Origin: Bacteroidia bacterium
GTDB lineage: Bacteria; Bacteroidota; Bacteroidia; 2-12-FULL-35-15
Direction of reading: 5' to 3'
Assembly (NCBI GenBank): GCA_030654175.1
Contig: JAURXZ010000049.1
Span: forward strand, 1-64,000
DNA length: 64,000 nt
Position 1 is the first letter of the stretch. Every line of letters begins with the position of its first letter. The position numbers and the translations under genes are program-made. This document shows positions 1 through 64,000 of the stretch, piece after piece. The notes beneath the pieces are model-generated. The model saw only the letters and a list, made by a program, of their open reading frames with translations, made no database searches and was not told the origin of the DNA.

Positions 1-1
1 A

Positions 2-412
2 ATGGAAAAACTTACTAAGCGTAATTTATTAGCAATGCTTAAACACTATGCGAGTAAGGACAATTCAATACTTGTAACTGATGGTTTTAAATCATATAAG
101 GAACTTGAAACATATATTGATAGACTTGAAATAAATCACTCCAAGTCTTTTAGTAAAGGGATTGTGCACGTAAATACAATTGAAAATTTTTGGGGTTCGA
201 TAAAAAATGGTGTCAAAGGAAGTTATAGAGCAATAAGCAAAAAGTATTTACCATTCTATTTAGTAGAGTTTGAATGGAAATTTAACCATAGAAACTTTAG
301 AGGTAACCAATTAGATGAATACCTTAAAAAAGCGGTAACCCATCAAAAGGAATTAGAATATTGGAAAGCGGAATCGACCGAACAAGTGAAGGAAATTGCT
401 TATGAAAAATAA
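2..412 (+). CDS. IS1595-family (ISXO2-like) transposase, 5'-truncated by the window edge
   Basis: This is the C-terminal 136 residues of a DDE transposase of the ISXO2/IS1595 type, which catalyses cut-and-paste movement of its insertion sequence. The catalytic core is recognisable from LVTDGFKSY (Asp27 here) and the downstream HVNTIENFWGSIKNGVKG segment (about 56-73), followed by the FxWKFNHRNF tail typical of the family. Full-length members are around 300 residues, so the N-terminus and first catalytic Asp lie upstream of base 1; the ATG at base 2 is probably an internal Met. The gene ends normally with TAA and is followed by a hairpin (437-461). Whether the copy is intact cannot be judged from this window. 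Confidence 0.8.
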   Translation: MEKLTKRNLLAMLKHYASKDNSILVTDGFKSYKELETYIDRLEINHSKSFSKGIVHVNTIENFWGSIKNGVKGSYRAISKKYLPFYLVEFEWKFNHRNFRGNQLDEYLKKAVTHQKELEYWKAESTEQVKEIAYEK

Positions 413-436
413 AAAGAATAGTTCTTTAAATTTAAA

Positions 437-461
437 AGGCGTACTCTGTTAAAGTACGCCT
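437..461. terminator. Hairpin downstream of the transposase
   Basis: A perfect 9-bp inverted repeat, AGGCGTACT (437-445) and AGTACGCCT (453-461), encloses a 7-nt loop. It follows the transposase stop by 24 bases. There is no long T tract, so it is either a weak terminator or part of the right end of the insertion sequence. Confidence 0.5.
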
Positions 462-986
462 CTATAAAGGGTGACGAAATTGTGTGCATCACGAACGGTA
501 AATTATTGTTGAGAATAATTCTACGTTCTTTCGTTCCTTTTCTGTGGCTTATGGGCTTATGCCTTACATTGGCATCTGCAAAAAGCGGAGATAATTATAG
601 CAATTGCAATGCTGTATGCTATTATTTTACCTTCGCTACCATTAGCACGGATGTTATTAAAACTTAACATAGGACAAATATAATGACTATTACGAATAAA
701 TAAACCGTTATATATATAAACAAAAATCCTTTATAGGGATAAGTACGAAAAATTATACCAATTTTCTTAATTATAGAATATATTAAAGTTCTTGCCTTCT
801 TTTTGAATAAAAGAATCAAAGATTTAAAACAAAAGTATGCAGTTTAACGTATAATTTTAAAGTGTTATTGAAAAGAAAGATGGTTGGACTGTCTTTGCAT
901 ATTAAATTTTTTTTATCATGACTGTTGTTACAGTGTCTTGTTTTTCAGTAAAATATTGTGTTCATTTACTTTAAATTTTTGTACTT
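462..986. other. Intergenic stretch with no supported gene
   Basis: About 520 bases of AT-rich sequence lie between the insertion-sequence fragment and the secreted protein. A 61-codon frame at 482-667 has no recognisable domain and no promoter, so I do not call it. The right terminus of the insertion sequence should fall near the start of this stretch, but without the left end it cannot be fixed. Confidence 0.4.
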
Positions 987-1442
987 GTGTTAACAATAAG
1001 GTTAAAATATTATCTCCTTTGTTCACTATTGTTTTGCATTGTGTGCCTCAAAGCACAGGAATCCAATGGAAATAGCCAGGCTGTGATCTCTATTATAGGT
1101 GATGATCCTATTGAGACTAATAATACCCACGATTTTATTAATACCAATCCTTATCATCAAAATGAAGCACCACCGGATCACAAACAAAAGGTCCAAAAGA
1201 ACCAGAATATTGAACCTACTTTAGAAAATGGTTTTCACATGCGTTTTGAAGTTTCCTCTTTTCAACCTATTGAAAAAATGGGATCTTCCTCTTTTTCATC
1301 ACAAGGTGAGGATTACGAAAAGAAAGTTAAAAGACGAGGGAAGAAACTGAATGAGCGCACTCTGAACATCAAAAAACGCATTAAAAGAGCTTTACCGACA
1401 CGCAAAAAAAAATACCGGCCAACCATTTGTGGGCGATTTTGA
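987..1442 (+). CDS. Small secreted basic-tailed hypothetical protein
   Basis: This protein of 151 residues starts at a GTG. The N-terminus is a signal peptide: a hydrophobic run YYLLCSLLFCIVC followed by LKAQ, a cleavage site typical of Bacteroidota exported proteins. The middle is polar and Asn/Gln/Pro rich with no domain I recognise. The C-terminus is very basic (many KR pairs, RKKKYRPTICGRF), a tail style I associate with small secreted proteins of this phylum. No ATG is available upstream in frame, so the GTG is the best start. It converges on dnaA and shares the terminator at 1477-1516. Function unknown; it is probably a periplasmic or surface protein. Confidence 0.6.
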   Translation: MLTIRLKYYLLCSLLFCIVCLKAQESNGNSQAVISIIGDDPIETNNTHDFINTNPYHQNEAPPDHKQKVQKNQNIEPTLENGFHMRFEVSSFQPIEKMGSSSFSSQGEDYEKKVKRRGKKLNERTLNIKKRIKRALPTRKKKYRPTICGRF

Positions 1443-1476
1443 TAACCTTCAGGTAAGCCTTCATCTGATTTTAAGC

Positions 1477-1516
1477 AAAAAAAACAGCCCGGATATTGAT
1501 CGAGGCTGTTTTTTTT
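1477..1516. terminator. Bidirectional rho-independent terminator
   Basis: AAAACAGCC (1481-1489) pairs with GGCTGTTTT (1504-1512). A-rich sequence lies on one side and a run of eight T on the other, so the hairpin works in both directions. It separates the converging secreted-protein gene (+) and dnaA (-). Confidence 0.8.
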
Positions 1517-1532
1517 ATAAAAAATCGAATTT

Positions 1533-2966
1533 TTATTGAATCGTAATTTTTTTATGAAGCTCTTCAATATAAATTTTAAATCGTTTATCGGTATCTATTA
1601 AATTATTTACTGTTCTGCAAGCATGAAGAACTGTTGCATGATCTTTTCCTCCTGAATGTAAACCAATTGTTGCAAGTGATGATTTTGTCATACTCTTGGC
1701 GAAATACATGGATATTTGACGAGCCTGAACAACTTCACGTTTACGGGTTTTTGATTTCAATAATTCAAGTGGCATATCAAAATAATCGCAAACAACTTTT
1801 TGGATATAGTCAATAGAAACTTCACGGGCTGTGTTCTTTACAAACTTGTCAATCATTTGTTTGGCAAGCTCCAACGTAATTACTTTTCTGTTCATTGATG
1901 ATTGTGCAAGCAATGAAATAAGCGCACCTTCTAATTCACGAACGTTTGTAGTAATACTATACGCAAGGTATTCAAGCACTTCTTTAGGCATATCAATACC
2001 ATCGGAATATACTTTCTTTTCAAGAATTGCAACACGGGTTTCTAAGTCCGGTGTTTGAAGGTCGGCAGATAAGCCCCATTTAAAACGGGAAAGCAGGCGT
2101 TGTTCAAATCCTTGTAATTCAACAGGTGCTTTATCGGCCGTTAAAACCAATTGTTTACCTGTTTGATGTAAATGGTTGAAAATGTGGAAAAATACATCCT
2201 GTGTTTTTTCTTTACCTGCAAAGTACTGAACATCATCAATTAACAACACATCGATCATTTGATAAAAATGAACAAAATCATTTTGATTGTTGTTACGAAC
2301 TGAATCAATATATTGTTGAGTAAATTTTTCAGATGAAACGTAAAGAACCGTTTTATTAGGAAATTCGCTTTTTATCTGAATACCAATTGCGTGTGCTAAG
2401 TGTGTTTTACCTAAACCAACTCCACCATATATCAATAATGGATTAAAAGCGGTTCCTCCCGGTTTATTAGCAACAGCAAAACCTGCAGAGCGAGCCAAAC
2501 GGTTACAATCTCCTTCAATTAAGTTTTCGAATGTATAGTTAACGTTTAGTTGAGATTCAACATTTACCTTTTTTAATCCCGGAATAATAAAAGGGTTACG
2601 AATAGTATTTTGATTTAAATCGATCGGCATTGCTACCGATGGATTTTTCAATTCCTTTTTATTACTTGTTGGAACTTTTACGGTGTATGGTTTGGATGCA
2701 TTATTATAATTATTTTCCATTATAATACTATACTCCAAACGACCGCTGGTACCCAATTCTTTTTTAATGGTTTTTTTCAATAAAGTAATGTAATGTTCTT
2801 CGAGCCATTCATAAAAAAACTGACTAGGTACTTGAATTGTTAATACACTAGAATTTAGTTTTATTGGTTTAATGGGTTCGAACCAAGTTTTGAAACTTTG
2901 CGAACTTACATTGTCTTTAATAATCCCCAGACAGCTCTCCCAAACTTTGACGTATGCTTTCTCCAT
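1533..2966 (-). CDS. dnaA: Chromosomal replication initiator protein DnaA
   Basis: DnaA binds 9-mer boxes at oriC, oligomerises with ATP and melts the origin. The 477-residue protein has the standard layout. Domain I is at about 1-85 (FxxWFEPI near 28-32) and a variable linker runs to about 140. The AAA+ domain III has Walker A GGVGLGKTHL at 181-190 and Walker B LLIDDVQ at 241-247. The C-terminal helix-turn-helix domain IV has the DnaA signature with GGKDHATVLHAC at about 439-450. Length and motifs are normal for the family. It is a single gene convergent with its neighbour; dnaN and other classic oriC genes are not adjacent. The start ATG is at 2966, and a pair of 9-bp direct repeats lies about 45-60 bp upstream of it. 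Confidence 0.97.
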   Translation of the reverse strand: MEKAYVKVWESCLGIIKDNVSSQSFKTWFEPIKPIKLNSSVLTIQVPSQFFYEWLEEHYITLLKKTIKKELGTSGRLEYSIIMENNYNNASKPYTVKVPTSNKKELKNPSVAMPIDLNQNTIRNPFIIPGLKKVNVESQLNVNYTFENLIEGDCNRLARSAGFAVANKPGGTAFNPLLIYGGVGLGKTHLAHAIGIQIKSEFPNKTVLYVSSEKFTQQYIDSVRNNNQNDFVHFYQMIDVLLIDDVQYFAGKEKTQDVFFHIFNHLHQTGKQLVLTADKAPVELQGFEQRLLSRFKWGLSADLQTPDLETRVAILEKKVYSDGIDMPKEVLEYLAYSITTNVRELEGALISLLAQSSMNRKVITLELAKQMIDKFVKNTAREVSIDYIQKVVCDYFDMPLELLKSKTRKREVVQARQISMYFAKSMTKSSLATIGLHSGGKDHATVLHACRTVNNLIDTDKRFKIYIEELHKKITIQ

Positions 2967-3008
2967 TCGTTATACTATATTTAATGTGGTAATTTATATT
3001 TTGAATTA

Positions 3009-3028
3009 TGTACATACGTTGTACATAC
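3009..3028. promoter_or_regulatory. Paired 9-mer direct repeat upstream of dnaA
   Basis: TGTACATAC occurs at 3009-3017 and again at 3020-3028, an 11-bp period that puts both on the same face of the helix. Each contains the palindrome TGTACA. It lies 43-62 bp upstream of the dnaA start. The sequence is unlike a DnaA box, so a separate DNA-binding protein is more likely if it is functional. Confidence 0.35.
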
Positions 3029-3111
3029 TGTATTATCGGCTATTGCGCTGTAAATATATAGAAATTATTTAAGCAGCAACACTTATTAACAAAAAAAAGT
3101 TTTAAAAAATA

Positions 3112-4065
3112 TCAAATTGCTATTGACTTTTTGGAAATTTTTATACTGTACCCCTCCGAAGTCATTTTTTTTGATTTTTTCTCAAAAATATAATCCACTC
3201 TTCCTAAGCGTATTCCGGCCCAGCCAACTTGTGCAACTAATACTTCTTTATTATCCATATTTTTGCAAGAGATGGGCTTATCAAAGAATGTATGGGTATG
3301 TCCGCCTAAAATGATATCGATATTTTTCGAATGTTTAGCTAACTCAACATCACTTATTTTTTTATATTCGTATTTATATCCTAAATGAGATAAACAAATA
3401 ATCAGATCACATTTTTTTTCATTTTTTAAATAATGTGTTACCTCAGCTGCTTTTTGTATCGGATCTAAGTAAATTGTATTGCCATACATTTTTTTATCTA
3501 CTAATCCTTCCATTTCAATTCCTAAACCAAATACCCCAATTTTAATATCGTCTTTAACAAATATTTTATGAGGGATGGTTTTACCTGCCATCTCGGTATC
3601 TGAAAAATCGTAGTTACAGTTAATGAATGGGAAATTTGCATGCGGCAATTGTTTTACCAAGCCACTTATGCCATTGTCAAAATCATGATTACCTATTGTA
3701 GATGCATCATAATTCATCATACTCATTAATTTAAACTCCAATTCGCCACCATACATATTAAAGTAGGGGGTGCCTTGAAAAATATCACCAACATCAAGTA
3801 ACAATACATTTTTTTCTTCGCTCCTGATTTTTTTAATTAGTGCAGCTCTGCGTACCGCACCTCCTAATCCTGCAAATTTAGGGTGGTTATCAGGGAAAGG
3901 GTCGATATGGCTATGTACATCGTTGGTGTGCAAAATGGTGATCTTTACCATATTGCTTTTTGCCAATACCTCATTTGGAATTGCATTTAAAGCTAACATT
4001 CCTGCACCGCCAACCAATGTTTTTTTTAAAAACTCCCGTCTGTTATTCATATTTGATTCTGCCAT
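3112..4065 (-). CDS. Tat-exported metallophosphatase, N-terminal half of a split 5'-nucleotidase
   Basis: This is a calcineurin-like metallophosphoesterase of the UshA/5'-nucleotidase group, expected to hydrolyse nucleotides or other phosphomonoesters outside the cytoplasm. The N-terminus reads NNRREFLKKTLVGGAGMLAL, a twin-arginine signal. Metal-ligand motifs are present: LHTNDVHSH (Asp49, His51), DVGDIFQG (about 91-98), GNHDFD (125-130) and GGHTHT (about 258). At 317 residues it holds only the catalytic domain; the substrate-binding C-terminal domain is the separate gene just upstream (4043-4807). The two genes overlap by 23 bases, or 8 if translation starts at the alternative ATG at 4050, which implies co-translation. 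Confidence 0.88.
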   Translation of the reverse strand: MAESNMNNRREFLKKTLVGGAGMLALNAIPNEVLAKSNMVKITILHTNDVHSHIDPFPDNHPKFAGLGGAVRRAALIKKIRSEEKNVLLLDVGDIFQGTPYFNMYGGELEFKLMSMMNYDASTIGNHDFDNGISGLVKQLPHANFPFINCNYDFSDTEMAGKTIPHKIFVKDDIKIGVFGLGIEMEGLVDKKMYGNTIYLDPIQKAAEVTHYLKNEKKCDLIICLSHLGYKYEYKKISDVELAKHSKNIDIILGGHTHTFFDKPISCKNMDNKEVLVAQVGWAGIRLGRVDYIFEKKSKKMTSEGYSIKISKKSIAI

Positions 4066-4807
4066 CAGTGCTTACTTTTAAAGTATTGCCTTTTTTATTT
4101 TCTTCGATCATGTAATCAATAATTGCATCACGCAATTTGTATTTTAAAATTTCGGTCTTTATAGGATCTTTAAAAAAATAATATTTATCACCACCTGCTG
4201 CTAAATAATCGGATGTAGCTATTTTATATGTTTTATTAGTATCAAAATCTTGTCCGCTTATTTTTAATTCAGTGATTTTTTTTCCTTTTGCTTTTATGGT
4301 AGCTCCTCCAAATGGTGCTCCGTTGTTTTGTACGATGTAATCAAATAATTGTTTGGTTTTTTCACCTGATAGTGTAAGAATAAAAATACTATTCTCAAAA
4401 GGCATTAATTCAAAAGCATTGCCCCTTGTAATATTTCCTTTGGGTAATTCAGCTCTTAGGCCCCCATTGTTTAACAGGCAAATATTAACCGGCATATTAT
4501 CGGCAGGTTTGTAATTATCATTTGTTTTTTTGAGTATGGCATCAGATGCAAAATCCCCCAGACTGCTTTCCGGTAATCCTTTTAATAACGGTTGTTCCGA
4601 AACAATTAATAGTTCATTCATGATCTGATCCATTTTGGTTTTGTATGGATCAAGCGTTTTTTCAAATTCTGCATCAGTGAGGGCTGTTTGAGCATTAAGC
4701 TCGATCATTGATGTTTCAACACTTTTAAGTTTTGTGTTAGTGGAACAACTTAAATGTATGCTAAAAATAAATGCTAATACTATATACCGGACCAGGCTTA
4801 AATTCAT
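4043..4807 (-). CDS. Lipoprotein, 5'-nucleotidase C-terminal domain
   Basis: This encodes the substrate-binding domain of the 5'-nucleotidase family. It is visible from LNNGGLRAELPKGNITRG and PFENSIFILTLSG in mid-protein and TSDYLAAGGDKYYFF further on. I choose the ATG at 4807 rather than one 14 codons earlier, because it gives a clean lipoprotein signal MNLSLVRYIVLAFIFSIHLSC with Cys21 as the lipidated residue. The mature protein should therefore be anchored in the outer membrane. In most bacteria this domain is fused after the metallophosphatase; here it is a separate gene placed first in the operon, overlapping the phosphatase gene. It probably forms a two-subunit enzyme with it. Confidence 0.87.
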   Translation of the reverse strand: MNLSLVRYIVLAFIFSIHLSCSTNTKLKSVETSMIELNAQTALTDAEFEKTLDPYKTKMDQIMNELLIVSEQPLLKGLPESSLGDFASDAILKKTNDNYKPADNMPVNICLLNNGGLRAELPKGNITRGNAFELMPFENSIFILTLSGEKTKQLFDYIVQNNGAPFGGATIKAKGKKITELKISGQDFDTNKTYKIATSDYLAAGGDKYYFFKDPIKTEILKYKLRDAIIDYMIEENKKGNTLKVSTDGRIKYE

Positions 4808-4971
4808 TTGTTTTACACTAATTAATGCGTTTATTATTGGGGGATACAATTATAAGAATATAAACAGGCATTAAAAAGGATAACAATCACTTTATTTTTT
4901 TATTTTTTTGAAAAAATATAAATAGTAATTTAAAATAGTTTATTTTAGTTTAATTTAAAAATTATTAGTAT

Positions 4972-5376
4972 ATGTATATATCTGAAACATCTTTGAGAGT
5001 GCGTTATGCCGAAACGGATAGAATGGGTTACGTTTATTATGGAAATTATGCTCAATATTTTGAAGTAGGAAGGGTAGAAGCATTACGTCAGTTGGGAACC
5101 AGCTATAAAGAAATGGAGGATAACGGAATAATGTTGCCGGTTTATTCTTGTAATATTAAATATTTAAAACCTGCATTTTATGATGATCTATTGGTAATTA
5201 AAACAGTTATTAAAGATCTGCCTACCGCAAAAATTACTTTTGATTACGAAATATATAATCAAAAAGGAGAATTATTAACTACTGGTAATACCTCTCTGGT
5301 TTTTATTAAAATGGCTGCTAACAAGCCTTGTGCCGCTCCTGAATCTTTTCTTGAAAAAATAAAAGTCTATTTTTAA
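4972..5376 (+). CDS. YbgC/FadM-type acyl-CoA thioesterase
   Basis: A hotdog-fold thioesterase of 134 residues that hydrolyses acyl-CoA thioesters in the cytoplasm. The family hallmark is near the N-terminus: [25 protein letters not shown] (about 10-34), with the catalytic-type Asp in ETDRMG and the YxxYFE helix. A second typical segment is [18 protein letters not shown] (about 88-105). The length is normal. It stands 70 bases upstream of the arsR start, which has its own promoter, so it is probably not part of the arsenic-type operon. The natural substrate cannot be told from sequence. Confidence 0.88.
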
Positions 5377-5415
5377 AAAAATAAATTGTTTGAAATTTGT
5401 TTTAATAGTTTTATT

Positions 5416-5433
5416 TATCGTATATTTGCGATA
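5416..5433 (+). promoter_or_regulatory. ArsR-type operator enclosing the -7 promoter box
   Basis: The inverted repeat TATCG (5416-5420) and CGATA (5429-5433) is separated by exactly eight bases. Those bases are TATATTTG (5421-5428), a perfect Bacteroidota -7 element (TAnnTTTG). A repressor dimer bound to the arms would cover the promoter. The arsR ATG is at 5447, 18 bases after the box. Confidence 0.65.
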
Positions 5434-5446
5434 TATAATTATAAAA

Positions 5447-5782
5447 ATGGCCTACAATAAAAAACAGGAATTTAAAAATGATGAGATTATTGCAAGTGAA
5501 ATTGCGAAAGCGTTGTCTCATCCGGCTCGCGTGGCCATTATTAAATTTTTGTCACAACAGAAATCCTGCATTTGTAATGATATTGTTGAACATCTGCCTT
5601 TATCACAATCAACAGTATCGCAGCATTTAAAAGAATTAAAAAATGCAGGATTGATAAAAGGGGAGATAGATGGGCCACGCGTGTGTTATTGTATCGATAA
5701 AGAAAACTGGAAAAAAGCCAAAATGATTTTTAGCGAATTGTTCAGTCTGAATTTTGAATCAATGAAAAATAAATGTTGTTAA
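5447..5782 (+). CDS. arsR: ArsR/SmtB-family metalloregulator
   Basis: A winged helix-turn-helix repressor of 111 residues when started at the ATG at 5447. An upstream in-frame TTG at 5390 would place the promoter inside the gene and is rejected. The helix-turn-helix is [20 protein letters not shown] (about 50-69). The metalloid sensor motif is Cys41-Ile-Cys43 just before the DNA-binding helix, the same place as the CVC motif of classic arsenite-sensing ArsR. Cys80 and Cys82 and a C-terminal Cys110-Cys111 pair add further thiols. It leads a tight cluster (18-base gap to the next gene) and should repress itself through the operator at 5416-5433. Arsenite is the most likely inducer, antimonite or another thiophilic metal is possible. 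Confidence 0.9.
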
Positions 5783-5800
5783 TAATTAAAACTAAAAATA

Positions 5801-6271
5801 ATGAAACTATCTGATTTTAAAAAAAAATTAAGCACATTAAAAGCAATTAACTTTATTCAACCTAATGGAGAATTTGTTCCTGCTCATTTCCATATTACTG
5901 AAGTAGGGTTAACCACCAAACATTTTATTGATTGCGGTGGTACGGTTCGTGACGAAAAGGTAGTAAGCTTTCAATTATGGGAAGCAAATGATTTTAATCA
6001 TCGATTAGAATCTCAAAAATTACTTAATATTATTGCCCTTTCTGAGAAGGTGCTTGCGCTTTCCGATTTAGAGGTGGAAGTAGAATATCAGACCAATACT
6101 ATTGGAAGATATGGCTTGGATTTTGATGATAAAAATTTTGTTCTGGTTGCCAAACAAACGGATTGCCTGGCTAAAGATAAATGCGGCATTCCAATTGAAA
6201 AATTAAAAGTAAGCCTGGCAGAATTAAATAATTCAACAGGTTGCTGCACTCCGGGTAGCGGGTGTTGTTAA
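5801..6271 (+). CDS. DUF6428-like protein with cysteine-pair tail
   Basis: This protein of 156 residues matches my memory of DUF6428, a family found next to arsR in Bacteroidota; its biochemical role is not established. Visible features are HFHITEVG (His29, His31), a second His/Cys segment HFIDCGG (41-47), Cys122 and Cys128 in DCLAKDKCG, and a C-terminal tail TGCCTPGSGCC with Cys148, 149, 155 and 156. Two vicinal Cys pairs on a flexible tail suggest soft-metal or arsenite binding, which is an inference. No signal peptide or membrane segment is visible, so it should be cytoplasmic. It lies 18 bases after arsR and 16 bases before the methyltransferase, consistent with one operon. Confidence 0.75.
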   Translation: MKLSDFKKKLSTLKAINFIQPNGEFVPAHFHITEVGLTTKHFIDCGGTVRDEKVVSFQLWEANDFNHRLESQKLLNIIALSEKVLALSDLEVEVEYQTNTIGRYGLDFDDKNFVLVAKQTDCLAKDKCGIPIEKLKVSLAELNNSTGCCTPGSGCC

Positions 6272-6287
6272 ATTAATTATTATAGAA

Positions 6288-6932
6288 ATGAAAGCTGACA
6301 ATTTAAAAGAACACTGGGAAAATATATATTCAACTAAAGTTCAGAAAGATTTTAGCTGGTATCAACCTGTCCCTGCTCAAAGTATTGAATTTTTCGAAAC
6401 ATTCGATCTTTCAAAAGATGCGAAAATTATTGATATTGGAGCAGGTGATTCATACTTCGTTGATTATCTGATCGAAAAAGGATATTCGAATATTTATGTG
6501 TTGGATATTTCTGCTAATGCAATAGAAAGAGCCAAATTACGACTGGGAATTAATGCCGGTAAAGTAAACTGGATTGTTGCTGATATCGTAGATTTTAAAT
6601 CAGATATTAAATTTGATTTTTGGCACGATAGGGCTGCATTTCATTTTTTGTTAAATCAACATCAAATTGAAAAGTATTTAGATAATGCCAATGCATTTAT
6701 TGCTGCTGAGCGCTTCATGGTTGTTGGTACTTTTTCGGATTCGGGACCGGTAAAATGCAGTGGATTGGAAATAAAGCAATATTCTAAAGGAGAGTTGGCA
6801 CAAAGGTTTGCCACAAATTTTAAGAAAATAAAATGTGTGGATGAAACCCATACAACTCCTTCTAATACCAACCAGAATTTTACTTTTTGTAGTTTTCAAA
6901 AAAAAATGATGAAAATTAACCTTAATGTTTAA
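6288..6932 (+). CDS. Class I SAM-dependent methyltransferase of the arsenic-type cluster
   Basis: A 214-residue Rossmann-fold methyltransferase. Motif I is AKIIDIGAGDSYF (about 45-57), the acidic end of the second strand is VLDIS (71-75) and WIVADIVDF (95-103) corresponds to motif III. The N-terminal HWENIYSTK and FSWYQPVP segments are typical of small cytoplasmic methyltransferases often seen beside low-molecular-weight phosphatase or arsR genes. It is not a canonical ArsM: it is too short and lacks the spaced Cys triad that binds arsenite before methylation. The substrate is therefore unknown; a thiol or metalloid compound is a reasonable guess from context only. Confidence 0.8.
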   Translation: MKADNLKEHWENIYSTKVQKDFSWYQPVPAQSIEFFETFDLSKDAKIIDIGAGDSYFVDYLIEKGYSNIYVLDISANAIERAKLRLGINAGKVNWIVADIVDFKSDIKFDFWHDRAAFHFLLNQHQIEKYLDNANAFIAAERFMVVGTFSDSGPVKCSGLEIKQYSKGELAQRFATNFKKIKCVDETHTTPSNTNQNFTFCSFQKKMMKINLNV

Positions 6933-6950
6933 TTTATATTTTCATACAAA

Positions 6951-7337
6951 ATGAAAACGATATTATTTGTTTGTGTAGAAAATTCTAATCGAAGCCAAAT
7001 GGCTGAGGCTTTTGCTAAAATACACGGTAATGGCAAGGTGGAAGCTTACAGTTCCGGCTCACGTCCATCGGGAATAATAAATCCTAAAGCAATTGCCGCT
7101 ATGAAAGAAGTGGGATATGATCTAACCTCCCATCAATCAAAATCATTGGATGAGATTCCAAAAATTAAATATGATTATGCTATAACAATGGGCTGTGGAG
7201 ATGAATGTCCATTTGTGATGGCGGAACACCGCGATGATTGGAAATTAGATGATCCAAAGCTTTTAGAACCAACTGAATTTAATAAAGTGCGAGATGAAAT
7301 TGAAAGAAGGGTGAAGGAACTAATTGAAAAAATTTAA
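6951..7337 (+). CDS. arsC: Arsenate reductase of the low-molecular-weight phosphatase type
   Basis: It reduces arsenate to arsenite using a Cys relay regenerated by thioredoxin or a low-molecular-weight thiol. The 128-residue protein has the phosphatase P-loop Cys8-VENSN-Arg14-Ser15, the later redox cysteines in MGCGDECPF (Cys82 and Cys86) and the catalytic Asp in LDDP (Asp101). The extra Cys pair separates it from pure tyrosine phosphatases and favours arsenate reductase. It is the last gene of the cluster; the next gene is on the other strand, so no arsenite efflux gene (acr3 or arsB) follows. The AT-rich hairpin AAGAA/TTCTT at 7342-7360 followed by seven T may end the operon. Confidence 0.85.
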   Translation: MKTILFVCVENSNRSQMAEAFAKIHGNGKVEAYSSGSRPSGIINPKAIAAMKEVGYDLTSHQSKSLDEIPKIKYDYAITMGCGDECPFVMAEHRDDWKLDDPKLLEPTEFNKVRDEIERRVKELIEKI

Positions 7338-7367
7338 ATAAAAGAAGTTAAAAAATTCTTAATTTTT

Positions 7368-8021
7368 TTATACCACAATATTACCATCTCTCATCACTAA
7401 CTTCCTATCAGCCATATTTGCAAGCTCTTCATTGTGAGTAACAATTACAAATGTTTGGTTAAATTTTTTACGAAGTGTGAAAAATAGTTCATGTAATTCT
7501 TTTGCAGTAGCCGAATCTAAATTTCCTGAAGGTTCATCCGCTAATACTACTGCGGGATTATTAATTAATGCTCTTGCAACAGCTACACGTTGTTGTTCTC
7601 CGCCCGAAAGTTCATTGGGCTTATGATCCATTCGCTCTGATAATCCTAAAAAAGTAAGTAATTCTTTTGCTTTCCCTTCTGCCACAGATTCTGAGGTACC
7701 GGCAATATAAGCCGGAATACAAACATTTTCCAGCGCTGTAAATTCAGGAAGTAAATGATGAAACTGAAAAACAAAGCCAATGTTTTTGTTTCTGAATTCG
7801 GCTAATTTTTTATCGCTAAGTGTTGAAATATTAATATTGTTTATTTCTAATGTACCGCTGTTAGCTCGGTCTAAAGTCCCTAAAATATGCAGCAGAGTTG
7901 TTTTTCCGGCACCGGAAGCGCCAACGATTGAAATTATTTCACCTTCATCAATAGTAATGGTAACACCTTTTAATACGTTTAATGTTTCGTAGGATTTATG
8001 AATATTGGTTGCTGTGATCAT
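7368..8021 (-). CDS. LolD/MacB-type ABC transporter ATP-binding protein
   Basis: An ATPase subunit of 217 residues that powers lipoprotein release or a related inner-membrane extraction or export step. Walker A is GASGAGKTT (34-42), the Q-loop is Gln86, the signature is LSGGEQQ (138-144), and Walker B is [13 protein letters not shown] (158-170). [11 protein letters not shown] and the length are characteristic of the LolD/FtsE/MacB group. No permease gene is adjacent, as is common for LolD-like genes in this phylum, so its partner must be encoded elsewhere. Naming it lolD outright would be a guess. Confidence 0.88.
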
Positions 8022-8368
8022 TAAATTGTAAAATTGAATTATGTTCTCCTCATTACAAAGTAAAGATAATTGAAATAATAGTATAATTTAAACTGAAAAA
8101 TTAATTTGTAGTAAACGATTGGCATAGCATAAGTTGCGGTAATTAATCAGTATTAAAAACCCTTGAAAATTTATTCCCACAATATATTACTTTCAAAATC
8201 GTTACGAATATGAATTTGGTATGTTTATTGACTCTTTTAGCAGAATCAATTGCTTTTCAATTGATAAAAGGTTTGTTTTAATTATGGAAAATATTATTTT
8301 AATGCATCTTAGTTAATAGAAACTGAGATTAGCAAGAGCTTATTTTTAAATTTAATAATCTTCAAAAC
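8022..8368. other. Intergenic region with a perfect hairpin
   Basis: These 347 bases lie between divergent genes. ATCAATTG (8245-8252) and CAATTGAT (8258-8265) form a perfect 8-bp stem with a 5-nt loop. A 23-codon hydrophobic frame, MNLVCLLTLLAESIAFQLIK..., spans 8210-8281 and contains the hairpin; I see no support for its expression. Otherwise it is AT-rich with no recognisable RNA. Confidence 0.35.
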
Positions 8369-9028
8369 ATGAAAATAGGGATTTTAGGTACCGGAATTGT
8401 AGGTAAGACTATAGCTTCCGCATTAATTTCAAACGGTCATGAAGTAAAAATAGGCAGCCGTTCAGCTAAAAATGAAAAAAATATTGCCTTCGTTGCGATG
8501 GCTGCCAATAAAAACGCAAGTGCAGGCACATTTGCGGATGCTGCTGCCTTCGGTGAGATTATTTTTAATTGTACTGCCGGATCAGCATCGCTTGATGCAC
8601 TCAAATTGGCCGGTGCAACTAATTTGGATGGGAAAATTCTTGTTGATATTTCAAATCCTCTTGATTTTTCTAAAGGGATGCCACCTTCCTTATCTGTATG
8701 CAATACCAATTCATTAGGGGAAGAGATCCAAAAAGAATTTCCTGATGTGAAAGTAGTAAAAACACTTAATACAATATGGAGCAAGTTAATGGTGAACCCA
8801 TCTTTGGTCAACTATGGGGATCATAATGTTTTTATTTGTGGTGATGATGAGGCCGCAAAAAAAGTAATTATTGATCTGGTTCTTATTCCTTTCGGTTGGC
8901 TGAAAAAAAACATTTTTGATCTTGGTGATATCACAAAAGCAAGAGGCACGGAAATGTATTTGTCCTTGTGGCTGAGCTTATATGGCACAATAGATAGCGG
9001 AGCTTTTAATGTCAAAATTGTAAGGTAA
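8369..9028 (+). CDS. F420-dependent NADP reductase-like dinucleotide-binding protein
   Basis: This Rossmann-fold protein of 219 residues belongs to the family whose founder transfers hydride between NADP and coenzyme F420. The nucleotide-binding loop GTGIVG is at 7-12 and VKIGSR at about 27-32 fits the NADP 2'-phosphate pocket. DISNPLDFSKG (about 112-122) and VKTLNTIWSKLMVNP are typical family segments. Bacteroidota are not known for F420, so the enzyme probably uses only NAD(P)(H) with another substrate. It is a stand-alone gene followed by a DUF1697 gene 88 bases downstream. Confidence 0.82.
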   Translation: MKIGILGTGIVGKTIASALISNGHEVKIGSRSAKNEKNIAFVAMAANKNASAGTFADAAAFGEIIFNCTAGSASLDALKLAGATNLDGKILVDISNPLDFSKGMPPSLSVCNTNSLGEEIQKEFPDVKVVKTLNTIWSKLMVNPSLVNYGDHNVFICGDDEAAKKVIIDLVLIPFGWLKKNIFDLGDITKARGTEMYLSLWLSLYGTIDSGAFNVKIVR

Positions 9029-9116
9029 TATACCTGTTATTATTTATCTGTTTTTCGAATTCCTGCAAAATATAATTTTTCTTGTTTTTGAAAAATTAAT
9101 TTTGAAATTTTGATCT

Positions 9117-9665
9117 ATGAAAACATTCCTATCTATTTTACGGGGCATTAACGTTAGCGGACAAAAAAAAATTCCAATGCTGGAGTTAAAAAAATTGTAC
9201 GAGGAATTGCATTTTGAGAATATCACCACTTATATCCAAAGTGGAAATGTGATTTTTAATAGTAAGAATGCGAAGGATCTTTCGAAGCAAATTGAAAAAA
9301 AAATTTTTGAAAAATATAATTTTAATGTGCCTGTCATCATCAGAACACCTGAGGAAATGCAAAGTATTATAGAAGGGAATCTGTTTCTAAAACAAAAGGA
9401 TATCGACATCACTAAACTTCACGTTGTATATTTAACAGATGGTCCCAAGCAGGGAAATATTGATAGGCTCAATACTTATAATTATGAACCTGATAAATTT
9501 TATTTATCAGGCAAAGAGGTTTACTTGTATTGTCCAAATGGATATGGTAACACCAAATTGACCAATAGTTTTTTTGAGAACAAACTCAAAGTAACCGCTA
9601 CCACCAGAAATTGGAATACGACCAATGAATTATTGAAGATCTTAAAATCTTATTCACCTGATTAA
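9117..9665 (+). CDS. DUF1697 family protein
   Basis: This cytoplasmic protein of 182 residues opens with the diagnostic DUF1697 sequence: FLSILRGINVSGQKKIPM (about 4-21), followed by YIQSGNVIF (about 41-49) and VYLTDGPK further on. No enzymatic activity is established for the family. The start ATG at 9117 gives the usual family N-terminus. No operon partner is evident; 184 bases separate it from the next gene. Confidence 0.88.
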   Translation: MKTFLSILRGINVSGQKKIPMLELKKLYEELHFENITTYIQSGNVIFNSKNAKDLSKQIEKKIFEKYNFNVPVIIRTPEEMQSIIEGNLFLKQKDIDITKLHVVYLTDGPKQGNIDRLNTYNYEPDKFYLSGKEVYLYCPNGYGNTKLTNSFFENKLKVTATTRNWNTTNELLKILKSYSPD

Positions 9666-9802
9666 TAGCAGGTAGAAAATTCTATCACATCTAATTTTTC
9701 AATTCATCTCCCCTTGGGCTTAAATCCACTTCAATGCTTAACAGCGTTGTGTAATTTGTAATGTTTTTGCCTTGTCTCTCTCCTAGAAGCTTTATAATTA
9801 CA

Positions 9803-9818
9803 ATATATATATATATAT
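9803..9818. repeat. AT dinucleotide run
   Basis: About eight AT repeats lie 32 bases before the start of the type B CTD protein gene. They could vary by slippage and alter promoter spacing, but no promoter box is clear here. Confidence 0.5.
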
Positions 9819-9849
9819 TTGTTTTAAAATAAATTACACAGCATTTTAA

Positions 9850-10920
9850 ATGGGCAAAATATCCAGAGGCAAGTATTTATTTAGTATTACCTTTTTGTTG
9901 TTTTTTATCAATTCTTCATTTGCTCAATTTATTGCTGAAGCAGGATTGAATCAAACAATATGCCCTGGTGACAGCGCTATTATAGGTGGTGTACCAGCTG
10001 CAATGGGAGGGAAAGCGCCATATACATATTTATGGTCCCCTTCAACCGGATTATCAAATCCAACAATCTCAAATCCATCCGCTTTCCCTGACGACTTTAC
10101 AATATATACCCTAACGGTTACCGATGATACTGGTGCAGTTCAAACTGATGATATGAGTATTATCGTGAGCTACATTGTATATGTTAATGCAGGGCTAGGT
10201 GTAGATTTTTGCAGGGAGGGTTCTGACATTATTGGTGGAACTGATAATGTTAACGGATTTGGGGTAAGTTACTCCTGGGCCCCTGCTGGCGGTTTGAATG
10301 ACTCGTCCTTGCCTCGGCCAACTGCATCACCATTAATATCAACCGTGTATACATTAACTGCTACCATTGCGGGGTGTCCTCCTAAAACAGATACTGTACT
10401 TGTAACCGTAATACAACCACCTCCAATTAATGCAGGGAGTGATATTACTATTAAGGAAGGCGAAGTTGCAATTTTGCAGGCTTCCGGAGGTTTTTTTTAT
10501 GAGTGGTCGCCATCCAGCATACTTTTATATTTCAATACTGCAAACCCTGACGCAGAGCCGATAGTCCAAACTGATTATTATCTTTATGGAACCGATAAAG
10601 AAAGAAGATGCAGTGCAAGGGATACAATGACCGTATTTGTAGAGCCTAATAGTGAAATTGTATTATACAATACATTTACGCCAAATAAAGACGGCAACAA
10701 TGATACATGGTATATTGGCAATATTCATAAATATCCGCGAAACAGGTTGGAAATTTACAATCGAAATGGAAAACTGGTATTTAAAGCAAATGGCTATTTA
10801 AATAACTGGGATGGTAAGACCTTCCTTGGTGAGGAGCTTCCAGCTTCAACTTATTTTTATATGCTTGATCTGGGAGAAGGAGCGGGGCAATTTCATGGTA
10901 CGGTAAATATCGTTCAATAG
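9850..10920 (+). CDS. Secreted PKD-like protein with T9SS type B C-terminal domain
   Basis: An exported surface protein of 356 residues. The signal peptide ends at about residue 25 (NSSFA before QFIAE). Two to three PKD/Ig-like modules follow, seen from TICPGDSAIIGG, YTYLWSPSTGLSNP, VYTLTATIAGCPP and NAGSDITIKEGE. The last 85 residues are a gliding-motility-associated (CHU_C) type B sorting domain with NTFTPNKDGNNDTWYIGN and RLEIYNRNGKLVF. Type B domains direct export by the type IX system without the usual type A cleavage and anchoring route. The PorP/SprF-like gene starts 6 bases after the stop, a pairing seen for SprB-SprF, so the two probably work together. Confidence 0.9.
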   Translation: MGKISRGKYLFSITFLLFFINSSFAQFIAEAGLNQTICPGDSAIIGGVPAAMGGKAPYTYLWSPSTGLSNPTISNPSAFPDDFTIYTLTVTDDTGAVQTDDMSIIVSYIVYVNAGLGVDFCREGSDIIGGTDNVNGFGVSYSWAPAGGLNDSSLPRPTASPLISTVYTLTATIAGCPPKTDTVLVTVIQPPPINAGSDITIKEGEVAILQASGGFFYEWSPSSILLYFNTANPDAEPIVQTDYYLYGTDKERRCSARDTMTVFVEPNSEIVLYNTFTPNKDGNNDTWYIGNIHKYPRNRLEIYNRNGKLVFKANGYLNNWDGKTFLGEELPASTYFYMLDLGEGAGQFHGTVNIVQ

Positions 10921-10925
10921 TAATT

Positions 10926-11927
10926 TTGTTAAAATTTATAATTAACGCGAAATTGAAAAAACATTTACTCATATCTGGTTTACTGTTAATAGGCTATTGC
11001 TTTATGCCTTTTATTTTGAAGGCCCAGCAATTGCCATATTATACGCAGTTTAAAAGCAGCTCTTTTATGCTGAATCCTGCCGTTGCAGGTACTCAGGGAT
11101 CTCTTTATGCCAGCATGAATTACAGGATGCAGTGGGTTGGTTTTGATGACGCTCCCAAAACATCGGGTATCAGTTTGAATGGCAGATTATTTGAAGGCAA
11201 AATGGGGGCTGGTTTATACATGATGCAGGATGAAGTTGGGCCATCAAAACAAACTAACTATGGCGCGAGCTATGCCTATCACATTCGGTTTCCTGATTGT
11301 GAACTTTCTGCCGGTCTTGCAGGGAATTACACTAAATATACGTTAATGGGCAGTAAAATGACAATCCATAACTCCCAGGATCCCTCTATTGATCAAACTC
11401 TTAATTATACTTCAAGTGTCCCGGATGCAAGCGCTGGAATTTATTTATATAACGACCGCTTTCATATTGGGTTTAGTGCCTTGCACTTATTACAATCAAA
11501 GGCTGAATTTTATAAAGGTGATTCTACCAAAAAAAGCTTTATTCAATATGCCACACAGGTATATTCAACCTTTGGTTATAACTATTCGCAAAATCCGGAT
11601 TATGTTTTTGAAAACACGCTTTTTGTAAATTATGTAAAATCTGTTCCTTTAATGATGGACTATACATTAAGGGTACATTATATGGGTAAGGTCTTTTTTG
11701 GTGCTTCAGTCCGCTTGCGCGATGCAATTGCAATTCATGTAGGAGCTACTTTTTTGGAAAGTTTTCAGGTGGCTTATTCTTATGATATATTAATAAGCAA
11801 GTTCCGGAGCTATAGCAGTGGTTCTCACGAAATAGTATTAAAGTATAGCTTTAATAGAGTATTTGATGATAAAAACAGGACGAGGGTGAAAAAATTTGCG
11901 CATCAAAAATACAATACTTTATTTTAA
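10926..11927 (+). CDS. PorP/SprF family type IX secretion membrane protein
   Basis: An outer-membrane beta-barrel protein of the PorP/SprF family, which helps secrete or attach T9SS cargo. The family signature follows the signal peptide: LPYYTQF then SSFMLNPAVAGTQGSLYAS and NYRMQWVGFDDAPKT. The start is a TTG at 10926, which gives a full signal sequence (KKHLLISGLLLIGYC...LKAQQ); no ATG lies upstream within the 6-base gap from the preceding stop. It is translationally close to the type B CTD protein and is most simply its dedicated secretion partner, like SprF for SprB. Length (333) is normal. Confidence 0.92.
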   Translation: MLKFIINAKLKKHLLISGLLLIGYCFMPFILKAQQLPYYTQFKSSSFMLNPAVAGTQGSLYASMNYRMQWVGFDDAPKTSGISLNGRLFEGKMGAGLYMMQDEVGPSKQTNYGASYAYHIRFPDCELSAGLAGNYTKYTLMGSKMTIHNSQDPSIDQTLNYTSSVPDASAGIYLYNDRFHIGFSALHLLQSKAEFYKGDSTKKSFIQYATQVYSTFGYNYSQNPDYVFENTLFVNYVKSVPLMMDYTLRVHYMGKVFFGASVRLRDAIAIHVGATFLESFQVAYSYDILISKFRSYSSGSHEIVLKYSFNRVFDDKNRTRVKKFAHQKYNTLF

Positions 11928-11976
11928 AATATTCTTGTGTTTTTACAAGTTCCCGCAATATTAAAAGAGCAACCCT

Positions 11977-12309
11977 TTACTTCTTCGCAAATTTATTGAA
12001 CAAATGAACGATTCCTACTTCTGCTATCTTTAAAAGGGTGCCGGATATTGGGCTTTTTCCATCAATACCTCCTTTTAGGAATTTGCTTAACACAAATTCA
12101 TTGACCCAATCCAATACATCACTTACTTTTTTATTCTTTTCAGAAGTATAAGGTAAAAACTCTTCGCCAATGATTTGTTTGTAGTTCGACTTAATGAAAA
12201 TTATTTTATTTTTCATAAGCTCTTCCTGGAAAGAACAATAAATTTTTATTCGTTGTTTTTCTTGCTGAAGAGTTTGCAGGTTGGTTATTTTAATCGGTTC
12301 ATTGATCAT
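11977..12309 (-). CDS. Hypothetical protein in the YtxH/holin-like trio
   Basis: A protein of 110 residues without a signal peptide; I do not recognise the family. It begins MINEPIKITNLQTLQQEK and has a helical N-terminal half and a glycine-containing hydrophobic C-terminal stretch (GTLLKIAEVGIVHLFNKFAKK). I use the ATG at 12309 instead of an upstream TTG. It overlaps the preceding holin-like gene by 11 bases, so the two are translationally coupled. The context suggests a peripheral partner of the membrane proteins in this trio. Confidence 0.65.
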   Translation of the reverse strand: MINEPIKITNLQTLQQEKQRIKIYCSFQEELMKNKIIFIKSNYKQIIGEEFLPYTSEKNKKVSDVLDWVNEFVLSKFLKGGIDGKSPISGTLLKIAEVGIVHLFNKFAKK

Positions 12310-12658
12310 TTTCTTCTTTTTCAAATAGCTGTTCTATTACTTTATTCATTATGTGTTTTTCCAACAGTTTTTTTCTGAATAGTATTAGTATTACAAACAA
12401 AATAAGATAGATACCGAAAATTAAAAGGAAGCCTAAAGCATTATTGTTTAATAGCCCGCCAAAGTAAAATCCTCCACTGATGCTCAAAAATAACAATAAA
12501 AAAAAGCCTAACAATGCTATAATTATTGAGGAAAATAATACGGCAGTTATTTTCGCTATTTTTTCGTAAGCGCCAATTTTATATAGTTGAATTTTGGCTT
12601 CAAAATAATCAACTAACATTTGTTTTATTTCAGAAAAAAAAGAGGGCTGGTCGCTCAT
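12299..12658 (-). CDS. Holin-X/phage-holin-like small membrane protein
   Basis: A protein of 119 residues with two transmembrane helices: VLFSSIIIALLGFFLLLFLSI (about 41-61) and ALGFLLIFGIYLILFVILILF (about 74-94). The amphipathic N-terminal helix (FFSEIKQMLVDYFEAKIQLYKI) and the charged C-terminus match the phage-holin-like or Holin-X group common in cellular genomes. No phage genes are nearby, so a lytic role is unlikely; a membrane-stress or structural role is inferred. It sits between the YtxH gene and the 110-residue unknown in one operon. Confidence 0.75.
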   Translation of the reverse strand: MSDQPSFFSEIKQMLVDYFEAKIQLYKIGAYEKIAKITAVLFSSIIIALLGFFLLLFLSISGGFYFGGLLNNNALGFLLIFGIYLILFVILILFRKKLLEKHIMNKVIEQLFEKEENDQ

Positions 12659-12690
12659 TGCTTAGAGGATGTAATATTTAATATGTAATT

Positions 12691-12906
12691 TTAAGCTTCT
12701 TCAGTTGGATTTTTTAGATCTTCAAAAATCGATTTCCCTTTTTCAAATTGTTCAGCCAGATCATCTTTAAATTTAGATGCACCTTCTTTCAGATCATTGA
12801 GCAATTCATCTTTTTTATCGGAGTTTAAAAAATACCCTATTGCAATACCTACGGCAGCGCCTGCTAAAAGTGCCAGTATTATTTTGGAGTTGTTATTATC
12901 TTTCAT
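12691..12906 (-). CDS. YtxH domain-containing membrane protein
   Basis: This 71-residue protein has a single glycine-rich transmembrane helix, ILALLAGAAVGIAIGYFLN (about 10-28), followed by a charged amphipathic helix (KKDELLNDLKEGASKFKDDL). That is the standard YtxH arrangement. The family is general-stress associated in Firmicutes; its precise function is unknown. It is the first gene of the trio 12906-11977 and is divergent from the AI-2E transporter gene. Confidence 0.85.
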   Translation of the reverse strand: MKDNNNSKIILALLAGAAVGIAIGYFLNSDKKDELLNDLKEGASKFKDDLAEQFEKGKSIFEDLKNPTEEA

Positions 12907-12974
12907 CTTATGTGGTTGATCAATTATATTATAAAATTACTGTTTTTTATTTACCTTTAATTAAAATTTAACAT

Positions 12975-14060
12975 ATGTCATATTTTGAATCAAATAAATT
13001 AAAACAAATAGTTGCATTAGCAGTAATTATATTGCTTGGAGGCTTTTTATTTTTTACTGTATCAGGTTTTATTCCTGCATTTTTAGGAGCAGTTATATTT
13101 TTTATAATTTGTTCTCCTCCGATGCTTTTTTTTATGAATAAATTAAAGTTGAATAGGGGATTAGCTGTTGCTATTGTTATGGTTTTATCCTTTTTGGTGA
13201 TTATAATTCCGGTATTTAGTATTACCTATTTATTAATATCAAAAATTTCAACGATGTTCTCCGAATCTCATAATTTTTATGGAGAAATTCAAAACCTTAA
13301 TGCACTTATTAATGCAAAATATGGTGTAAATATTTTAGCTCCCGAAAATTTAGTAAAACTGCAAACGGGGATCACCAATTTTATACCTAATTTATTGGGA
13401 CAAACAATGAGTATCCTTGCTGACATTGCCATAATGTATTTTATTTTATTCTATTTGCTTTATACCGAAACGTCAATGGAAAAAAGTATTGTACGTTTTT
13501 TACCGTATACAACGGAAAATGCTCATTTATTTGCAAAAGAACTGGTGTCACAAACGTATTCAAATGTAATTGGAGCCCCATTATTAGCCATAATTCAAGC
13601 GGGTTTTGCAATTTTAGGGTTTTGGATCTTTGGTTTAAATGAACCTGTTTTTTGGGGATTAATGTGTGGGTTTTTGTCTTTCATTCCATTTGTGGGTTCG
13701 GCATTGGTATGGTTTCCTGCGGGTATAATACTTGCATCAACCGGTGCGTATTGGCAAGGTATTGCTATTTTAATTTATGGAGCAGTTGTGATCATAAATG
13801 TTGATAATGTGTTTCGTTTTATTCTTCAAAAAAAAATTGCTGATATCCATCCTTTAGTGACTGTTTTCGGAGTGATCATTGGTTTGAAATGGTTTGGGAT
13901 ACCGGGTATAATTTTTGGTCCGTTATTAATTTCCTATTTTCTTATTATGATAAAAATATATCGTGCAGAGTATGGGAATAAAAATTATATGTCCGCTGAA
14001 ACAGCCTTTAGTAATGACAAATCCTCGGTTGAGAACTCTTCTGGAAATTTAAAATCCTGA
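12975..14060 (+). CDS. AI-2E family transporter
   Basis: A polytopic inner-membrane protein of 361 residues in the AI-2E exporter (PerM/YdiK/TqsA) family; different members export autoinducer-2, ions or other solutes. Hydrophobic helices open the protein (IVALAVIILLGGFLFFTV) and the family-typical C-terminal half contains WGLMCGFLSFIPFVGSALVW and ITPLVTVFG-like DIHPLVTVFGVIIGLKWFGIPGIIFGPLL. It is divergent from the YtxH operon across 68 bases. The substrate cannot be assigned by sequence. The last 25 residues are hydrophilic, as in many homologues. Confidence 0.9.
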   Translation: MSYFESNKLKQIVALAVIILLGGFLFFTVSGFIPAFLGAVIFFIICSPPMLFFMNKLKLNRGLAVAIVMVLSFLVIIIPVFSITYLLISKISTMFSESHNFYGEIQNLNALINAKYGVNILAPENLVKLQTGITNFIPNLLGQTMSILADIAIMYFILFYLLYTETSMEKSIVRFLPYTTENAHLFAKELVSQTYSNVIGAPLLAIIQAGFAILGFWIFGLNEPVFWGLMCGFLSFIPFVGSALVWFPAGIILASTGAYWQGIAILIYGAVVIINVDNVFRFILQKKIADIHPLVTVFGVIIGLKWFGIPGIIFGPLLISYFLIMIKIYRAEYGNKNYMSAETAFSNDKSSVENSSGNLKS

Positions 14061-14176
14061 GTAATTTAATTTGTTATTTCATCTTTAGTAGTAGTGTATC
14101 ATAACGCGACTAGTTGATTTTTTGAAAGAAAATTGTAAGTTTGAAAGTTTATCTCTTCGAATGTACGATTCTGTTT

Positions 14177-14287
14177 GCGTTAGGGATTGCAGCGTAAATC
14201 CTTCGCTTCCGCCAACTGGCGGAAGGGAAGATTGAAGCGTAAAGCCCGCCCTTTTCCATTTGAGGAAAAGGAAACGCCCAAATGAAT
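14177..14287 (+). repeat. Dispersed palindromic repeat, copy A
   Basis: It starts GTTAGGGATTGCAGCGTAAA and holds two perfect hairpins: CTTCCGCC (14206-14213) with GGCGGAAG (14218-14225), and CCTTTTCC (14250-14257) with GGAAAAGG (14264-14271). GATTGAAGCGTAAAGCCCGCC lies between them and GAAACGCCCAAATGAAT closes it. The same framework with different hairpins occurs at 47452-47550, 33767-33850 and 53361-53450. The remainder of the 14061-14381 gap holds only the rimO promoter. Confidence 0.8.
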
Positions 14288-14351
14288 AAAATTCTCAATG
14301 GAAAAGAAACCCAAAAACTTCAGCATTACATCCAGTTTCTAATGGATTGCT

Positions 14352-14359
14352 TATCTTTG
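14352..14359 (+). promoter_or_regulatory. -7 promoter box of rimO
   Basis: TATCTTTG matches the Bacteroidota TAnnTTTG consensus and lies 22 bases before the TTG start of rimO, leaving a short leader. Confidence 0.65.
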
Positions 14360-14381
14360 CAAGGAATTAATACAAATAAAG

Positions 14382-15695
14382 TTGAAAACAAAAACGCTTA
14401 AGAAAAATAAAGTTAACGTAGTTACCCTTGGATGTTCTAAAAACATTGTGGATAGTGAAGTATTGATGGGGCAACTAAAAGCAAATAACTTTGATGTAAC
14501 TCACGAAAGCACACAGGATGATTCCAGTATTGTAATTATTAACACCTGCGGATTTATTGATAATGCAAAGCAAGAGAGTATTGATACCATCATTCGTTAT
14601 GCTAATGCAAAAGAAGCCGGTCTGGTTGATAAAGTATATGTTACCGGCTGCCTTAGTGAACGCTACAGACCTGAATTAGAAAGAGAAATACCCAATGTGG
14701 ATGGTTACTTTGGGACACGTGAATTACCACGTTTATTAAAGACATTAAAAGCAGATTATAAACACGAATTAGTAGGAGAACGATTATTAACTACCCCTCA
14801 TCATTATTCTTATTTTAAAATATCGGAAGGTTGCGACAGGCCATGTTCGTTCTGTGCCATACCATTAATGCGTGGTGCCCACGTTTCAAGACCAATTGAG
14901 GAATTAGTAAAAGAAGCAAAACACCTTGCAAAGAACGGCACTAAAGAGTTAATGCTTATAGCCCAGGATCTAACCTATTATGGTTTGGATATTTACAAAA
15001 AACGTAACTTATCCGAACTGCTTAAAAACCTTTCGGATGTGGAAGGCATAGAATGGATTCGTCTGCATTATGCATTTCCAAGCGGGTTCCCAATGGATGC
15101 GCTGGATGTGATGAATGAGCGTTCAAATATCTGTAAGTATCTGGATATGCCTCTTCAACACATTACAGATGATATGCTCAAAAGTATGCGCAGAGGGACC
15201 ACTAAACAAAAAACCATTGATCTGGTAAACAAAATTCGTGATAAAGTTCCCGGTATTGCTATAAGAACTACCTTAATTGCAGGTTACCCGGGCGAAACAG
15301 CGAAGGATCATAAGGAAATGCTGGAGTGGATAGAACAAAGCCGTTTTGAGCGTTTAGGGATCTTTGCTTATTCCCATGAAGAAAATACTCATGCATATTT
15401 ATTGAAAGATAATGTTCCTGCAAAAACAAAACAACTTCGAACAGAAGCTGTAATGGCTTTACAGCAAGGTATTTCATTGGACCTGAACCAGCAAAAAATT
15501 GGAAAAACGTATAAAGTTCTTTTTGACAAAAAAGAAGGTGATTATTTTATCGGTCGTACCGAATTTGATTCACCTGAAGTGGATAACGAAGTGCTTGTAA
15601 GAGCAGATGAGCACTTTGTACGTGTTGGTGATTTTGCAAATGTGGAAATTACTTCTGCAGAAGATTATGATTTGTATGGAAAAGTTGTGAATTAG
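14382..15695 (+). CDS. rimO: Ribosomal protein S12 methylthiotransferase RimO
   Basis: A radical-SAM enzyme that adds a methylthio group to the conserved Asp of ribosomal protein S12. The 437 residues have the full family layout. The UPF0004 domain carries cluster cysteines Cys18 (TLGCSKN), Cys56 (NTCGFI) and Cys90 (TGCLSERY). The radical-SAM domain has Cys151-Asp-Arg-Pro-Cys155-Ser-Phe-Cys158. A C-terminal TRAM domain (YKVLFDKKEGDYFIGRTEFDSPEVD) binds the substrate. TLGCSKNIVDSE at the start and the acidic DSPEVDNEV ending separate RimO from MiaB and MtaB. The start is TTG; no ATG lies before the conserved region. It is transcribed alone from the box at 14352. Confidence 0.95.
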   Translation: MKTKTLKKNKVNVVTLGCSKNIVDSEVLMGQLKANNFDVTHESTQDDSSIVIINTCGFIDNAKQESIDTIIRYANAKEAGLVDKVYVTGCLSERYRPELEREIPNVDGYFGTRELPRLLKTLKADYKHELVGERLLTTPHHYSYFKISEGCDRPCSFCAIPLMRGAHVSRPIEELVKEAKHLAKNGTKELMLIAQDLTYYGLDIYKKRNLSELLKNLSDVEGIEWIRLHYAFPSGFPMDALDVMNERSNICKYLDMPLQHITDDMLKSMRRGTTKQKTIDLVNKIRDKVPGIAIRTTLIAGYPGETAKDHKEMLEWIEQSRFERLGIFAYSHEENTHAYLLKDNVPAKTKQLRTEAVMALQQGISLDLNQQKIGKTYKVLFDKKEGDYFIGRTEFDSPEVDNEVLVRADEHFVRVGDFANVEITSAEDYDLYGKVVN

Positions 15696-15735
15696 ATCTA
15701 ATTGGCCGATCATTAAATTGAAAGGCCGATCTGAT

Positions 15736-16320
15736 TTATATTTTACCTTCCAGCATTAATAATTTCGCTTTCAAAACAGTTATAACTGTTAAGCTATCTG
15801 TTATCTCGCCAGATTCAACCATTTTGTATAATTCATTAAAATGAAGCTTTCGAACCACTAATTGCTCATCATCTTCCGGCTCCGATTCGCCAAAGCTTAA
15901 GTCCTGAGCGATGTATAAAATACCAAATTCATCACTTGCTGAATTGCTCATATGCACTTCTTGAATTTTGGTCCACTTATTGGCTGTGATGCCCGTTTCC
16001 TCATGTAATTCACGCTTAGCAGAATCTAAAGGGGGCACATTGTGATTACCACCACCTTCAGGGATTTCCCATGAATATTGGTTTATCGGGTAACGATATT
16101 GACCAACTATCCATGTATTATAATCATTATCTAATGGTAAAATACCAATGGCTAAATTCTTAAAATGAACAACGGAATAAGTCCCCGGATTACCATTTGG
16201 ATTCAGTACATCATGCTTTGTGAGGCCTATCCATGGCGAGTCGTAAATTTTTTCTGATTTTAAAGTGGTCCAGGGATTCTCATGGTTCTGAACGTGTTCT
16301 TCTTTAATAGATTTTGCCAT
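15736..16320 (-). CDS. NUDIX hydrolase, ADP-ribose pyrophosphatase type
   Basis: A cytoplasmic pyrophosphohydrolase of 194 residues; ADP-ribose, GDP-mannose or other nucleoside-diphosphate sugars are likely substrates. The fold is marked by YRYPINQYSWEIPEGGG upstream of the Nudix box, the usual ADPRase/NudK arrangement. The box ends in a perfect RELHEETGI. The first Glu of the consensus (Gx5E) is Val here (GGGNHNV). The core REUxEE metal ligands are intact, so activity is plausible. It is convergent with rimO and divergent from bshC, with a TAATTTTG box just upstream. Confidence 0.87.
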   Translation of the reverse strand: MAKSIKEEHVQNHENPWTTLKSEKIYDSPWIGLTKHDVLNPNGNPGTYSVVHFKNLAIGILPLDNDYNTWIVGQYRYPINQYSWEIPEGGGNHNVPPLDSAKRELHEETGITANKWTKIQEVHMSNSASDEFGILYIAQDLSFGESEPEDDEQLVVRKLHFNELYKMVESGEITDSLTVITVLKAKLLMLEGKI

Positions 16321-16340
16321 ATTTTTTATTGTTATCAGTA

Positions 16341-16348
16341 CAAAATTA
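16341..16348 (-). promoter_or_regulatory. -7 promoter box of the NUDIX gene
   Basis: On the minus strand this reads TAATTTTG, a match to TAnnTTTG, 20 bases before the NUDIX ATG. No clear -33 element is visible. Confidence 0.45.
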
Positions 16349-16494
16349 CACTCTTTTTTGTTCTTAAATCGGAAAATTAACGATGGGGCCAGTGATATTA
16401 ATCTCTCTTTTATATGCGAAATTGTACTATAAAAAGCCTTTTTGTCAGGTAATCTATGGTTAAACCAAATACTTTAGACAAACACTAATTATAT

Positions 16495-16502
16495 TACCTT
16501 TG
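16495..16502 (+). promoter_or_regulatory. -7 promoter box of bshC, close to the ATG
   Basis: TACCTTTG (16495-16502) matches TAnnTTTG. Only seven bases separate it from the bshC ATG at 16510, so transcription should begin at or next to the start codon, giving a leaderless or near-leaderless mRNA. Confidence 0.65.
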
Positions 16503-16509
16503 TATTCCA

Positions 16510-18138
16510 ATGATCACCTTAAAAAAATCGAAGATACCATTAGTTGAAACCGGACAATTTTCAAAATTGTTTCTTGATTATATCAAGGGAGATTCTGTTT
16601 TGCGTAAACATTATGCTTATGAGCCTAAAATAGAAGGTTTTCAGCAAGTCATTGAGGATAAAGCAAAAGAAAATACAAACCGGCCATTGCTTGTAACCGT
16701 TTTGAGAGAGCAATATTCAACAATTGAGGCCTGGGAATTACAAAAAAACAATATTGATCTTCTTCTTAATAAAAACACATTCACTGTTTGTACCGGTCAC
16801 CAACTATGCCTTTTTACAGGTCCCTTGTATTTTATTTATAAAATAATCTCCACTATTAACCTTGCCGAAACATTAAAGAAAAATTATCCTGAATATAATT
16901 TTGTTCCTGTTTATTGGATGGCAAGTGAAGATCATGATTTTGCTGAAGTTCGGAGCATTAATTTGTTTGGAAAAAAAATATCCTGGAATATGGATGCAAA
17001 AGGTGCTGTTGGTAATTTAAAAACGGATTCTTTGAATTTGGTAATTGATGAGTTAAAACAAATTTTAGGTGAATCGGAGAATTCAAAAGAATTAATTCAG
17101 CTTTTTACGGATGCCTATTTAAAAAATATAAACCTTTCGGATGCCACGCGTTACATCGTTCATCACTTGTTTGCTCAATACGGTTTAGTGATACTGGACG
17201 GAAATGATAAACGTTTGAAAAATGAATTTTCTGAGATCATTAAAGACGATATTATTAATAATACCAATTACAGATTAGTTAACGAAACAATTTCTGAACT
17301 CGAGAGAGCCGGATTTAAAGCACAGGTAAATCCACGGGTTATCAATTGTTTTTACATGATTGACAATTTACGTGAGAGGATCGAACATACTCATAATACA
17401 ACTTTAGAAGAGGGTAGGAGGGATGTATTCAATGTTGTAAACACTTCAATTACTTTTACAAAGGACGAATTGCTGAAAGAGCTTACCGATCACCCGGAAC
17501 GTTTTAGCCCCAATGTAGTATTACGGCCGGTGTATCAACAAAAGATATTACCCAATTTAGCGTATATAGGTGGCCCCGGTGAATTAGCGTATTGGTTGGA
17601 ATACAAGAGGATGTTTGATCATCATAACATCAATTTCCCGGTATTGATACCTCGCAATTTTGCATTGCTGACCGATGAAAAAACAAATCAGCAAATTCAA
17701 AAATTAGGATTTACAATTAACGAACTTTTTAAGGATGTGGATGTATTGATCAAAGAATTTGTAAATAAAAATGCAAACTTCGAACTTTCATTAAAGGAAC
17801 AGGAAGAAAAAATTTCAAATGTTTTTGCTGAGGTTTCTCAAAAAGCAATGGCTGTAGATGTAACATTAAAGGGGAGTGTAGAAGCTGAGCTGCAAAAAGC
17901 GTTGAATGCATTAAAAAATTTAGAAAGTAAATTGGTGAGATCTGAAAAACAAAAACAAGAAACAAACATCAATCAGATCAAAAAAGTAAAAGAAAAATTT
18001 TTTCCTGAGGGAGCGTTACAGGAGCGTTATGAAAATATGACACCTTATTATTTGAGATCCGGCAAAAAGTTTATTGCCGATTTAAAGGAGCAATTTGATC
18101 CGCTAGATTATGAACTGTCGATATTAACAATTAATTAG
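16510..18138 (+). CDS. bshC: Bacillithiol biosynthesis cysteine-adding enzyme BshC
   Basis: BshC joins cysteine to glucosaminyl-malate, the last step of bacillithiol synthesis. The 542-residue protein shows the family hallmarks: TVCTGHQLCLFTGPLYFIYKIIS (about 97-119), VPVYWMASEDHDFAEV (about 136-151) and YIGGPGELAYWLEYK (about 355-369), followed by a long coiled-coil (about 415-500) used for dimer formation. Length and domain order are normal. BshA and BshB are not in this window; in Bacteroidota the three genes are often scattered. Bacillithiol could reduce the ArsC-type enzyme encoded at 6951, but that link is inference. Confidence 0.95.
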   Translation: MITLKKSKIPLVETGQFSKLFLDYIKGDSVLRKHYAYEPKIEGFQQVIEDKAKENTNRPLLVTVLREQYSTIEAWELQKNNIDLLLNKNTFTVCTGHQLCLFTGPLYFIYKIISTINLAETLKKNYPEYNFVPVYWMASEDHDFAEVRSINLFGKKISWNMDAKGAVGNLKTDSLNLVIDELKQILGESENSKELIQLFTDAYLKNINLSDATRYIVHHLFAQYGLVILDGNDKRLKNEFSEIIKDDIINNTNYRLVNETISELERAGFKAQVNPRVINCFYMIDNLRERIEHTHNTTLEEGRRDVFNVVNTSITFTKDELLKELTDHPERFSPNVVLRPVYQQKILPNLAYIGGPGELAYWLEYKRMFDHHNINFPVLIPRNFALLTDEKTNQQIQKLGFTINELFKDVDVLIKEFVNKNANFELSLKEQEEKISNVFAEVSQKAMAVDVTLKGSVEAELQKALNALKNLESKLVRSEKQKQETNINQIKKVKEKFFPEGALQERYENMTPYYLRSGKKFIADLKEQFDPLDYELSILTIN

Positions 18139-18223
18139 ATACAAAGGTCATTTAGAGGGAGAGTTCTTTATAAGTATAAGCTAATATTGATACTCACGCT
18201 GGAGATTGGAATAACAATAGAAC

Positions 18224-18862
18224 ATGGAAACAAAACAAAAAGATAAAACATTATTGGAGCAAGGCCTTGAATTACCATTGATGGAAGAATTTTATACCAT
18301 CCAGGGGGAGGGTTTTCATTCCGGTAAACCTGCTTATTTTATTCGCGTTGGAGGGTGTGATGTAGGTTGCCATTGGTGTGATGTTAAAGAAAGTTGGGAT
18401 GCCTCATTGCACCCTCTTACTGCGGTTGATACTATTGTAGATAATGCAGATAAGTATCCTGCAAAAGCTGTAGTTGTTACAGGTGGAGAGCCAAGTATGT
18501 ATAATTTAGAATACATTACCGGGCAGTTTAAAAGCAAAGGAATACAGACTTTTATTGAAACATCAGGTGCATATTTACTAACCGGAACGTGGGACTGGGT
18601 TTGTCTTTCACCAAAAAAAACAAGTCAACCATTGCCGTTAAATTTTAAAAAAGCCAATGAGTTAAAGATAATTGTTCACAATAAGAATGATTTTGAATGG
18701 GCTGAAAAGAATGCCGCACAGGTCACTGACGATTGTAAACTATTCCTTCAGCCTGAATGGAGCAAAGCAAAAGAAATGATGCCACTTATTGTGGATTATG
18801 TAATGGCACACCCGAAATGGAACGTATCCTTGCAAACGCATAAGTACATGAATATACCATAA
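18224..18862 (+). CDS. queE: 7-carboxy-7-deazaguanine synthase QueE
   Basis: A radical-SAM enzyme that contracts 6-carboxytetrahydropterin to 7-carboxy-7-deazaguanine, on the route to queuosine in tRNA. The 212-residue protein has the QueE opening EEFYTIQGEGFHSGKPAYFIR (about 21-41) and the iron-sulfur ligands Cys45, Cys49 and Cys52 in CDVGCHWC. VVVTGGEPSMY is the SAM-contact strand, and SPKKTSQPLP is typical of the short QueE group. Other queuosine genes (queC, queD, queF, tgt) are not adjacent. It sits 85 bases after bshC and 39 bases before the OmpA-type gene, so co-transcription is possible but not shown. Confidence 0.94.
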   Translation: METKQKDKTLLEQGLELPLMEEFYTIQGEGFHSGKPAYFIRVGGCDVGCHWCDVKESWDASLHPLTAVDTIVDNADKYPAKAVVVTGGEPSMYNLEYITGQFKSKGIQTFIETSGAYLLTGTWDWVCLSPKKTSQPLPLNFKKANELKIIVHNKNDFEWAEKNAAQVTDDCKLFLQPEWSKAKEMMPLIVDYVMAHPKWNVSLQTHKYMNIP

Positions 18863-18901
18863 TTTAATTGTGGCTCAATAGTTGAATTAAAAAATTACAT
18901 T

Positions 18902-20851
18902 ATGAAAAAAATTATTGTCATAGCCCTTGTACTCTTTACAATACTTTCCTGTAAGGCTCAAATGCCTCCGGGCGAATACACTTCAAAAAATAAAAAAGCG
19001 ATCGCTTTATTTGAAAGTGCATTGGAATATTATAATGCCCGCAATGATGCAAAGGCTATGGAAGAATTAAAAAAAGCCATAGAAAAAGATCCGGCTTTTA
19101 TTGAACCTCATTATTTATTGGCTCAAATTTATACGGAGGCTAATAAATTGCAGGATGCTATTGGTGAATATACAAAGGCGCTTCAGATCAATCCAACCTT
19201 CGATAAAAAAGCATATTTCCTTCTTGCGAATATTGAAGTTTCAATAGGGGAATATGCGGATGCAAAATTGGATTATGAAACATTTTTAAAAAATAAAAAC
19301 CTTAATCCTGATTCAAGAGATTTGGCTGAACACCAATTAAACAATTGTATTTTTGGTATTGAGGCTTTGAAAAATCCTGTACCCTTCGACCCTAAAAATA
19401 TGGGTGAGGCTCTGAACTCTAACTTAGATGAGTATTTTCCTGCCATTACCGCTGATGATCTGACTTTTTTATATACAAGGAATAATCGTACCACTACCAG
19501 CCCTTTACAAGAAGATTTTTTAGTGAGTGAAAAAATAAATGGAGTTTGGGCACCTGCTACATTTCTTGGTAATGGTATTAATACTCCCGGTAATGAAGGA
19601 GCACCAAGCATTTCGGCCGATGGTCAGATCTTGTTTTTTATTGCCTGTGCCGAAATGGATAATACTTATGGTCCGAACCGTAAAGGATATGGGAGCTGTG
19701 ATATTTTTTATTCTCAGAAAGTGGGTAGAAACTGGGCAAGACCCTATAATTTAGGACCAGTTGTTAATACTAAATATTGGGAAACACAACCCTCATTTTC
19801 AGCGGATGGAAAAACATTGTATTTTGTAAGTAGCCGCCCGAGCGGTTTTGGTGGATCCGATATTTGGTTCTCCAGTTTAAAGGAGGATGGTAGTTGGGGA
19901 GCTCCTACCAATATTGGAAAAAAAATAAATACTGCCGGTAAAGAAGAGTCTGTTTTTATTCACCCTGATGGCAACACGCTGTATTTTAGCTCAAACGGAC
20001 ATATTGGTATGGGCAAACTGGATATTTATGTGGTAAGGAAAAGTGTAACCGGAGAGTGGGGGACACCTGTAAATTTGGGATATCCAATAAATACATACAA
20101 TGACGAAAATAGTTTATTGGTGAATGGTGCAGGTAATCTGGCTTATTTTGCCTCCAGCCGTGAAGGAGGCTTTGGTGGATTAGATCTGTACCAATTTGAA
20201 TTGTATGATGCCATTCGCCCTGAAAAGATCACGTATGTGAAAGGGAAGGTATATGATGCAAAAACAAAACAACCTCTTGGTGCTCATTTTGAATTGATCG
20301 ACCTGGCAACAGCAAAGCAGGTTATTATATCTGATGCAAACTCTGGTAATGGTGAGTTTTTGGTAACACTTCCCATCGATAAAAATTACGCTTTAAATGT
20401 TTCTCAAAGTGGTTATTTATTTTATTCCGCAAATTTTTCGTTGAAAGAATCAGTAGACAAAACAAAACCTTTTACAATGGATGTGCCATTAGAGCCAATA
20501 GATACTGGTAATGTGGTTGAATTGAAAAATGTATTTTTTGAAACTGCTAAATTTGATCTGAAACCGGAATCAAAAGTTGAGTTGAATAAATTAGTTGCTT
20601 TTTTAACTGTAAATAAGACATTACGCATTCAATTAAGCGGACATACCGATAATGTGGGTGATAAAAAGATGAATCAGCTATTATCACAAAATCGGGCTAA
20701 ATCAGTATATGAATATTTAATTGCCAACGGTATTGATTTGAAACGCCTGACTTACGTAGGTTACGGAGATACCAAACCAAAAGTTAAAAATGATACGGAC
20801 GAGAACCGTGCTATTAACAGACGTACAGAGTTTAAGGTGATTGGGAAATAA
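18902..20851 (+). CDS. PorE-like OmpA lipoprotein with TPR and PD40 repeats
   Basis: This envelope protein of 649 residues begins with a lipoprotein signal (VLFTILSC, Cys17). The domain order is TPR repeats (about 28-150; EKDPAFIEPHYLLAQIY, LQINPTFDKKAYFLL), a PD40/WD40-like propeller (about 180-430; repeated SADGKTLYFVSSRPSGFGGSDIW-type blades), a carboxypeptidase-regulatory-like module (about 445-525), and a C-terminal OmpA peptidoglycan-binding domain (about 540-649; LSGHTDNVGDKKMNQLLSQNRA). The same order is known for PorE of the Porphyromonas type IX system, which links the secretion complex to peptidoglycan. Bacteroidota genomes carry several paralogues, so PorE itself is not certain. 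Confidence 0.88.
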   Translation: MKKIIVIALVLFTILSCKAQMPPGEYTSKNKKAIALFESALEYYNARNDAKAMEELKKAIEKDPAFIEPHYLLAQIYTEANKLQDAIGEYTKALQINPTFDKKAYFLLANIEVSIGEYADAKLDYETFLKNKNLNPDSRDLAEHQLNNCIFGIEALKNPVPFDPKNMGEALNSNLDEYFPAITADDLTFLYTRNNRTTTSPLQEDFLVSEKINGVWAPATFLGNGINTPGNEGAPSISADGQILFFIACAEMDNTYGPNRKGYGSCDIFYSQKVGRNWARPYNLGPVVNTKYWETQPSFSADGKTLYFVSSRPSGFGGSDIWFSSLKEDGSWGAPTNIGKKINTAGKEESVFIHPDGNTLYFSSNGHIGMGKLDIYVVRKSVTGEWGTPVNLGYPINTYNDENSLLVNGAGNLAYFASSREGGFGGLDLYQFELYDAIRPEKITYVKGKVYDAKTKQPLGAHFELIDLATAKQVIISDANSGNGEFLVTLPIDKNYALNVSQSGYLFYSANFSLKESVDKTKPFTMDVPLEPIDTGNVVELKNVFFETAKFDLKPESKVELNKLVAFLTVNKTLRIQLSGHTDNVGDKKMNQLLSQNRAKSVYEYLIANGIDLKRLTYVGYGDTKPKVKNDTDENRAINRRTEFKVIGK

Positions 20852-20899
20852 AATTCAATGGAAATTCTAGTAGGGCTTTTGTTCCAACAGAATTAATTA

Positions 20900-22975
20900 T
20901 TAATACGCCCCATTTCGTTTACGAATGAACCATTCGAAGGTCAATAAGGAAAGCAGTAAAAAGAAGATCCACTTTAAATTAATTAAGTCAGACAACTTTT
21001 TTTGGGAGTAGGATACGGATTTAATATCAGTGCGGCTGTTTAATTTATTTGCTATTAATTCTAATTGGTTTGGATAGACCATTTCGCCATCATGCTTTTT
21101 TGCGATGCTGTAAAGCACTTGATGATCCGCAATTGTATTGGTTAATTCAACCTGTAATGCACTTACGCTAAACTCGCCTTTCTGCAGGTAAATTTTATCT
21201 CCTACTTTAACTTTGGCTTCGAATTTATATTCACCGGAAGGCATCATTCCTGCATTTAAGCGATAGCCATTATTTGTTTTACTAAAGGTATAAAGGAATT
21301 TTTTATTCTCTGAATTACTGATGGTAATATTTACTTCCGGTTCATTTATTAATTCATAACTTTCGTTATAAACTTCGGCTTCCAGTTCAATTGCCTCGTT
21401 CTCAAGAAAATTATTTTTCCCTGCAATTTTAAAAAAGCTTTTATCCACTTTCACCGAAAGATATTGAACCGTTTTTGAGATCAGCTCATCAAATAAAATA
21501 TGATTACCGTTCGAAGCAAAATCCTGTAAACGCCATTTCCAGATACCCTCACCAGACAATATTGCAGTTTTATTTTCGCCTGAAGTATTAAAAAATAATA
21601 AAGGAGTTTTAGTATCCACTATCCCAATACGTTGATAAAATAATACATTGCTGCTGTTTTCATTTGGATAAGTTCCATAAGGGCAAACCAATGCAGAAAA
21701 ACTTCTGACAGCTTTACTTAAGTTATCGCTGATCGTAAATAATGGGAAATTTTGTTCCAATACAACTTCGCATTCATTTGTTCTTGGTGCGTTGGATGCT
21801 ATCGTTAGATCGCTTTTTAAGATAGTAGAAGCACCGGAAAACGCCCAAACAGGTATGTTAGATGCATTTATTTCATTTATGATTTTAGCGGCAGGGTTCC
21901 TTAAATTTGGTAATTGATGAAGTATTACAAGATTGTATTTTTTTAAAGGTTTATCGAAATTATCAATTGTATAACTTTCCACTTCATAATTTTGATTTCC
22001 TTCTAATGATTCTTTTATTGCAGCGATATCAGGGTGAGGAGCATCTGTCAGAATTAATACTTTTTGCCTTGCATCCAGTACATCAATAAAAACATCACGG
22101 ACATTGTTGATCGTGCTAGCTTCTTCTGAAAGCGAAGATAACCTAATGGTATAGCGTTGCAACCCCGTTTCTTTCGCTTCTAATAAAACAGGAATCGTGA
22201 TAGTAAAAGCGTCTGAATTAAAATTAATTGTTTGAGTGAAAAGTGTTGCTTCACCTTTTTTGATAGTAAGGGTTGTTGTTTTCCCTTTTAATTGTTTGGC
22301 ATTTACAATTATCTCCATAGGGAATTTATTTCCCAAATAGGCTAAGCGATTATGCTCAACTTTTAGGAGAATAATATCTTTTTTAATGGTGGTATCTCCC
22401 AGGGCTACAGTATAAACCGGAACTTTTATTTTTTCAGAAGCATAAAGCGGGTGTGCCCCTTTATTATATAAGCCATCACTTGCAAGTACCACTGCACCAA
22501 TGTTTCGGTTGCTATAACGTGTTTCAATTTCGTTGAATAACTCAGAGATATCAGTTTGTTTTTCTTTAAATGTTAATGAATCAGCTACGTTTACCTCCTT
22601 TACTTTATCAGCAAATGAATATAATCGTACTTCGTATTTATCATCTAATTCATTAATTAGTTTTTGCAAATTTTGTTTGTATTCTTTTTTATAAAAAGCA
22701 GAATCTTTACCCGCGATCAGCGATTCTGAATTATCCTGAGCTACAATAATAACAGGTTTTTCAACCTCACGGTTTACCGTTTTTAATAATGGAGAAAGCA
22801 ATAAGAAAGAAAGAATGGTAACAACAGAAAAACGAAAAGCAGCCATTAGCCGCACCATCCAAACGGATAGTTCGTTTAATTTCTTATCACGATAATATAA
22901 AATACCCGTGTAAATAATACCTGCAACAATGCAGAATAGTATGAACCATATTGGGTATTCTGTTACTATATTCAT
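20900..22975 (-). CDS. Large VWA-like membrane protein
   Basis: A protein of 691 residues with two N-terminal transmembrane helices (IWFILFCIVAGIIYTGILYY; FSVVTILSFLLLSPLL) and one near the C-terminus (WIFFLLLSLLTFEWFI). Between them is a periplasmic region that starts like a von Willebrand A domain (PVIIVAQDNSESLIAGKDSA, then GAVVLASDGLYNKGAHP). A glutamine-amidotransferase-like segment (VLILTDAPHPDIAAIKESL) and Ig-like modules follow. The DxSxS metal site is altered (DNSES). Proteins of this layout are conserved in the phylum near BatA-type genes, but no function is established. It is the last gene in the minus-strand run sucD, fabG, GxxExxY, VWA, and its ATG lies 5 bases outside the inverted-repeat element. 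Confidence 0.75.
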   Translation of the reverse strand: MNIVTEYPIWFILFCIVAGIIYTGILYYRDKKLNELSVWMVRLMAAFRFSVVTILSFLLLSPLLKTVNREVEKPVIIVAQDNSESLIAGKDSAFYKKEYKQNLQKLINELDDKYEVRLYSFADKVKEVNVADSLTFKEKQTDISELFNEIETRYSNRNIGAVVLASDGLYNKGAHPLYASEKIKVPVYTVALGDTTIKKDIILLKVEHNRLAYLGNKFPMEIIVNAKQLKGKTTTLTIKKGEATLFTQTINFNSDAFTITIPVLLEAKETGLQRYTIRLSSLSEEASTINNVRDVFIDVLDARQKVLILTDAPHPDIAAIKESLEGNQNYEVESYTIDNFDKPLKKYNLVILHQLPNLRNPAAKIINEINASNIPVWAFSGASTILKSDLTIASNAPRTNECEVVLEQNFPLFTISDNLSKAVRSFSALVCPYGTYPNENSSNVLFYQRIGIVDTKTPLLFFNTSGENKTAILSGEGIWKWRLQDFASNGNHILFDELISKTVQYLSVKVDKSFFKIAGKNNFLENEAIELEAEVYNESYELINEPEVNITISNSENKKFLYTFSKTNNGYRLNAGMMPSGEYKFEAKVKVGDKIYLQKGEFSVSALQVELTNTIADHQVLYSIAKKHDGEMVYPNQLELIANKLNSRTDIKSVSYSQKKLSDLINLKWIFFLLLSLLTFEWFIRKRNGAY

Positions 22976-22980
22976 AGCAT

Positions 22981-23513
22981 CAACGAATAACGAATTTTTA
23001 CGAATAACGAATCTATACTTATCATGAATTAGTCAATTATGGATTAATTAATCTTTTGTAGATAACGCCTTCTTTACCGAAATTTATCAGGATAGCTAAT
23101 TTCAACTTAGATGTTTTCAAATAATCAATGGTTTGATCAATATTAGCTTTAGAAAATTTATCATCTTTTTTAATTTCGACTACAATTTTATCTTCTACCA
23201 CAAAATCAAAATAGCGTTTGGCAATTACTTGTTCTTTAAACTTTATTTGATAATGAACTTGTTCTGCAAATGACAGTTTCTTCTCTTTCAAGGCAAGTGC
23301 AAGTGCTTTTTGATATATACTTTCCTTAAATCCAAATCCTAACTCATTATGAACCTCAAATGCACAACCTACAATTTGAAAACTTAATTCAGGATATAAT
23401 AAATCATTTCTTTTTAAGTTATGCATAAAAACACAGATTCGTTATTCGTGAAAATTCGTTATTCGCTTGTTTAGTATACAGATTCGTTATTCGTGAAAAT
23501 TCGTTATTCGTTG
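22981..23513. mobile_element. Inverted-repeat-bounded GxxExxY element
   Basis: A 34-bp sequence at 22981-23014 is repeated in inverse orientation at 23480-23513 with 33 of 34 positions identical, and a further 31 bp of it lies at 23435-23465. Each copy consists of two 12-mers, ATTCGTTATTCG, separated by five bases (for example 23437-23448 and 23454-23465). Between the repeats lies one gene encoding a GxxExxY nuclease-fold protein. The unit fits exactly between the stop of fabG (23521) and the start of the VWA gene (22975). I see no target-site duplication. The layout resembles REP/RAYT single-gene elements. Confidence 0.6.
23037..23426 (-). CDS. GxxExxY protein, PD-(D/E)XK nuclease-like
   Basis: A 129-residue protein of the GxxExxY family, which is scattered through many unrelated genomes and has no proven role. 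The defining motif is Gly32-FK-Glu35-SI-Tyr38 in GFGFKESIYQKAL. The C-terminal half has a nuclease-like core: Asp74 in YFDFVVEDK and Glu84-Ile-Lys86 in IVVEIKKDD, the spacing expected of a PD-(D/E)XK active site, with a helix DQTIDYLKTSKLKLAILINFG. All candidate catalytic residues are intact, so the protein may be active. The gene is enclosed by near-identical inverted repeats (22981-23014 and 23480-23513), which suggests it moved in or is maintained as a unit. Confidence 0.9.
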   Translation of the reverse strand: MHNLKRNDLLYPELSFQIVGCAFEVHNELGFGFKESIYQKALALALKEKKLSFAEQVHYQIKFKEQVIAKRYFDFVVEDKIVVEIKKDDKFSKANIDQTIDYLKTSKLKLAILINFGKEGVIYKRLINP

Positions 23514-23520
23514 AGTTAGT

Positions 23521-24267
23521 TTACGTAAGCATCCCACCACATACATTAATTACTTGCCCTGTAATGTAAGTACTCATGTCGGAAGCTAAAAATACAGTTG
23601 CATTTGCAACATCATCAGCAGTTCCGCCACGTTTCAAAGGAATTGATTCTCTCCATCCTTCCACAACTTTTGGATCTAAAGCGGCAGTCATTTCCGTTTC
23701 AATAAAACCGGGAGCAATAGCATTACTGCGGATATTGCGTGAGCCCAATTCTAATGCAATAGATTTTGTGAAACCGATAATACCGGCTTTTGACGCTGCG
23801 TAATTTGACTGTCCTGCATTACCTTTTATCCCAACTACCGAACTCATATTAATGATAGAACCTTTACGCTGCTTCAGCATTGGTTTTGTGATGGCCTTCG
23901 TTAAATTAAATACGGATTTTAAATTGGCATTCATTACTTCATCCCATTGTTGTTCACTCATGCGCATCAGTAATGTATCCCTTGTAATACCTGCATTGTT
24001 CACTAAAACATCAACAGTACCAAAATCAGAAATTACAGCATTTACCAGTTCTTCAGCAGCTTTAAAATCAGCAGCATCCGATTGATAACCTTTCGCTTTT
24101 ATACCAAATGCCTCCAGCTCTTTTTCAAGTGCCAGTCCTTTTTCGATGGATGATAAATAGGTGAAAGCAATATTAGCACCATGTTCAGCAAATTTCATAG
24201 CAATGCCACGTCCAATACCTCGTGAAGCACCTGTAATTAAAGCAGTTTTACCTTCTAGTAATTTCAT
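23521..24267 (-). CDS. fabG: 3-oxoacyl-ACP reductase FabG
   Basis: NADPH-dependent reductase of the type II fatty acid synthesis cycle. The 248 residues have TGASRGIGRGIA (12-23) for cofactor binding, NNAGITRDTLLMRM (about 88-101), the catalytic Ser in INMSSVVG, and Tyr-xxx-Lys in NYAASKAGIIGF (about 153-164). RDTLLMRM and the C-terminal YITGQVINVCGGM are the FabG-specific segments among short-chain dehydrogenases. No other fab genes are adjacent. It has its own -7 box at 24313-24320 and sits after the sucD terminator, so it is transcribed separately. Confidence 0.93.
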   Translation of the reverse strand: MKLLEGKTALITGASRGIGRGIAMKFAEHGANIAFTYLSSIEKGLALEKELEAFGIKAKGYQSDAADFKAAEELVNAVISDFGTVDVLVNNAGITRDTLLMRMSEQQWDEVMNANLKSVFNLTKAITKPMLKQRKGSIINMSSVVGIKGNAGQSNYAASKAGIIGFTKSIALELGSRNIRSNAIAPGFIETEMTAALDPKVVEGWRESIPLKRGGTADDVANATVFLASDMSTYITGQVINVCGGMLT

Positions 24268-24312
24268 AATATTTTAATTTATTTTTCAGTTTTAAACTAT
24301 TTTATGGCTTAT

Positions 24313-24320
24313 CAAAGATA
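24313..24320 (-). promoter_or_regulatory. -7 promoter box of fabG
   Basis: On the minus strand the sequence is TATCTTTG, a perfect TAnnTTTG, 45 bases upstream of the fabG ATG and just after the sucD terminator. Confidence 0.55.
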
Positions 24321-24347
24321 AAGTAAAAGCCAACGAAATAGTATATA

Positions 24348-24377
24348 AAAGGCCGTGTATTTTCTTACACAGCCTTT
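24348..24377 (-). terminator. Terminator of sucD
   Basis: AAAGGC-C-GTGTA pairs with TACAC-A-GCCTTT around a short loop with one internal mismatch. Minus-strand transcripts from sucD meet it 60 bases after the stop codon. Confidence 0.65.
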
Positions 24378-24436
24378 AAATTATTGTTAAAAAATGTAAA
24401 TTTTATAGTACGTTAGCAAATTACAGGAGATTTTTA

Positions 24437-25357
24437 TTAATCTACTCTGTTTGCATGATGATGTGGGCTTTCTTTTCTTGTTTCATCTGCAATAGCTTTT
24501 GCCATTGCTGTTCCGATATCAGCAGGGGAGTCTACAACAATGATTCCGCAAGCACGTAAAATTTTCTTCTTTGCTTCCGCAGTATCATCATCACCACCAA
24601 CAATAGCACCGGCATGTCCCATAGTACGGCCTTTTGGTGCGGTTTCTCCTGCAATAAATCCAACCACAGGTTTACGGTTACCATCAGCTTTGATCCAGCG
24701 TGCAGCATCAGCTTCCAGGTTTCCACCAATTTCTCCGATCATTATAATTCCTTGCGTTTCCGAATCGTTCATTAATAATTCAACGGCCTCTTTTGTAGTC
24801 GTGCCAATTATTGGATCACCACCAATACCAATGGCAGTGGTAATTCCCAAACCTGCTTTCACAGTTTGGTCAGATGCTTCATATGTTAATGTTCCGGATT
24901 TAGAAACAATACCTATTGTGCCTTTTTTGAAAACAAAGCCTGGCATAATACCTACTTTTGCTTCATCAGCCGAAATAACACCCGGACAATTAGGGCCTAT
25001 TAATCGACAATCTCTTCCCTTTAAATATTCCTTAACAGCAATCATATCTCTGATAGGAATACCTTCTGTAATACAAATGATCACTTTAATTCCAGCTTCA
25101 GCAGCTTCCATAATTGCATCAGCAGCAAAAGCCGGTGGTACAAAAATTATAGAAACATCTGCTCCGGCTTTATCTACAGCTTCTTTCACAGTATTAAATA
25201 TAAGACGCTCCAAATGCTGAGATCCTCCTTTGCCTGGTGTAACTCCACCAACAACGTTGGTACCGTATTCTATCATTTGGCCGGCATGAAATGTACCTTC
25301 AGTACCCGTGAACCCTTGTACAATTACTCTTGATTGTTTATTTACTAATACACTCAT
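24437..25357 (-). CDS. sucD: Succinyl-CoA ligase subunit alpha
   Basis: Alpha subunit of succinyl-CoA synthetase, which makes ATP or GTP from succinyl-CoA in the citric acid cycle. The CoA-binding N-terminus (VQGFTGTEGTFHAGQMIEYG) and GPNCPGVISADEAKVGIMPG are diagnostic. The phosphorylated His is His248 in GHAGAIVGG. At 306 residues it is slightly longer than usual because of a His-containing tail (ESPHHHANRVD). The beta subunit gene sucC is not adjacent, which is common in this phylum. It is divergent from mnmE. Confidence 0.95.
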   Translation of the reverse strand: MSVLVNKQSRVIVQGFTGTEGTFHAGQMIEYGTNVVGGVTPGKGGSQHLERLIFNTVKEAVDKAGADVSIIFVPPAFAADAIMEAAEAGIKVIICITEGIPIRDMIAVKEYLKGRDCRLIGPNCPGVISADEAKVGIMPGFVFKKGTIGIVSKSGTLTYEASDQTVKAGLGITTAIGIGGDPIIGTTTKEAVELLMNDSETQGIIMIGEIGGNLEADAARWIKADGNRKPVVGFIAGETAPKGRTMGHAGAIVGGDDDTAEAKKKILRACGIIVVDSPADIGTAMAKAIADETRKESPHHHANRVD

Positions 25358-25598
25358 ATTTGGAATTGTTGAATTTTAGAATTGTTGATTAAATAATTTA
25401 TTGATACCTGTTTTTTTGAGTTTGCTAAAGTAAAGTTTTAAGTGGGTATTACAAAGCATTTTAAGATTTTTAATAATTTTTCCGCATTTCTTTGCTATTG
25501 TGTTTCAATTTTTTTGTATCATTATAACCTATAAAAATGTATATTTCAATTTTTGCAGAACAGGGATATAGTAACAAACATTGTAAGCTCATTTAAAA

Positions 25599-26999
25599 TT
25601 GAATACATCACTTATTATTAACGACACAATTGTAGCTCTGGCTACACCTCAGGGGGTTGGTGCTATTGGTGTGATCCGGCTTTCAGGTGATAAGGCTATC
25701 GATATTTGTAATTCCGTTTTCGGAACTAAAAGTCTCAAAAAAAAGGACTTAAACAAACAGAAATCCCATACCATTCATTTTGGTGTTATTCACGATGGTG
25801 AAGTAATTATTGATGAAGTATTGGTTAGTCTTTTTAAAACCCCTCATTCTTACACAAGTGAAAATACGGTAGAAATTTCCTGCCATGGCTCTAAATTCAT
25901 TCAACAGCAGATCATTCAACTTTTCATTAAGCATGGAGCCCGAATGGCTAACCATGGTGAATTTACCCTGCGTGCTTTTTTGAACGGAAAATTAGATCTT
26001 TCCCAAGCTGAAGCTGTTGCCGATCTTATATCATCTAATTCCGCTTCCTCTCACCAGATTGCAATGCAGCAAATGAGAGGCGGATTTTCAAGCAAAATAA
26101 AATTACTCCGGCAAAATCTTATTGATTTTGCTTCACTTATTGAATTGGAACTTGACTTTAGTGAAGAGGATGTTGAGTTTGCTGACCGAACAGATCTGAA
26201 AAAATTAGTGAGCAGCATTCAGCGAATAGTTCAACGACTGATCGATTCTTTCGAGGTTGGAAATGTAATTAAAAACGGGATACCTGTTGCTATCGTGGGG
26301 AAACCCAATGCTGGGAAATCAACTCTTTTAAATGTTTTGCTCGAAGAAGACAGAGCTATTGTTTCTGAAATTCCCGGAACTACAAGGGATGTGATCGAAG
26401 ATGAACTAAATATTGATGGAGTACTTTTCCGTATAATTGACACGGCAGGAATTCGGGAAACCAATGATATTATTGAATCTATTGGTGTTGAGAAAACATT
26501 CGAACAAATTAAATTATCTTCAATTGCTATTTATTTATTTGATGCACATGAAATTACTTCGTCTGAATTACGATTAATAGTTGAAGACCTCCAACCGCAT
26601 TTACACAACTCCCAGTTGGTATTGGTTGCCAATAAAATTGATAAAGAAGATCTTGAATACATCAAACGGGAGTTTAATGAATTCCCTGATATGCTTTTTA
26701 TATCAGCCAAAGAACGCACCCATATTGATGAATTTAAAAAGCATCTTGTCGATTTATTTGATAGCCGAATTGTAAATATTACTGAAACAATTGTTACCAA
26801 TTCCCGCCACGTGGAAGCGTTGCGATATACCAATACAGCACTTATAAAAGTATTAGAAGGTTTGAATCATAACGTTACTGGTGATTTTCTGGCAATGGAC
26901 ATCCGGCAGGCATTACATTATTTAGGAACTATAACAGGTGAGATCTCCTCTGATGATCTGCTTGCGAATATTTTTTCACGCTTTTGTATCGGAAAGTAA
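25599..26999 (+). CDS. mnmE: tRNA modification GTPase MnmE
   Basis: With MnmG, MnmE installs the 5-carboxymethylaminomethyl group on wobble uridine of tRNA. The 466 residues contain the formyl-THF-binding N-domain (IVALATPQGVGAIGVIRLSG at about 11-30; EFTLRAFLNGKLDLSQAEAV), a helical domain and the inserted G domain. The latter has G1 GKPNAGKST (234-242), the G3 region DTAGIRET and G4 NKID. The C-terminal FCIGK with its catalytic Cys is intact. The start is TTG at 25599, giving the usual MNTSLIINDTI opening; no ATG is available. It lies 241 bases from divergent sucD. Confidence 0.96.
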   Translation: MNTSLIINDTIVALATPQGVGAIGVIRLSGDKAIDICNSVFGTKSLKKKDLNKQKSHTIHFGVIHDGEVIIDEVLVSLFKTPHSYTSENTVEISCHGSKFIQQQIIQLFIKHGARMANHGEFTLRAFLNGKLDLSQAEAVADLISSNSASSHQIAMQQMRGGFSSKIKLLRQNLIDFASLIELELDFSEEDVEFADRTDLKKLVSSIQRIVQRLIDSFEVGNVIKNGIPVAIVGKPNAGKSTLLNVLLEEDRAIVSEIPGTTRDVIEDELNIDGVLFRIIDTAGIRETNDIIESIGVEKTFEQIKLSSIAIYLFDAHEITSSELRLIVEDLQPHLHNSQLVLVANKIDKEDLEYIKREFNEFPDMLFISAKERTHIDEFKKHLVDLFDSRIVNITETIVTNSRHVEALRYTNTALIKVLEGLNHNVTGDFLAMDIRQALHYLGTITGEISSDDLLANIFSRFCIGK

Positions 27000-27165
27000 C
27001 GTGATTTGATTGACCGGTTCATGGTCTGATTTAATGGAATTGCATTAATTTCGAAAGTAAAGATTTTTTTTCAAAAACAGTTCAGCTAATTGCTTTGTGA
27101 TTTACAGTTAAAGATTTCTTCAAATTGTTGATTTGTTTTATAAATGTGATTTAAGCCAAAGAAGG

Positions 27166-28581
27166 ATGTCCGAGAACAAATACGATAACTTCAAGACCCT
27201 GATAAATAGCCCCCTCGGTGAAGCTTATTTTAAAAGCTTGGCAGCGACCATTCCCCATATAGTATGCATTGCAGATTCTCAAAACTTCTGCATAAAATAT
27301 ATCAACAGGCTGCCATCAGGTAGACCCTTCGAAAGCCTCATAGGAAAAGAGATCTTTAATTACGTTTGGCCCGAATATATCGTCATTTTTAAACAAAAAA
27401 TACAGGATGTAAAAGATTCGGGTAAACCCAATGTTTTGGATTTAGCGATCACTCCGGCTGATGATGCAAAGGGGAAATTGTGGTACCGAGTATATATTTC
27501 TATAGTATCCGGCTTGGAAGACTCTGGTGCCCGTTTAATGTTTTTAGCTGAAAATATTACCGAAAGTAAACGCACCGAACTTGAAAATATCAATAAGAGT
27601 GAAAGGATAAAAGCCATTATTAATAATACGAAGGACATCATTTGTTCAATTGATTGTGATCATAATTTAATGGAATTTAACTCCATGTTCGCTGCCTTGG
27701 TAAAAAAAGGTTATGGTGTTGATATGCAAGCGGGTATGCCTGTATTGCAATTTGTTGACCCCGCTAAACATGAACGTTTAAAAGAAATCTATAAAAGAGT
27801 TGAAAAGGGAGAAGTTTATTGTGATATTGAAAGTTTTCAAACCCTTAATGGTCATGAAGTTTACAATGAATCAAGTTATAATCCTATCTACGATGTGGAT
27901 AAAAAAATTATTGGCATTAATATATTTTCAAAGGACATCACAGAGCGTGTAAAAAATGAGCAGAAAATAAAAAGCGCCCTGAATGAAAAGGAAGTATTGT
28001 TAGCCGAAATTCACCACCGCATTAAAAATAACCTTGCAATGGTTAGCAGCTTGTTACAATTGCAGGAAATGAATATTAATAACGCTGAAGTTAAAGAAGC
28101 TCTTGCATTAAGCCGTAAAAGAATAAAGTCAACAGCTTTGATCCATGAACTTTTGTACAGAAGCGAATCATTTCAAAACGTCAAATTAAAAGATTATTTA
28201 ACAGAGCTGTTTCATCTTTTAAAAATGAATAATAATACTTTATTGCAGTTAAAAGGAGATGAAGTTAATCTCAATCTTTTAACCGCTATGCCACTCGGTT
28301 TAATGATGAATGAAATTATGTTAAACTCTTTCAAACATTCCTATAATGAGAAAAGTACAGGGCAGATTGAGATCAGCATCATTACCCTTGCAAACAAATT
28401 ATTGATCTATTATTCCGATTTTGAAGGAGATTTTCCCGATACCGTTGATTTCGAAAATTCAAAAACAACCGGATTAACTCTAATTCATACTTTTGCTGAA
28501 CAATTAAATGGAAGTATAGAAATGGTGAGTAAAGCTCCTCCTAAATATTTAATTCAACTGCCGTTAAATGAAAATCAATAA
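27166..28581 (+). CDS. PAS-domain sensor histidine kinase (HisKA_2 type)
   Basis: A soluble two-component kinase. From the ATG at 27166 (preceded by GAAGG; an upstream TTG at 27133 is less likely) it has 471 residues. Two PAS domains (about 20-135 and 145-265) carry the input. The dimerisation domain has EIHHRIKNNLAM with the phospho-accepting His at 283/284, the HisKA_2/HWE-like version. The ATPase domain shows an N box (MNEIMLNSFKHS) and a G-box region (TTGLTLIHTFAEQLNG). There is no membrane segment, so it senses a cytoplasmic signal. Its coding end overlaps the receiver gene by 14 bases, so they are an obligate pair. Confidence 0.92.
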   Translation: MSENKYDNFKTLINSPLGEAYFKSLAATIPHIVCIADSQNFCIKYINRLPSGRPFESLIGKEIFNYVWPEYIVIFKQKIQDVKDSGKPNVLDLAITPADDAKGKLWYRVYISIVSGLEDSGARLMFLAENITESKRTELENINKSERIKAIINNTKDIICSIDCDHNLMEFNSMFAALVKKGYGVDMQAGMPVLQFVDPAKHERLKEIYKRVEKGEVYCDIESFQTLNGHEVYNESSYNPIYDVDKKIIGINIFSKDITERVKNEQKIKSALNEKEVLLAEIHHRIKNNLAMVSSLLQLQEMNINNAEVKEALALSRKRIKSTALIHELLYRSESFQNVKLKDYLTELFHLLKMNNNTLLQLKGDEVNLNLLTAMPLGLMMNEIMLNSFKHSYNEKSTGQIEISIITLANKLLIYYSDFEGDFPDTVDFENSKTTGLTLIHTFAEQLNGSIEMVSKAPPKYLIQLPLNENQ

Positions 28582-28930
28582 AAAGATACTTATAGCAGAA
28601 GATGAATTGTTGATCGCTAAAGTTTTACGGATGCAATTGGAGAAATTGGGATTTGTGGTTGAAAACGTTGTGCATGCTGATGAAGCATTCAATAAGGTTA
28701 AAGAAATGCACCCCGATGTAATTATTTTAGATGTGTGTTTGAAAAATAAAACCTGCGGACTGGAAGCAGGAAAAAAAATTCGAGAGGCAGGAATTGAAAC
28801 TCCTATCATCTTTACCACCGGTAATTCTTATGCAAACACGCTTCAGCTTATGAGCGATATTAAATACTCCACCATATTAAGTAAGCCCGTGGAATTTGAA
28901 CATTTGCTTCATTTGATCAATCTGTTGTAA
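28568..28930 (+). CDS. Single-domain response regulator
   Basis: A CheY-like receiver of 120 residues with no output domain. Key residues are the acidic pair Glu11-Asp12, the phosphorylated Asp55 (IILDVCL), Thr84 (FTTG) and Lys106 (LSKPVE). It overlaps the kinase gene by 14 bases. Without an effector domain it must act by protein contact or pass phosphate onward. ECF sigma, c-di-AMP or metabolic targets cannot be inferred from the sequence. Confidence 0.92.
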   Translation: MKINKKILIAEDELLIAKVLRMQLEKLGFVVENVVHADEAFNKVKEMHPDVIILDVCLKNKTCGLEAGKKIREAGIETPIIFTTGNSYANTLQLMSDIKYSTILSKPVEFEHLLHLINLL

Positions 28931-29038
28931 ACAATTACGTTTAGAGATGCTTATGGAGTAGAAGACGTTGTTTGTTTTCAAAAAATAATTTTTTTTTAAT
29001 ATTTAGGATTAAACTTTTAATTGACCGAATAATAAGCA

Positions 29039-30646
29039 ATGAGAAGGGAAGACAAGGATAAAGCAATAGATCAGCTGATCGAACAAACTTTGGCTGAGCA
29101 AAAGGCTTATTGTAAGAGGTCCAAGGATATCACCATTGACAATATCATTTATGATACAATTTACCTCGAAAAGAAAAGGTTAAAAAATAAGAAAAATTCT
29201 AAACACAACAGAACTGAAATTGTATTTTGGTCCGAGATGGAGAGGCGTTTTTATTCTGCCAATTCAACTGAGAAAGAAGAGATATTAAAAGAAATAATCG
29301 AAAATTATGCAATAGAGATAGCCGGTGGCTATAATCCAAAGGTTTATAACTTTGCTATCAAAGTCGTACCTTATCTGTTAAAAGCTATTTTAGTGAAAGA
29401 ACCTCTTTGGAAACTTTTTTCAAAAAAAGGTAAAGAGAAGATCAATAAAAATATTGACATTTCAGGGCCTCTAGATAAGATCCTTCACCTTAGTAAAATG
29501 GGTACGTTAATAGTCACTCCAACTCATCAAAGTAATTTTGATAGTATCGTTATTGGCTATTCTACATTTATTACCGGCCTTCCCCCTATGATATACGGTG
29601 CAGGGCTCAACCTCTTTACTAATCCCATACTTAGTTATATGATGACTAATTTAGGGGCATATAAAGTTGATAGGGAGAAAAAAAATGAGCTGTATAAAGA
29701 TGTTTTGAAGAATTACGCATCTATAAGCCTGGAATATGGCTATCATAACCTTTTTTATCCGGGAGGGACACGAAGCAGAAGCGGGAAAATTGAGGAGCAA
29801 TTGAAGCTGGGTTTATTAGGTAGCGGTCTTTCCACATTTATTAAGGGAGCAAAAGAAGGCAAAAAGAAAAATATTTATGTAGTACCATGTACCATTAATT
29901 ATGAGTTATGTCTTGAGGCGCGTGATCTTATTGAAGAATATTTAGTAGAGGAAGGAAGCCGGCAATTCATTTTGCCAAACGATTCATCTAATAAGATCAA
30001 AAACATATTGGCGTTTGCAAAAAAAACTGTTAAAGTTGACACCAGGATAGCTGTTTGTTTTGGTGAGCCTTTGGATATATTCGGTAACGAAGTGAATGCG
30101 GAAGGTGTCAGTATTGATAGCCATTCCAGGCCTATTGATATCGAAAAATATATTTTGGTTGATGGCGTTCCTGATTTTTCATTCCAAAGAGATCGGGTTT
30201 ATACTTCTATTTTAGGAAATAAAATATTAAAATCGTTTTTAAAGAATAGTGTGGTTATGGATACCCATTTGTTGTCCTATGCATTGTTCAAAATATTTCA
30301 AAAAAAATATCCCTTTAGCAATGTTTTTAAGTTGGTATCTACATTTGGAGCGGAGTGTGATAAGGAATTATTGTTAGAAACGGTCGGCTTTTTAAAAGAA
30401 ATTCTGTTCAGGAAAAGAGATAACGGAGAATTGAAATTAGGTAGCGTGATCTCTACAAAATCTGTTGATGAAATTATTTCTCACGCAAAAAGACAGTTAA
30501 CCTCATATCACGGGGAAAGTGTGCTATACGAACAAAATGGTTTATTGATAAGCAACGATTTGATCACACTTTATTACTATCACAATAAATTAACCCCATA
30601 CGGACTCGAAAAAGATTTAAACTTATGGCTACATCAAAAAGTGTAA
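29039..30646 (+). CDS. Glycerol-3-phosphate/1-acylglycerol-phosphate acyltransferase
   Basis: A lipid acyltransferase of 535 residues. The catalytic motif His163-QSNF-Asp168 (HX4D) lies in VTPTHQSNFDS, and the substrate-binding motif is PGGTRSRSGK at 241-250. The long N-terminal region (1-150) and helical C-terminus (about 390-535) are larger than in PlsC and closer to PlsB-like enzymes, so glycerol-3-phosphate is a likely acceptor. The stop overlaps the gpsA start by 22 bases. GpsA makes glycerol-3-phosphate, so the pair would produce and then acylate the same backbone. Confidence 0.85.
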   Translation: MRREDKDKAIDQLIEQTLAEQKAYCKRSKDITIDNIIYDTIYLEKKRLKNKKNSKHNRTEIVFWSEMERRFYSANSTEKEEILKEIIENYAIEIAGGYNPKVYNFAIKVVPYLLKAILVKEPLWKLFSKKGKEKINKNIDISGPLDKILHLSKMGTLIVTPTHQSNFDSIVIGYSTFITGLPPMIYGAGLNLFTNPILSYMMTNLGAYKVDREKKNELYKDVLKNYASISLEYGYHNLFYPGGTRSRSGKIEEQLKLGLLGSGLSTFIKGAKEGKKKNIYVVPCTINYELCLEARDLIEEYLVEEGSRQFILPNDSSNKIKNILAFAKKTVKVDTRIAVCFGEPLDIFGNEVNAEGVSIDSHSRPIDIEKYILVDGVPDFSFQRDRVYTSILGNKILKSFLKNSVVMDTHLLSYALFKIFQKKYPFSNVFKLVSTFGAECDKELLLETVGFLKEILFRKRDNGELKLGSVISTKSVDEIISHAKRQLTSYHGESVLYEQNGLLISNDLITLYYYHNKLTPYGLEKDLNLWLHQKV

Positions 30647-31650
30647 CAGTTATCGGTGGTGGGTCCTTTGGTACCGCTATTGCATACCTTTTGGCTGCAA
30701 AGCAGGAGAAAGTGAAAATATGGTTGAGAGACGAGGCTATTGTAAATTCAATAAACACCCAGCACGAAAACCCGCGATATGCACCGGGAGTTATTTTACC
30801 TTCTTCAATTATTGCAACTTCTAACCTTGAATATGCAATTGCAGATTCTTCTTTAATATTTGTAAGTATTCCAAGTAAATCATTTAGAAAAGTGGCTACT
30901 GACATAGGTAAGTACGTGAAAGGCGACCAGATACTGATTACTACAACAAAAGGCTTTGAGCAGGACACGTTTAAATCGATGACAGAATTATTAGCTGAAG
31001 AAACTCCTTGCCTGAAAATTGGAGCATTGAGCGGCCCTAATTTTGCTTTTGAAATTTTAAGCGGAATGCCTGTAGGCAGCGTAATTGCAAGTAGATTTAA
31101 CGAGGTGATTGAAAAAGTGCAGGAAGCATTGGGTGGTAAAACCATCAGAATATATGGTAATGAAGATGTATGTGGTGTTGAGTTAGCTGGCGCTTTAAAA
31201 AATATATATGCTATTTGTGCGGGTATTATTCAAGCAGGTGGTTTTGGTGAAAATGCTAAGAGTCTTATGATAGCAAGGGCGTTGAGCGAAATGAGCCGGT
31301 TCGCATTTTATTTTAAAGCAAATCCTTCTACTTTTTTAGGCCTTGCAGGTGTTGGCGATTTAATTGCTACTTGTAATTCAGAGTTAAGCAGAAATTTTAG
31401 AATTGGTAGAAAAATTGTTGAAGGTTTATCCCTTGAAGAAGCAATAACAAGTATTGGTCAGGTGGCTGAAGGTGTTTATACACTTAAAGCAGTTAAAGAA
31501 AAGGCAGATAACCTTGGAATTGAAATGCCTATTGTAAATGCAACATATAAAATTGTTTATGAAAATCAAACTATTCCAATGGTGTTAGAAGAATTAATGG
31601 CAATACCACATAAGAAGGATATTGAATTTAAATTTACTTGTCCTGATTGA
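30625..31650 (+). CDS. gpsA: NAD(P)H-dependent glycerol-3-phosphate dehydrogenase
   Basis: GpsA reduces dihydroxyacetone phosphate to sn-glycerol-3-phosphate for phospholipid synthesis. The 341-residue protein begins with the dinucleotide loop VTVIGGGSFGTAIAYLLA and continues with RDEAIVNSINTQHENPRY, SGPNFAFEI and the catalytic-Lys segment GVELAGALKNIYAICAGI (about 190-207). GLAGVGDLIATCNSELSRNF is also diagnostic. It is translationally coupled to the acyltransferase by a 22-base overlap, with maf 29 bases downstream. Confidence 0.96.
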   Translation: MATSKSVTVIGGGSFGTAIAYLLAAKQEKVKIWLRDEAIVNSINTQHENPRYAPGVILPSSIIATSNLEYAIADSSLIFVSIPSKSFRKVATDIGKYVKGDQILITTTKGFEQDTFKSMTELLAEETPCLKIGALSGPNFAFEILSGMPVGSVIASRFNEVIEKVQEALGGKTIRIYGNEDVCGVELAGALKNIYAICAGIIQAGGFGENAKSLMIARALSEMSRFAFYFKANPSTFLGLAGVGDLIATCNSELSRNFRIGRKIVEGLSLEEAITSIGQVAEGVYTLKAVKEKADNLGIEMPIVNATYKIVYENQTIPMVLEELMAIPHKKDIEFKFTCPD

Positions 31651-31679
31651 GAAAATATATTTTATAATTTAAATTTCAG

Positions 31680-32255
31680 ATGAAAGATTTAAAAAAACAC
31701 AATTTAATATTGGCTTCAAAATCTCCACGAAGGCAGTATTTGATGAAAGAGTTGGGATTGGATTTTGAGGTGCACACCAAAGAAGTTGATGAAAGTTTTC
31801 CTGAAAATTTAAAGGCTCAGGAAATACCGCTCTATTTATGTCAGAAAAAGGCTGATGCCTTTGATGAAGAGCTAACCGATAACACCATTGTAATTACTGC
31901 GGATACTATTGTTTGGATCAACAACCAGGTACTCAATAAGCCCGAAAATTTTGATGATGCAGTGCGGATGCTGAAATTACTTTCCGGCAAAAAGCATGAA
32001 GTATATACCGGAGTTTGTTTGAGATCAAAACTTAAAACAAAAACATTTTATGCTTTAACCAGCGTTTATTTCAAAGAATTATCACAGGAAGAAATAGAAT
32101 ATTATATCAATAATTTTAATCCATACGATAAAGCTGGTGCTTACGGTGCTCAGGAGTGGATCGGTTACATTGCTGTTGAGAAAATTGAAGGGTCCTATTT
32201 TAATGTGATGGGCCTGCCTGTGAGAGAATTATATGAAGAGCTATTGAAGTTTTAG
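31680..32255 (+). CDS. maf: Maf family nucleotide pyrophosphatase
   Basis: Maf hydrolyses non-canonical or modified nucleoside triphosphates (UTP, dTTP or 7-methyl-GTP, depending on the member). The N-terminus LILASKSPRRQYLMKELGL holds the SxSPRR motif. Catalytic-type acidic residues are in VDESFPEN, ITADTIVW and YDKAGAYGAQEW, and GSYFNVMGLPVRELYE closes the fold. Length (191) is normal. It is the last gene of the acyltransferase-gpsA-maf run and is followed by a very strong hairpin. Confidence 0.93.
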   Translation: MKDLKKHNLILASKSPRRQYLMKELGLDFEVHTKEVDESFPENLKAQEIPLYLCQKKADAFDEELTDNTIVITADTIVWINNQVLNKPENFDDAVRMLKLLSGKKHEVYTGVCLRSKLKTKTFYALTSVYFKELSQEEIEYYINNFNPYDKAGAYGAQEWIGYIAVEKIEGSYFNVMGLPVRELYEELLKF

Positions 32256-32278
32256 ATCATCATATCCATATATTTGTT

Positions 32279-32337
32279 AAAAATTTATCCATGAAAATCA
32301 AAAGTCTGACTTATGATTTTCATGGATAAATTTTTTA
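32279..32337 (+). terminator. Terminator with a 22-bp perfect stem
   Basis: Bases 32279-32300 pair perfectly with 32314-32335 around a 13-nt loop, ending in a T run. It lies 24 bases after the maf stop. The stem is unusually long and contains ATCCATGAAAATCA and its complement. Confidence 0.85.
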
Positions 32338-32402
32338 TTTAAAAAACCAACTTGACAAAATTTCTTTCAAAACTATCAGGTTTTTATTCCATTGGAATTT
32401 AC

Positions 32403-32410
32403 TAACTTTG
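32403..32410 (+). promoter_or_regulatory. -7 promoter box of mtaB, close to the ATG
   Basis: TAACTTTG matches TAnnTTTG and ends seven bases before the mtaB ATG at 32418, the same spacing as at bshC. The transcript should begin at or very near the start codon. Confidence 0.65.
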
Positions 32411-32417
32411 CATCCCA

Positions 32418-33752
32418 ATGAAAAAAGTCGCATTCCATACATTAGGCTGTAAGCTGAACTTCTCAGAAACATCCACCATTGCACGTTTGTTTGAAGAGCA
32501 AGGTTATCAAAAGGTTGATTTTAAAGAACCTTCTGATGTATATGTTATCAACACATGTTCCGTTACAGCCAATGCTGATAAGGAATGTAAACAAATTGTA
32601 AAAGCGGCATTGAATGTTTCACCTGAAGCATACGTTGTAATTGTGGGATGTTATGCACAATTAAAGCCTGAAGAAATTTCTAATATTGAAGGTGTTGACT
32701 TGGTGCTTGGCGCTTCAGAGAAATTCAAATTGCTCAATTATTTGAATGATCTAACTAAAAGATCAAAAGCCGAAATTTATAGCTGTGAAATTGAAGAAGC
32801 GAACTTTTTCGTTGATTCATATTCCTTTGGTGACCGTACCCGTGTTTTCCTTAAAGTACAAGATGGTTGCGATTATAACTGTTCATTCTGCACTATCCCA
32901 TTGGCTCGTGGCAGCAGCCGCAGCGATACTGTTATAAATGCTGTAAAGAACGCAAATGATATTGCAATACAGAATGTAAAGGAGATCGTACTTACAGGTG
33001 TTAATCTTGGCGATTTTGGAAATAACGAGTCAAAAACAAGTAACCGTAAAGAAGAAACATTTTTTGATCTGGTGAAAGAGTTAGATAAGGTAGAAGGTAT
33101 AGAGCGTTTTCGCATCTCTTCTATTGAACCTAATTTATTAAAAGATGAAATTATTGAATATGTAGCACAATCAAAACGTTTTGTTCCCCATTTTCATATC
33201 CCATTACAATCGGGTAGCAATAAAATGTTGAAAGCCATGCGTAGACGATATTTGCGTGAATTGTATTCGGAGCGTGTTGCAAAAATTAAAACATTAATGC
33301 CTCAATGTTGTATTGGCGTGGATGTGATTGTGGGCTTCCCTGGCGAAACAGATGAAGATTTTTTAGAAACGTATAACTTTTTAAACGAGCTAAATATTTC
33401 CTACCTGCATGTATTCACTTATTCCGAACGTGATAATACGGATGCTATTAATTTAAAAGATGCCGTTCCTGTTGCTATTCGCAAAAAACGGAATAAAATG
33501 TTACGTATACTATCTGCAAAAAAAATACGTCATTTCTATGAACAACATTTAGGTGATACTCGCACTGTGCTGTTTGAAGGCGATAACAAAGAGGGTTTCA
33601 TGCATGGCTTTACCGATAATTATATTAAAGTAAAAACTCCATATAATCCCGATTTTATTAATCAGCTAAAATTGGTTACTCTTAAAGAATTAGATGCTGA
33701 TGGATCTATGCTGGTCGAAAGTTATTCTGCTGAAATTTCTTCATTGGTATAA
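32418..33752 (+). CDS. mtaB: tRNA t6A37 methylthiotransferase MtaB
   Basis: A radical-SAM enzyme that converts t6A37 to ms2t6A37 in tRNAs decoding ANN codons. The 444 residues show the UPF0004 cysteines Cys11 (TLGCKLN), Cys47 (NTCSVT) and Cys78 (VGCYAQ), radical-SAM cysteines Cys151, Cys155 and Cys158 (GCDYNCSFCTIP) and a TRAM-like C-terminus. TLGCKLNFSET and the CTIPLARG loop distinguish MtaB from RimO and MiaB. It has its own promoter and is followed by dispersed repeat copy C. Confidence 0.95.
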   Translation: MKKVAFHTLGCKLNFSETSTIARLFEEQGYQKVDFKEPSDVYVINTCSVTANADKECKQIVKAALNVSPEAYVVIVGCYAQLKPEEISNIEGVDLVLGASEKFKLLNYLNDLTKRSKAEIYSCEIEEANFFVDSYSFGDRTRVFLKVQDGCDYNCSFCTIPLARGSSRSDTVINAVKNANDIAIQNVKEIVLTGVNLGDFGNNESKTSNRKEETFFDLVKELDKVEGIERFRISSIEPNLLKDEIIEYVAQSKRFVPHFHIPLQSGSNKMLKAMRRRYLRELYSERVAKIKTLMPQCCIGVDVIVGFPGETDEDFLETYNFLNELNISYLHVFTYSERDNTDAINLKDAVPVAIRKKRNKMLRILSAKKIRHFYEQHLGDTRTVLFEGDNKEGFMHGFTDNYIKVKTPYNPDFINQLKLVTLKELDADGSMLVESYSAEISSLV

Positions 33753-33766
33753 AAGGAGATTTTTTT

Positions 33767-33850
33767 AATGGGCTGCCACTTCGTTTCTGGCTGTCCGAAA
33801 AAGCATCGCTGTCCTGGGCTTTCCACTTCAAGCCTTCAAGCAAATATCCC
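33767..33850 (-). repeat. Dispersed palindromic repeat, copy C (diverged)
   Basis: On the minus strand it contains AGGGATATTTGC, CTTGAAGTGGAAAGCCC and GGCAGCCCATT, the framework of copies A and B with altered arms. It lies 14 bases after the mtaB stop. The remainder of the 322-base gap to the SMC-like operon is AT-rich and contains only the promoter at 34037. Confidence 0.6.
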
Positions 33851-34036
33851 TCTATTAAATCATCGAATCAACATTTATCAATTTAATACATTAAGGATTT
33901 TAATCTAATAAATCAAGCACTTTTTAATAAGTCTAAAAACTTTAATTTTTTCAACAAAAAAAAATGTAACTCGTTAAATTCCAATAGCTTATTATTAACA
34001 GCCTGAACGTGGCTTAAATGCAAGCACGCATCTCAC

Positions 34037-34044
34037 TATATTTG
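34037..34044 (+). promoter_or_regulatory. -7 promoter box of the SMC-like operon
   Basis: TATATTTG is a perfect TAnnTTTG, 30 bases before the ATG at 34075. It is the only clear promoter element ahead of the three-gene operon. Confidence 0.6.
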
Positions 34045-34074
34045 GTACTCAAATAATTTTGAAACTCAAAAAAG

Positions 34075-36762
34075 ATGCTAACAAGAATTTCTCTTATTAA
34101 CTCCAAAGGCTATGGTAAAGCCGAAATGAAACTCGACAATTGTGATTCAATGCAATTAGTTGGTCCTAATAACATTGGAAAAAGTACATTGATCTATGCT
34201 TTGAACTTTTTGTTTGTTGTTGACGGGCAAAAAATGTCCTTCAGTGGTCAGCGAAAAGGGGATAAAGAAACCATCCATCACTACTTTCCAACGCATAACA
34301 AGAGCTTTTTAATATTCGAAATAAATAAATTGGGCTATTACTGTATCCTTGTAAAAAGGAACACTGATGGCGAATTGGAATATTACAAAATTGACAGTGA
34401 ATATGATGAAGAATATTTCTTCGAAAATGAAGGTGCTCACCAACGTTTATTGAATTTTGATGAAGTGATTGGAAAGCTTCTTGAAAAAGGTATTGTTCAT
34501 AGTAAATTCGCTACTAAATCAGATGTGTTTAATTTGGTTTATCACCGTGGGACCAAGAACAATGCTGTAGTTTGGCTGGAAGATACTGTAAAAGCTGATG
34601 GTTTAAGTAATAACTTTTCGAAGGTGTACCGTTATTTGATCAACTCCAAGTTGATCACCAACAAAACCCTTAAAGAGTCGTTGATCATTGCCGATAATCG
34701 TGAGAATGAAGGCTTGAACTTCTCTCAGAAAAACAAAAAAGATATTACCGATCTATTACGTATCAATGAAGAAATAAAAAGCATTAAATCGGTACGTACT
34801 GATTTCCTTGAGTTTCGTGAGTCGGTAAAAGTATATAATTCAAAAACCAGAATTGTAAGTGAATTGATATCAGCTTTCAACAGTTCATACACCGCTGCTA
34901 TCCCTGAGTTAGAAATTTCTTCTATTGAAAGAGGTAGACACATTGCCGCTGTTCACAATGAGATCAATGAAATATTAAAGCCTAAGGAATTGAATTATGC
35001 TTCTTATATCGGTGAAAAAAATGCCGATGTAAAAAACAAAACCAACCTTTTAGCCGAAAAGCAGGCAGCTTTGAACGAAATTCATAAGTATGAAAGTGTT
35101 GATTTTTTAAAAGAATCATTACGTAATTTAGATAAGGACCGCAAGGATATTGAAACCCGTTTTACTACTATTGAGATTCAAAAATTATCGAGCAAGCAAT
35201 TGGAAATGCGTATTGATAAGTTAAATTATCAAATTGCATCTCTCGAAAATCAGATCGATAACTATAATAATTTGTTGATCCATAAAATTTCGGATAACGA
35301 AGAAGTAAAACAATTATTGAATTCTGTGCTTGCAGAGCAGGTTACCAGCCTACCAAGTAAACAGATCAAAAAGCCGATCAAAAAAATATCTGCAAAATTA
35401 TTAGCAATTTTTGATGGTGAAATTGATATCACTAAAGGCATTACTTTGAAAGAATTCAAATCAGTGAAAGAACTGAAAGATGAATTGAAAGGCTTGCAGA
35501 TAGAGAAAAAACAAACTGAAGAACTTTTAAAAACAGTTGTTGACAAAGAAAAAATTGACTCGAAATTAAAAGTAATTTTAAATGAGATTGAATTAATTAA
35601 AGAGAAAGTAAAACTTATTGAAAGTAAACCGGCTTTAGAAAAGCAGATCCGTTCAATAACAGATGATATCAAAACCCTGTCGCTTGAAAAGAAAGAGCTG
35701 GAAGAGTTTTTAAGTTCATTGGTTAAAGAGATTTCTCAAAAGCAAATAATGTTTGACAAATTGCAGGAAGAAAAGCGCGGTTTGGAAGGACGTGTAAGAG
35801 AATTGAAAGAGCGTAAAATTGAAGTGGAAGCAATTAATTTAGCCCCTACCGATTACGAAACAAATGATAACCTTGATTATATCTTTTCTAAAATTCAAAT
35901 TCATCAAAAAGACAGGATTGAATTAAAAGTTAAGAAAGACGCTACTTTTGATAATTTGAAATATCGTTTACGCAATAACAGTGCGGACATAGAACAATTC
36001 ATAAGTTTTGTGGAAGATGAAATTGCTTGTTTAGCTGATAAGGAACGTAGTATTGATGGTTTATTATCCAGTATTTCTACTCAGTTCGCAAACCCTGCAT
36101 ACACGTTATTAAAGCGTTATGAGGAGTTCAAACAATTTGTGTATACAAAATTCAACGAAAAACTTTCTCAAACACGTATCTCTAATATTGAATCAATGAA
36201 AATTGATCTGTTGGATAATGAGCGTATCATTGGAGAGTTGAAGAAGATCGCTTCTATCCAGGAGTTTAACGGACAAATGAGTTTTGAATTTGACCAATCA
36301 GAAAATTTAAAAGTTCTGAACGCCTATTTGGACAGCGGTAAAAGAGTAAGTTTTGATGAATTATTTAACATCGAACTACTTCTTCATATCAAAGGAACTG
36401 ATAAGCGTGTGGATCTTGCAAACCAGGTAGAATCAGATGGTACCGACCGTATGATCCGTTTGGTGATGATCATGTCAATTATCAACAGGCTTGCAGTAAC
36501 TGACGAGCAAAATAAAATTGCTTTATTTATTGATGAGGTTGCAACCATTGATAAACAAAACCGTCCGGAGATCGTGAAGTTTTGTAAGGAGCATAACTTC
36601 CTTCCTATTTTTGCTGCACCGGATGCTGTTGAAGGATTTAATAAATATTATTTTATTTACCCTTCAAAAGGTAAGATCAATATCAGCGAAAAACAAAATG
36701 CTGTTATTGTGGAAAGAAATGGAACAGTTCAACCTATTACAAAAATAACAAAAAGTAAATAA
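34075..36762 (+). CDS. SMC-like (MksB/JetC-type) coiled-coil ATPase
   Basis: A protein of 895 residues with the SMC/MukB head-coil-head layout. The P-loop GPNNIGKST is at 30-38. Long charged coiled-coil arms run from about 290-410 and 460-600. A short non-coil region near 420-455 (rich in Lys and Ile, SAKLLAIFDGEIDITKG) could be the hinge. The C-terminal head has a signature-like VESDGTDRM (785-793) and Walker B IALFIDE (815-821). It is shorter than canonical Smc (about 1,180) and closer to the small condensin-like MksB/JetC group. The next two genes follow with a 3-base gap and a 14-base overlap and look like the kleisin and KITE partners. The role is inferred: DNA loop extrusion in chromosome organisation or plasmid defence. 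Confidence 0.72.
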   Translation: MLTRISLINSKGYGKAEMKLDNCDSMQLVGPNNIGKSTLIYALNFLFVVDGQKMSFSGQRKGDKETIHHYFPTHNKSFLIFEINKLGYYCILVKRNTDGELEYYKIDSEYDEEYFFENEGAHQRLLNFDEVIGKLLEKGIVHSKFATKSDVFNLVYHRGTKNNAVVWLEDTVKADGLSNNFSKVYRYLINSKLITNKTLKESLIIADNRENEGLNFSQKNKKDITDLLRINEEIKSIKSVRTDFLEFRESVKVYNSKTRIVSELISAFNSSYTAAIPELEISSIERGRHIAAVHNEINEILKPKELNYASYIGEKNADVKNKTNLLAEKQAALNEIHKYESVDFLKESLRNLDKDRKDIETRFTTIEIQKLSSKQLEMRIDKLNYQIASLENQIDNYNNLLIHKISDNEEVKQLLNSVLAEQVTSLPSKQIKKPIKKISAKLLAIFDGEIDITKGITLKEFKSVKELKDELKGLQIEKKQTEELLKTVVDKEKIDSKLKVILNEIELIKEKVKLIESKPALEKQIRSITDDIKTLSLEKKELEEFLSSLVKEISQKQIMFDKLQEEKRGLEGRVRELKERKIEVEAINLAPTDYETNDNLDYIFSKIQIHQKDRIELKVKKDATFDNLKYRLRNNSADIEQFISFVEDEIACLADKERSIDGLLSSISTQFANPAYTLLKRYEEFKQFVYTKFNEKLSQTRISNIESMKIDLLDNERIIGELKKIASIQEFNGQMSFEFDQSENLKVLNAYLDSGKRVSFDELFNIELLLHIKGTDKRVDLANQVESDGTDRMIRLVMIMSIINRLAVTDEQNKIALFIDEVATIDKQNRPEIVKFCKEHNFLPIFAAPDAVEGFNKYYFIYPSKGKINISEKQNAVIVERNGTVQPITKITKSK

Positions 36763-36765
36763 GAG

Positions 36766-37959
36766 ATGAAGGCTGAACCAAGAACCATACTGCGCTTTTT
36801 ACTGGAGTATTTTGATATTATCAACGAATTGTATGAAACACAATCGAAAGGTGGTGTAATTCCTTATGAAACGTTGAATCTCATTACATCTAAGCATAAC
36901 ACGGATATTAAATCGCAGCTGATCGACTATAAAATATTAAGTTCGGTTAATGATAATTACGAAATACGAACAGTTTATTATAACCTGATCGAGTTTATTT
37001 TAAGCGAATTCAAACCATTATTACCTGAAACAATTGAAAAATATCATGTTTCAATTTCTGAATTATTCCGTAAAATTAAGGAAAACATTAATGGTGATAA
37101 AGTAATTTTAAATCAGCGGTTAACTGAATTGGCCAATGAAATAAGGACATTCTACGAAATGGTAGAGAAAAATACCATCAGCTTATTGAATGAAACGCGT
37201 GAATTAAAAGCCAACGTTAAGAAAATTGATTACAGAGAAAAGATCGTTAGAGCTTCACGGTGGATTGACGAATATATTATTCCTCTCAACAAAATTCTGG
37301 ATATCAATCATAGTGCTTCTATTGCCAATAAATTATACGACATTTCAGAATATTCAAATAGATACCGTTTGAATTGTGATGATGAAAGTACACGTGTTTT
37401 GTTTGAAAAACTTTATTTTCAATTGATACAGGTGAACGATAATTTATTGCGCCAGTCAAAAATATTAACCACTGAATTATTACCGCTTATCGAGCGTATA
37501 CGTACTGAATCGATCATTTTAACAGGTTGGATCACTTTCTTGAAAAATCCTTATAAGCAAAAGGTTCCTCCAATGTTTGAATCGAAAAGAACAAATATCT
37601 ATTCAAATAATACCTTCTTTAACGCTTCTGAAATTTTTGAACAATTTAAAAATGAAACTGATATTTATTTTGAAGACGAAATAAATACAGAAGAGAAGTG
37701 GATCTTCGATAAAGATTTTTTTACCAACAAATTAAAATCTAATTTACCTGTAGAGGATTTTTTTAAGTGGTGTAACAAAACGTTGAAAGAAGAATATAAA
37801 AAAGTGGAGATAGAAAAATTCTTTGCCTTAACTACTCTTGCCTTTGATGAGGACATTGAACGTGATTTTGGTAAAACTCCTGAATTCGACAAAATAAAAA
37901 TTAACGATTTAACATTAACTGTTCCTAAAATAACAATCAATAAACATGGAATTTCCTAA
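36766..37959 (+). CDS. Putative kleisin-like subunit (MksF/JetA-type)
   Basis: A protein of 397 residues I do not recognise from sequence alone. It is cytoplasmic and mostly helical. The first 80 residues (RTILRFLLEYFDIINELYE; VIPYETLNLITSKHN; YKILSSVNDNYEIR) look like a winged-helix domain. A long helical middle (about 95-270) and a C-terminal domain ending LTLTVPKITINKHG follow. It starts 3 bases after the SMC-like gene and overlaps the next gene by 14 bases. Position, size and predicted winged helix fit a kleisin/MksF-type linker. That assignment is inference; structure prediction would decide it. Confidence 0.5.
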   Translation: MKAEPRTILRFLLEYFDIINELYETQSKGGVIPYETLNLITSKHNTDIKSQLIDYKILSSVNDNYEIRTVYYNLIEFILSEFKPLLPETIEKYHVSISELFRKIKENINGDKVILNQRLTELANEIRTFYEMVEKNTISLLNETRELKANVKKIDYREKIVRASRWIDEYIIPLNKILDINHSASIANKLYDISEYSNRYRLNCDDESTRVLFEKLYFQLIQVNDNLLRQSKILTTELLPLIERIRTESIILTGWITFLKNPYKQKVPPMFESKRTNIYSNNTFFNASEIFEQFKNETDIYFEDEINTEEKWIFDKDFFTNKLKSNLPVEDFFKWCNKTLKEEYKKVEIEKFFALTTLAFDEDIERDFGKTPEFDKIKINDLTLTVPKITINKHGIS

Positions 37960-38470
37960 TCACCATCGCCAAATTGTAGAAGATCTAATGAGTGGTAAAT
38001 TTGTTTTACCTTCTGAGCGGACTTTTGCAGTTTTAAGAGATAACGAACAATCTTATACCTATTTCTTTAAAGCATCATTCAATTATGATCTAAAGGTTAC
38101 TCAGGATTTTATTTACCTGGTTTCTGATGAATCAAATGAAATGTTATCACGTGATGTATGTATTTTTATTGCTCTTTTGAGCTACGAGCTTGACCGCGAT
38201 GGAAAAAACTTTTTGGAAAGGATTCAATTCAGTGAGTTTGAGGTTGAAGAAATTGAAAATTACTTTACCAATTCTTCTTATATTGATTTGATCTTATCAA
38301 ACAAACAGTTGAAGGATGCAGACTCCCGCAAAAACTTTATCAATACCTTAAACCGTAGAAATATAATCGAAAAAACTGCTGATAGTCGTTTTGTATTTAC
38401 ATCAGCACATAAATTCTTTATGGATTTTGCAGCGGATATTGTGAAGTTTGAAAACGTGGAAAAGGAATAA
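37946..38470 (+). CDS. Putative KITE-like subunit (MksE/JetB-type)
   Basis: A protein of 174 residues with the style of MksE/DUF4194 proteins. It opens IVEDLMSGKFVLPSERTFAVLR, in which a short sequence resembling LxxGxF precedes a winged helix, and continues DVCIFIALLSYELDRDGKNF and RNFINTLNRRNIIEKTADSRF, a possible second winged helix. It overlaps the 397-residue gene by 14 bases and ends the operon; a strong terminator follows. No JetD-like nuclease gene lies downstream. The call rests on size, order and overall pattern, not on a search. Confidence 0.5.
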   Translation: MEFPNHHRQIVEDLMSGKFVLPSERTFAVLRDNEQSYTYFFKASFNYDLKVTQDFIYLVSDESNEMLSRDVCIFIALLSYELDRDGKNFLERIQFSEFEVEEIENYFTNSSYIDLILSNKQLKDADSRKNFINTLNRRNIIEKTADSRFVFTSAHKFFMDFAADIVKFENVEKE

Positions 38471-38504
38471 TACAACGCTTGTTGCCATAATTAAAATAAA
38501 GTAT

Positions 38505-38540
38505 AGACCTGACAGTTTTTTAAATCTGTCAGGTCTTTTC
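38505..38540 (+). terminator. Terminator of the SMC-like operon
   Basis: AGACCTGACAG (38505-38515) pairs perfectly with CTGTCAGGTCT (38526-38536), followed by T bases. GACCTGACAG/CTGTCAGGTC hairpins of this kind recur in Bacteroidota genomes. Confidence 0.8.
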
Positions 38541-38589
38541 GTTTCGTAAAAGGTCGTTTGGGAATATAAAATTTGAAACGTCAACATTT

Positions 38590-39621
38590 CTACATAAACC
38601 GATTCTCGATATCGATCTCCGTAAAAGTTTTTTTTCCTCTTAAATAGTAATCAGCAATAATGCTATGCTTATACACAGCTGTGGTAGCATGTTGTTTTAT
38701 TTGTTCCTTTAATAATTTACGTTTTTTTAATGTTTTACCAAACGAAGCGTAAAAACTAAAATGAGCTTTTATTACAGCGGTGAAACTGCTGAACTGTCCT
38801 GAAAATAGAAACTTTGAGCCGGCAATACCGTCCAGTAAAAAACGGATGAATAATTTCAAATAGAAATATTCAGGTGGATGATTTTTGGAAAGCAACAGTA
38901 AATTATTACGAAAATTTAAAAATGTTTTATAAGGATTCGTTTTATTTAATGTTCCTCCTCCAACGTGGTACACTGTTGATTCAGCACAATACATAACTTT
39001 ATAACCAAAATTTTTCAAGCGCCAACATAGATCGATTTCTTCCATGTGAGCAAAAAAATCTTCATCAAAACCTTGAATTTTCTGGTAATATTGGGCCCTT
39101 ACAAATAAGCAGGCGCCAGTGGCCCAGAATACTTCACGGGTATCATTATATTGTCCTTTATCTTCTTCAATAGTTGAAAAGATCCGGCCGCGACAAAATG
39201 GGTAACCATATTTATCAATAAAACCGCCTGCTGCACCGGCATATTCAAAATATGTTTTTTTGTTATGGTCTTTTATTTTGGGCTGACATGCGGCAATACT
39301 TATATCATCATCCATTAGTTTTATGATGGGCTCGATCCAATTTGGAGTTACTTCTACATCAGAGTTAAGCAATACATAATATTCTGCACTAACGAGTTTT
39401 AATGCATCGTTATAACCTTTTGCAAACCCTCCATTAATGGTGTTTTTGATGATCTTTACCTGAGGGTAGTTTGTTGTTAGAAAGGATACTGAATCATCGG
39501 TGGATGCGTTGTCTGCTACTATTATTTGGGTATCTGAAGCATTGTTTGCTATTACAGATGGTAAAAATTTTTCGAGAAAATTTTTACCATTCCAATTTAA
39601 GATAACTACTGCAACCTTCAT
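38590..39621 (-). CDS. Family 2 glycosyltransferase
   Basis: A GT-A fold enzyme of 343 residues that transfers a sugar to a cell-surface glycan precursor. The N-terminus VAVVILNWNGKNFLEKFLPS and VADNASTDDSV form the nucleotide-sugar site. The metal-binding DxD equivalent is in LLNSDVEVTPNWI. GACLFVRAQYYQKIQGFDEDFFAHMEEIDLCWRLK is typical of the rhamnosyl/galactofuranosyl-like GT2 group. There is no predicted multi-spanning region. It is a single-gene unit with a textbook promoter at 39626-39658 and no neighbouring glycan genes, so the acceptor is unknown. Confidence 0.9.
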   Translation of the reverse strand: MKVAVVILNWNGKNFLEKFLPSVIANNASDTQIIVADNASTDDSVSFLTTNYPQVKIIKNTINGGFAKGYNDALKLVSAEYYVLLNSDVEVTPNWIEPIIKLMDDDISIAACQPKIKDHNKKTYFEYAGAAGGFIDKYGYPFCRGRIFSTIEEDKGQYNDTREVFWATGACLFVRAQYYQKIQGFDEDFFAHMEEIDLCWRLKNFGYKVMYCAESTVYHVGGGTLNKTNPYKTFLNFRNNLLLLSKNHPPEYFYLKLFIRFLLDGIAGSKFLFSGQFSSFTAVIKAHFSFYASFGKTLKKRKLLKEQIKQHATTAVYKHSIIADYYLRGKKTFTEIDIENRFM

Positions 39622-39625
39622 AAAA

Positions 39626-39658
39626 CAAATGTAATGGAAATAGTACTAAGTAAACAAA
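39626..39658 (-). promoter_or_regulatory. Complete -33/-7 promoter of the glycosyltransferase gene
   Basis: On the minus strand TTTG (39655-39658), 21 bases, then TACATTTG (39626-39633): a full match to the Bacteroidota promoter. The box ends only four bases before the ATG, so the mRNA is expected to be leaderless. Confidence 0.75.
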
Positions 39659-39661
39659 CTG

Positions 39662-40009
39662 CTAATTTTTTGGTTTTAAAAATTCCCCATCGATGATCAA
39701 TAATTTTACGCTATCGCTCGAAATAGATCGATGTGAGCTTAGATCGTCAGAAACAATATAGGTCATTCCTTTTGAAAGTGTAAATTTCTCCCCGTTTTTA
39801 AGTTCACTTATAAAACTACCTTCTAAACAATGGACAATATGCCCTTTTTGACACCAGTGGTCAGCTAAATAATTTTCTGAATACTCTACCATACGAATTC
39901 TAAGTCCATTCATTTGTATTGTTTGCCAATACGATGTCCCTGTTTCTCCCTTATGTTCAGTTTTTTCTACTTTGTCCCAGGCTAACGTTTGAAATGGTAT
40001 GGTGTACAT
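39662..40009 (-). CDS. Cupin-fold protein (DHCW-motif type)
   Basis: A small cupin of 115 residues. RMVEYSENYLADHWCQKGHIVHCLEGSF contains the His/Cys-bearing first cupin motif, including the DHWCxKGH segment I associate with the family named for its DHCW motif, and KGMTYIVSDDLSSHRSIS the second motif. Metal binding by His and Cys side chains is likely. No enzymatic role is known to me. It ends 40 bases before the glycosyltransferase gene, which has its own promoter. Confidence 0.75.
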   Translation of the reverse strand: MYTIPFQTLAWDKVEKTEHKGETGTSYWQTIQMNGLRIRMVEYSENYLADHWCQKGHIVHCLEGSFISELKNGEKFTLSKGMTYIVSDDLSSHRSISSDSVKLLIIDGEFLKPKN

Positions 40010-40063
40010 CAGACTTTATATAAGTTAATTTATAAAAATAATTTAAGCCTGTTTGAAGCGTCC

Positions 40064-40105
40064 CAACAACTATCAACCAACAACTATCAACCAACAACTA
40101 TCAAC
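40064..40105. repeat. Three perfect 14-bp tandem repeats
   Basis: CAACAACTATCAAC is repeated three times without error and followed by TATCAATTATC. It lies between the cupin start and the GWxTD stop. Similar TATCAATTATC sequence recurs at the palindrome 48937-48965. Confidence 0.85.
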
Positions 40106-40120
40106 TATCAATTATCAAAA

Positions 40121-41620
40121 CTACCGTGGATTACGAAAATTTTCACCGGCATTTCCACCAAAATGATCAGGAGCTTTTGTGTCATCCATATTAGTGGATG
40201 GACTATCACGCTTATGAATTAGAAGTTCCCATCTGGTATTATTAATTTCACCTTGTGCGGTAGAATGTATCAATGAATATTTATTGGTAACCAGATCGGG
40301 ATTATAGAACACAAATTTTTTATTTGATTGTTTGTTCCCGGGGTAGGTCAATGAAAGGGATCTGTCATATAAGCTGTAGTATTCCCATATTTCATATGGA
40401 TACGCACTAGGCTCCACATCCATTTTGGATCGTTGATCGGGGCGGCCATATTGTAAATAAACCCGGCCCCTGTCTGTGTCATACCCTTTTAGACTGTATG
40501 TTCCAAACTCTTTATTTACTTTCATTACTTCCTTATAATATTCTAACCACATTAATTGAGGCTCCAATTCATTGCGTGATTTCCAAAAATTATAGAAAAG
40601 TTTTTGCATAAGCTCTAAATTCCTGCCTTTCAATTGATTTGCAGCATATTGAATTTCCGAATTGCTTGATATCGGGCGTAATGATCTTATATAATCCGAT
40701 AATGTATCCACACTGGTATAGCTGGTAACAAAGGTGTTGGTCACATTAACTGATTTTAGATCTTCAATACTTAATTGCCCTTGTGAGTTTTTACGTTGAA
40801 TGAAATAGCTGCGTTCTGCCTGTATTTTGTTTTCCTTATCTCTTAACTCTACTATCAGATTATAATTACCCGATGGCAGTTTTTCAATATTGAACTCAGA
40901 AAGTAATATATTCACATCATTGGCTGTTTGTTTCGAAAATGCGCTGTAATCGTTGAGTTTCACTTTTTTTTCGGACGATTCTAAAAAATAATTCAGCACT
41001 ATTTTTTCACCCTCTCCAATTATTTTTTTTGAGTTATATATTTCTGCATAGAACCTCAGTTTATGAATGTTTTCAGGGTAAAACGTTGAAACATAAGGTA
41101 TAAGGTCAAAACCGCTTTTAGTAAGAATACTAGGAGTTGTTGATTTTACATACGATTCCAAGGTTTGAATATCAGAAACTGTTACTTTATTTTCAGGGAA
41201 ATCAATAGTAATTGGCATTGTAGTAACAAATGGTTTATCCAAAAGTTTGTTTTTATCCGCTATTGAAATATCCATGTTGTAAGCGCCATTTGCTAAGGTA
41301 AAGCGCTGCTGGTCAATAAAATTGGGATATGCTTTGCTGGTATCATCTGTTTCCGGACTGATTAAGGTATATTTTTGTGCATTTTTAATTTCGCCATTTT
41401 GGGTAAAGCTGATAGTGATATCAACCGCTCCCTGGTATTTTCCTGTAGCGTTTTTAACAAACGTCACCGAATTACCAATAACTGATAGATAAGTTTCGAT
41501 ATAGGGGCCCTTAGCTGGTACATTAAAGGTAGCATACGTCAAATATGCGGTAACATTGTTTGCGTTGGCAGTTAATACCGCCAATAAAACAAAACATACT
41601 AAAATAAGGTGTTTTTTCAT
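40121..41620 (-). CDS. GWxTD domain-containing secreted protein
   Basis: This exported protein of 499 residues has a clean signal peptide (LILVCFVLLAVLTANA). Beta-rich modules follow (about 25-300; TAYLTYATFNVPAKGPYIETYLSV, then LPSGNYNLIVELRDKENKIQAERSYFI). The last 120 residues hold the GWxTD-type domain, marked by YDTDRGRVYLQYGRPDQRSKM and YEIWEYYSL. The domain is widespread in Bacteroidota and Acidobacteria and has no assigned activity. The gene is divergent from tRNA-Ser and has a TAACTTTG box at 41667-41674. Near the C-terminus DHFGGNAGENFRNPR is a characteristic ending. Confidence 0.88.
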   Translation of the reverse strand: MKKHLILVCFVLLAVLTANANNVTAYLTYATFNVPAKGPYIETYLSVIGNSVTFVKNATGKYQGAVDITISFTQNGEIKNAQKYTLISPETDDTSKAYPNFIDQQRFTLANGAYNMDISIADKNKLLDKPFVTTMPITIDFPENKVTVSDIQTLESYVKSTTPSILTKSGFDLIPYVSTFYPENIHKLRFYAEIYNSKKIIGEGEKIVLNYFLESSEKKVKLNDYSAFSKQTANDVNILLSEFNIEKLPSGNYNLIVELRDKENKIQAERSYFIQRKNSQGQLSIEDLKSVNVTNTFVTSYTSVDTLSDYIRSLRPISSNSEIQYAANQLKGRNLELMQKLFYNFWKSRNELEPQLMWLEYYKEVMKVNKEFGTYSLKGYDTDRGRVYLQYGRPDQRSKMDVEPSAYPYEIWEYYSLYDRSLSLTYPGNKQSNKKFVFYNPDLVTNKYSLIHSTAQGEINNTRWELLIHKRDSPSTNMDDTKAPDHFGGNAGENFRNPR

Positions 41621-41666
41621 TTAAATTTTTTTTTTGACGCGTTCCGATCACAACGCTGAATATCTA

Positions 41667-41674
41667 CAAAGTTA
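41667..41674 (-). promoter_or_regulatory. -7 promoter box of the GWxTD gene
   Basis: On the minus strand it reads TAACTTTG, a perfect TAnnTTTG, 46 bases upstream of the ATG. It is divergent from the tRNA promoter at 41725. Confidence 0.55.
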
Positions 41675-41724
41675 AGCAATAAATATTTTTTTTTCTTTTT
41701 ATATCTATTAAATCAAAAAAATAC

Positions 41725-41732
41725 TACTTTTG
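41725..41732 (+). promoter_or_regulatory. -7 promoter box of tRNA-Ser
   Basis: TACTTTTG matches TAnnTTTG and ends six bases before the mature tRNA 5' end at 41739, so transcription starts at or immediately before the tRNA. Confidence 0.65.
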
Positions 41733-41738
41733 TCGTCT

Positions 41739-41823
41739 GGAGAAATGGCAGAGTGGTCTATTGCGGCAGTCTTGAAAACTGTTGAGGGTTACACCTCCTG
41801 GGGTTCGAATCCCTATTTCTCCG
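41739..41823 (+). tRNA. tRNA-Ser (anticodon TGA)
   Basis: The acceptor stem GGAGAAA (41739-41745) pairs with TTTCTCC (41816-41822), followed by discriminator G. The anticodon loop CTTGAAA has anticodon TGA at 41773-41775, reading UCA codons. A long class II variable arm (GAGG/CCTC) and a T loop TTCGAAT in stem TGGGG/CCCTA confirm serine identity. It is 85 nt and does not encode CCA. A terminator with T8 follows directly. Confidence 0.97.
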
Positions 41824-41830
41824 CTCCTTT

Positions 41831-41872
41831 AAACCGTAAATAGCTAAATTTAAGCTGTTTGCGGTTTTTTTT
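41831..41872 (+). terminator. Terminator of tRNA-Ser
   Basis: AAACCGTAAATAGCT (41831-41845) pairs with AGCTGTTTGCGGTTT (41853-41867) with two G-U pairs, then a run of T to 41872. Confidence 0.88.
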
Positions 41873-42002
41873 ATTCCTGATTTAATCCACATTTGCCATC
41901 AATAAAATTTTTTAGGCAAACAAAATCACCCAAAAACATATTTTTCATCATTTATTTAAAGTGAGAAAGTTGTTTCCTTTGCAGTTATCAATAAAGTTAA
42001 AT

Positions 42003-42500
42003 ATGAATTTAACCCATGTTCATTTACTAATTACCCATCTTCCTATTTTCGGTTCAATATTAGGTGGAATTGTTTTAGCACATGGCTTGTGGGCAAAAAG
42101 CAATCCAACAAAAATGGCTGCTTATATTCTTTTCATCATTTCATCCATCGGGGCTGGTATTGCTTATTTAACAGGTGAAGCTGCCGAAGAAGCAGTTGAA
42201 CATATCCAAGGTGTTGCCGAAGGAATGATTGAGCAACATGAAGATTTTGCTTTAATTTCTTTAATCGCTTTAATTATTTTAGGCTTTTCATCTATTGTTG
42301 GTGCTTTTTTTATTTTAAAACAATCTTCAGTTGTAAGAAATGTCGCCTGGGTTATTCTATTTATTTCACTTATTAGTTTTGGATTAATTGCCAGAACAGG
42401 ATATCTGGGAGGGCTTATAAGGCATACAGAAGTTGATCCTTCCAATATCAATACCATTCAGGGTGGGGAAGAGGAAGAAGGCGAAGATGAGGACGATTAA
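42003..42500 (+). CDS. DUF2231-like multi-spanning membrane protein
   Basis: A protein of 165 residues from the ATG at 42003; an upstream GTG at 41961 only adds a charged extension. Four to five transmembrane helices are evident (LPIFGSILGGIVLAHGLW, MAAYILFIISSIGAGIAYLTG, FALISLIALIILGFSSIVGAFF, VAWVILFISLISFGLIA). HVHLLITHLPI at the start resembles the HPxLVHFPI motif of DUF2231 cytochrome-like membrane proteins, and several His and Glu residues face the membrane ends. The C-terminus is a very acidic tail (GGEEEEGEDEDD). Electron transfer or heme binding is possible but unproven. Confidence 0.7.
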   Translation: MNLTHVHLLITHLPIFGSILGGIVLAHGLWAKSNPTKMAAYILFIISSIGAGIAYLTGEAAEEAVEHIQGVAEGMIEQHEDFALISLIALIILGFSSIVGAFFILKQSSVVRNVAWVILFISLISFGLIARTGYLGGLIRHTEVDPSNINTIQGGEEEEGEDEDD

Positions 42501-42628
42501 TATATCAAATGAAACAATCAGTATTTGTAAAATTTGTTTTGCAAAATCTGTTAAGTTCTTTTGCAAAGCAAGATAATTTTTGATTGTTGTTTTTCTGATC
42601 AAACATCACCTCTCCTTTTAATTCATAA

Positions 42629-43663
42629 TTACCTTGTAATTATTATTTTTTTGTATTTCTTAAATCGGAAATCACTCCCTTCTACTTCAATAAAATACAT
42701 TCCTGTTGGAAGATCTGTAATTAATTTGATATCAGGTACTTGGGCACTTACAACTTCAGAATGAACAACTTGCCCTAAAGAATTGTAAAGCCTGATAAAG
42801 CGAATGTTCGTATTAGTCCCCAAAGAAATAGTTATTTCATCTTTTACCGGATTTGGAAAAACAGAAAAGGAATTAATGAGGAATTCCCCATTTACAGAGG
42901 CAATTTTATCAGGATTGAACAATTGTGCCTGGAAAACCTCTTTTGTTGTATTGTTTTGAACAAATGCAACTACTCTAAGCTCATCAATGTTCTTTATTTT
43001 ATGAAGTGGCCAGTTGATGAGAGTTGAATCAGAACCATTAATGGCGGTATTTACTAATACCATTCCATCGGCATCTGGAAGCATTTTACGCATCACATAT
43101 TCGTAAGAAGTTTCGCTGTTGCTTCCCGGGGAGGCTGAATAAGAGCTTTTCAAAACATTTTTTTCAATAACTACGATGTGCGCAACTAAATTTTCTCCCG
43201 AGTTAGAAGCATCCGCTGATGTAAACTTAAGCGAACCACTTAACAGGTTTCCATTCAATATAAAATTTGTTGATTGAATAATATACTTTGGCGCAACAGC
43301 CGCACGATTACTAACAATTGAAGAAATGCCGGAGGTGAAAACGGTTGATGGACCATCAAATATATTCCCATCCATTATGGAATAGGGAACACCACTTACT
43401 GCATAATAACCTACTCTTTGGTCTGATTCCGCTGCATTATCCCAATACATTGAATCATTGGAATAGGGGAATGAAGTATGAAAAGCTACTGCACAGCAAA
43501 TGGTTGGATTATTATTTACATGGTCATATACCAATGGACTATAGCTTGCACAAGGCGGACAACTCGAATTTGTGAATTGTTCGATCAAAACCACCCGCTG
43601 TTGAGCAAAGCCTATAATATTGGCAAAAATCAAAACCAAAATGGAGGAAATATATTTTTTCAT
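42629..43663 (-). CDS. Omp28-like secreted protein with T9SS type A sorting domain
   Basis: An exported protein of 344 residues. The signal peptide is MKKYISSILVLIFANIIGFAQ. A thioredoxin-like segment follows with LIEQFTNSSCPPCASYSP (CPPC at about 35-38) and HTSFPYSNDSMY, the Omp28-related layout. The C-terminal 75 residues are a type A sorting domain: SFSVFPNPVKDEITIS, IRLYNSLGQVVHSE and LPTGMYFIEVEGSDFRFKKYKKIII. The type IX system would export it and anchor or release it after cleavage. CPPC suggests a redox role outside the cell, which is inference. No operon partner is seen. Confidence 0.9.
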   Translation of the reverse strand: MKKYISSILVLIFANIIGFAQQRVVLIEQFTNSSCPPCASYSPLVYDHVNNNPTICCAVAFHTSFPYSNDSMYWDNAAESDQRVGYYAVSGVPYSIMDGNIFDGPSTVFTSGISSIVSNRAAVAPKYIIQSTNFILNGNLLSGSLKFTSADASNSGENLVAHIVVIEKNVLKSSYSASPGSNSETSYEYVMRKMLPDADGMVLVNTAINGSDSTLINWPLHKIKNIDELRVVAFVQNNTTKEVFQAQLFNPDKIASVNGEFLINSFSVFPNPVKDEITISLGTNTNIRFIRLYNSLGQVVHSEVVSAQVPDIKLITDLPTGMYFIEVEGSDFRFKKYKKIIITR

Positions 43664-43699
43664 TTTTTTTAATTTTAATCACCCACTGATAAACAAAAT

Positions 43700-43831
43700 A
43701 AATAGAACGCAGATATTACCTATAATTATGATGGACAGAAATTTAAAAACTTATTTTATCATAAAAATATGGATAAAAACCGATAGGATCATATTTAATC
43801 CTATTCAATCTGCGTCATCTGCGTTCTATTT
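43700..43831. repeat. 132-bp element bounded by 15-bp inverted repeats
   Basis: AAATAGAACGCAGAT (43700-43714) is repeated as its exact complement at 43817-43831, with 102 bases between. The right arm is preceded by an extra ATCTGCGTC. No gene lies inside. The remainder of the 376-base gap before the sigma factor is AT-rich without a clear promoter. Confidence 0.75.
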
Positions 43832-44039
43832 AATTACTGAATTTAGTGAAAATTAAAACATTATCCTCCAATTTACGTTACTCTCCAAATGATTATTTTT
43901 TGATGTGATATTAATACAAAATAAAGATAACTTTGAGATCCTTGATCGGCATAATTCCGGTAAAAAAATAAAAAAACAAAGTATCCTGTATCTTTTTAAA
44001 ATTTTAGCGTTATAAGAACGATTGAAACATTTTCCCTTT

Positions 44040-44606
44040 ATGATTGAAGTCTCAAAATACCATGCAACAAAAGTAGATCTGGCCAATGAACAGGGCTTAG
44101 TGGAAGCTGCGAAAAAGGATCCGAAAGATTTTGCAGTGCTTTATGAAGCGTATTATGAGCCGATATTCAGGTATATCTACCAACGTTTGGATAGTAAAGA
44201 ACCTGCTTTTGATGCCACGCAGCAAGTGTTTTTAAAAGCGATGGCCAATTTACATAAATACGAAAACAGGGGAGTTCCTTTTGCATCATGGCTTTACCGG
44301 ATCGCTTTTAGTGAAGTAAATAATTTGTTCCGTCAGGAAAAAGCCCAACGTACCATAAATATTGATTCCGTTAGTGTTTATACGATCATCGAAGAAATGG
44401 AGGAAAGCAAGATCGATCGGTATCATGATAAAATAGTTTCAATTATCTCAGAACAATTAGAAGAGGACCAGTTACAATTAATTGAGATGCGTTTTTTTGA
44501 AAAACGTTCCTTCAAAGAAATAGCTGAAATACTTGATATTACAGAAAATAATGCAAAAGTGAAAACATACAGGGTATTGGAAATTTTGAAAAAAAGTTTA
44601 AAATAA
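44040..44606 (+). CDS. ECF-type RNA polymerase sigma factor
   Basis: A sigma-70 family ECF protein of 188 residues from the ATG at 44040 (an upstream TTG is less likely). Region 2 is FAVLYEAYYEPIFRYIYQRL with DATQQVFLKAMANLHKY and the typical FASWLYRIAFSEVNNLFRQEK. Region 4 is LQLIEMRFFEKRSFKEIAEILDITENNAKVKTYRVLEILKK, a helix-turn-helix for -35 recognition. The partner gene 116 bases downstream encodes a single-pass membrane protein, but no classical zinc-dependent anti-sigma factor is visible. The target promoters are unknown. Confidence 0.92.
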   Translation: MIEVSKYHATKVDLANEQGLVEAAKKDPKDFAVLYEAYYEPIFRYIYQRLDSKEPAFDATQQVFLKAMANLHKYENRGVPFASWLYRIAFSEVNNLFRQEKAQRTINIDSVSVYTIIEEMEESKIDRYHDKIVSIISEQLEEDQLQLIEMRFFEKRSFKEIAEILDITENNAKVKTYRVLEILKKSLK

Positions 44607-44683
44607 ATGTTCCTTTTAGGTCTTCCTAGATGGGATAGGCCTAAGGGGGTAAAAAATAAAAAATAAACCAAACACGTTCTGAA

Positions 44684-44713
44684 AGCCTCCTTTTTGGGGA
44701 AGTTGGAGGGGCT
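44684..44713 (+). repeat. Imperfect hairpin between the sigma gene and its membrane partner
   Basis: AGCCTCC and GGAGGGGCT form an imperfect stem ten bases before the ATG at 44723. It could attenuate transcription or be a copy of a dispersed GC-rich repeat; I cannot tell which. Confidence 0.4.
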
Positions 44714-44722
44714 CTTAAAAAA

Positions 44723-46441
44723 ATGAAAAGAAAAACAAACATTAATCGCCCTGAAATTAGCTCTGAAGAGATCGCAAAGGGTAAAAATTTTAATTCGGTT
44801 TTAAATGAGCAGGTAACGATAACGAAACCTTTTTTCAAAAAAGGTTGGTTCTTATCAAGTGTGGTTGTTGCTACAGTTGGCGTTATCACTGCAGTTTCGT
44901 TGTTAATCAAGACCCCTGAAAACAATATTGTTAAAACTAACCCGGCTGCCACAATAAATGCAGACGATGCTGTTCTATCCGAATTTTATAAAAATGAAGA
45001 AGCCAAACCAGCTATCAATCCACCATTGGAAGGTGTGAATGTGCCTTATAAAATTTATAAAGTAATTGCAGAAAAAGGCGCCACACTTGACTTTAAAACA
45101 GGATCAAAAATGATGATCCCGAAAAATGCTTTTGTTGATGAAAATGGAAAGCTACTGAAAGGTGAAGTGGAATTGCGTTACCGCGAGTTTCATGACGCAG
45201 TTGATTTTTTTGTTTCCGGAATTCCAATGACCTACGATAGCGCAGGCCAGCGTTATCACTTTGAATCTGCCGGAATGATGGAAATGCTGGCATATCAGAA
45301 TGATAAACCGGCAAATGTTGCTCCTGAAAAATCAATTAATATAGAACTTGCATCCAACCATAAAGGCACCGAATACAATTTATACAAGTTGGATACTGTT
45401 AGAAATAATTGGTCGTGTTTAGGGAAAGATAAAATTAAAAAAGAGGCGAATTTGAGTGCTAGAAATGAACGTTTTAATGATTCTCCTGATGCTGTTCAAC
45501 AAACAGCTGAGTACAAAACAGTTGAAACTAAAAAAGCAGTTGTTCAAAAAGAAAAAGAAGTAAAAATTGCATCCTTACTTAAGGTAAGCGCAGAGCCTAA
45601 AAAACCGGAGGAAGCTAAAAAAGACAAACACACGTTTAATATTGATGTTAACCCAAAAGAATACCCCGAATTAGCTGTTTATAAAGGTGTTTTATTTGAA
45701 GTGGGTACTGAAAATAAAAATTTCACAAGCTCAATGTATGATGTAACATGGGAAGAAGCAATCATAAAAGATGGAACTAAAAAAGGAGAAAATTATTTAT
45801 TGAGCTTAAAGAATGAAACAAAAAAATACGACATCGTTGTTTACCCTGTATTTGAAGGGAAGAACTATGAAAAAGCGATGAGTGATTTTCAGGGTAAATT
45901 TACAAAGTACAACGTGGCACTTGAAAAACGTAAGGTGGATGAGGCGAAAATTGAAGCGGAGTATCAATCTAAAATTATTGCATTGAAAAAAGAGCAGGAA
46001 GAGTTGGAGCTGAAGTGGAAACAAATAGAAGAAAATCAATTCAAATTAATGAATACGGATGAAAAAGTGAAACGTATGTTTGCCCTTAATAGTTTTGGGG
46101 TGTATAATTGCGATAAACCATCTTTATATCCCAAAGGTGTTTCGTGCTTGGCAAATTTGACCAACGAAAAAGATAATAGGTTGATGTGCTACGATGTTTT
46201 TTTAGTTGACCGCGCAAAAAACGGATTATTCAGTTACACTAAAAATCCAATTGTTCAATTTTCATTTGATCCGCAATCCACCAATTTATTGTGGACTGTT
46301 GATAACGGTGTCTTGTATTGGTTAAAACCAGAGCAGTTCAAAACCATTAAAGGTTCGGAAGGTATGAGCAATTTGAAAATGGACAGGGTAGATCAAAAAT
46401 TTAAAACAGCTGATGAACTAAAAGAGTTTTTTAATTTTTAA
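44723..46441 (+). CDS. Single-pass membrane protein paired with the ECF sigma factor
   Basis: A protein of 572 residues. The first 40 are cytoplasmic and charged. A transmembrane helix GWFLSSVVVATVGVITAVSLLI is at about 41-62, and the rest is periplasmic. The segment GATLDFKTGSKMMIPKNAFVDENGKLLKGEVELRYREFHDAVDFF (about 115-160) is a conserved Bacteroidota module of the IPxNAFVDxxG type. A Lys/Glu-rich coiled-coil is at about 385-430, followed by a Cys-containing C-terminal domain. The topology fits an anti-sigma or signalling partner, but there is no zinc-binding anti-sigma motif. The function is inferred from position only. Confidence 0.7.
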   Translation: MKRKTNINRPEISSEEIAKGKNFNSVLNEQVTITKPFFKKGWFLSSVVVATVGVITAVSLLIKTPENNIVKTNPAATINADDAVLSEFYKNEEAKPAINPPLEGVNVPYKIYKVIAEKGATLDFKTGSKMMIPKNAFVDENGKLLKGEVELRYREFHDAVDFFVSGIPMTYDSAGQRYHFESAGMMEMLAYQNDKPANVAPEKSINIELASNHKGTEYNLYKLDTVRNNWSCLGKDKIKKEANLSARNERFNDSPDAVQQTAEYKTVETKKAVVQKEKEVKIASLLKVSAEPKKPEEAKKDKHTFNIDVNPKEYPELAVYKGVLFEVGTENKNFTSSMYDVTWEEAIIKDGTKKGENYLLSLKNETKKYDIVVYPVFEGKNYEKAMSDFQGKFTKYNVALEKRKVDEAKIEAEYQSKIIALKKEQEELELKWKQIEENQFKLMNTDEKVKRMFALNSFGVYNCDKPSLYPKGVSCLANLTNEKDNRLMCYDVFLVDRAKNGLFSYTKNPIVQFSFDPQSTNLLWTVDNGVLYWLKPEQFKTIKGSEGMSNLKMDRVDQKFKTADELKEFFNF

Positions 46442-46451
46442 TTATTCAACA

Positions 46452-46575
46452 GTCATCCCGAGCGGATAAAAAGGGCAAAGTCATGCTGAATTTATTTCAG
46501 CAATAAACGAGATCCTGAAACAAGTTCAGGATGACCATAAGATGTCATCCCGAGCGGAGCCGAGGGATCTTTTTA
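46452..46575. repeat. Dispersed repeat of the GTCATCCCGAGCGG type
   Basis: GTCATCCCGAGCGG occurs at 46452-46465 and again at 46544-46557, the second followed by AGCCGAGGGATCT. Between them are the hairpins GCTGAA/TTCAGC (46485-46501) and TCCTGAA/TTCAGGA (46513-46531). Sequences of this kind are common intergenic repeats in many bacterial genomes. The remainder of the gap to 46732 holds nothing I recognise. Confidence 0.75.
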
Positions 46576-46732
46576 TTGGTTGCATGGAATTTTCCTTGCG
46601 CAAAGTCATTTCAAGCGGGTTGAGAAACGCGCGTCAGCTTTCATTGCGATATTGTTGTATTTTGAATAAATATTTAAACACTATTCAGCACAAAAAATAT
46701 TGAATTATTAAAAGAATAGGGTAGGAGTAGTT

Positions 46733-47368
46733 ATGAAAAAAAATATATTTTTTTTGTTTTTTATTTTGATCACTAGCCTTGCTTTTTCCCAAATCAGTGA
46801 AACAAAGAATCGTGGCACAATTAAAATTTCCAAACTAAAACCCGACTCAATTTATATTAGAACTGAAATGAATTTTCAGCAATTTCAGGAAGGGAATAAA
46901 ACCATTCCGCAGCCAATTAATATTCCTCTTAATAGGGTAATTGTTCCATTCCCTAAAGTCCCTGGCAATACTATTCCATTTGATTATGATCAGTTTTGCT
47001 CCAGATATATTAAAATAAAAAAAAGTGATTTAGCCAATAAAATTTCAGATACCATTCGTATTCATGTAAAAATTTTAGATAATGGAAAGGCTTATTATAA
47101 GGATCTAACTCCATTAATGGTTCTGAGTGGTGTTCCGGCTTATTATGATAAAAAAATGAATGCGTATAAATTAGATGCGATTCATTATAAATGTTTAAGT
47201 GCTTTGAAAAACATTAAAGAATGGGAAGCTGCTTATACAGTGGTTGAGGTAAGAGAAAAATTTAAAAAAGTAATTGTAATAAAACCCAAAAAGAAAGACC
47301 TTTCCGCAACAGGAATTTTAACGATCGTGTTTTCTACAATTCCATTTGAGGAATTCGAATCTGAATAA
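46733..47368 (+). CDS. Secreted hypothetical protein
   Basis: A protein of 211 residues with a signal peptide (MKKNIFFLFFILITSLAFSQ). The mature part has no domain I can name. It contains a proline-rich stretch (NKTIPQPINIPLNRVIVPFPKVPGNTIPFDYDQ) and two Cys residues about 70 apart (DQFCSRY, HYKCLS). No lipoprotein Cys or sorting domain is present, so it is probably periplasmic. It stands alone, with dispersed repeats on both sides. Confidence 0.7.
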   Translation: MKKNIFFLFFILITSLAFSQISETKNRGTIKISKLKPDSIYIRTEMNFQQFQEGNKTIPQPINIPLNRVIVPFPKVPGNTIPFDYDQFCSRYIKIKKSDLANKISDTIRIHVKILDNGKAYYKDLTPLMVLSGVPAYYDKKMNAYKLDAIHYKCLSALKNIKEWEAAYTVVEVREKFKKVIVIKPKKKDLSATGILTIVFSTIPFEEFESE

Positions 47369-47451
47369 AATCATCTAAATCTATAAGTGATCAAGCATAA
47401 ATTGCCATGAAGTTTGATAGGTGAATTCAATATTTTTTTAATGATAATGCC

Positions 47452-47550
47452 GTGTTAGGGATTGCAACGTAAATCCTTTTCTGTTTAGAAAAGATTGGAG
47501 TGGAAAGCCCGCCCCTTTCTCTTTTAAGAAAGGGGAACGCCCAAATGAAT
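47452..47550 (+). repeat. Dispersed palindromic repeat, copy B
   Basis: It opens GTTAGGGATTGCAACGTAAA and has two perfect hairpins: CTTTTCT (47476-47482) with AGAAAAG (47487-47493), and CCCCTTTCT (47512-47520) with AGAAAGGGG (47527-47535). GATTGGAGTGGAAAGCCCGCC lies between them and GAACGCCCAAATGAAT at the end. The frame is shared with copy A while the hairpin arms differ. Confidence 0.8.
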
Positions 47551-47608
47551 TTGATTTAGAACAATTGTATTATTAATTGAACTTAGGTCAATAAGGTGAT
47601 TTTAAAAA

Positions 47609-48151
47609 TTACAACCCTATATTTACTCCAATTCTAATGATAGGATTTTGATAAGGAGTATAAGCCGATTCGGTGAAATTGTATAATATCATCCCCACAA
47701 TAGCTGAATTGCTTCCAAAACGCTGTATATAGCCCACACCTCCAAGTATACTCACCACATCAACTCGCCTTGAAGGGATAAAATCGAAAGCTTCAAGGTT
47801 TAGGTATTCATACTCACCATGGCCAAATAAATAATCAGTAAAAAGATATCTTCCAAACACGCGACCACCATAAACATTGGTTTCCAGATCATAATACATA
47901 TCCCTGTAATGATAGTATTGATAGGTAACGCCCACTCCGGCCGAAAATTTTTCAGTGATCCGATACCCAACCAAAGGTGAAATTTCAATAAAAGTGGATG
48001 TACCAAACTGCAGCCCTAAATTTCCTCCAAAATACACTTTATCCCAAATATTGGTTTTAGGTGGATGTTTTCGGATCATTGTGCTATCCTGGGCCATACC
48101 ATTGATAGAAAGTAGTACAACCAACAAAAATATTTTTATTCTTAATTGCAA
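47609..48151 (-). CDS. Outer-membrane beta-barrel hypothetical protein
   Basis: A protein of 180 residues with a signal peptide (IFLLVVLLSINGMAQ). Alternating aromatic and polar strands follow (VYFGGNLGLQFGTSTFIEISPLVGYRI; FSAGVGVTYQYYHYRD; VYGGRVFGRYLFTDYLFGHGEYEYLNL) and the C-terminus IIRIGVNIGL is typical of small outer-membrane barrels. The start is TTG; no ATG lies upstream in frame. Function unknown. It is convergent with the secreted protein at 46733 and divergent from the SDR gene. Confidence 0.72.
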   Translation of the reverse strand: MQLRIKIFLLVVLLSINGMAQDSTMIRKHPPKTNIWDKVYFGGNLGLQFGTSTFIEISPLVGYRITEKFSAGVGVTYQYYHYRDMYYDLETNVYGGRVFGRYLFTDYLFGHGEYEYLNLEAFDFIPSRRVDVVSILGGVGYIQRFGSNSAIVGMILYNFTESAYTPYQNPIIRIGVNIGL

Positions 48152-48222
48152 TTGAACAGGTATTAGTTATCGTAAAATTAACAAAAAATGTGTTTCTTTG
48201 AAAAAAACAAAACGGATAAATT

Positions 48223-48933
48223 ATGAATATTATTGTAACAGGTGCAAGTCGTGGGATAGGTTATGAATTGGTTAAATTATTGAGTATTGATTCAAAAAAC
48301 ACAGTGATCGCTATATCCCGCAATGGTTCTAAATTAGATCAATTAAAAGATGAATGTTTGTCACAAAATTCCTCCGCAAATGTGATGCCAATTGTTTGTG
48401 ATCTAAGCGATAAAAATGCTATTGAAGCGTTGGTTTCTGAATTGAGAAAAAAAATAAGATCAGTTAATATTTTGATCAATAATGCCGGTGCCTTGGTTAA
48501 CAAGCCATTCGAAACTATTTCAACTGCTGATTTAGAATATGTTTATAATGTAAATGTGTTTTCTGTTGTAAGATTAATTCAGGGCATATTTCCTCTTTTT
48601 GATTTGGAAAAAAAATCGCATATTGTTAACATAAGCAGTATGGGCGGATTTCAGGGTAGTGCAAAATTTGCAGGTTTATCTGCTTACAGTTCAAGTAAAG
48701 CAGCTTTGGCTTGTTTAACTGAATGTTTGGCGGAAGAATTTAAAGAGAAAAACATCGCTTTCAACTGCCTTGCTTTGGGCGCAACACAAACCGAAATGTT
48801 GAACGAAGCTTTCCCCGGTTATAAAGCGCCACTTACCGCAGATAAAATGGCTGCTTTTATTGCTGATTTTTCACTGAAGGCCCATCAGTATATGAATGGT
48901 AAAATTATTCCTGTGTCACTCAGCACACCTTAA
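48223..48933 (+). CDS. SDR family oxidoreductase
   Basis: A short-chain dehydrogenase of 236 residues. TGASRGIGYELVKLL at 6-20 binds NAD(P), NNAGALVNKP is at about 86-95, the catalytic Ser is in VNISSMGG and Tyr-xxx-Lys is in AYSSSKAAL. It ends with a divergent C-terminal segment (YMNGKIIPVSLSTP) rather than the FabG ending, so its substrate differs from fabG. It is a single gene convergent with the 7TM-HD gene; a perfect palindrome lies between the stop codons. Confidence 0.88.
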   Translation: MNIIVTGASRGIGYELVKLLSIDSKNTVIAISRNGSKLDQLKDECLSQNSSANVMPIVCDLSDKNAIEALVSELRKKIRSVNILINNAGALVNKPFETISTADLEYVYNVNVFSVVRLIQGIFPLFDLEKKSHIVNISSMGGFQGSAKFAGLSAYSSSKAALACLTECLAEEFKEKNIAFNCLALGATQTEMLNEAFPGYKAPLTADKMAAFIADFSLKAHQYMNGKIIPVSLSTP

Positions 48934-48936
48934 AAA

Positions 48937-48965
48937 ATAATTGATAATTGACAATTATCAATTAT
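48937..48965. repeat. Perfect 29-bp palindrome between convergent genes
   Basis: ATAATTGATAATTG (48937-48950) and its exact complement (48952-48965) flank one central base. The palindrome overlaps the stop of the 7TM-HD gene by a few bases and could act as a terminator on both strands. Confidence 0.8.
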
Positions 48966-51028
48966 CTCGGGTACTCCACCCTCAAATGGTAAACATTCAT
49001 TAATTTCTTTTTGAATATTTTTTTCAAGGTGTAAATATCTTTAAAAGTAATATCGGAATTCATAAATTGATTTTGTTCAATTTGTGTATTGATAATAAGA
49101 TCCACGATGCTGTCGATACTATCAACATCGTATTTTTTTAAACTTCGGGATGCTGCTTCTACAGAGTCCGCCATCATTAACACAGCCGTTTCCTTCGAAA
49201 ATGGAATAGGTCCCGGGTAACGAAATTTTTCAATATCAATTTGTTCATCCGGAAAAGCTTTTTGAAAGGAACGGTAGAAATAAGCCGTTATAGTGGTTCC
49301 GTGATGAGTACGAATAAAATCAATGATCTGTTCAGGCAAATTATTTTTCTTGGCAATTTCAATTCCTTTAATAACGTGTCCTATAATGATTGCAGCACTT
49401 TCATCATAATTCAGGTCTTCGTGAGGATTAATCCCATTTGCCTGGTTTTCTATAAAATACATTGGCATTTCCATTTTACCAATATCATGATACAGCGCTC
49501 CTGTACGCACTAATAAAGCGTTTCCGCCAATAGAATAAATGGCTTCCTCTGCAAGGTTAGCTACTTGCAGAGAATGCTGAAATGTGCCTGGGGCGCGTGA
49601 TGCAAGCTCTCTCAGAAGTTTTCCGTTCGTGTCGGATAATTCCAATAAAGAAACATCAGAAATAAATCCGAATATTTTTTCAAAAACAAAGATCAGTGGA
49701 TAAGAAAATAAGGTAAGCATTGCACTGATGCCAAACCATGCGAAATCATGCCAGGTCATAACATCAATGCCACCTTCCTGAATGATAGTGATACCAATAA
49801 ATGCAAGACTATACGTTAAAAATATCAGTGCCGCTGAAATAAATATCTGAGAACGGTTGTGCATATTCACAATGCTGAAAATTGCCATCATACCGGTAAC
49901 CAATTGTATAAATGCAAATTCAAAACGACTGGGTGCCATAAATGAAATAATAAGAACTGTTATCAGGTGCACAAACAGAGCGATGCGTGTATCATAGAAG
50001 GCACGAATAATGATCGGTAAAATGCAAAAAGGTAAAAGATAGATACTAAACGATTGTGTATTTAACGACAAGCGCGTCATCAATACCTGAAGGATAATTA
50101 GAAGTAAAATGAAAATGATCTTTGTATTGTCTAGGAAAATATCATTGCGGAAAAATGCCAGAAATACTATTAACAGTGCCAGACACAGTGTAACGATCAA
50201 TATTTGCCCTAATAAAATAAAAAAATAACTTACTGTTCCGCCTGCCTGTTCTTCATATTCCCATTTTAATGATTGAAGTAACTGAAATTTTTTCGCATCA
50301 ATAATGTCTCCTTTCGAAACTATGCTTTGGTCCTTTAAAATAATATCACGTGATGGGGAAATATCATCAATGGCCTGTTTTAGAACCTTGTCAGATGTTT
50401 CTTTGTCATAAAAAAGAGAATGTGCAATGCTGTTTTCCAGCAAGGGTAAAATAAATTTTGAATCTACTTTGCTCTCATTTTCGAGAAGCTGTGCGTGCAT
50501 ATATTCATAAGCTGAATTAATGGTATGGAAATCTTTCAGGTCATGCTCTTCAGCAACATTATAGTTCAATACATATATCGAATAATCCGCAGGCTTATTT
50601 TCAATTACATCGGTTGGCTCAATAATTCCTTTACTGTAAATGGAATCAAGTATTTTTACAGCAACAGCAAGATTTTTTTCTTTTGATTTTTTATTTTTTT
50701 TGTCATCCCATTTTGCTTCAAATTCTGTTAGTAATTGCAGTTTCCTGGCATCTACAATAGAATTGTCATATTTAAAATAGGGTTTTGCACTTTTAATTAT
50801 TTCCGCTTTTTCAATTTCCAATTCATCCGCTGATTTTTTAATTGCGAAATCAAAAGGTGCGATCAGATCCTCATGATACCAAGGTTTACCTTTGAGGTTT
50901 TGAAACTCATATTGAAATTTCCCCTGCTTCGGAAATATATATACAATTGCAGCAATACCAATGACGATAAGCATGCATTTGTATATTATCGGGTGTCCGT
51001 GACGAATAAATGAGATGATCTTTTTCAA
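48962..51028 (-). CDS. 7TM-HD phosphodiesterase, PgpH-like
   Basis: A membrane phosphohydrolase of 688 residues that probably hydrolyses cyclic di-AMP. The domain order is an N-terminal membrane anchor, an extracytoplasmic 7TMR-HDED region (about 45-265) and seven transmembrane helices (about 275-470; FFILLGQILIVTLCLALLIVFLAFF and later). The cytoplasmic HD domain has TGALYHDIGKMEMP (HD metal site), IIGHVIKGIEIAKKNNLP and RTHHGTTITAYFY. This arrangement is characteristic of PgpH. The start is ATG at 51028. No neighbouring gene points to a specific signal. Confidence 0.9.
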   Translation of the reverse strand: MKKIISFIRHGHPIIYKCMLIVIGIAAIVYIFPKQGKFQYEFQNLKGKPWYHEDLIAPFDFAIKKSADELEIEKAEIIKSAKPYFKYDNSIVDARKLQLLTEFEAKWDDKKNKKSKEKNLAVAVKILDSIYSKGIIEPTDVIENKPADYSIYVLNYNVAEEHDLKDFHTINSAYEYMHAQLLENESKVDSKFILPLLENSIAHSLFYDKETSDKVLKQAIDDISPSRDIILKDQSIVSKGDIIDAKKFQLLQSLKWEYEEQAGGTVSYFFILLGQILIVTLCLALLIVFLAFFRNDIFLDNTKIIFILLLIILQVLMTRLSLNTQSFSIYLLPFCILPIIIRAFYDTRIALFVHLITVLIISFMAPSRFEFAFIQLVTGMMAIFSIVNMHNRSQIFISAALIFLTYSLAFIGITIIQEGGIDVMTWHDFAWFGISAMLTLFSYPLIFVFEKIFGFISDVSLLELSDTNGKLLRELASRAPGTFQHSLQVANLAEEAIYSIGGNALLVRTGALYHDIGKMEMPMYFIENQANGINPHEDLNYDESAAIIIGHVIKGIEIAKKNNLPEQIIDFIRTHHGTTITAYFYRSFQKAFPDEQIDIEKFRYPGPIPFSKETAVLMMADSVEAASRSLKKYDVDSIDSIVDLIINTQIEQNQFMNSDITFKDIYTLKKIFKKKLMNVYHLRVEYPR

Positions 51029-51199
51029 TACTGGAATTATTAATGATTACGAAGTTAATTATTTTTATCATTGCTCTGTAATGCATGAACTATTTCAACA
51101 TAAGTTTATTCACAATATATAATTTTCTTAAGAAATTGTTTTTAAACATTTTTCAAAATAAAAGTTCATAAATATTATTATTAAATCCCTTTATATAGT

Positions 51200-51207
51200 T
51201 AAATTTG
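51200..51207 (+). promoter_or_regulatory. -7 promoter box of the thiolase gene
   Basis: TAAATTTG matches TAnnTTTG, 46 bases before the thiolase ATG. Confidence 0.5.
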
Positions 51208-51253
51208 AGCTCGATTTATACAAGTATTAAAATAACATTTTAAATAAAAAATA

Positions 51254-52432
51254 ATGAAAGAAGTTTATATCATATCAGCAGTTCGTACGCCATTGGGAAG
51301 TTTCGGTGGGTCATTGGCTGGTATACCGGCAACAAAATTAGGTGCTATCGCAATTAAAGGTGCTGTTTCAAAAGCAGGTCTTGATGGGAAAGAAATTCAG
51401 GAAGTATATATGGGTAGTGTATTACAGGCTAATTTAGGGCAGGCACCTGCTCGTCAGGCATCTAAATATGCAGGTTTGCCGGATAGCGTTCAATGTACCA
51501 CTGTTAACAAAGTTTGTGCTTCAGGAATGAAATCAGTTATTAATGCAGCACAAAGTATCATGTGCGGTGATGCTGATGTTGTGGTAGCCGGTGGTATGGA
51601 AAATATGAGCCAGGTACCATTTTATTCCGAAAATATGCGATGGGGAAATAAATATGGTAATGTGGTGATGGTAGATGGATTGGCTAAAGATGGTTTGATT
51701 GATTGTTATCATAATTATCCAATGGGTAATGCAGCCGACCTGTGCGCCAAAGAATATAATATTTCCCGTGAGCAGCAGGATGCTTTTGCAATTCAGTCCT
51801 ATACACGATCCAAAGCCGCTTGGGCAGCAGGTAAATTTAATGATGAAATTGTTCCTGTTGAAATACCGCAGCGTAAAGGAGATCCGATTCTTTTCAAAGA
51901 AGATGAGGAATATAAAAATGTGAAGTTTGATAAGATCCCGGAATTAAAACCTGCATTTACCAAAGATGGTTCTGCTACTGCTGCCAATTCTTCTACAATG
52001 AATGATGGTGCGGCAGCTCTTGTATTAATGAGCAAAGAAAAAGCGGATGCATTAGGATTAAAACCAATTGCTATTCTTCGTGGATATGCAGATGCAGAAC
52101 AAGCTCCGGAATGGTTTACTACCACTCCTTCAATTTGTATTCCTAAAGCTGTTGAAAAAGCAGGTCTGAAAATGGAAGACATTAATTATTTTGAATTAAA
52201 CGAAGCTTTTGCTGTTGTTGGATTGGTGAATATGCAAAAACTGAAATTAAATCCTGATAATGTAAATGTGAATGGTGGTGCTGTTTCATTGGGCCATCCA
52301 CTTGGTTGTTCCGGTGCGCGAATTATTGTAACACTGATAAATGTGTTGAAACAAAATAAAGGTAAATACGGTGTTGCCAGTATTTGTAATGGTGGTGGCG
52401 GTGCTAGTGCAGTTGTTATTGAATTGGTTTAA
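51254..52432 (+). CDS. Acetyl-CoA C-acetyltransferase (thiolase)
   Basis: A biosynthetic-type thiolase of 392 residues that condenses two acetyl-CoA to acetoacetyl-CoA, or the reverse. The acylated Cys88 is in TVNKVCASGMKSV. The other catalytic residues are His348 (GHPLGCSGAR) and Cys378 (CNGGGGASA). Length and motifs match the AtoB/PhaA group. No CoA-transferase or hydroxybutyryl-CoA dehydrogenase gene is adjacent, so the pathway (ketone body, amino acid or fatty acid degradation) cannot be specified. Confidence 0.94.
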   Translation: MKEVYIISAVRTPLGSFGGSLAGIPATKLGAIAIKGAVSKAGLDGKEIQEVYMGSVLQANLGQAPARQASKYAGLPDSVQCTTVNKVCASGMKSVINAAQSIMCGDADVVVAGGMENMSQVPFYSENMRWGNKYGNVVMVDGLAKDGLIDCYHNYPMGNAADLCAKEYNISREQQDAFAIQSYTRSKAAWAAGKFNDEIVPVEIPQRKGDPILFKEDEEYKNVKFDKIPELKPAFTKDGSATAANSSTMNDGAAALVLMSKEKADALGLKPIAILRGYADAEQAPEWFTTTPSICIPKAVEKAGLKMEDINYFELNEAFAVVGLVNMQKLKLNPDNVNVNGGAVSLGHPLGCSGARIIVTLINVLKQNKGKYGVASICNGGGGASAVVIELV

Positions 52433-52437
52433 AATTA

Positions 52438-52562
52438 AGTTTAAAGTTATTTAGTTTGAAGTTCAAAGTTGTTAGCATAGGACCTATATAATTAATCTAA
52501 TTTTAAATTTAATATTTAGCAACTTAGAACTTTTTTACTTTATAACTTTCCAACTTTAAACT
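52438..52562. repeat. Inverted repeat flanking the thiolase to NlpC intergenic gap
   Basis: AGTTTAAAGTT (52438-52448) is matched by its complement at 52552-52562. Several related AAAGTT/AACTTT words lie between. It spans the intergenic gap almost exactly. Confidence 0.5.
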
Positions 52563-52566
52563 AAAA

Positions 52567-53349
52567 ATGTACGGAATATGTAATTTAAGCATTGTGCCTT
52601 GTAGAAAGGAGCCTTCCGACAAAAGCGAAATGGTTACACAGCTTTTGTTTGGAGAGCATTTTCATGTTTTGGAAACACAGGAGAAATGGTGCCGCATTAA
52701 AATTACCTATGATAATTACGAATGCTGGATCGATAAAAAACAATTTTTACCGATCGAACAACATACATTCGAGCTTCTTAATTCAACCGAAAATTATTAT
52801 AGTAATGACTTGGTACAGATCATTACGGATAATAAAACGTCCACTCTTTTTCCTATCGTAATTGCCAGTACGCTACCCAATTTCTATAATAACGAATGTA
52901 TTGTAGAAAATCAAAGTTACAGCTATGAAGGGGCAAATGTTAGTTCGCATTTGGAAGAGAGCAGCTGGCGAATGGGGGTTTTAGAAACAGCCCTCATGTA
53001 TTTGAATACACCATATTTATGGGGAGGTAAAACACCTTTCGGAATAGATTGTTCAGGCTTTACACAAATGGTTTATAAGCTGAACGGCATAAAATTATAT
53101 CGTGATGCATACCAACAAGCTGAACAAGGCGAAACATTGAGTTTTGTTGAAGAAGCAGAACCCGGAGACTTAGCTTTTTTCGACAATGCAGAAGGTAAAA
53201 TAGTTCACGTAGGCATTGTGATGGATGATAATAAGATCATTCATGCATCCGGTAAGGTACGCATTGATGGCTTTGATCATCAAGGTGTTTTTAATAATGA
53301 TAAAAAGGAATATTCCCACCGTTTACGTTTGTTGAAAAGGATTGTGTGA
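52567..53349 (+). CDS. NlpC/P60 cell-wall endopeptidase with SH3 domain
   Basis: A C40-type peptidase of 260 residues that cleaves peptidoglycan peptides. An N-terminal SH3-like domain (about 1-65; RKEPSDKSEMVTQLLFGEHF, WCRIKITYDNYECWID) is followed by a linker and the catalytic domain. The latter has Cys162 in FGIDCSGFTQMVY, His214 in KIVHVGIVM and a third polar residue at His226. No signal peptide is present, so recycling of peptides in the cytoplasm (YkfC-like) is more likely than wall turnover. The gene stands alone between repeats. Confidence 0.9.
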   Translation: MYGICNLSIVPCRKEPSDKSEMVTQLLFGEHFHVLETQEKWCRIKITYDNYECWIDKKQFLPIEQHTFELLNSTENYYSNDLVQIITDNKTSTLFPIVIASTLPNFYNNECIVENQSYSYEGANVSSHLEESSWRMGVLETALMYLNTPYLWGGKTPFGIDCSGFTQMVYKLNGIKLYRDAYQQAEQGETLSFVEEAEPGDLAFFDNAEGKIVHVGIVMDDNKIIHASGKVRIDGFDHQGVFNNDKKEYSHRLRLLKRIV

Positions 53350-53360
53350 TTTTCTTTATG

Positions 53361-53450
53361 TTATTTGGGCGTGCCCCTTCGCTGCGCTGCGGGTCGGGCT
53401 TTCCGTTCCAAGTCCTCGCTGCGCTGTGGGCTTTCCACTTCAATCCCTCA
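53361..53450 (-). repeat. Dispersed palindromic repeat, copy D
   Basis: On the minus strand it reads GAGGGATTGAAGTGGAAAGCCC, then GACTTGGAACGGAAAGCCCG and GGGGCACGCCCAAATAA. It has two GCGCTGCG-type arms. It begins 12 bases after the NlpC stop. The framework is the same as in copies A and B. Confidence 0.75.
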
Positions 53451-53550
53451 CGCAGATATTAATGCTTAATTAAAAAGTGTGTGAGCCTGAAAAGGTAGCG
53501 GGGGCTGTGTCAGCATGTGTGTGAGCCGATGACCTTTTCTTGAATTTTTG

Positions 53551-53576
53551 TTTCTTTTTGTTCAAGCAAAAAGAAA
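53551..53576. terminator. Hairpin between converging genes
   Basis: TTTCTTTTTG (53551-53560) pairs with CAAAAAGAAA (53567-53576) around a 6-nt loop. It can terminate transcripts from both sides. Confidence 0.6.
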
Positions 53577-53623
53577 ACACACAGTTTTTGCCAATTTTTA
53601 ATCGAATTCAACTCAAAAACAAT

Positions 53624-54499
53624 TCAACTCAAAAACAATTCAACCAAAACAAACACTGCAAATACAACGCTTGCAATACCATTGGTAGTAAAAAAAGCAA
53701 TATTTACTTTACTTAGATCATTGGGTTTAACAAGAGTGTGCTGATAGATAAGTAACCCAACAAAAACAAGCGTTCCCACCCAATACCAGGAATTGAAATG
53801 TGCGTAAAATCCTGCATAAATAATAAATGAAGCGCTCACAATGTGAAATACATTTGATAACATCAATGCACCTTTTTTACCTAACCAAACAGGAATAGAT
53901 TTTAAGTTTTTTGATTTGTCAAACTCTTCATCCTGCAAAGCATAAATGATATCAAAGCCACTCACCCAAAATAATACTGCGAAAGAAAAAAATAAAGGCA
54001 GCCAGTCAAACACCCCGGTAACAGCAAGGTATGCACCAATAGGAGCTAATGATAAACCTATTCCCAATACCACGTGGCACAATGCTGTGAATCGTTTAGT
54101 AAGGCTATAACCCAATACCACAGCCAAAGCCACAGGCGACAAAAAAAAACAGATAGAATTTATAAAATAAGTTGTGGATATAAATAGTAAGCAGTTGACA
54201 ATAACAAATAACAAAGCCGATTGGGGTTTAACAGCACCTGCGGGGATTTCACGAACAGCAGTTCGTATGTTTTGTTCATCAATTTTTCTGTCAATGTATC
54301 TATTGAAAGCCATAGCAGCGCTTCTTGCAAAAACCATACATAAAATTATTAATAAAAATAATTTAAGATCAAATGTTTTTTCAGTGAAATGAATTGCCAG
54401 AAAATATCCAATGATAGCAAAAGGTAAAGCAAATATTGTATGACTGAATTTTATCAATGACAAATAATTGCTTACCGTTTTATTTGTTTGTTTGGTCAT
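53624..54499 (-). CDS. UbiA-family prenyltransferase
   Basis: A membrane prenyltransferase of 291 residues with about eight helices. The first aspartate motif is Asn66-RYI-Asp70-RKI-Asp74 and the second is DEEFDKSKNLKSIP (about 192-205). The family includes 4-hydroxybenzoate and 1,4-dihydroxy-6-naphthoate prenyltransferases; in Bacteroidota the latter (MqnP, futalosine route to menaquinone) is common, so a quinone role is likely. Two 16-bp tandem repeats (AATTCAACTCAAAAAC, 53605-53636) overlap its stop codon and last codons. The small membrane protein gene is 2 bases upstream. Confidence 0.85.
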   Translation of the reverse strand: MTKQTNKTVSNYLSLIKFSHTIFALPFAIIGYFLAIHFTEKTFDLKLFLLIILCMVFARSAAMAFNRYIDRKIDEQNIRTAVREIPAGAVKPQSALLFVIVNCLLFISTTYFINSICFFLSPVALAVVLGYSLTKRFTALCHVVLGIGLSLAPIGAYLAVTGVFDWLPLFFSFAVLFWVSGFDIIYALQDEEFDKSKNLKSIPVWLGKKGALMLSNVFHIVSASFIIYAGFYAHFNSWYWVGTLVFVGLLIYQHTLVKPNDLSKVNIAFFTTNGIASVVFAVFVLVELFLS

Positions 54500-54501
54500 T
54501 A

Positions 54502-54774
54502 TCAGTGTTTGAAATAATTAATAATAATAACCGTTAAGATAAGGAGAACTGGGGAGGAGCTTAATAGTAAACCAATAATTCCCGGAGTGAATTTTTTTGT
54601 ATTAATTTCTTTTTGAGTATCAATAAATATATAGATACAAGAGCATATCATACCGACAAACCCTATGGGCAATGAAAATATTGGTGCCCCGGTTATCGGG
54701 GAAATACAGAGCAAAGCGGTTATAATTCCGATTGCAATAGATACATTTCCTAAAATTTTAAATCGTTTTTCCAT
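54502..54774 (-). CDS. Small membrane protein
   Basis: A protein of 90 residues with two to three hydrophobic helices (VSIAIGIITALLCISPI, FSLPIGFVGMICSCIYIFI, IIGLLLSSSPVLLILTVIIINYF). I do not recognise the family. It lies 2 bases upstream of the UbiA-type gene and is probably co-transcribed with it. A TAATTTTG box lies 16 bases before its ATG. Confidence 0.65.
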   Translation of the reverse strand: MEKRFKILGNVSIAIGIITALLCISPITGAPIFSLPIGFVGMICSCIYIFIDTQKEINTKKFTPGIIGLLLSSSPVLLILTVIIINYFKH

Positions 54775-54790
54775 AGAATTTTCAACTGTG

Positions 54791-54798
54791 CAAAATTA
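54791..54798 (-). promoter_or_regulatory. -7 promoter box of the small membrane protein and UbiA genes
   Basis: On the minus strand it reads TAATTTTG, 16 bases before the ATG at 54774. It serves the two-gene operon. Confidence 0.45.
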
Positions 54799-54910
54799 CC
54801 ATTTTTTTAACATCTTTTGTCATCCCAAATTGCTTTTTAACAGAAGGGGAGCGGGTTCACTTATTGAACTAATTTTGCCTCGCGAAAAGTATTGTTTCCT
54901 TAAATTATCT

Positions 54911-54918
54911 TACTTTTG
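54911..54918 (+). promoter_or_regulatory. -7 promoter box of the secreted protein gene at 54941
   Basis: TACTTTTG (54911-54918) matches TAnnTTTG, with a possible TTG -33 element at 54892-54894. The ATG follows 22 bases later. Confidence 0.55.
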
Positions 54919-54940
54919 ACGTAATAAATTTTGTATAAAA

Positions 54941-55576
54941 ATGAAGATTTTTTTAACCATCATATATTCTTTTTTTTCATTGATCACTTTGGCTCAATCC
55001 GATTCTATTGCCTATTCCCGTGATTATGAATTTAATGAAGGTTTTTTTCTAGCCGTAGATCAATTCAAAAATAACGATCCGGTACTTAAAAAGTCAATCA
55101 TTTCAGGTATTCCAAAGGATCAGCTTGATTTTATGAAGCAGTTGGTCGAGCAGAAAAATATAGTTTTTGCAGATTCAAAAGGTGTTGAGCAAAAGATAGA
55201 AACGTTAACTATATGGGGCTATTGTCAAAATCGTTCTGTTTATATCAATTTTAATAAACAATTCAACAAACTTATTGTGATTGGAACTTTATGCCATTTC
55301 ACTGCTATGGTTGCCACTTCCATTGGTTTTCGTGATCCGATGGGTTATGGTGCAGGTTTGAATAATACAGTAGATGAGTTGAAGCAGTATGTATTTGATA
55401 CACAAACCAATAAAGTGTTTGATTTTAATGTAAAAAACATGGAAATGCTGCTTAAAAATGATACTATTCTATATGATCAATTTATGGCTCTGAAAAAGCG
55501 CGAAAAACCCGATGTAATATTTGTTTATCTCCGCAAATTCAACGAAAAACATCCACTTTATTTACTTCAGAAGTAG
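54941..55576 (+). CDS. Secreted hypothetical protein
   Basis: A protein of 211 residues with a signal peptide (IFLTIIYSFFSLITLAQ). No named domain is recognised. The mature part has ETLTIWGYCQNRSVYINFNKQFNKLIVIGTLCHF and a later hydrophobic stretch. Two Cys residues are present (GYCQN, TLCHF). No sorting domain is visible, so it is probably periplasmic. It is transcribed from its own promoter and stands apart from the giant repeat protein by 568 bases. Confidence 0.7.
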   Translation: MKIFLTIIYSFFSLITLAQSDSIAYSRDYEFNEGFFLAVDQFKNNDPVLKKSIISGIPKDQLDFMKQLVEQKNIVFADSKGVEQKIETLTIWGYCQNRSVYINFNKQFNKLIVIGTLCHFTAMVATSIGFRDPMGYGAGLNNTVDELKQYVFDTQTNKVFDFNVKNMEMLLKNDTILYDQFMALKKREKPDVIFVYLRKFNEKHPLYLLQK

Positions 55577-56144
55577 TTTATTCTTGATTTATTGCATTAT
55601 TGGACATAAAAATTAGAAAAATAGTTCCTGATCAAAATTTGCCTCTTTTTTTATTTATCTATTATTTTTAGTATCCACACCAGTTTTTTTTTAATTGACA
55701 CCAATTATCGATTTTTTGTCTTTAAGAATCGAAATTTTTGTCTGTTTTTTATAGTTTTTTGGTTGCTTCTGACTTTTTAAAGGTGTTTCATTTTTTTTGT
55801 TTTTAAGCTGCTGGCTGTCATGCAATTATATTGTATAAGGGGGTGTTTTTTTCTTAAAATCAATTTTCGACAAACTCCTGTTTTCTCTATTTTAATGAAA
55901 GAAAATACAGCCTGAATCATTTTGGGGTTTTTGGTTTGTTAGTAAAGTTGTTAACAAATATATGCGATACAACTATCTGTATGATAGGTTGTTATATTTT
56001 AAATTTAAAGCTTTTTGCATAAAAGGTTAAATTGTTTGTAACTTAATTTTTGAATTTTTCGTAAATTGCAACGGTAAATTGGAAGTATAATAGTGGTTCT
56101 GGTAAATTCTTTACAATTGTAATATGGAGTACTTATATTCTTCC
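55577..56144. other. T-rich leader region of the giant repeat protein
   Basis: About 570 bases contain no gene. The first half is strongly T-rich on the + strand. An imperfect hairpin ACAACTATC/GATAGGTTGT lies around 55970-55995. A weak -7-like TACAATTG is at 56112-56119. A long untranslated leader for the downstream gene is possible. Confidence 0.4.
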
Positions 56145-59100
56145 ATGGGTAATATTAAAAAAGTCATTGCAACAATAAAAATGGTGTTTATAGCATCGCT
56201 TTTTGTTGTTTTTGATGGTTTTAATAATTTTTCGTTTGCACAAAGTCCACAGATCTATACAACATCTGGTACATTTACTGTTCCTGCCTGCGTATCTTCC
56301 ATCACAATTGAAGTTGTTGGTGGAGGCGGTACCGGAGGCGGTAATGGTGGTGGTGGTGGCGGTGGTGGTGGGTATTCCAGTGGAACTTTTGCCGTTACTG
56401 CTGGTGCTAATCTGGCTGTTACTGTTGGTGGGGCTGGTAGTACTACCAGTGTGGCTGCCCTTATTTCTGCTACAGGCGGAGCTAATGGAGTAGGCGTTGC
56501 TAATCCGGCAGTTGGAGGTGGCGGTGCAGGTGGCGTTGGTTCTGGAGGAACTATCAACCGTATTGGAGGAACAGGTGGAGGAGGTTATAATACTTATTTT
56601 GGAGGTGGTGGTGCCGGAGCTGCGGGCTCAACAGGTGTTGGTGGCAATGGCGGCAATGCAACGGCTTATACAGGTAGCAATTGCTTGCAGCCTGGTGGTT
56701 CTGCAGGAGCAGGTGGCGGAGCTCCCGGTGGTGCTGGTGGTAAAGGTGCCGGTTTTACTGAAGGTACTTGTACAACAACCAATCCCGCTGCTGTTGGTGT
56801 AAACTACGGTGGTGGTGGTGGTGGTGGAAACGGTAATGGAGGAGGGGCACAGGCAGGTGCTGGCGGATATTGTAAAATTTCCTGGACAGCAAATCCTGCA
56901 ATTGTTGGTAATACTGTTGGTGCCGCTCAAACTATTTGTTCGGGAGTTGTTCCTGCTGCATTGACGGGATCTACCCCAACAGGAGGAAGTGGCGCTTATA
57001 CCTATTTATGGGAATCTTCTACTACGAGTGCTGGCGCTGGCTTTAGCGCAGCATCAGGTACTAACACTAACATTGGCTATACTGCCCCAGCACTAACTGT
57101 AACCACATGGTATAGAAGAACTGTATATTCGGGTGGATGTACTAATGTTTCAGTGGCTGTTGAAAAAACAGTTAATCCTTTGCCAACAGTTACCAATGCA
57201 GCAACAGCAAGCAACTGTAGTGGAACAGGACCTAATATTGCCTTAACTGCAAGTGTTGCAAGTACTTTTACCTGGACCATCGGATCAAATCCTGGTGGCA
57301 TTACCGGAGCAAGTGCCGGTTCGGGGTCTCCTATTAATCAGGTGCTTACCAATCCCAGTAATACAATTGCAAACGCTATACAATATCTGGTTACTCCTAC
57401 TTCTTCGGTAGGTTTATGTGTAGGTGCCGCTTATACAATTACTGTAACAGTAAATCCGAAACCAGCAGTTACCAATGCTGCTACAAAAACAATATGTACT
57501 GCCACTGGTACAGCAATCACATTAGCCTCAAGTGCACCAAGTAATTTTGCCTGGACATTAGGTGCTATAACTGGCGGTATCACAGGAGCAAGTGCATCTA
57601 GTGGAGCTACTATTAGTCAAACGCTTACTAATCCAAGCAATACTACCGATGGTACTGTACCATACATTGTTACTCCCACTTCAACAACCGGCTCCTGTGT
57701 TGGTAATGCTTCTACAATAACTGTAACCGTTACTCATGCACCAACAGTAACCAATGCCGCGACTGCTACAATTTGTAGTGGAGCCGCTACAGGAATAACA
57801 TTAACTGCAAATGAAGCAAGCTCTTTTACATGGACAATAGGAACCAATGCAGGTGGAATTACAGGTTCAAGTGCCGGTTCAGGTTCCAATATGAGCCAAA
57901 CGCTCACCAATCCAAGTAATTCAGTTGCCAACACCATACAGTATATTGTTATCCCTACTTCAACAGCTGGCGCTTTATGCGCTGGGCCTGCTTATACTAT
58001 AACTGTAACCGTTAATCCAAAACCGGCAGTAAACAATGCTGCCACTGATGCAACTTGCAGTGGAACAGGTCCGAATTTTGCATTAACAGCCACTGCTGCC
58101 AGTACTTTTACATGGACAGTTGGTACAATAACAGGTGCTATTACCGGAGCAAGTGCCAGTTCTGGAACCCCTATTAATCAAACACTCACAAATCCAAGTA
58201 ATGCAACAGATGGTACTGTACAATATCTCATAACTCCAACGGCAACCATAGGTTCATGTGTAGGTGCTGTTTTCTCATTGATTGAAACTGTTAACCCGAA
58301 GCCGGCAGTTACCAATGCGGCCACAAAAACGATATGTACTGCCACAGGTACAGCAATCACATTAGCCTCAAGTGCACCAAGTAATTTTGCCTGGACATTA
58401 GGAGCCATAACTGGCGGCATTACCGGTGCAAGTGCATCCAGCGGTGCTACTATTAGTCAAACACTTACTAATCCAAGCAATACTGCTGATGGTACCGTGC
58501 CATACCTTGTTACTCCTACTTCTACAACCGGTTCTTGTGTGGGTAATGCTTCTACAATAACTGTAACGGTTACTCATGCACCAACAATTACCAATGCAGC
58601 TACAGCCACAATATGCAGTGGAACTGCAACAGGCATTACTTTAACAGCAAATGAAGCAAGCACCTTTGCATGGACCATAGGATCAAATCCTGGTGGCATC
58701 ACTGGTGCCAGTGCCGGCTCAGGCGCTAACATGAGTCAAACGCTGACCAATCCGAGTAATGCAACGGCCAACACTATACAATATATTGTTACCCCTACTT
58801 CAACTGCTGGCGCATTATGTGCTGGTCCTGCATTTACAATAACGGTAACAGTTAATCCAAAACCAGTTGTTACAACCGCTGCAACTGATGAAACTTGTAG
58901 TGGAACCGGCCCTAATATCTCATTAACAGCCACTGCGCCAAGTTCTTTTGCATGGACCATTGGAACTATTACAGGTGCCATTACAGGTGCTTCTGCCAGT
59001 TCAGGAGCTACTATAAATCAAACACTTACCAATCCAAGTACTACAACAGCAGGTACTGTTCAATATCTGGTTACACCTACATCAACAACAGGTTCATGTG

Positions 59101-62100
59101 CAGGAGTTGCATATACAATCACCGTAACAGTAAATCCGGCACCAATAGCTGTATTTACAGGAGGAGCAAACCAAACAGTTTGCTCCGGAGTTGCACTTCC
59201 GGTTGCAATTGCTCTTGGAACAAGTAACAGCATTGCTGGAACAACTTTTGCCTGGACAAGGGATAATACCTCAAATGTTACAGGTACAACAAGTGGAGCA
59301 GGAAATATTTCAGCTCTGGTATTGACAAATACAACTACTTCACCTCAAACGGTAACCTTTACAATAACACCAACAGGTCCCACTCCTACATTTTGCGTAG
59401 GGGCAACCATATCAACAACCGTTGTGGTAAATCCAATACCGGTATTAAACAGTAGTTTGACAATACCTGCAATTTGTAATGGAACCACATTGTCTTATAC
59501 GGCCACCAGTGCAACTTCAGGTGCAACATTTGCATGGAGTCGTGCTGCAGTTACCAATATTGCACCGGCAACGTCATCCGGAACCGCCAATGTAAGTGAA
59601 GTATTAACGAATGGATCCGGTTCTCCCGGGGCACCTATAAATGTTACTTATGTCTACATCACTACCGCAAATGGTTGCAGTAACACCGGACAGAGTGTTG
59701 TAGGAACGGTAAATGTGCTTCCAATCGGAACAATTACCAACAGCGCACAAACCATTTGTTCAGGAGCAACTTTTTCAACAATGGTTTTAGGTACCAGCAA
59801 TGGTGTTACCTCCACTACTTTTACATGGACCAGAAATAATGGTGCTGTAACCGGCATTGGGGCAAGTGGTTCGGGGGGAAGCATTGCGGGAGTTGCATTA
59901 ACAAATACAACCGGTTCTGATCAAACAGTTACATTTACAATAACACCATCCTGCTCTGGTGCCAATTTAACAGCTACTATTGTAGTTCGTGCAAGTATTG
60001 TATTAAACAGCACATTAGCACCACCTGCAATTTGCAGTGGCGCAACCTTTGCATATACCCCAACCAGTGCTACCGGTGGTGCTACTTTCGCCTGGACACG
60101 TCCAGTGGTTTCCGATATATCATCACCCGGAGGGGCATCTGGTGCAGGAGCTGTAAGCCAGATATTGAATAACAGCAGTGCTAACAGTATCAATGTTACA
60201 TATGTTTATACAACTACAAATCCCGGCACAGGCTGTAGCAATGGGGGCGAGAATGTTGTTGTGGCAGTTGAAAAAGCACCGGTTGCGGCCGGAACAATCA
60301 GTGGTACATCTATGGTATGCCAGGCACAAACGTATGCTTATTCTGTACCGGCAATACAAAATGCCACCAGCTATACCTGGAGCTATTCAGGTACCGGAGT
60401 AACTATAAACGGATCCACATCAAACATAACAGTTTCATTTTCAACCTCCGCTACAGCTGGTAACTTAACGGTAAGAGGAACCAATAGCTGCGGCAATGGT
60501 ACGGTATCCGCAAATTATGCCATCGGGCTAAATCCCAATGCAACAATTGCTTTAACATCAGTTGCAGGAACCAATTTTCAAACTGTTTGTATAAATGTTC
60601 CGATAGTGGATATTACTTATTTGGTTGGAGGTGGTGGAACAGGTGCAGGGGTTACTGCATTACCTGCCGGGATCAGCAGCTCTTTTAGCGGCAGTACGTT
60701 GACTATCAGTGGTACTCCTACAGTGGTTGGAACTTTCCCATATACAATAACCACAACAGGAACCTGTATTCAAACCAGTGCTGCGGGAAGCATTATAATT
60801 GCTCCTCTACCAACATTAAACAGTTCATTGGCTCCTCCTGCAGTGTGCAGTCATTCAACATTTAATTATACCCCTACTAGTCCGGTTTCAGGTGCAACTT
60901 TTACATGGACAAGAGCTGTTGTAGCTGGTATCAGCAATGGTGCCAACAGCGGATCGGGGAATCCGGGTGAAATTCTTTACAATACCACTTTAGCTGCTGT
61001 AAATGTTACTTATGTTTATACAGTTGTTGCAAATGGATGTTCAAGTGCTACAACCTACAATGTAGTAGTCTCTGTTAAGCCTCAGGCCTTATTGAGCAGT
61101 TCACTTACACCTCCTGCAATTTGCAGTGGGATAGCATTTAGTTATACTCCAGCAAGTGCAACTGCGGGTTCTACATTTGCATGGTCAAGAGCTGCAGTTG
61201 GAGGGATAAGCCAGGTAGCCAACAGTGGTATAAACGATCCCAACGAAGTATTAACCAATACAACTGCTGCTACGGTTAATGTTACTTATATATATACCAT
61301 CACCGCTTCCGGTTGTAGTTACAATCAAAACGTAGTTGTTCAGGTAACACCAACTCCAACATTAAGCAGTTCGTTAAATCCTCCTGCGGCTTGCAGTGGA
61401 GTGGCTGTGAATTACACGCCTACGAGTGCAACTCCGGGGGCTTCCTTTACATGGACAAGAGCTGTTGTGGCAGGTATCAGCAACGGGGCTGGCAGCGGAA
61501 GTGCCAATCCGTTCGAGGTACTTACAAATACAACAAATTTACCTGTTAATGTTACTTATATTTATACAGTAACAGCCAATGGTTGCACAAATGTTTCAAC
61601 ATTCAGTGTAGTTATTCCGATAAATCCAAGACCAACATTAAACACTACATTAACCCCTGCGGCAATATGCAGTGGTACAATTTTTAGTTACGTTCCCGGA
61701 AGTGCTGTTGTAGGTGCCACATTTGCATGGGCAAGAGCAGCTGTAGGTGGTATCAGCAATGCTGCAGCCAATGGTACAGGTAATCCTTCAGAAACACTTA
61801 CCAACACGTCAACCGCTCCTGTAAATGTCACTTACATTTATACCACAGCCGCCAACGGATGTAGTTTTGATCAAAGTGTGGTAGTAACTGTAAATCCAAA
61901 ACCTACCCTAAACAGCAGTTTAGCACCTACCGTATGCAGTGGCTACACTTTTAATTATGTACCCACCAGTGCTACAGCAGGCGCCTCTTTTACATGGACA
62001 AGAGCAACTGTAGTAGGAATAAGCAATGCAGCAGGAAGTGGTTCTGGTTCGCCTTCAGAGATCCTTACCAATACTACAACCGCTTCTGTTAGCGCTACTT

Positions 62101-64000
62101 ACATTTATACGGTAACGGCCAACGGTTGCGTAAATTCAACTACCTTTAATGTGGTTGTTAATGTGTTTCCAAGGCCAACATTAAGCAGTACATTAACACC
62201 CGGAGCAATATGCAGCAATACTATTTTCAATTATACACCTGCAAGTGCAATTGGTGGCGCTACATTTGCCTGGTCAAGAGCTGCAATACCGGGCATAAGC
62301 AATGCGGCTAACAATGGAATAAATAATCCTGCGGAAACGCTTATTAACACAACAGCAGCTCCGGTAAACGTTACATATGTTTATACCACATCTGCTAATG
62401 GTTGCAGTTTTGATCAAAACGTGATCGTAACCATAAACCCCAATCCTACTTTAAACAGTAGTTTAACGCCAACAGTTTGTAGTGGGGTTGCTTTTAATTA
62501 CACCCCTACAAGTGCAACATCTGGTGCTTCATTTTCATGGACAAGAGCCGTAGTTGCCAATATCAGCAATGGGGCAGGCAGTGGTACAGGTGCTCCTTTT
62601 GAAACACTTTATAATACTTCAACAGTTTCTGTTAATGTAACGTATATTTATACGGTAGCTGCCAATGGTTGTACCAATGCAACAACCTTTAGCGTAGTTG
62701 CTACTGTTTATCCGGCTCCTACATTAAGCAGCACATTAACACCTGCTGCAATTTGCAGTAACACAATTTTTAATTATCCACCCTCAAGTGCTATAGTCGG
62801 GGCAACTTTTACATGGTCAAGAGTGGCGGTGGGAGGTATCAGCAATGCGGCAAATAGCGGTATTAACAATCCGAACGAAACACTTATCAATACCTCAACG
62901 GTTCCTGTAAATGTTGTTTATGTCTATACAACATCTGCCAATGGTTGCAATAATAATCAAAACGTAATTGTAGCAGTAAATCCAAAACCTGTATTGAACA
63001 GTAGTTTAACACCAACAGTTTGTAGTGGAGCATCCTTCAATTACACGCCTACAAGTGCAACTCCTGGTACAACATTTACCTGGACAAGAGCAGTGGTAGC
63101 AGGCATTAGCAATGGTGCGGGTAGTGGTGCAGGTACTCCTTTTGAAACTCTTTTTAATACCACAGGTGCTTCTGTGAATGTTACTTACATTTATACGCTT
63201 TCAGCAAATGGTTGTACAAATGCTACAACATTTAGTGTGGTTGCCACTGTTTATTCAAACCCAACTTTAAGCAGCACAACTACACCTCCTGCAATTTGCA
63301 GTGCCACTCTTTTTTCTTATACACCAACAAGTTCAACAGGTGGAGCAACATTTTCATGGACAAGGGCAACAGTGCCTGGAATCAGTAATGCAGCGAATAG
63401 CGGCACAAACAATCCTAACGAAACTCTTACCAATACATCAACTGCTCCTATCAATGTTACCTATATTTATACCACTTCAGCCAATGGTTGCAATAATAAT
63501 CAAAACGTAATTGCCACGGTAAATCCAACACCGGCATTGAACAGTAACCTTGCACCATCGGTATGTAGCAATTCTACCTTTAATTATACGCCAACTAGTG
63601 CAACAGCAGGAGCCACCTTTACATGGACAAGAGCGGTAGCAGTTGGTATCAGCAATGCTGCTGGAAGTGGCAGCGGCTCTCCGTTCGAAACACTTATCAA
63701 TACAACTGCAGCCCCTGTTACAGCCACTTACATTTTTACGGTGACCGCGAATCTTTGTACAAATTCAACCACTTTTAATGTAGTGGTGACTGTTAATCCC
63801 AGGCCATCATTAAGCAGTGCGCTCACTCCTCCGGCAATTTGCAGTGGTACTGCTTTTAGTTATGCATCAACAAGTGCTACCGTAGGGGCTACATTCCCTT
63901 GGAACAGAGCTGCGGTTGGAGGTATCAGTAATGCTGCCAGCAGTGGTACAGGCAATCCCAACGAAACACTTAATAATACAACAACAGCACCGGTTAATGT
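56145..64000 (+). CDS. Giant glycine-rich, PKD-like-repeat surface protein (3'-truncated)
   Basis: The frame stays open from the ATG at 56145 (alternative ATG at 56124 in the same frame) to the end of the window, so at least 2,618 residues are encoded. I checked the frame near 57000, 60000 and 63960. A signal peptide (FIASLFVVFDGFNNFSFAQ) is followed by a glycine-rich domain (to about 56880; TSGTFTVPACVSSITIEVVG opening). The rest is an array of about 90-residue PKD-like modules with CSG near the start and NPKP or NPxP linkers. Modules form a trimeric higher-order array (57181-59140) and later a dimeric one (61090 onward). Such proteins are T9SS cargo in this phylum, often adhesins; a C-terminal sorting domain would lie beyond the window. 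Confidence 0.9.
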   Translation, partial: MGNIKKVIATIKMVFIASLFVVFDGFNNFSFAQSPQIYTTSGTFTVPACVSSITIEVVGGGGTGGGNGGGGGGGGGYSSGTFAVTAGANLAVTVGGAGSTTSVAALISATGGANGVGVANPAVGGGGAGGVGSGGTINRIGGTGGGGYNTYFGGGGAGAAGSTGVGGNGGNATAYTGSNCLQPGGSAGAGGGAPGGAGGKGAGFTEGTCTTTNPAAVGVNYGGGGGGGNGNGGGAQAGAGGYCKISWTANPAIVGNTVGAAQTICSGVVPAALTGSTPTGGSGAYTYLWESSTTSAGAGFSAASGTNTNIGYTAPALTVTTWYRRTVYSGGCTNVSVAVEKTVNPLPTVTNAATASNCSGTGPNIALTASVASTFTWTIGSNPGGITGASAGSGSPINQVLTNPSNTIANAIQYLVTPTSSVGLCVGAAYTITVTVNPKPAVTNAATKTICTATGTAITLASSAPSNFAWTLGAITGGITGASASSGATISQTLTNPSNTTDGTVPYIVTPTSTTGSCVGNASTITVTVTHAPTVTNAATATICSGAATGITLTANEASSFTWTIGTNAGGITGSSAGSGSNMSQTLTNPSNSVANTIQYIVIPTSTAGALCAGPAYTITVTVNPKPAVNNAATDATCSGTGPNFALTATAASTFTWTVGTITGAITGASASSGTPINQTLTNPSNATDGTVQYLITPTATIGSCVGAVFSLIETVNPKPAVTNAATKTICTATGTAITLASSAPSNFAWTLGAITGGITGASASSGATISQTLTNPSNTADGTVPYLVTPTSTTGSCVGNASTITVTVTHAPTITNAATATICSGTATGITLTANEASTFAWTIGSNPGGITGASAGSGANMSQTLTNPSNATANTIQYIVTPTSTAGALCAGPAFTITVTVNPKPVVTTAATDETCSGTGPNISLTATAPSSFAWTIGTITGAITGASASSGATINQTLTNPSTTTAGTVQYLVTPTSTTGSCAGVAYTITVTVNPAPIAVFTGGANQTVCSGVALPVAIALGTSNSIAGTTFAWTRDNTSNVTGTTSGAGNISALVLTNTTTSPQTVTFTITPTGPTPTFCVGATISTTVVVNPIPVLNSSLTIPAICNGTTLSYTATSATSGATFAWSRAAVTNIAPATSSGTANVSEVLTNGSGSPGAPINVTYVYITTANGCSNTGQSVVGTVNVLPIGTITNSAQTICSGATFSTMVLGTSNGVTSTTFTWTRNNGAVTGIGASGSGGSIAGVALTNTTGSDQTVTFTITPSCSGANLTATIVVRASIVLNSTLAPPAICSGATFAYTPTSATGGATFAWTRPVVSDISSPGGASGAGAVSQILNNSSANSINVTYVYTTTNPGTGCSNGGENVVVAVEKAPVAAGTISGTSMVCQAQTYAYSVPAIQNATSYTWSYSGTGVTINGSTSNITVSFSTSATAGNLTVRGTNSCGNGTVSANYAIGLNPNATIALTSVAGTNFQTVCINVPIVDITYLVGGGGTGAGVTALPAGISSSFSGSTLTISGTPTVVGTFPYTITTTGTCIQTSAAGSIIIAPLPTLNSSLAPPAVCSHSTFNYTPTSPVSGATFTWTRAVVAGISNGANSGSGNPGEILYNTTLAAVNVTYVYTVVANGCSSATTYNVVVSVKPQALLSSSLTPPAICSGIAFSYTPASATAGSTFAWSRAAVGGISQVANSGINDPNEVLTNTTAATVNVTYIYTITASGCSYNQNVVVQVTPTPTLSSSLNPPAACSGVAVNYTPTSATPGASFTWTRAVVAGISNGAGSGSANPFEVLTNTTNLPVNVTYIYTVTANGCTNVSTFSVVIPINPRPTLNTTLTPAAICSGTIFSYVPGSAVVGATFAWARAAVGGISNAAANGTGNPSETLTNTSTAPVNVTYIYTTAANGCSFDQSVVVTVNPKPTLNSSLAPTVCSGYTFNYVPTSATAGASFTWTRATVVGISNAAGSGSGSPSEILTNTTTASVSATYIYTVTANGCVNSTTFNVVVNVFPRPTLSSTLTPGAICSNTIFNYTPASAIGGATFAWSRAAIPGISNAANNGINNPAETLINTTAAPVNVTYVYTTSANGCSFDQNVIVTINPNPTLNSSLTPTVCSGVAFNYTPTSATSGASFSWTRAVVANISNGAGSGTGAPFETLYNTSTVSVNVTYIYTVAANGCTNATTFSVVATVYPAPTLSSTLTPAAICSNTIFNYPPSSAIVGATFTWSRVAVGGISNAANSGINNPNETLINTSTVPVNVVYVYTTSANGCNNNQNVIVAVNPKPVLNSSLTPTVCSGASFNYTPTSATPGTTFTWTRAVVAGISNGAGSGAGTPFETLFNTTGASVNVTYIYTLSANGCTNATTFSVVATVYSNPTLSSTTTPPAICSATLFSYTPTSSTGGATFSWTRATVPGISNAANSGTNNPNETLTNTSTAPINVTYIYTTSANGCNNNQNVIATVNPTPALNSNLAPSVCSNSTFNYTPTSATAGATFTWTRAVAVGISNAAGSGSGSPFETLINTTAAPVTATYIFTVTANLCTNSTTFNVVVTVNPRPSLSSALTPPAICSGTAFSYASTSATVGATFPWNRAAVGGISNAASSGTGNPNETLNNTTTAPVN
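57181..59140 (+). repeat. 840-bp higher-order repeat inside the giant gene
   Basis: Three module types, recognisable from KTICTATGTA, ATICSGxATG and TCSGTGPN, alternate with an exact 840-bp (280-residue) period: 57481 aligns with 58321, 57721 with 58561 and 58021 with 58861, without gaps. The array covers about 2.3 periods, or seven modules. Confidence 0.88.
61090..64000 (+). repeat. 543-bp dimeric higher-order repeat inside the giant gene
   Basis: Two module types alternate: one with TPPAICSG and GISNAANSG, the other with LTPTVCSG and GISNGAGSG. Equivalent bases occur at about 61091, 61637, 62180, 62723, 63266 and 63809, a period of 543 bp (546 once). At least five dimers are present and the array continues past the window. 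Confidence 0.88.

Follow-up and report, generated by a model that had tools for sequence, protein, structure and literature searches.

The unit between fabG and its neighbour

Positions 22976-23520 of the window, as we call the whole 64-kb stretch of DNA analysed here, form a 545-nt gap between two open reading frames, and this gap is filled by a compact unit, a single GxxExxY gene enclosed by inverted arrays of a short word (Table 1). The original prediction had placed the unit between fabG and a 691-aa gene named as VWA; the placement holds, and the name is unconfirmed, the 691-aa neighbour having no match in Pfam or NCBIfam at E≤1e-3. This neighbour is carried by 56 of the 59 genomes searched. 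The outer arms stand 459 nt apart, a distance of 4 nt separates the left one from the 691-aa neighbour's start codon, and the list of open reading frames holds no second frame of at least 60 aa between the arms of the window unit.

The arms had been described as 34-bp inverted repeats, each built of paired 12-mers. Their inversion is borne out, with a match slightly longer than was claimed (38 nt, 95% complementary); they are likewise repetitive, with a unit that is better read as the 6-nt word ACGAAT, four copies of which stand in each outer arm at spacings of 7, 10 and 7. The further copy expected within the right end is there as well. With up to one mismatch allowed, the 12-mer ATTCGTTATTCG matches six times in the 64-kb window, every time exactly and every time within the unit, whereas shuffled windows contain a mean of 0.38 matches and reached six in 0 of 100 cases.

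Table 1. Features of the unit and its neighbours, in window coordinates
Feature	Position	Strand	Remarks
Left neighbour, 691 aa	20900..22975	-	without family match; anchor of empty-site test
Left arm	22980..23017		four ACGAAT words, outside to inside TCAACGAATAACGAATTTTTACGAATAACGAATC
GxxExxY / PDDEXK_3 gene	23037..23426	-	129 aa; D74, E84, K86; AlphaFold2 pLDDT 90.7
Extra inner copy of right arm	23433..23465		third arm copy
Right arm	23477..23514		left arm inverted; 38 nt, 95% complementary
Right neighbour fabG	23521..24267	-	anchor of empty-site test

The encoded protein is a member of the GxxExxY / PDDEXK_3 family, scoring above both curated cut-offs (115.8 bits against a cut-off of 22 for PF13366, PDDEXK_3, and 118.5 bits against 35 for TIGR04256, GxxExxY). 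In agreement with the intact nuclease-like core first read from the sequence, D74, E84 and K86 are all in place, and the catalytic D, E and K are conserved in 116, 117 and 118, respectively, of 118 loci of the genus. The AlphaFold2 model has its best Foldseek match in SSO0001 (4ic1; E 2.2e-4, TM 0.49 by query length), which we take to be a Cas4, and the structural match to this chain has a Z of 9.6 over 99 residues with an rmsd of 3.2; by the fold tool's own note Z below 8 is common, and only three chains reach 8. Next in line, one search listed alkaline and lambda exonucleases together with splicing endonucleases, and the other search listed restriction enzymes as well as Holliday-junction resolvases; the top matches are presumably all PD-(D/E)XK nucleases. 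By sequence, no significant relative of solved structure was found (best E 0.51). Judged from its core residues and the model, the protein has the core and predicted fold of the PD-(D/E)XK superfamily and is a predicted nuclease; the modelled fold is closest to Cas4, and a shared fold does not establish function.

Cas4 proteins have several cysteines for a [4Fe-4S] cluster and are linked to cas1/cas2. The window protein resembles them in its PD-(D/E)XK core, in its closest solved fold and in a weak PADLOC match to Cas4b (E 0.00073 and 0.015); unlike them, it is short (129 aa) with one Cys, its TM-scores are modest, and its unit contains no cas gene and has inverted word arrays in place of a CRISPR array. 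Membership in Cas4 or CRISPR adaptation was rejected on the single Cys and on the unit having no other open reading frame of at least 60 aa. A known defence system was also rejected, with PADLOC giving just these weak Cas4b matches, as was phage cargo, the sole PHROG match of the protein lying at E 0.22. In the full-text passages that we could consult, GxxExxY is named only in passing; one mention concerns a cas4 gene called there by another tool, beside a reverse transcriptase. We found no description of the arms in the open-licence literature, a scope that takes in few subscription papers, and a literal-sequence match in the consulted part of one paper (PMC3090145) was merely a PCR primer.

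Inverted arms and arm words around GxxExxY genes

Of the four other full-length GxxExxY genes in the window's genome, three (L081-L083, as opposed to L084) have inverted repeats on both sides, as do all five TIGR02436 four-helix-bundle genes of that genome (weakest at L089), and each of these flanked genes has its own phrase; a sixth GxxExxY match is partial and, at 31 bits, under the cut-off. With flanked genes of both families in the same genome, the question widened from one element to an architecture. We scored this architecture by aligning the 300 nt upstream of a gene to the reverse complement of the 300 nt downstream, with a threshold score of at least 20.

GxxExxY is present in all 36 genus genomes and in 101 of 198 genomes sampled across the phylum. 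Among the 117 of 118 genus loci with sufficient flank (36 genomes), 104 score at least 20 and 85 at least 25; 80 of the genus loci were fetched from among the matches listed and are mostly intact, higher-scoring ones. By comparison, mismatched upstream/downstream pairs reach these scores in 32 and 6 of 347 cases, and neighbouring open reading frames in the same loci in 5 and 1 of 105. On this check, which the original prediction had suggested, GxxExxY genes are indeed enriched between inverted copies, and a chance origin of the arms is ruled out by the mismatched flanks, the neighbouring frames and the displaced segments described below. The layout extends across the window's phylum (20 of 29 GxxExxY loci at or above 20, against 14 of 226 mismatched pairs) and across GTDB (53 of 78, against 42 of 617), the latter set being the 80 best matches to two conserved peptides, a non-random choice of which 79 gave the gene and 78 had flank. 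Outside Bacteroidota, it occurs in 22 of 27 best-match loci, a count that leaves out three of the 78 GTDB loci that have no phylum; these include Planctomycetota (2 of 2), Verrucomicrobiota (3 of 3), Chloroflexota (2 of 3) and Pseudomonadota (5 of 8), and there is one archaeal case, a Methanosarcinales MAG. On plasmids, a relative of a consensus-like query is found in 8 of 72,556 records; plasmid cargo was rejected on this count, and given such scarcity no vehicle between hosts is seen. Three Chryseobacterium loci (L329, L330, L343) share one GxxExxY site. Sphingomonas parapaucimobilis has a GxxExxY gene flanked by short CGCGAAG arms (L368:1449-1914) in its fatty-acid gene cluster; the gene lies between fabD and fabG and, by the annotation, 2 nt from fabG.

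The arms are made of words. A single class of 6-nt word occurs at least twice in both flanks of 86 of the 118 genus loci and of 0 of 221 displaced control segments, the classes having been defined by us after the arms had been seen; the other 32 loci received no label. There are 13 classes in this genus, among them ACGAAT, ACTAAT, GCAAAG, GCAGAG, ACAGAG, ACTAAG, ACATAG, ACAGAT and GCAGAT. In the 86 labelled loci, an arm carries 2 to 14 copies of its class word, most often 2 to 4 (137 arms of 172). Of these copies 616 run along the arm and 44 are opposed, and 202 of the 359 spacings of up to 30 nt fall at 7 to 10 nt.

The word goes with the protein. On a tree of all 118 proteins, with unlabelled loci as a fourteenth state, the words require 37 changes as compared with a shuffled mean of 79.1 (0 of 200 shuffles as low), and the 86 labelled rows alone require 19. 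Grouped by flanking genes, the genus loci fall into 61-67 distinct sites; because copies at one site share ancestry, we ran the test again on 47 rows, one for each combination of site and word, which gave 19 changes against 33.2 when shuffled, again with 0 of 200 as low. Taken singly on the same basis, ACGAAW (11 rows, 2 changes), ACATAG (6 rows, 1 change) and ACAGAG cluster clearly, and for 5 of the 10 words tested clustering is absent or slight: GCAAAG and ACAGAT hardly cluster (52 and 53 of 500 shuffles as low), and RCGGAG, GCAGAT and RCGGAT, with two rows each, are uninformative. Furthermore, the nearest protein at another site has the same word in 43 of 86 cases, against a mean of 8.5 and a maximum of 22 in 2000 shuffles. 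The ACGAA and ACTAAT words occupy one side of a branch with a support of 98, GAT-ending words fall mostly in two other protein groups and AG-ending words in a fourth (exceptions L121, L133 and L134). Since words are mixed within the AG-word clade, the match is one of word type more than letter by letter. At that level, comparison of the sequences indicates that the arm word tracks the phylogeny of the protein rather than the site.

An inverted repeat need not act in DNA. The TIGR02436 four-helix-bundle family, which we take to be the one found in rRNA intervening sequences, shares the layout, with 25 of 32 loci scoring at least 20 against 35 of 249 mismatched pairs (33 of 34 loci gave the gene, and 32 had flank). 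Transcribed arms would pair into a stem that is cut, leaving the insert harmless to its operon, and the protein would have some other job than mobility. In the window, the element strand does fold better than its shuffles (z -5.7; 0 of 100 as good), and in the part of the Coxiella report that we consulted the rRNA intervening sequence has complementary ends cut by RNase III (PMC4990558). Any long inverted repeat should give a stem, however, single arms are common, and pairing alone would not make words agree within an arm and with the clade of the protein; we consider this RNA role quite unlikely. The unit resembles the rRNA intervening sequences with their S23/four-helix-bundle frame in having one small open reading frame between complementary ends and in its patchy distribution; it differs in protein family and in standing between protein genes. 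Membership in that class was rejected, the unit lying between two protein genes and not inside an rRNA gene. TIGR02436 is itself present in 35 of 36 genus genomes, and outside rRNA its genes (L045-L049, L229-L257) are enclosed by inverted arrays whose words are longer, such as GAGATNT and TTAGTCA.

Orphan arrays and the occupancy of sites

Confinement of the repeat to its locus would have refuted the original prediction, and the repeat is not so confined. Across the 5.1-Mb genome of the window, ATTCGTWATTCG occurs 63 times, 6 of them in the unit, while the pattern read backwards occurs 0 times; if up to three mismatches are allowed, there are 19 copies of the double 12-mer, 3 of them in the unit. 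Outside the unit, the ATTCGTWATTCG copies form 34 clusters, 33 of which are not within an open reading frame of at least 100 aa. These orphan clusters are mostly single arms or lone 12-mers, and a few (L059, L070, L072, L073, L078) are inverted pairs without a gene. A palindrome resembling GCTGAAACAAGTTCAGC stands as a second repeat beside the ATTCG arrays in L053, L054 and L069.

Orphan clusters in the window's genome (G000; L050-L080) lie within 30 nt of the start of an open reading frame in 17 of 34 cases, a raw count without a control. TAACTGA direct repeats, which the consulted part of PMC4679880 reports from Beggiatoaceae, Cyanobacteria and some Bacteroidetes, chiefly right ahead of start codons, are similar to these copies near frame starts; they are further alike in being a short word in small direct arrays, patchy across phyla and spread without an evident mechanism, and unlike the present arrays they are a single heptamer read as regulatory, with no linked nuclease gene named in that part of the paper. 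Both the raw count and the proposed regulatory role of TAACTGA before start codons (PMC4679880, same part) would suit arms that serve a self-regulating gene, such as a defence- or toxin-like nuclease, as its operators or translation signals, with no mobility at all. Such signals have no need of an inverted copy past the stop codon. Gain or loss is required anyway by the many different sites and by their being filled or unfilled, and on the defence side PADLOC returned just the weak Cas4b matches (E 0.00073, 0.015), so that we regard a purely regulatory role as very improbable.

The orphan arrays bear more directly on whether the GxxExxY genes are passengers, sitting or surviving between inverted copies that another enzyme has spread. 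Arrays exceed genes, with 34 ATTCGTWATTCG clusters elsewhere against one labelled gene with that word. Counting four-word arrays per genome, the median is 11 in the 17 genomes with an ACGAA-type gene, by our own assignment, and 2 in the 19 without (p=0.006, own arms included); with own arms subtracted at 2 or 3 per gene, the former median becomes 9 or 8 and p becomes 0.05 or 0.10, uncorrected for kinship, and a tie between the number of arrays and the presence of the gene is then no longer clear. G012 and G019, moreover, are rich in arrays (17 and 22) and have no ACGAA-type gene among the matches listed, and four-helix-bundle genes, one GIY-YIG gene and an unnamed open reading frame of a second genus (g28, below) also lie between inverted arrays. 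Against passengers stands the word class, which keeps to the GxxExxY tree from site to site and, at a single site, changes along with gene type; a second, linked factor would be needed to do the word-protein matching, and between the arms in the window there is no other open reading frame of at least 60 aa. We judge passengers unlikely, and neither they nor an RNA stem would account alone for the match of word and protein.

Nor are the gene and its repeats fixed at the fabG site in all relatives, which likewise would have refuted the original prediction. Both neighbours are in view in 28 of 30 fetched genus loci, and of these 5 are filled (the window, G013, G004, G009 and G032, with gaps of 487-605 nt) and 23 unfilled (gaps of 7-190 nt). 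Read by eye, at least 7 of the 23 unfilled sites hold ATTCG arm pieces (L091, L092, L094, L095, L098, L114 and L118); at some the left and right arm tips are joined, and several others hold different phrases. Neither a target duplication nor an exact insertion boundary, the marks of a TIR transposon or insertion sequence, was found at the fabG or g28 site, where intergenic DNA is too diverged for a boundary to be placed, and filled and unfilled sites as such do not separate gain from loss. One ATGATT-type element stays at the same site in 12 loci.

In the second genus, g28, a single site between two conserved genes, which we read as miaB and a sigma-54 regulator, was followed in 50 genomes: GxxExxY occupies it in 26, another open reading frame in 7 and neither in 17 (35-342 nt), and several sites without a frame contain inverted arrays lacking a gene. 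Thirty of these loci were taken as best matches to a filled query; the other 20 we picked from genomes in which the downstream gene was the match listed. Coming from chosen rather than random loci, the counts are not frequencies. On the tree of the host gene, occupants are scattered, with 26 changes over five states against 28.8 when shuffled, on a tree in which 4 of 47 branches are starred. Sister hosts differ in occupant (L404/L434, L412/L417, L389/L410); for instance, L404 is filled and its sister L434 unfilled, with a support of 94. The word changes with the gene: with gene types A, B and C assigned by eye and the first 75 nt of the upstream arm scored (L407 read further in), 10 of 10 type-B genes have GAT-ending and no AAT-ending words, and each of the 16 genes of type A or C has no fewer than two AAT-ending words, one of these genes (L401) with a GAT word besides. 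This switch of gene type and arm word at one site provides the cleanest evidence that the two travel, or are replaced, together. In L406, L408, L409, L412, L415, L418 and L419, the place of GxxExxY is taken by a different open frame of about 173-182 aa, which matches neither the GxxExxY nor the four-helix-bundle profile and which in 6 of 7 cases lies, by eye, between arms of TTTCAGG words.

Parallels with REPtrons and other small elements

Compared across genomes, the gene and its arms co-occur at many chromosomal sites, and some relatives have these sites filled, while in others the sites are unfilled or down to arm pieces. With somewhat better than even confidence, we propose that the gene and its arms make up a REPtron-like element of a single gene, mobile now or in the past, in which the PD-(D/E)XK protein recognises the arm word; the movement of the element is something that we infer. 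Specifically, the GxxExxY protein, with its predicted Cas4-like PD-(D/E)XK fold, would bind a 6-nt word, of which an arm mostly has 2 to 4 copies spaced by 7-10 nt, and would nick or cut at the arms; host repair or replication may then copy the element, or the arms alone, into intergenic sites, or lose them. REPINs are non-autonomous derivatives of RAYTs, and the orphan arrays and gene-less inverted pairs may be non-autonomous derivatives in like manner.

A REPtron, as the consulted parts of two papers describe it, is a RAYT (TnpA_REP) gene with its REP/REPIN repeats (PMC3116915; PMC3733652). The parallel drawn in the original prediction extends to the layout of one nuclease-type gene near inverted repeats, to orphan repeats and inverted doublets in intergenic space, to filled and unfilled sites and to a repeat type that goes with the gene type; it fails for the protein and for the palindromes. 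Unlike the RAYT, a Y1/HuH transposase, the protein here is of a PD-(D/E)XK family, and unlike REP sequences, palindromes of 20-40 nt, the repeats here are direct arrays of a 6-nt word some 0.4-0.5 kb apart and of many word types. RAYT membership was rejected, since the window protein matches only PF13366 in Pfam (E≤1e-3) and no Y1 domain, and REP-type repeats were rejected as well, the arms being direct arrays with 616 word copies in arm sense against 44 opposed. On this analysis, the unit is not a RAYT, is not in rRNA and has no CRISPR partner, and it would work like a REPtron.

A bolder claim, to which we give somewhat less than an even chance, is that these units form a new class of one-gene mobile DNA, with a Cas4-fold PD-(D/E)XK nuclease, specific for a 6-nt word that stands several times in each inverted arm, as the mobility enzyme and with many of the short-word arrays between bacterial genes as its footprints; protein and word would then co-evolve, across many bacterial phyla and in at least one archaeal MAG. 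If GxxExxY genes do belong to word-array elements, a large uncharacterised family and a class of unexplained intergenic repeats would have a common explanation, and the words, of which this genus alone has 13 classes, would offer a natural range of DNA-word specificities to test. The origin of the CRISPR adaptation nucleases would be touched on too if a Cas4-like nuclease is part of an element that it flanks with its own arms, and the layout, which recurs in numerous bacteria and in a single archaeal genome, suggests a kind of small mobile DNA that has drawn little notice.

Two further comparisons concern the layout itself. BrickBuilt MITEs of Porphyromonas gingivalis are intergenic, with inverted ends and a tandem 23-nt unit, and the consulted part of their description names no inner gene (PMC4596501). 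They share with the present units the intergenic position, the inverted ends and the tandem repeats; here, unlike there, a gene lies inside and the repeats themselves form the arms (PMC4596501, same part). Among the five GIY-YIG matches in the window's genome, three are in small open reading frames, and one of these three (L369) has long inverted arms: the gene lies between two 61-nt copies (1330-1390 and 1782-1842) that are 79% complementary and contain the hairpin-like TTTCGAGTTTATCGAGAAACG.
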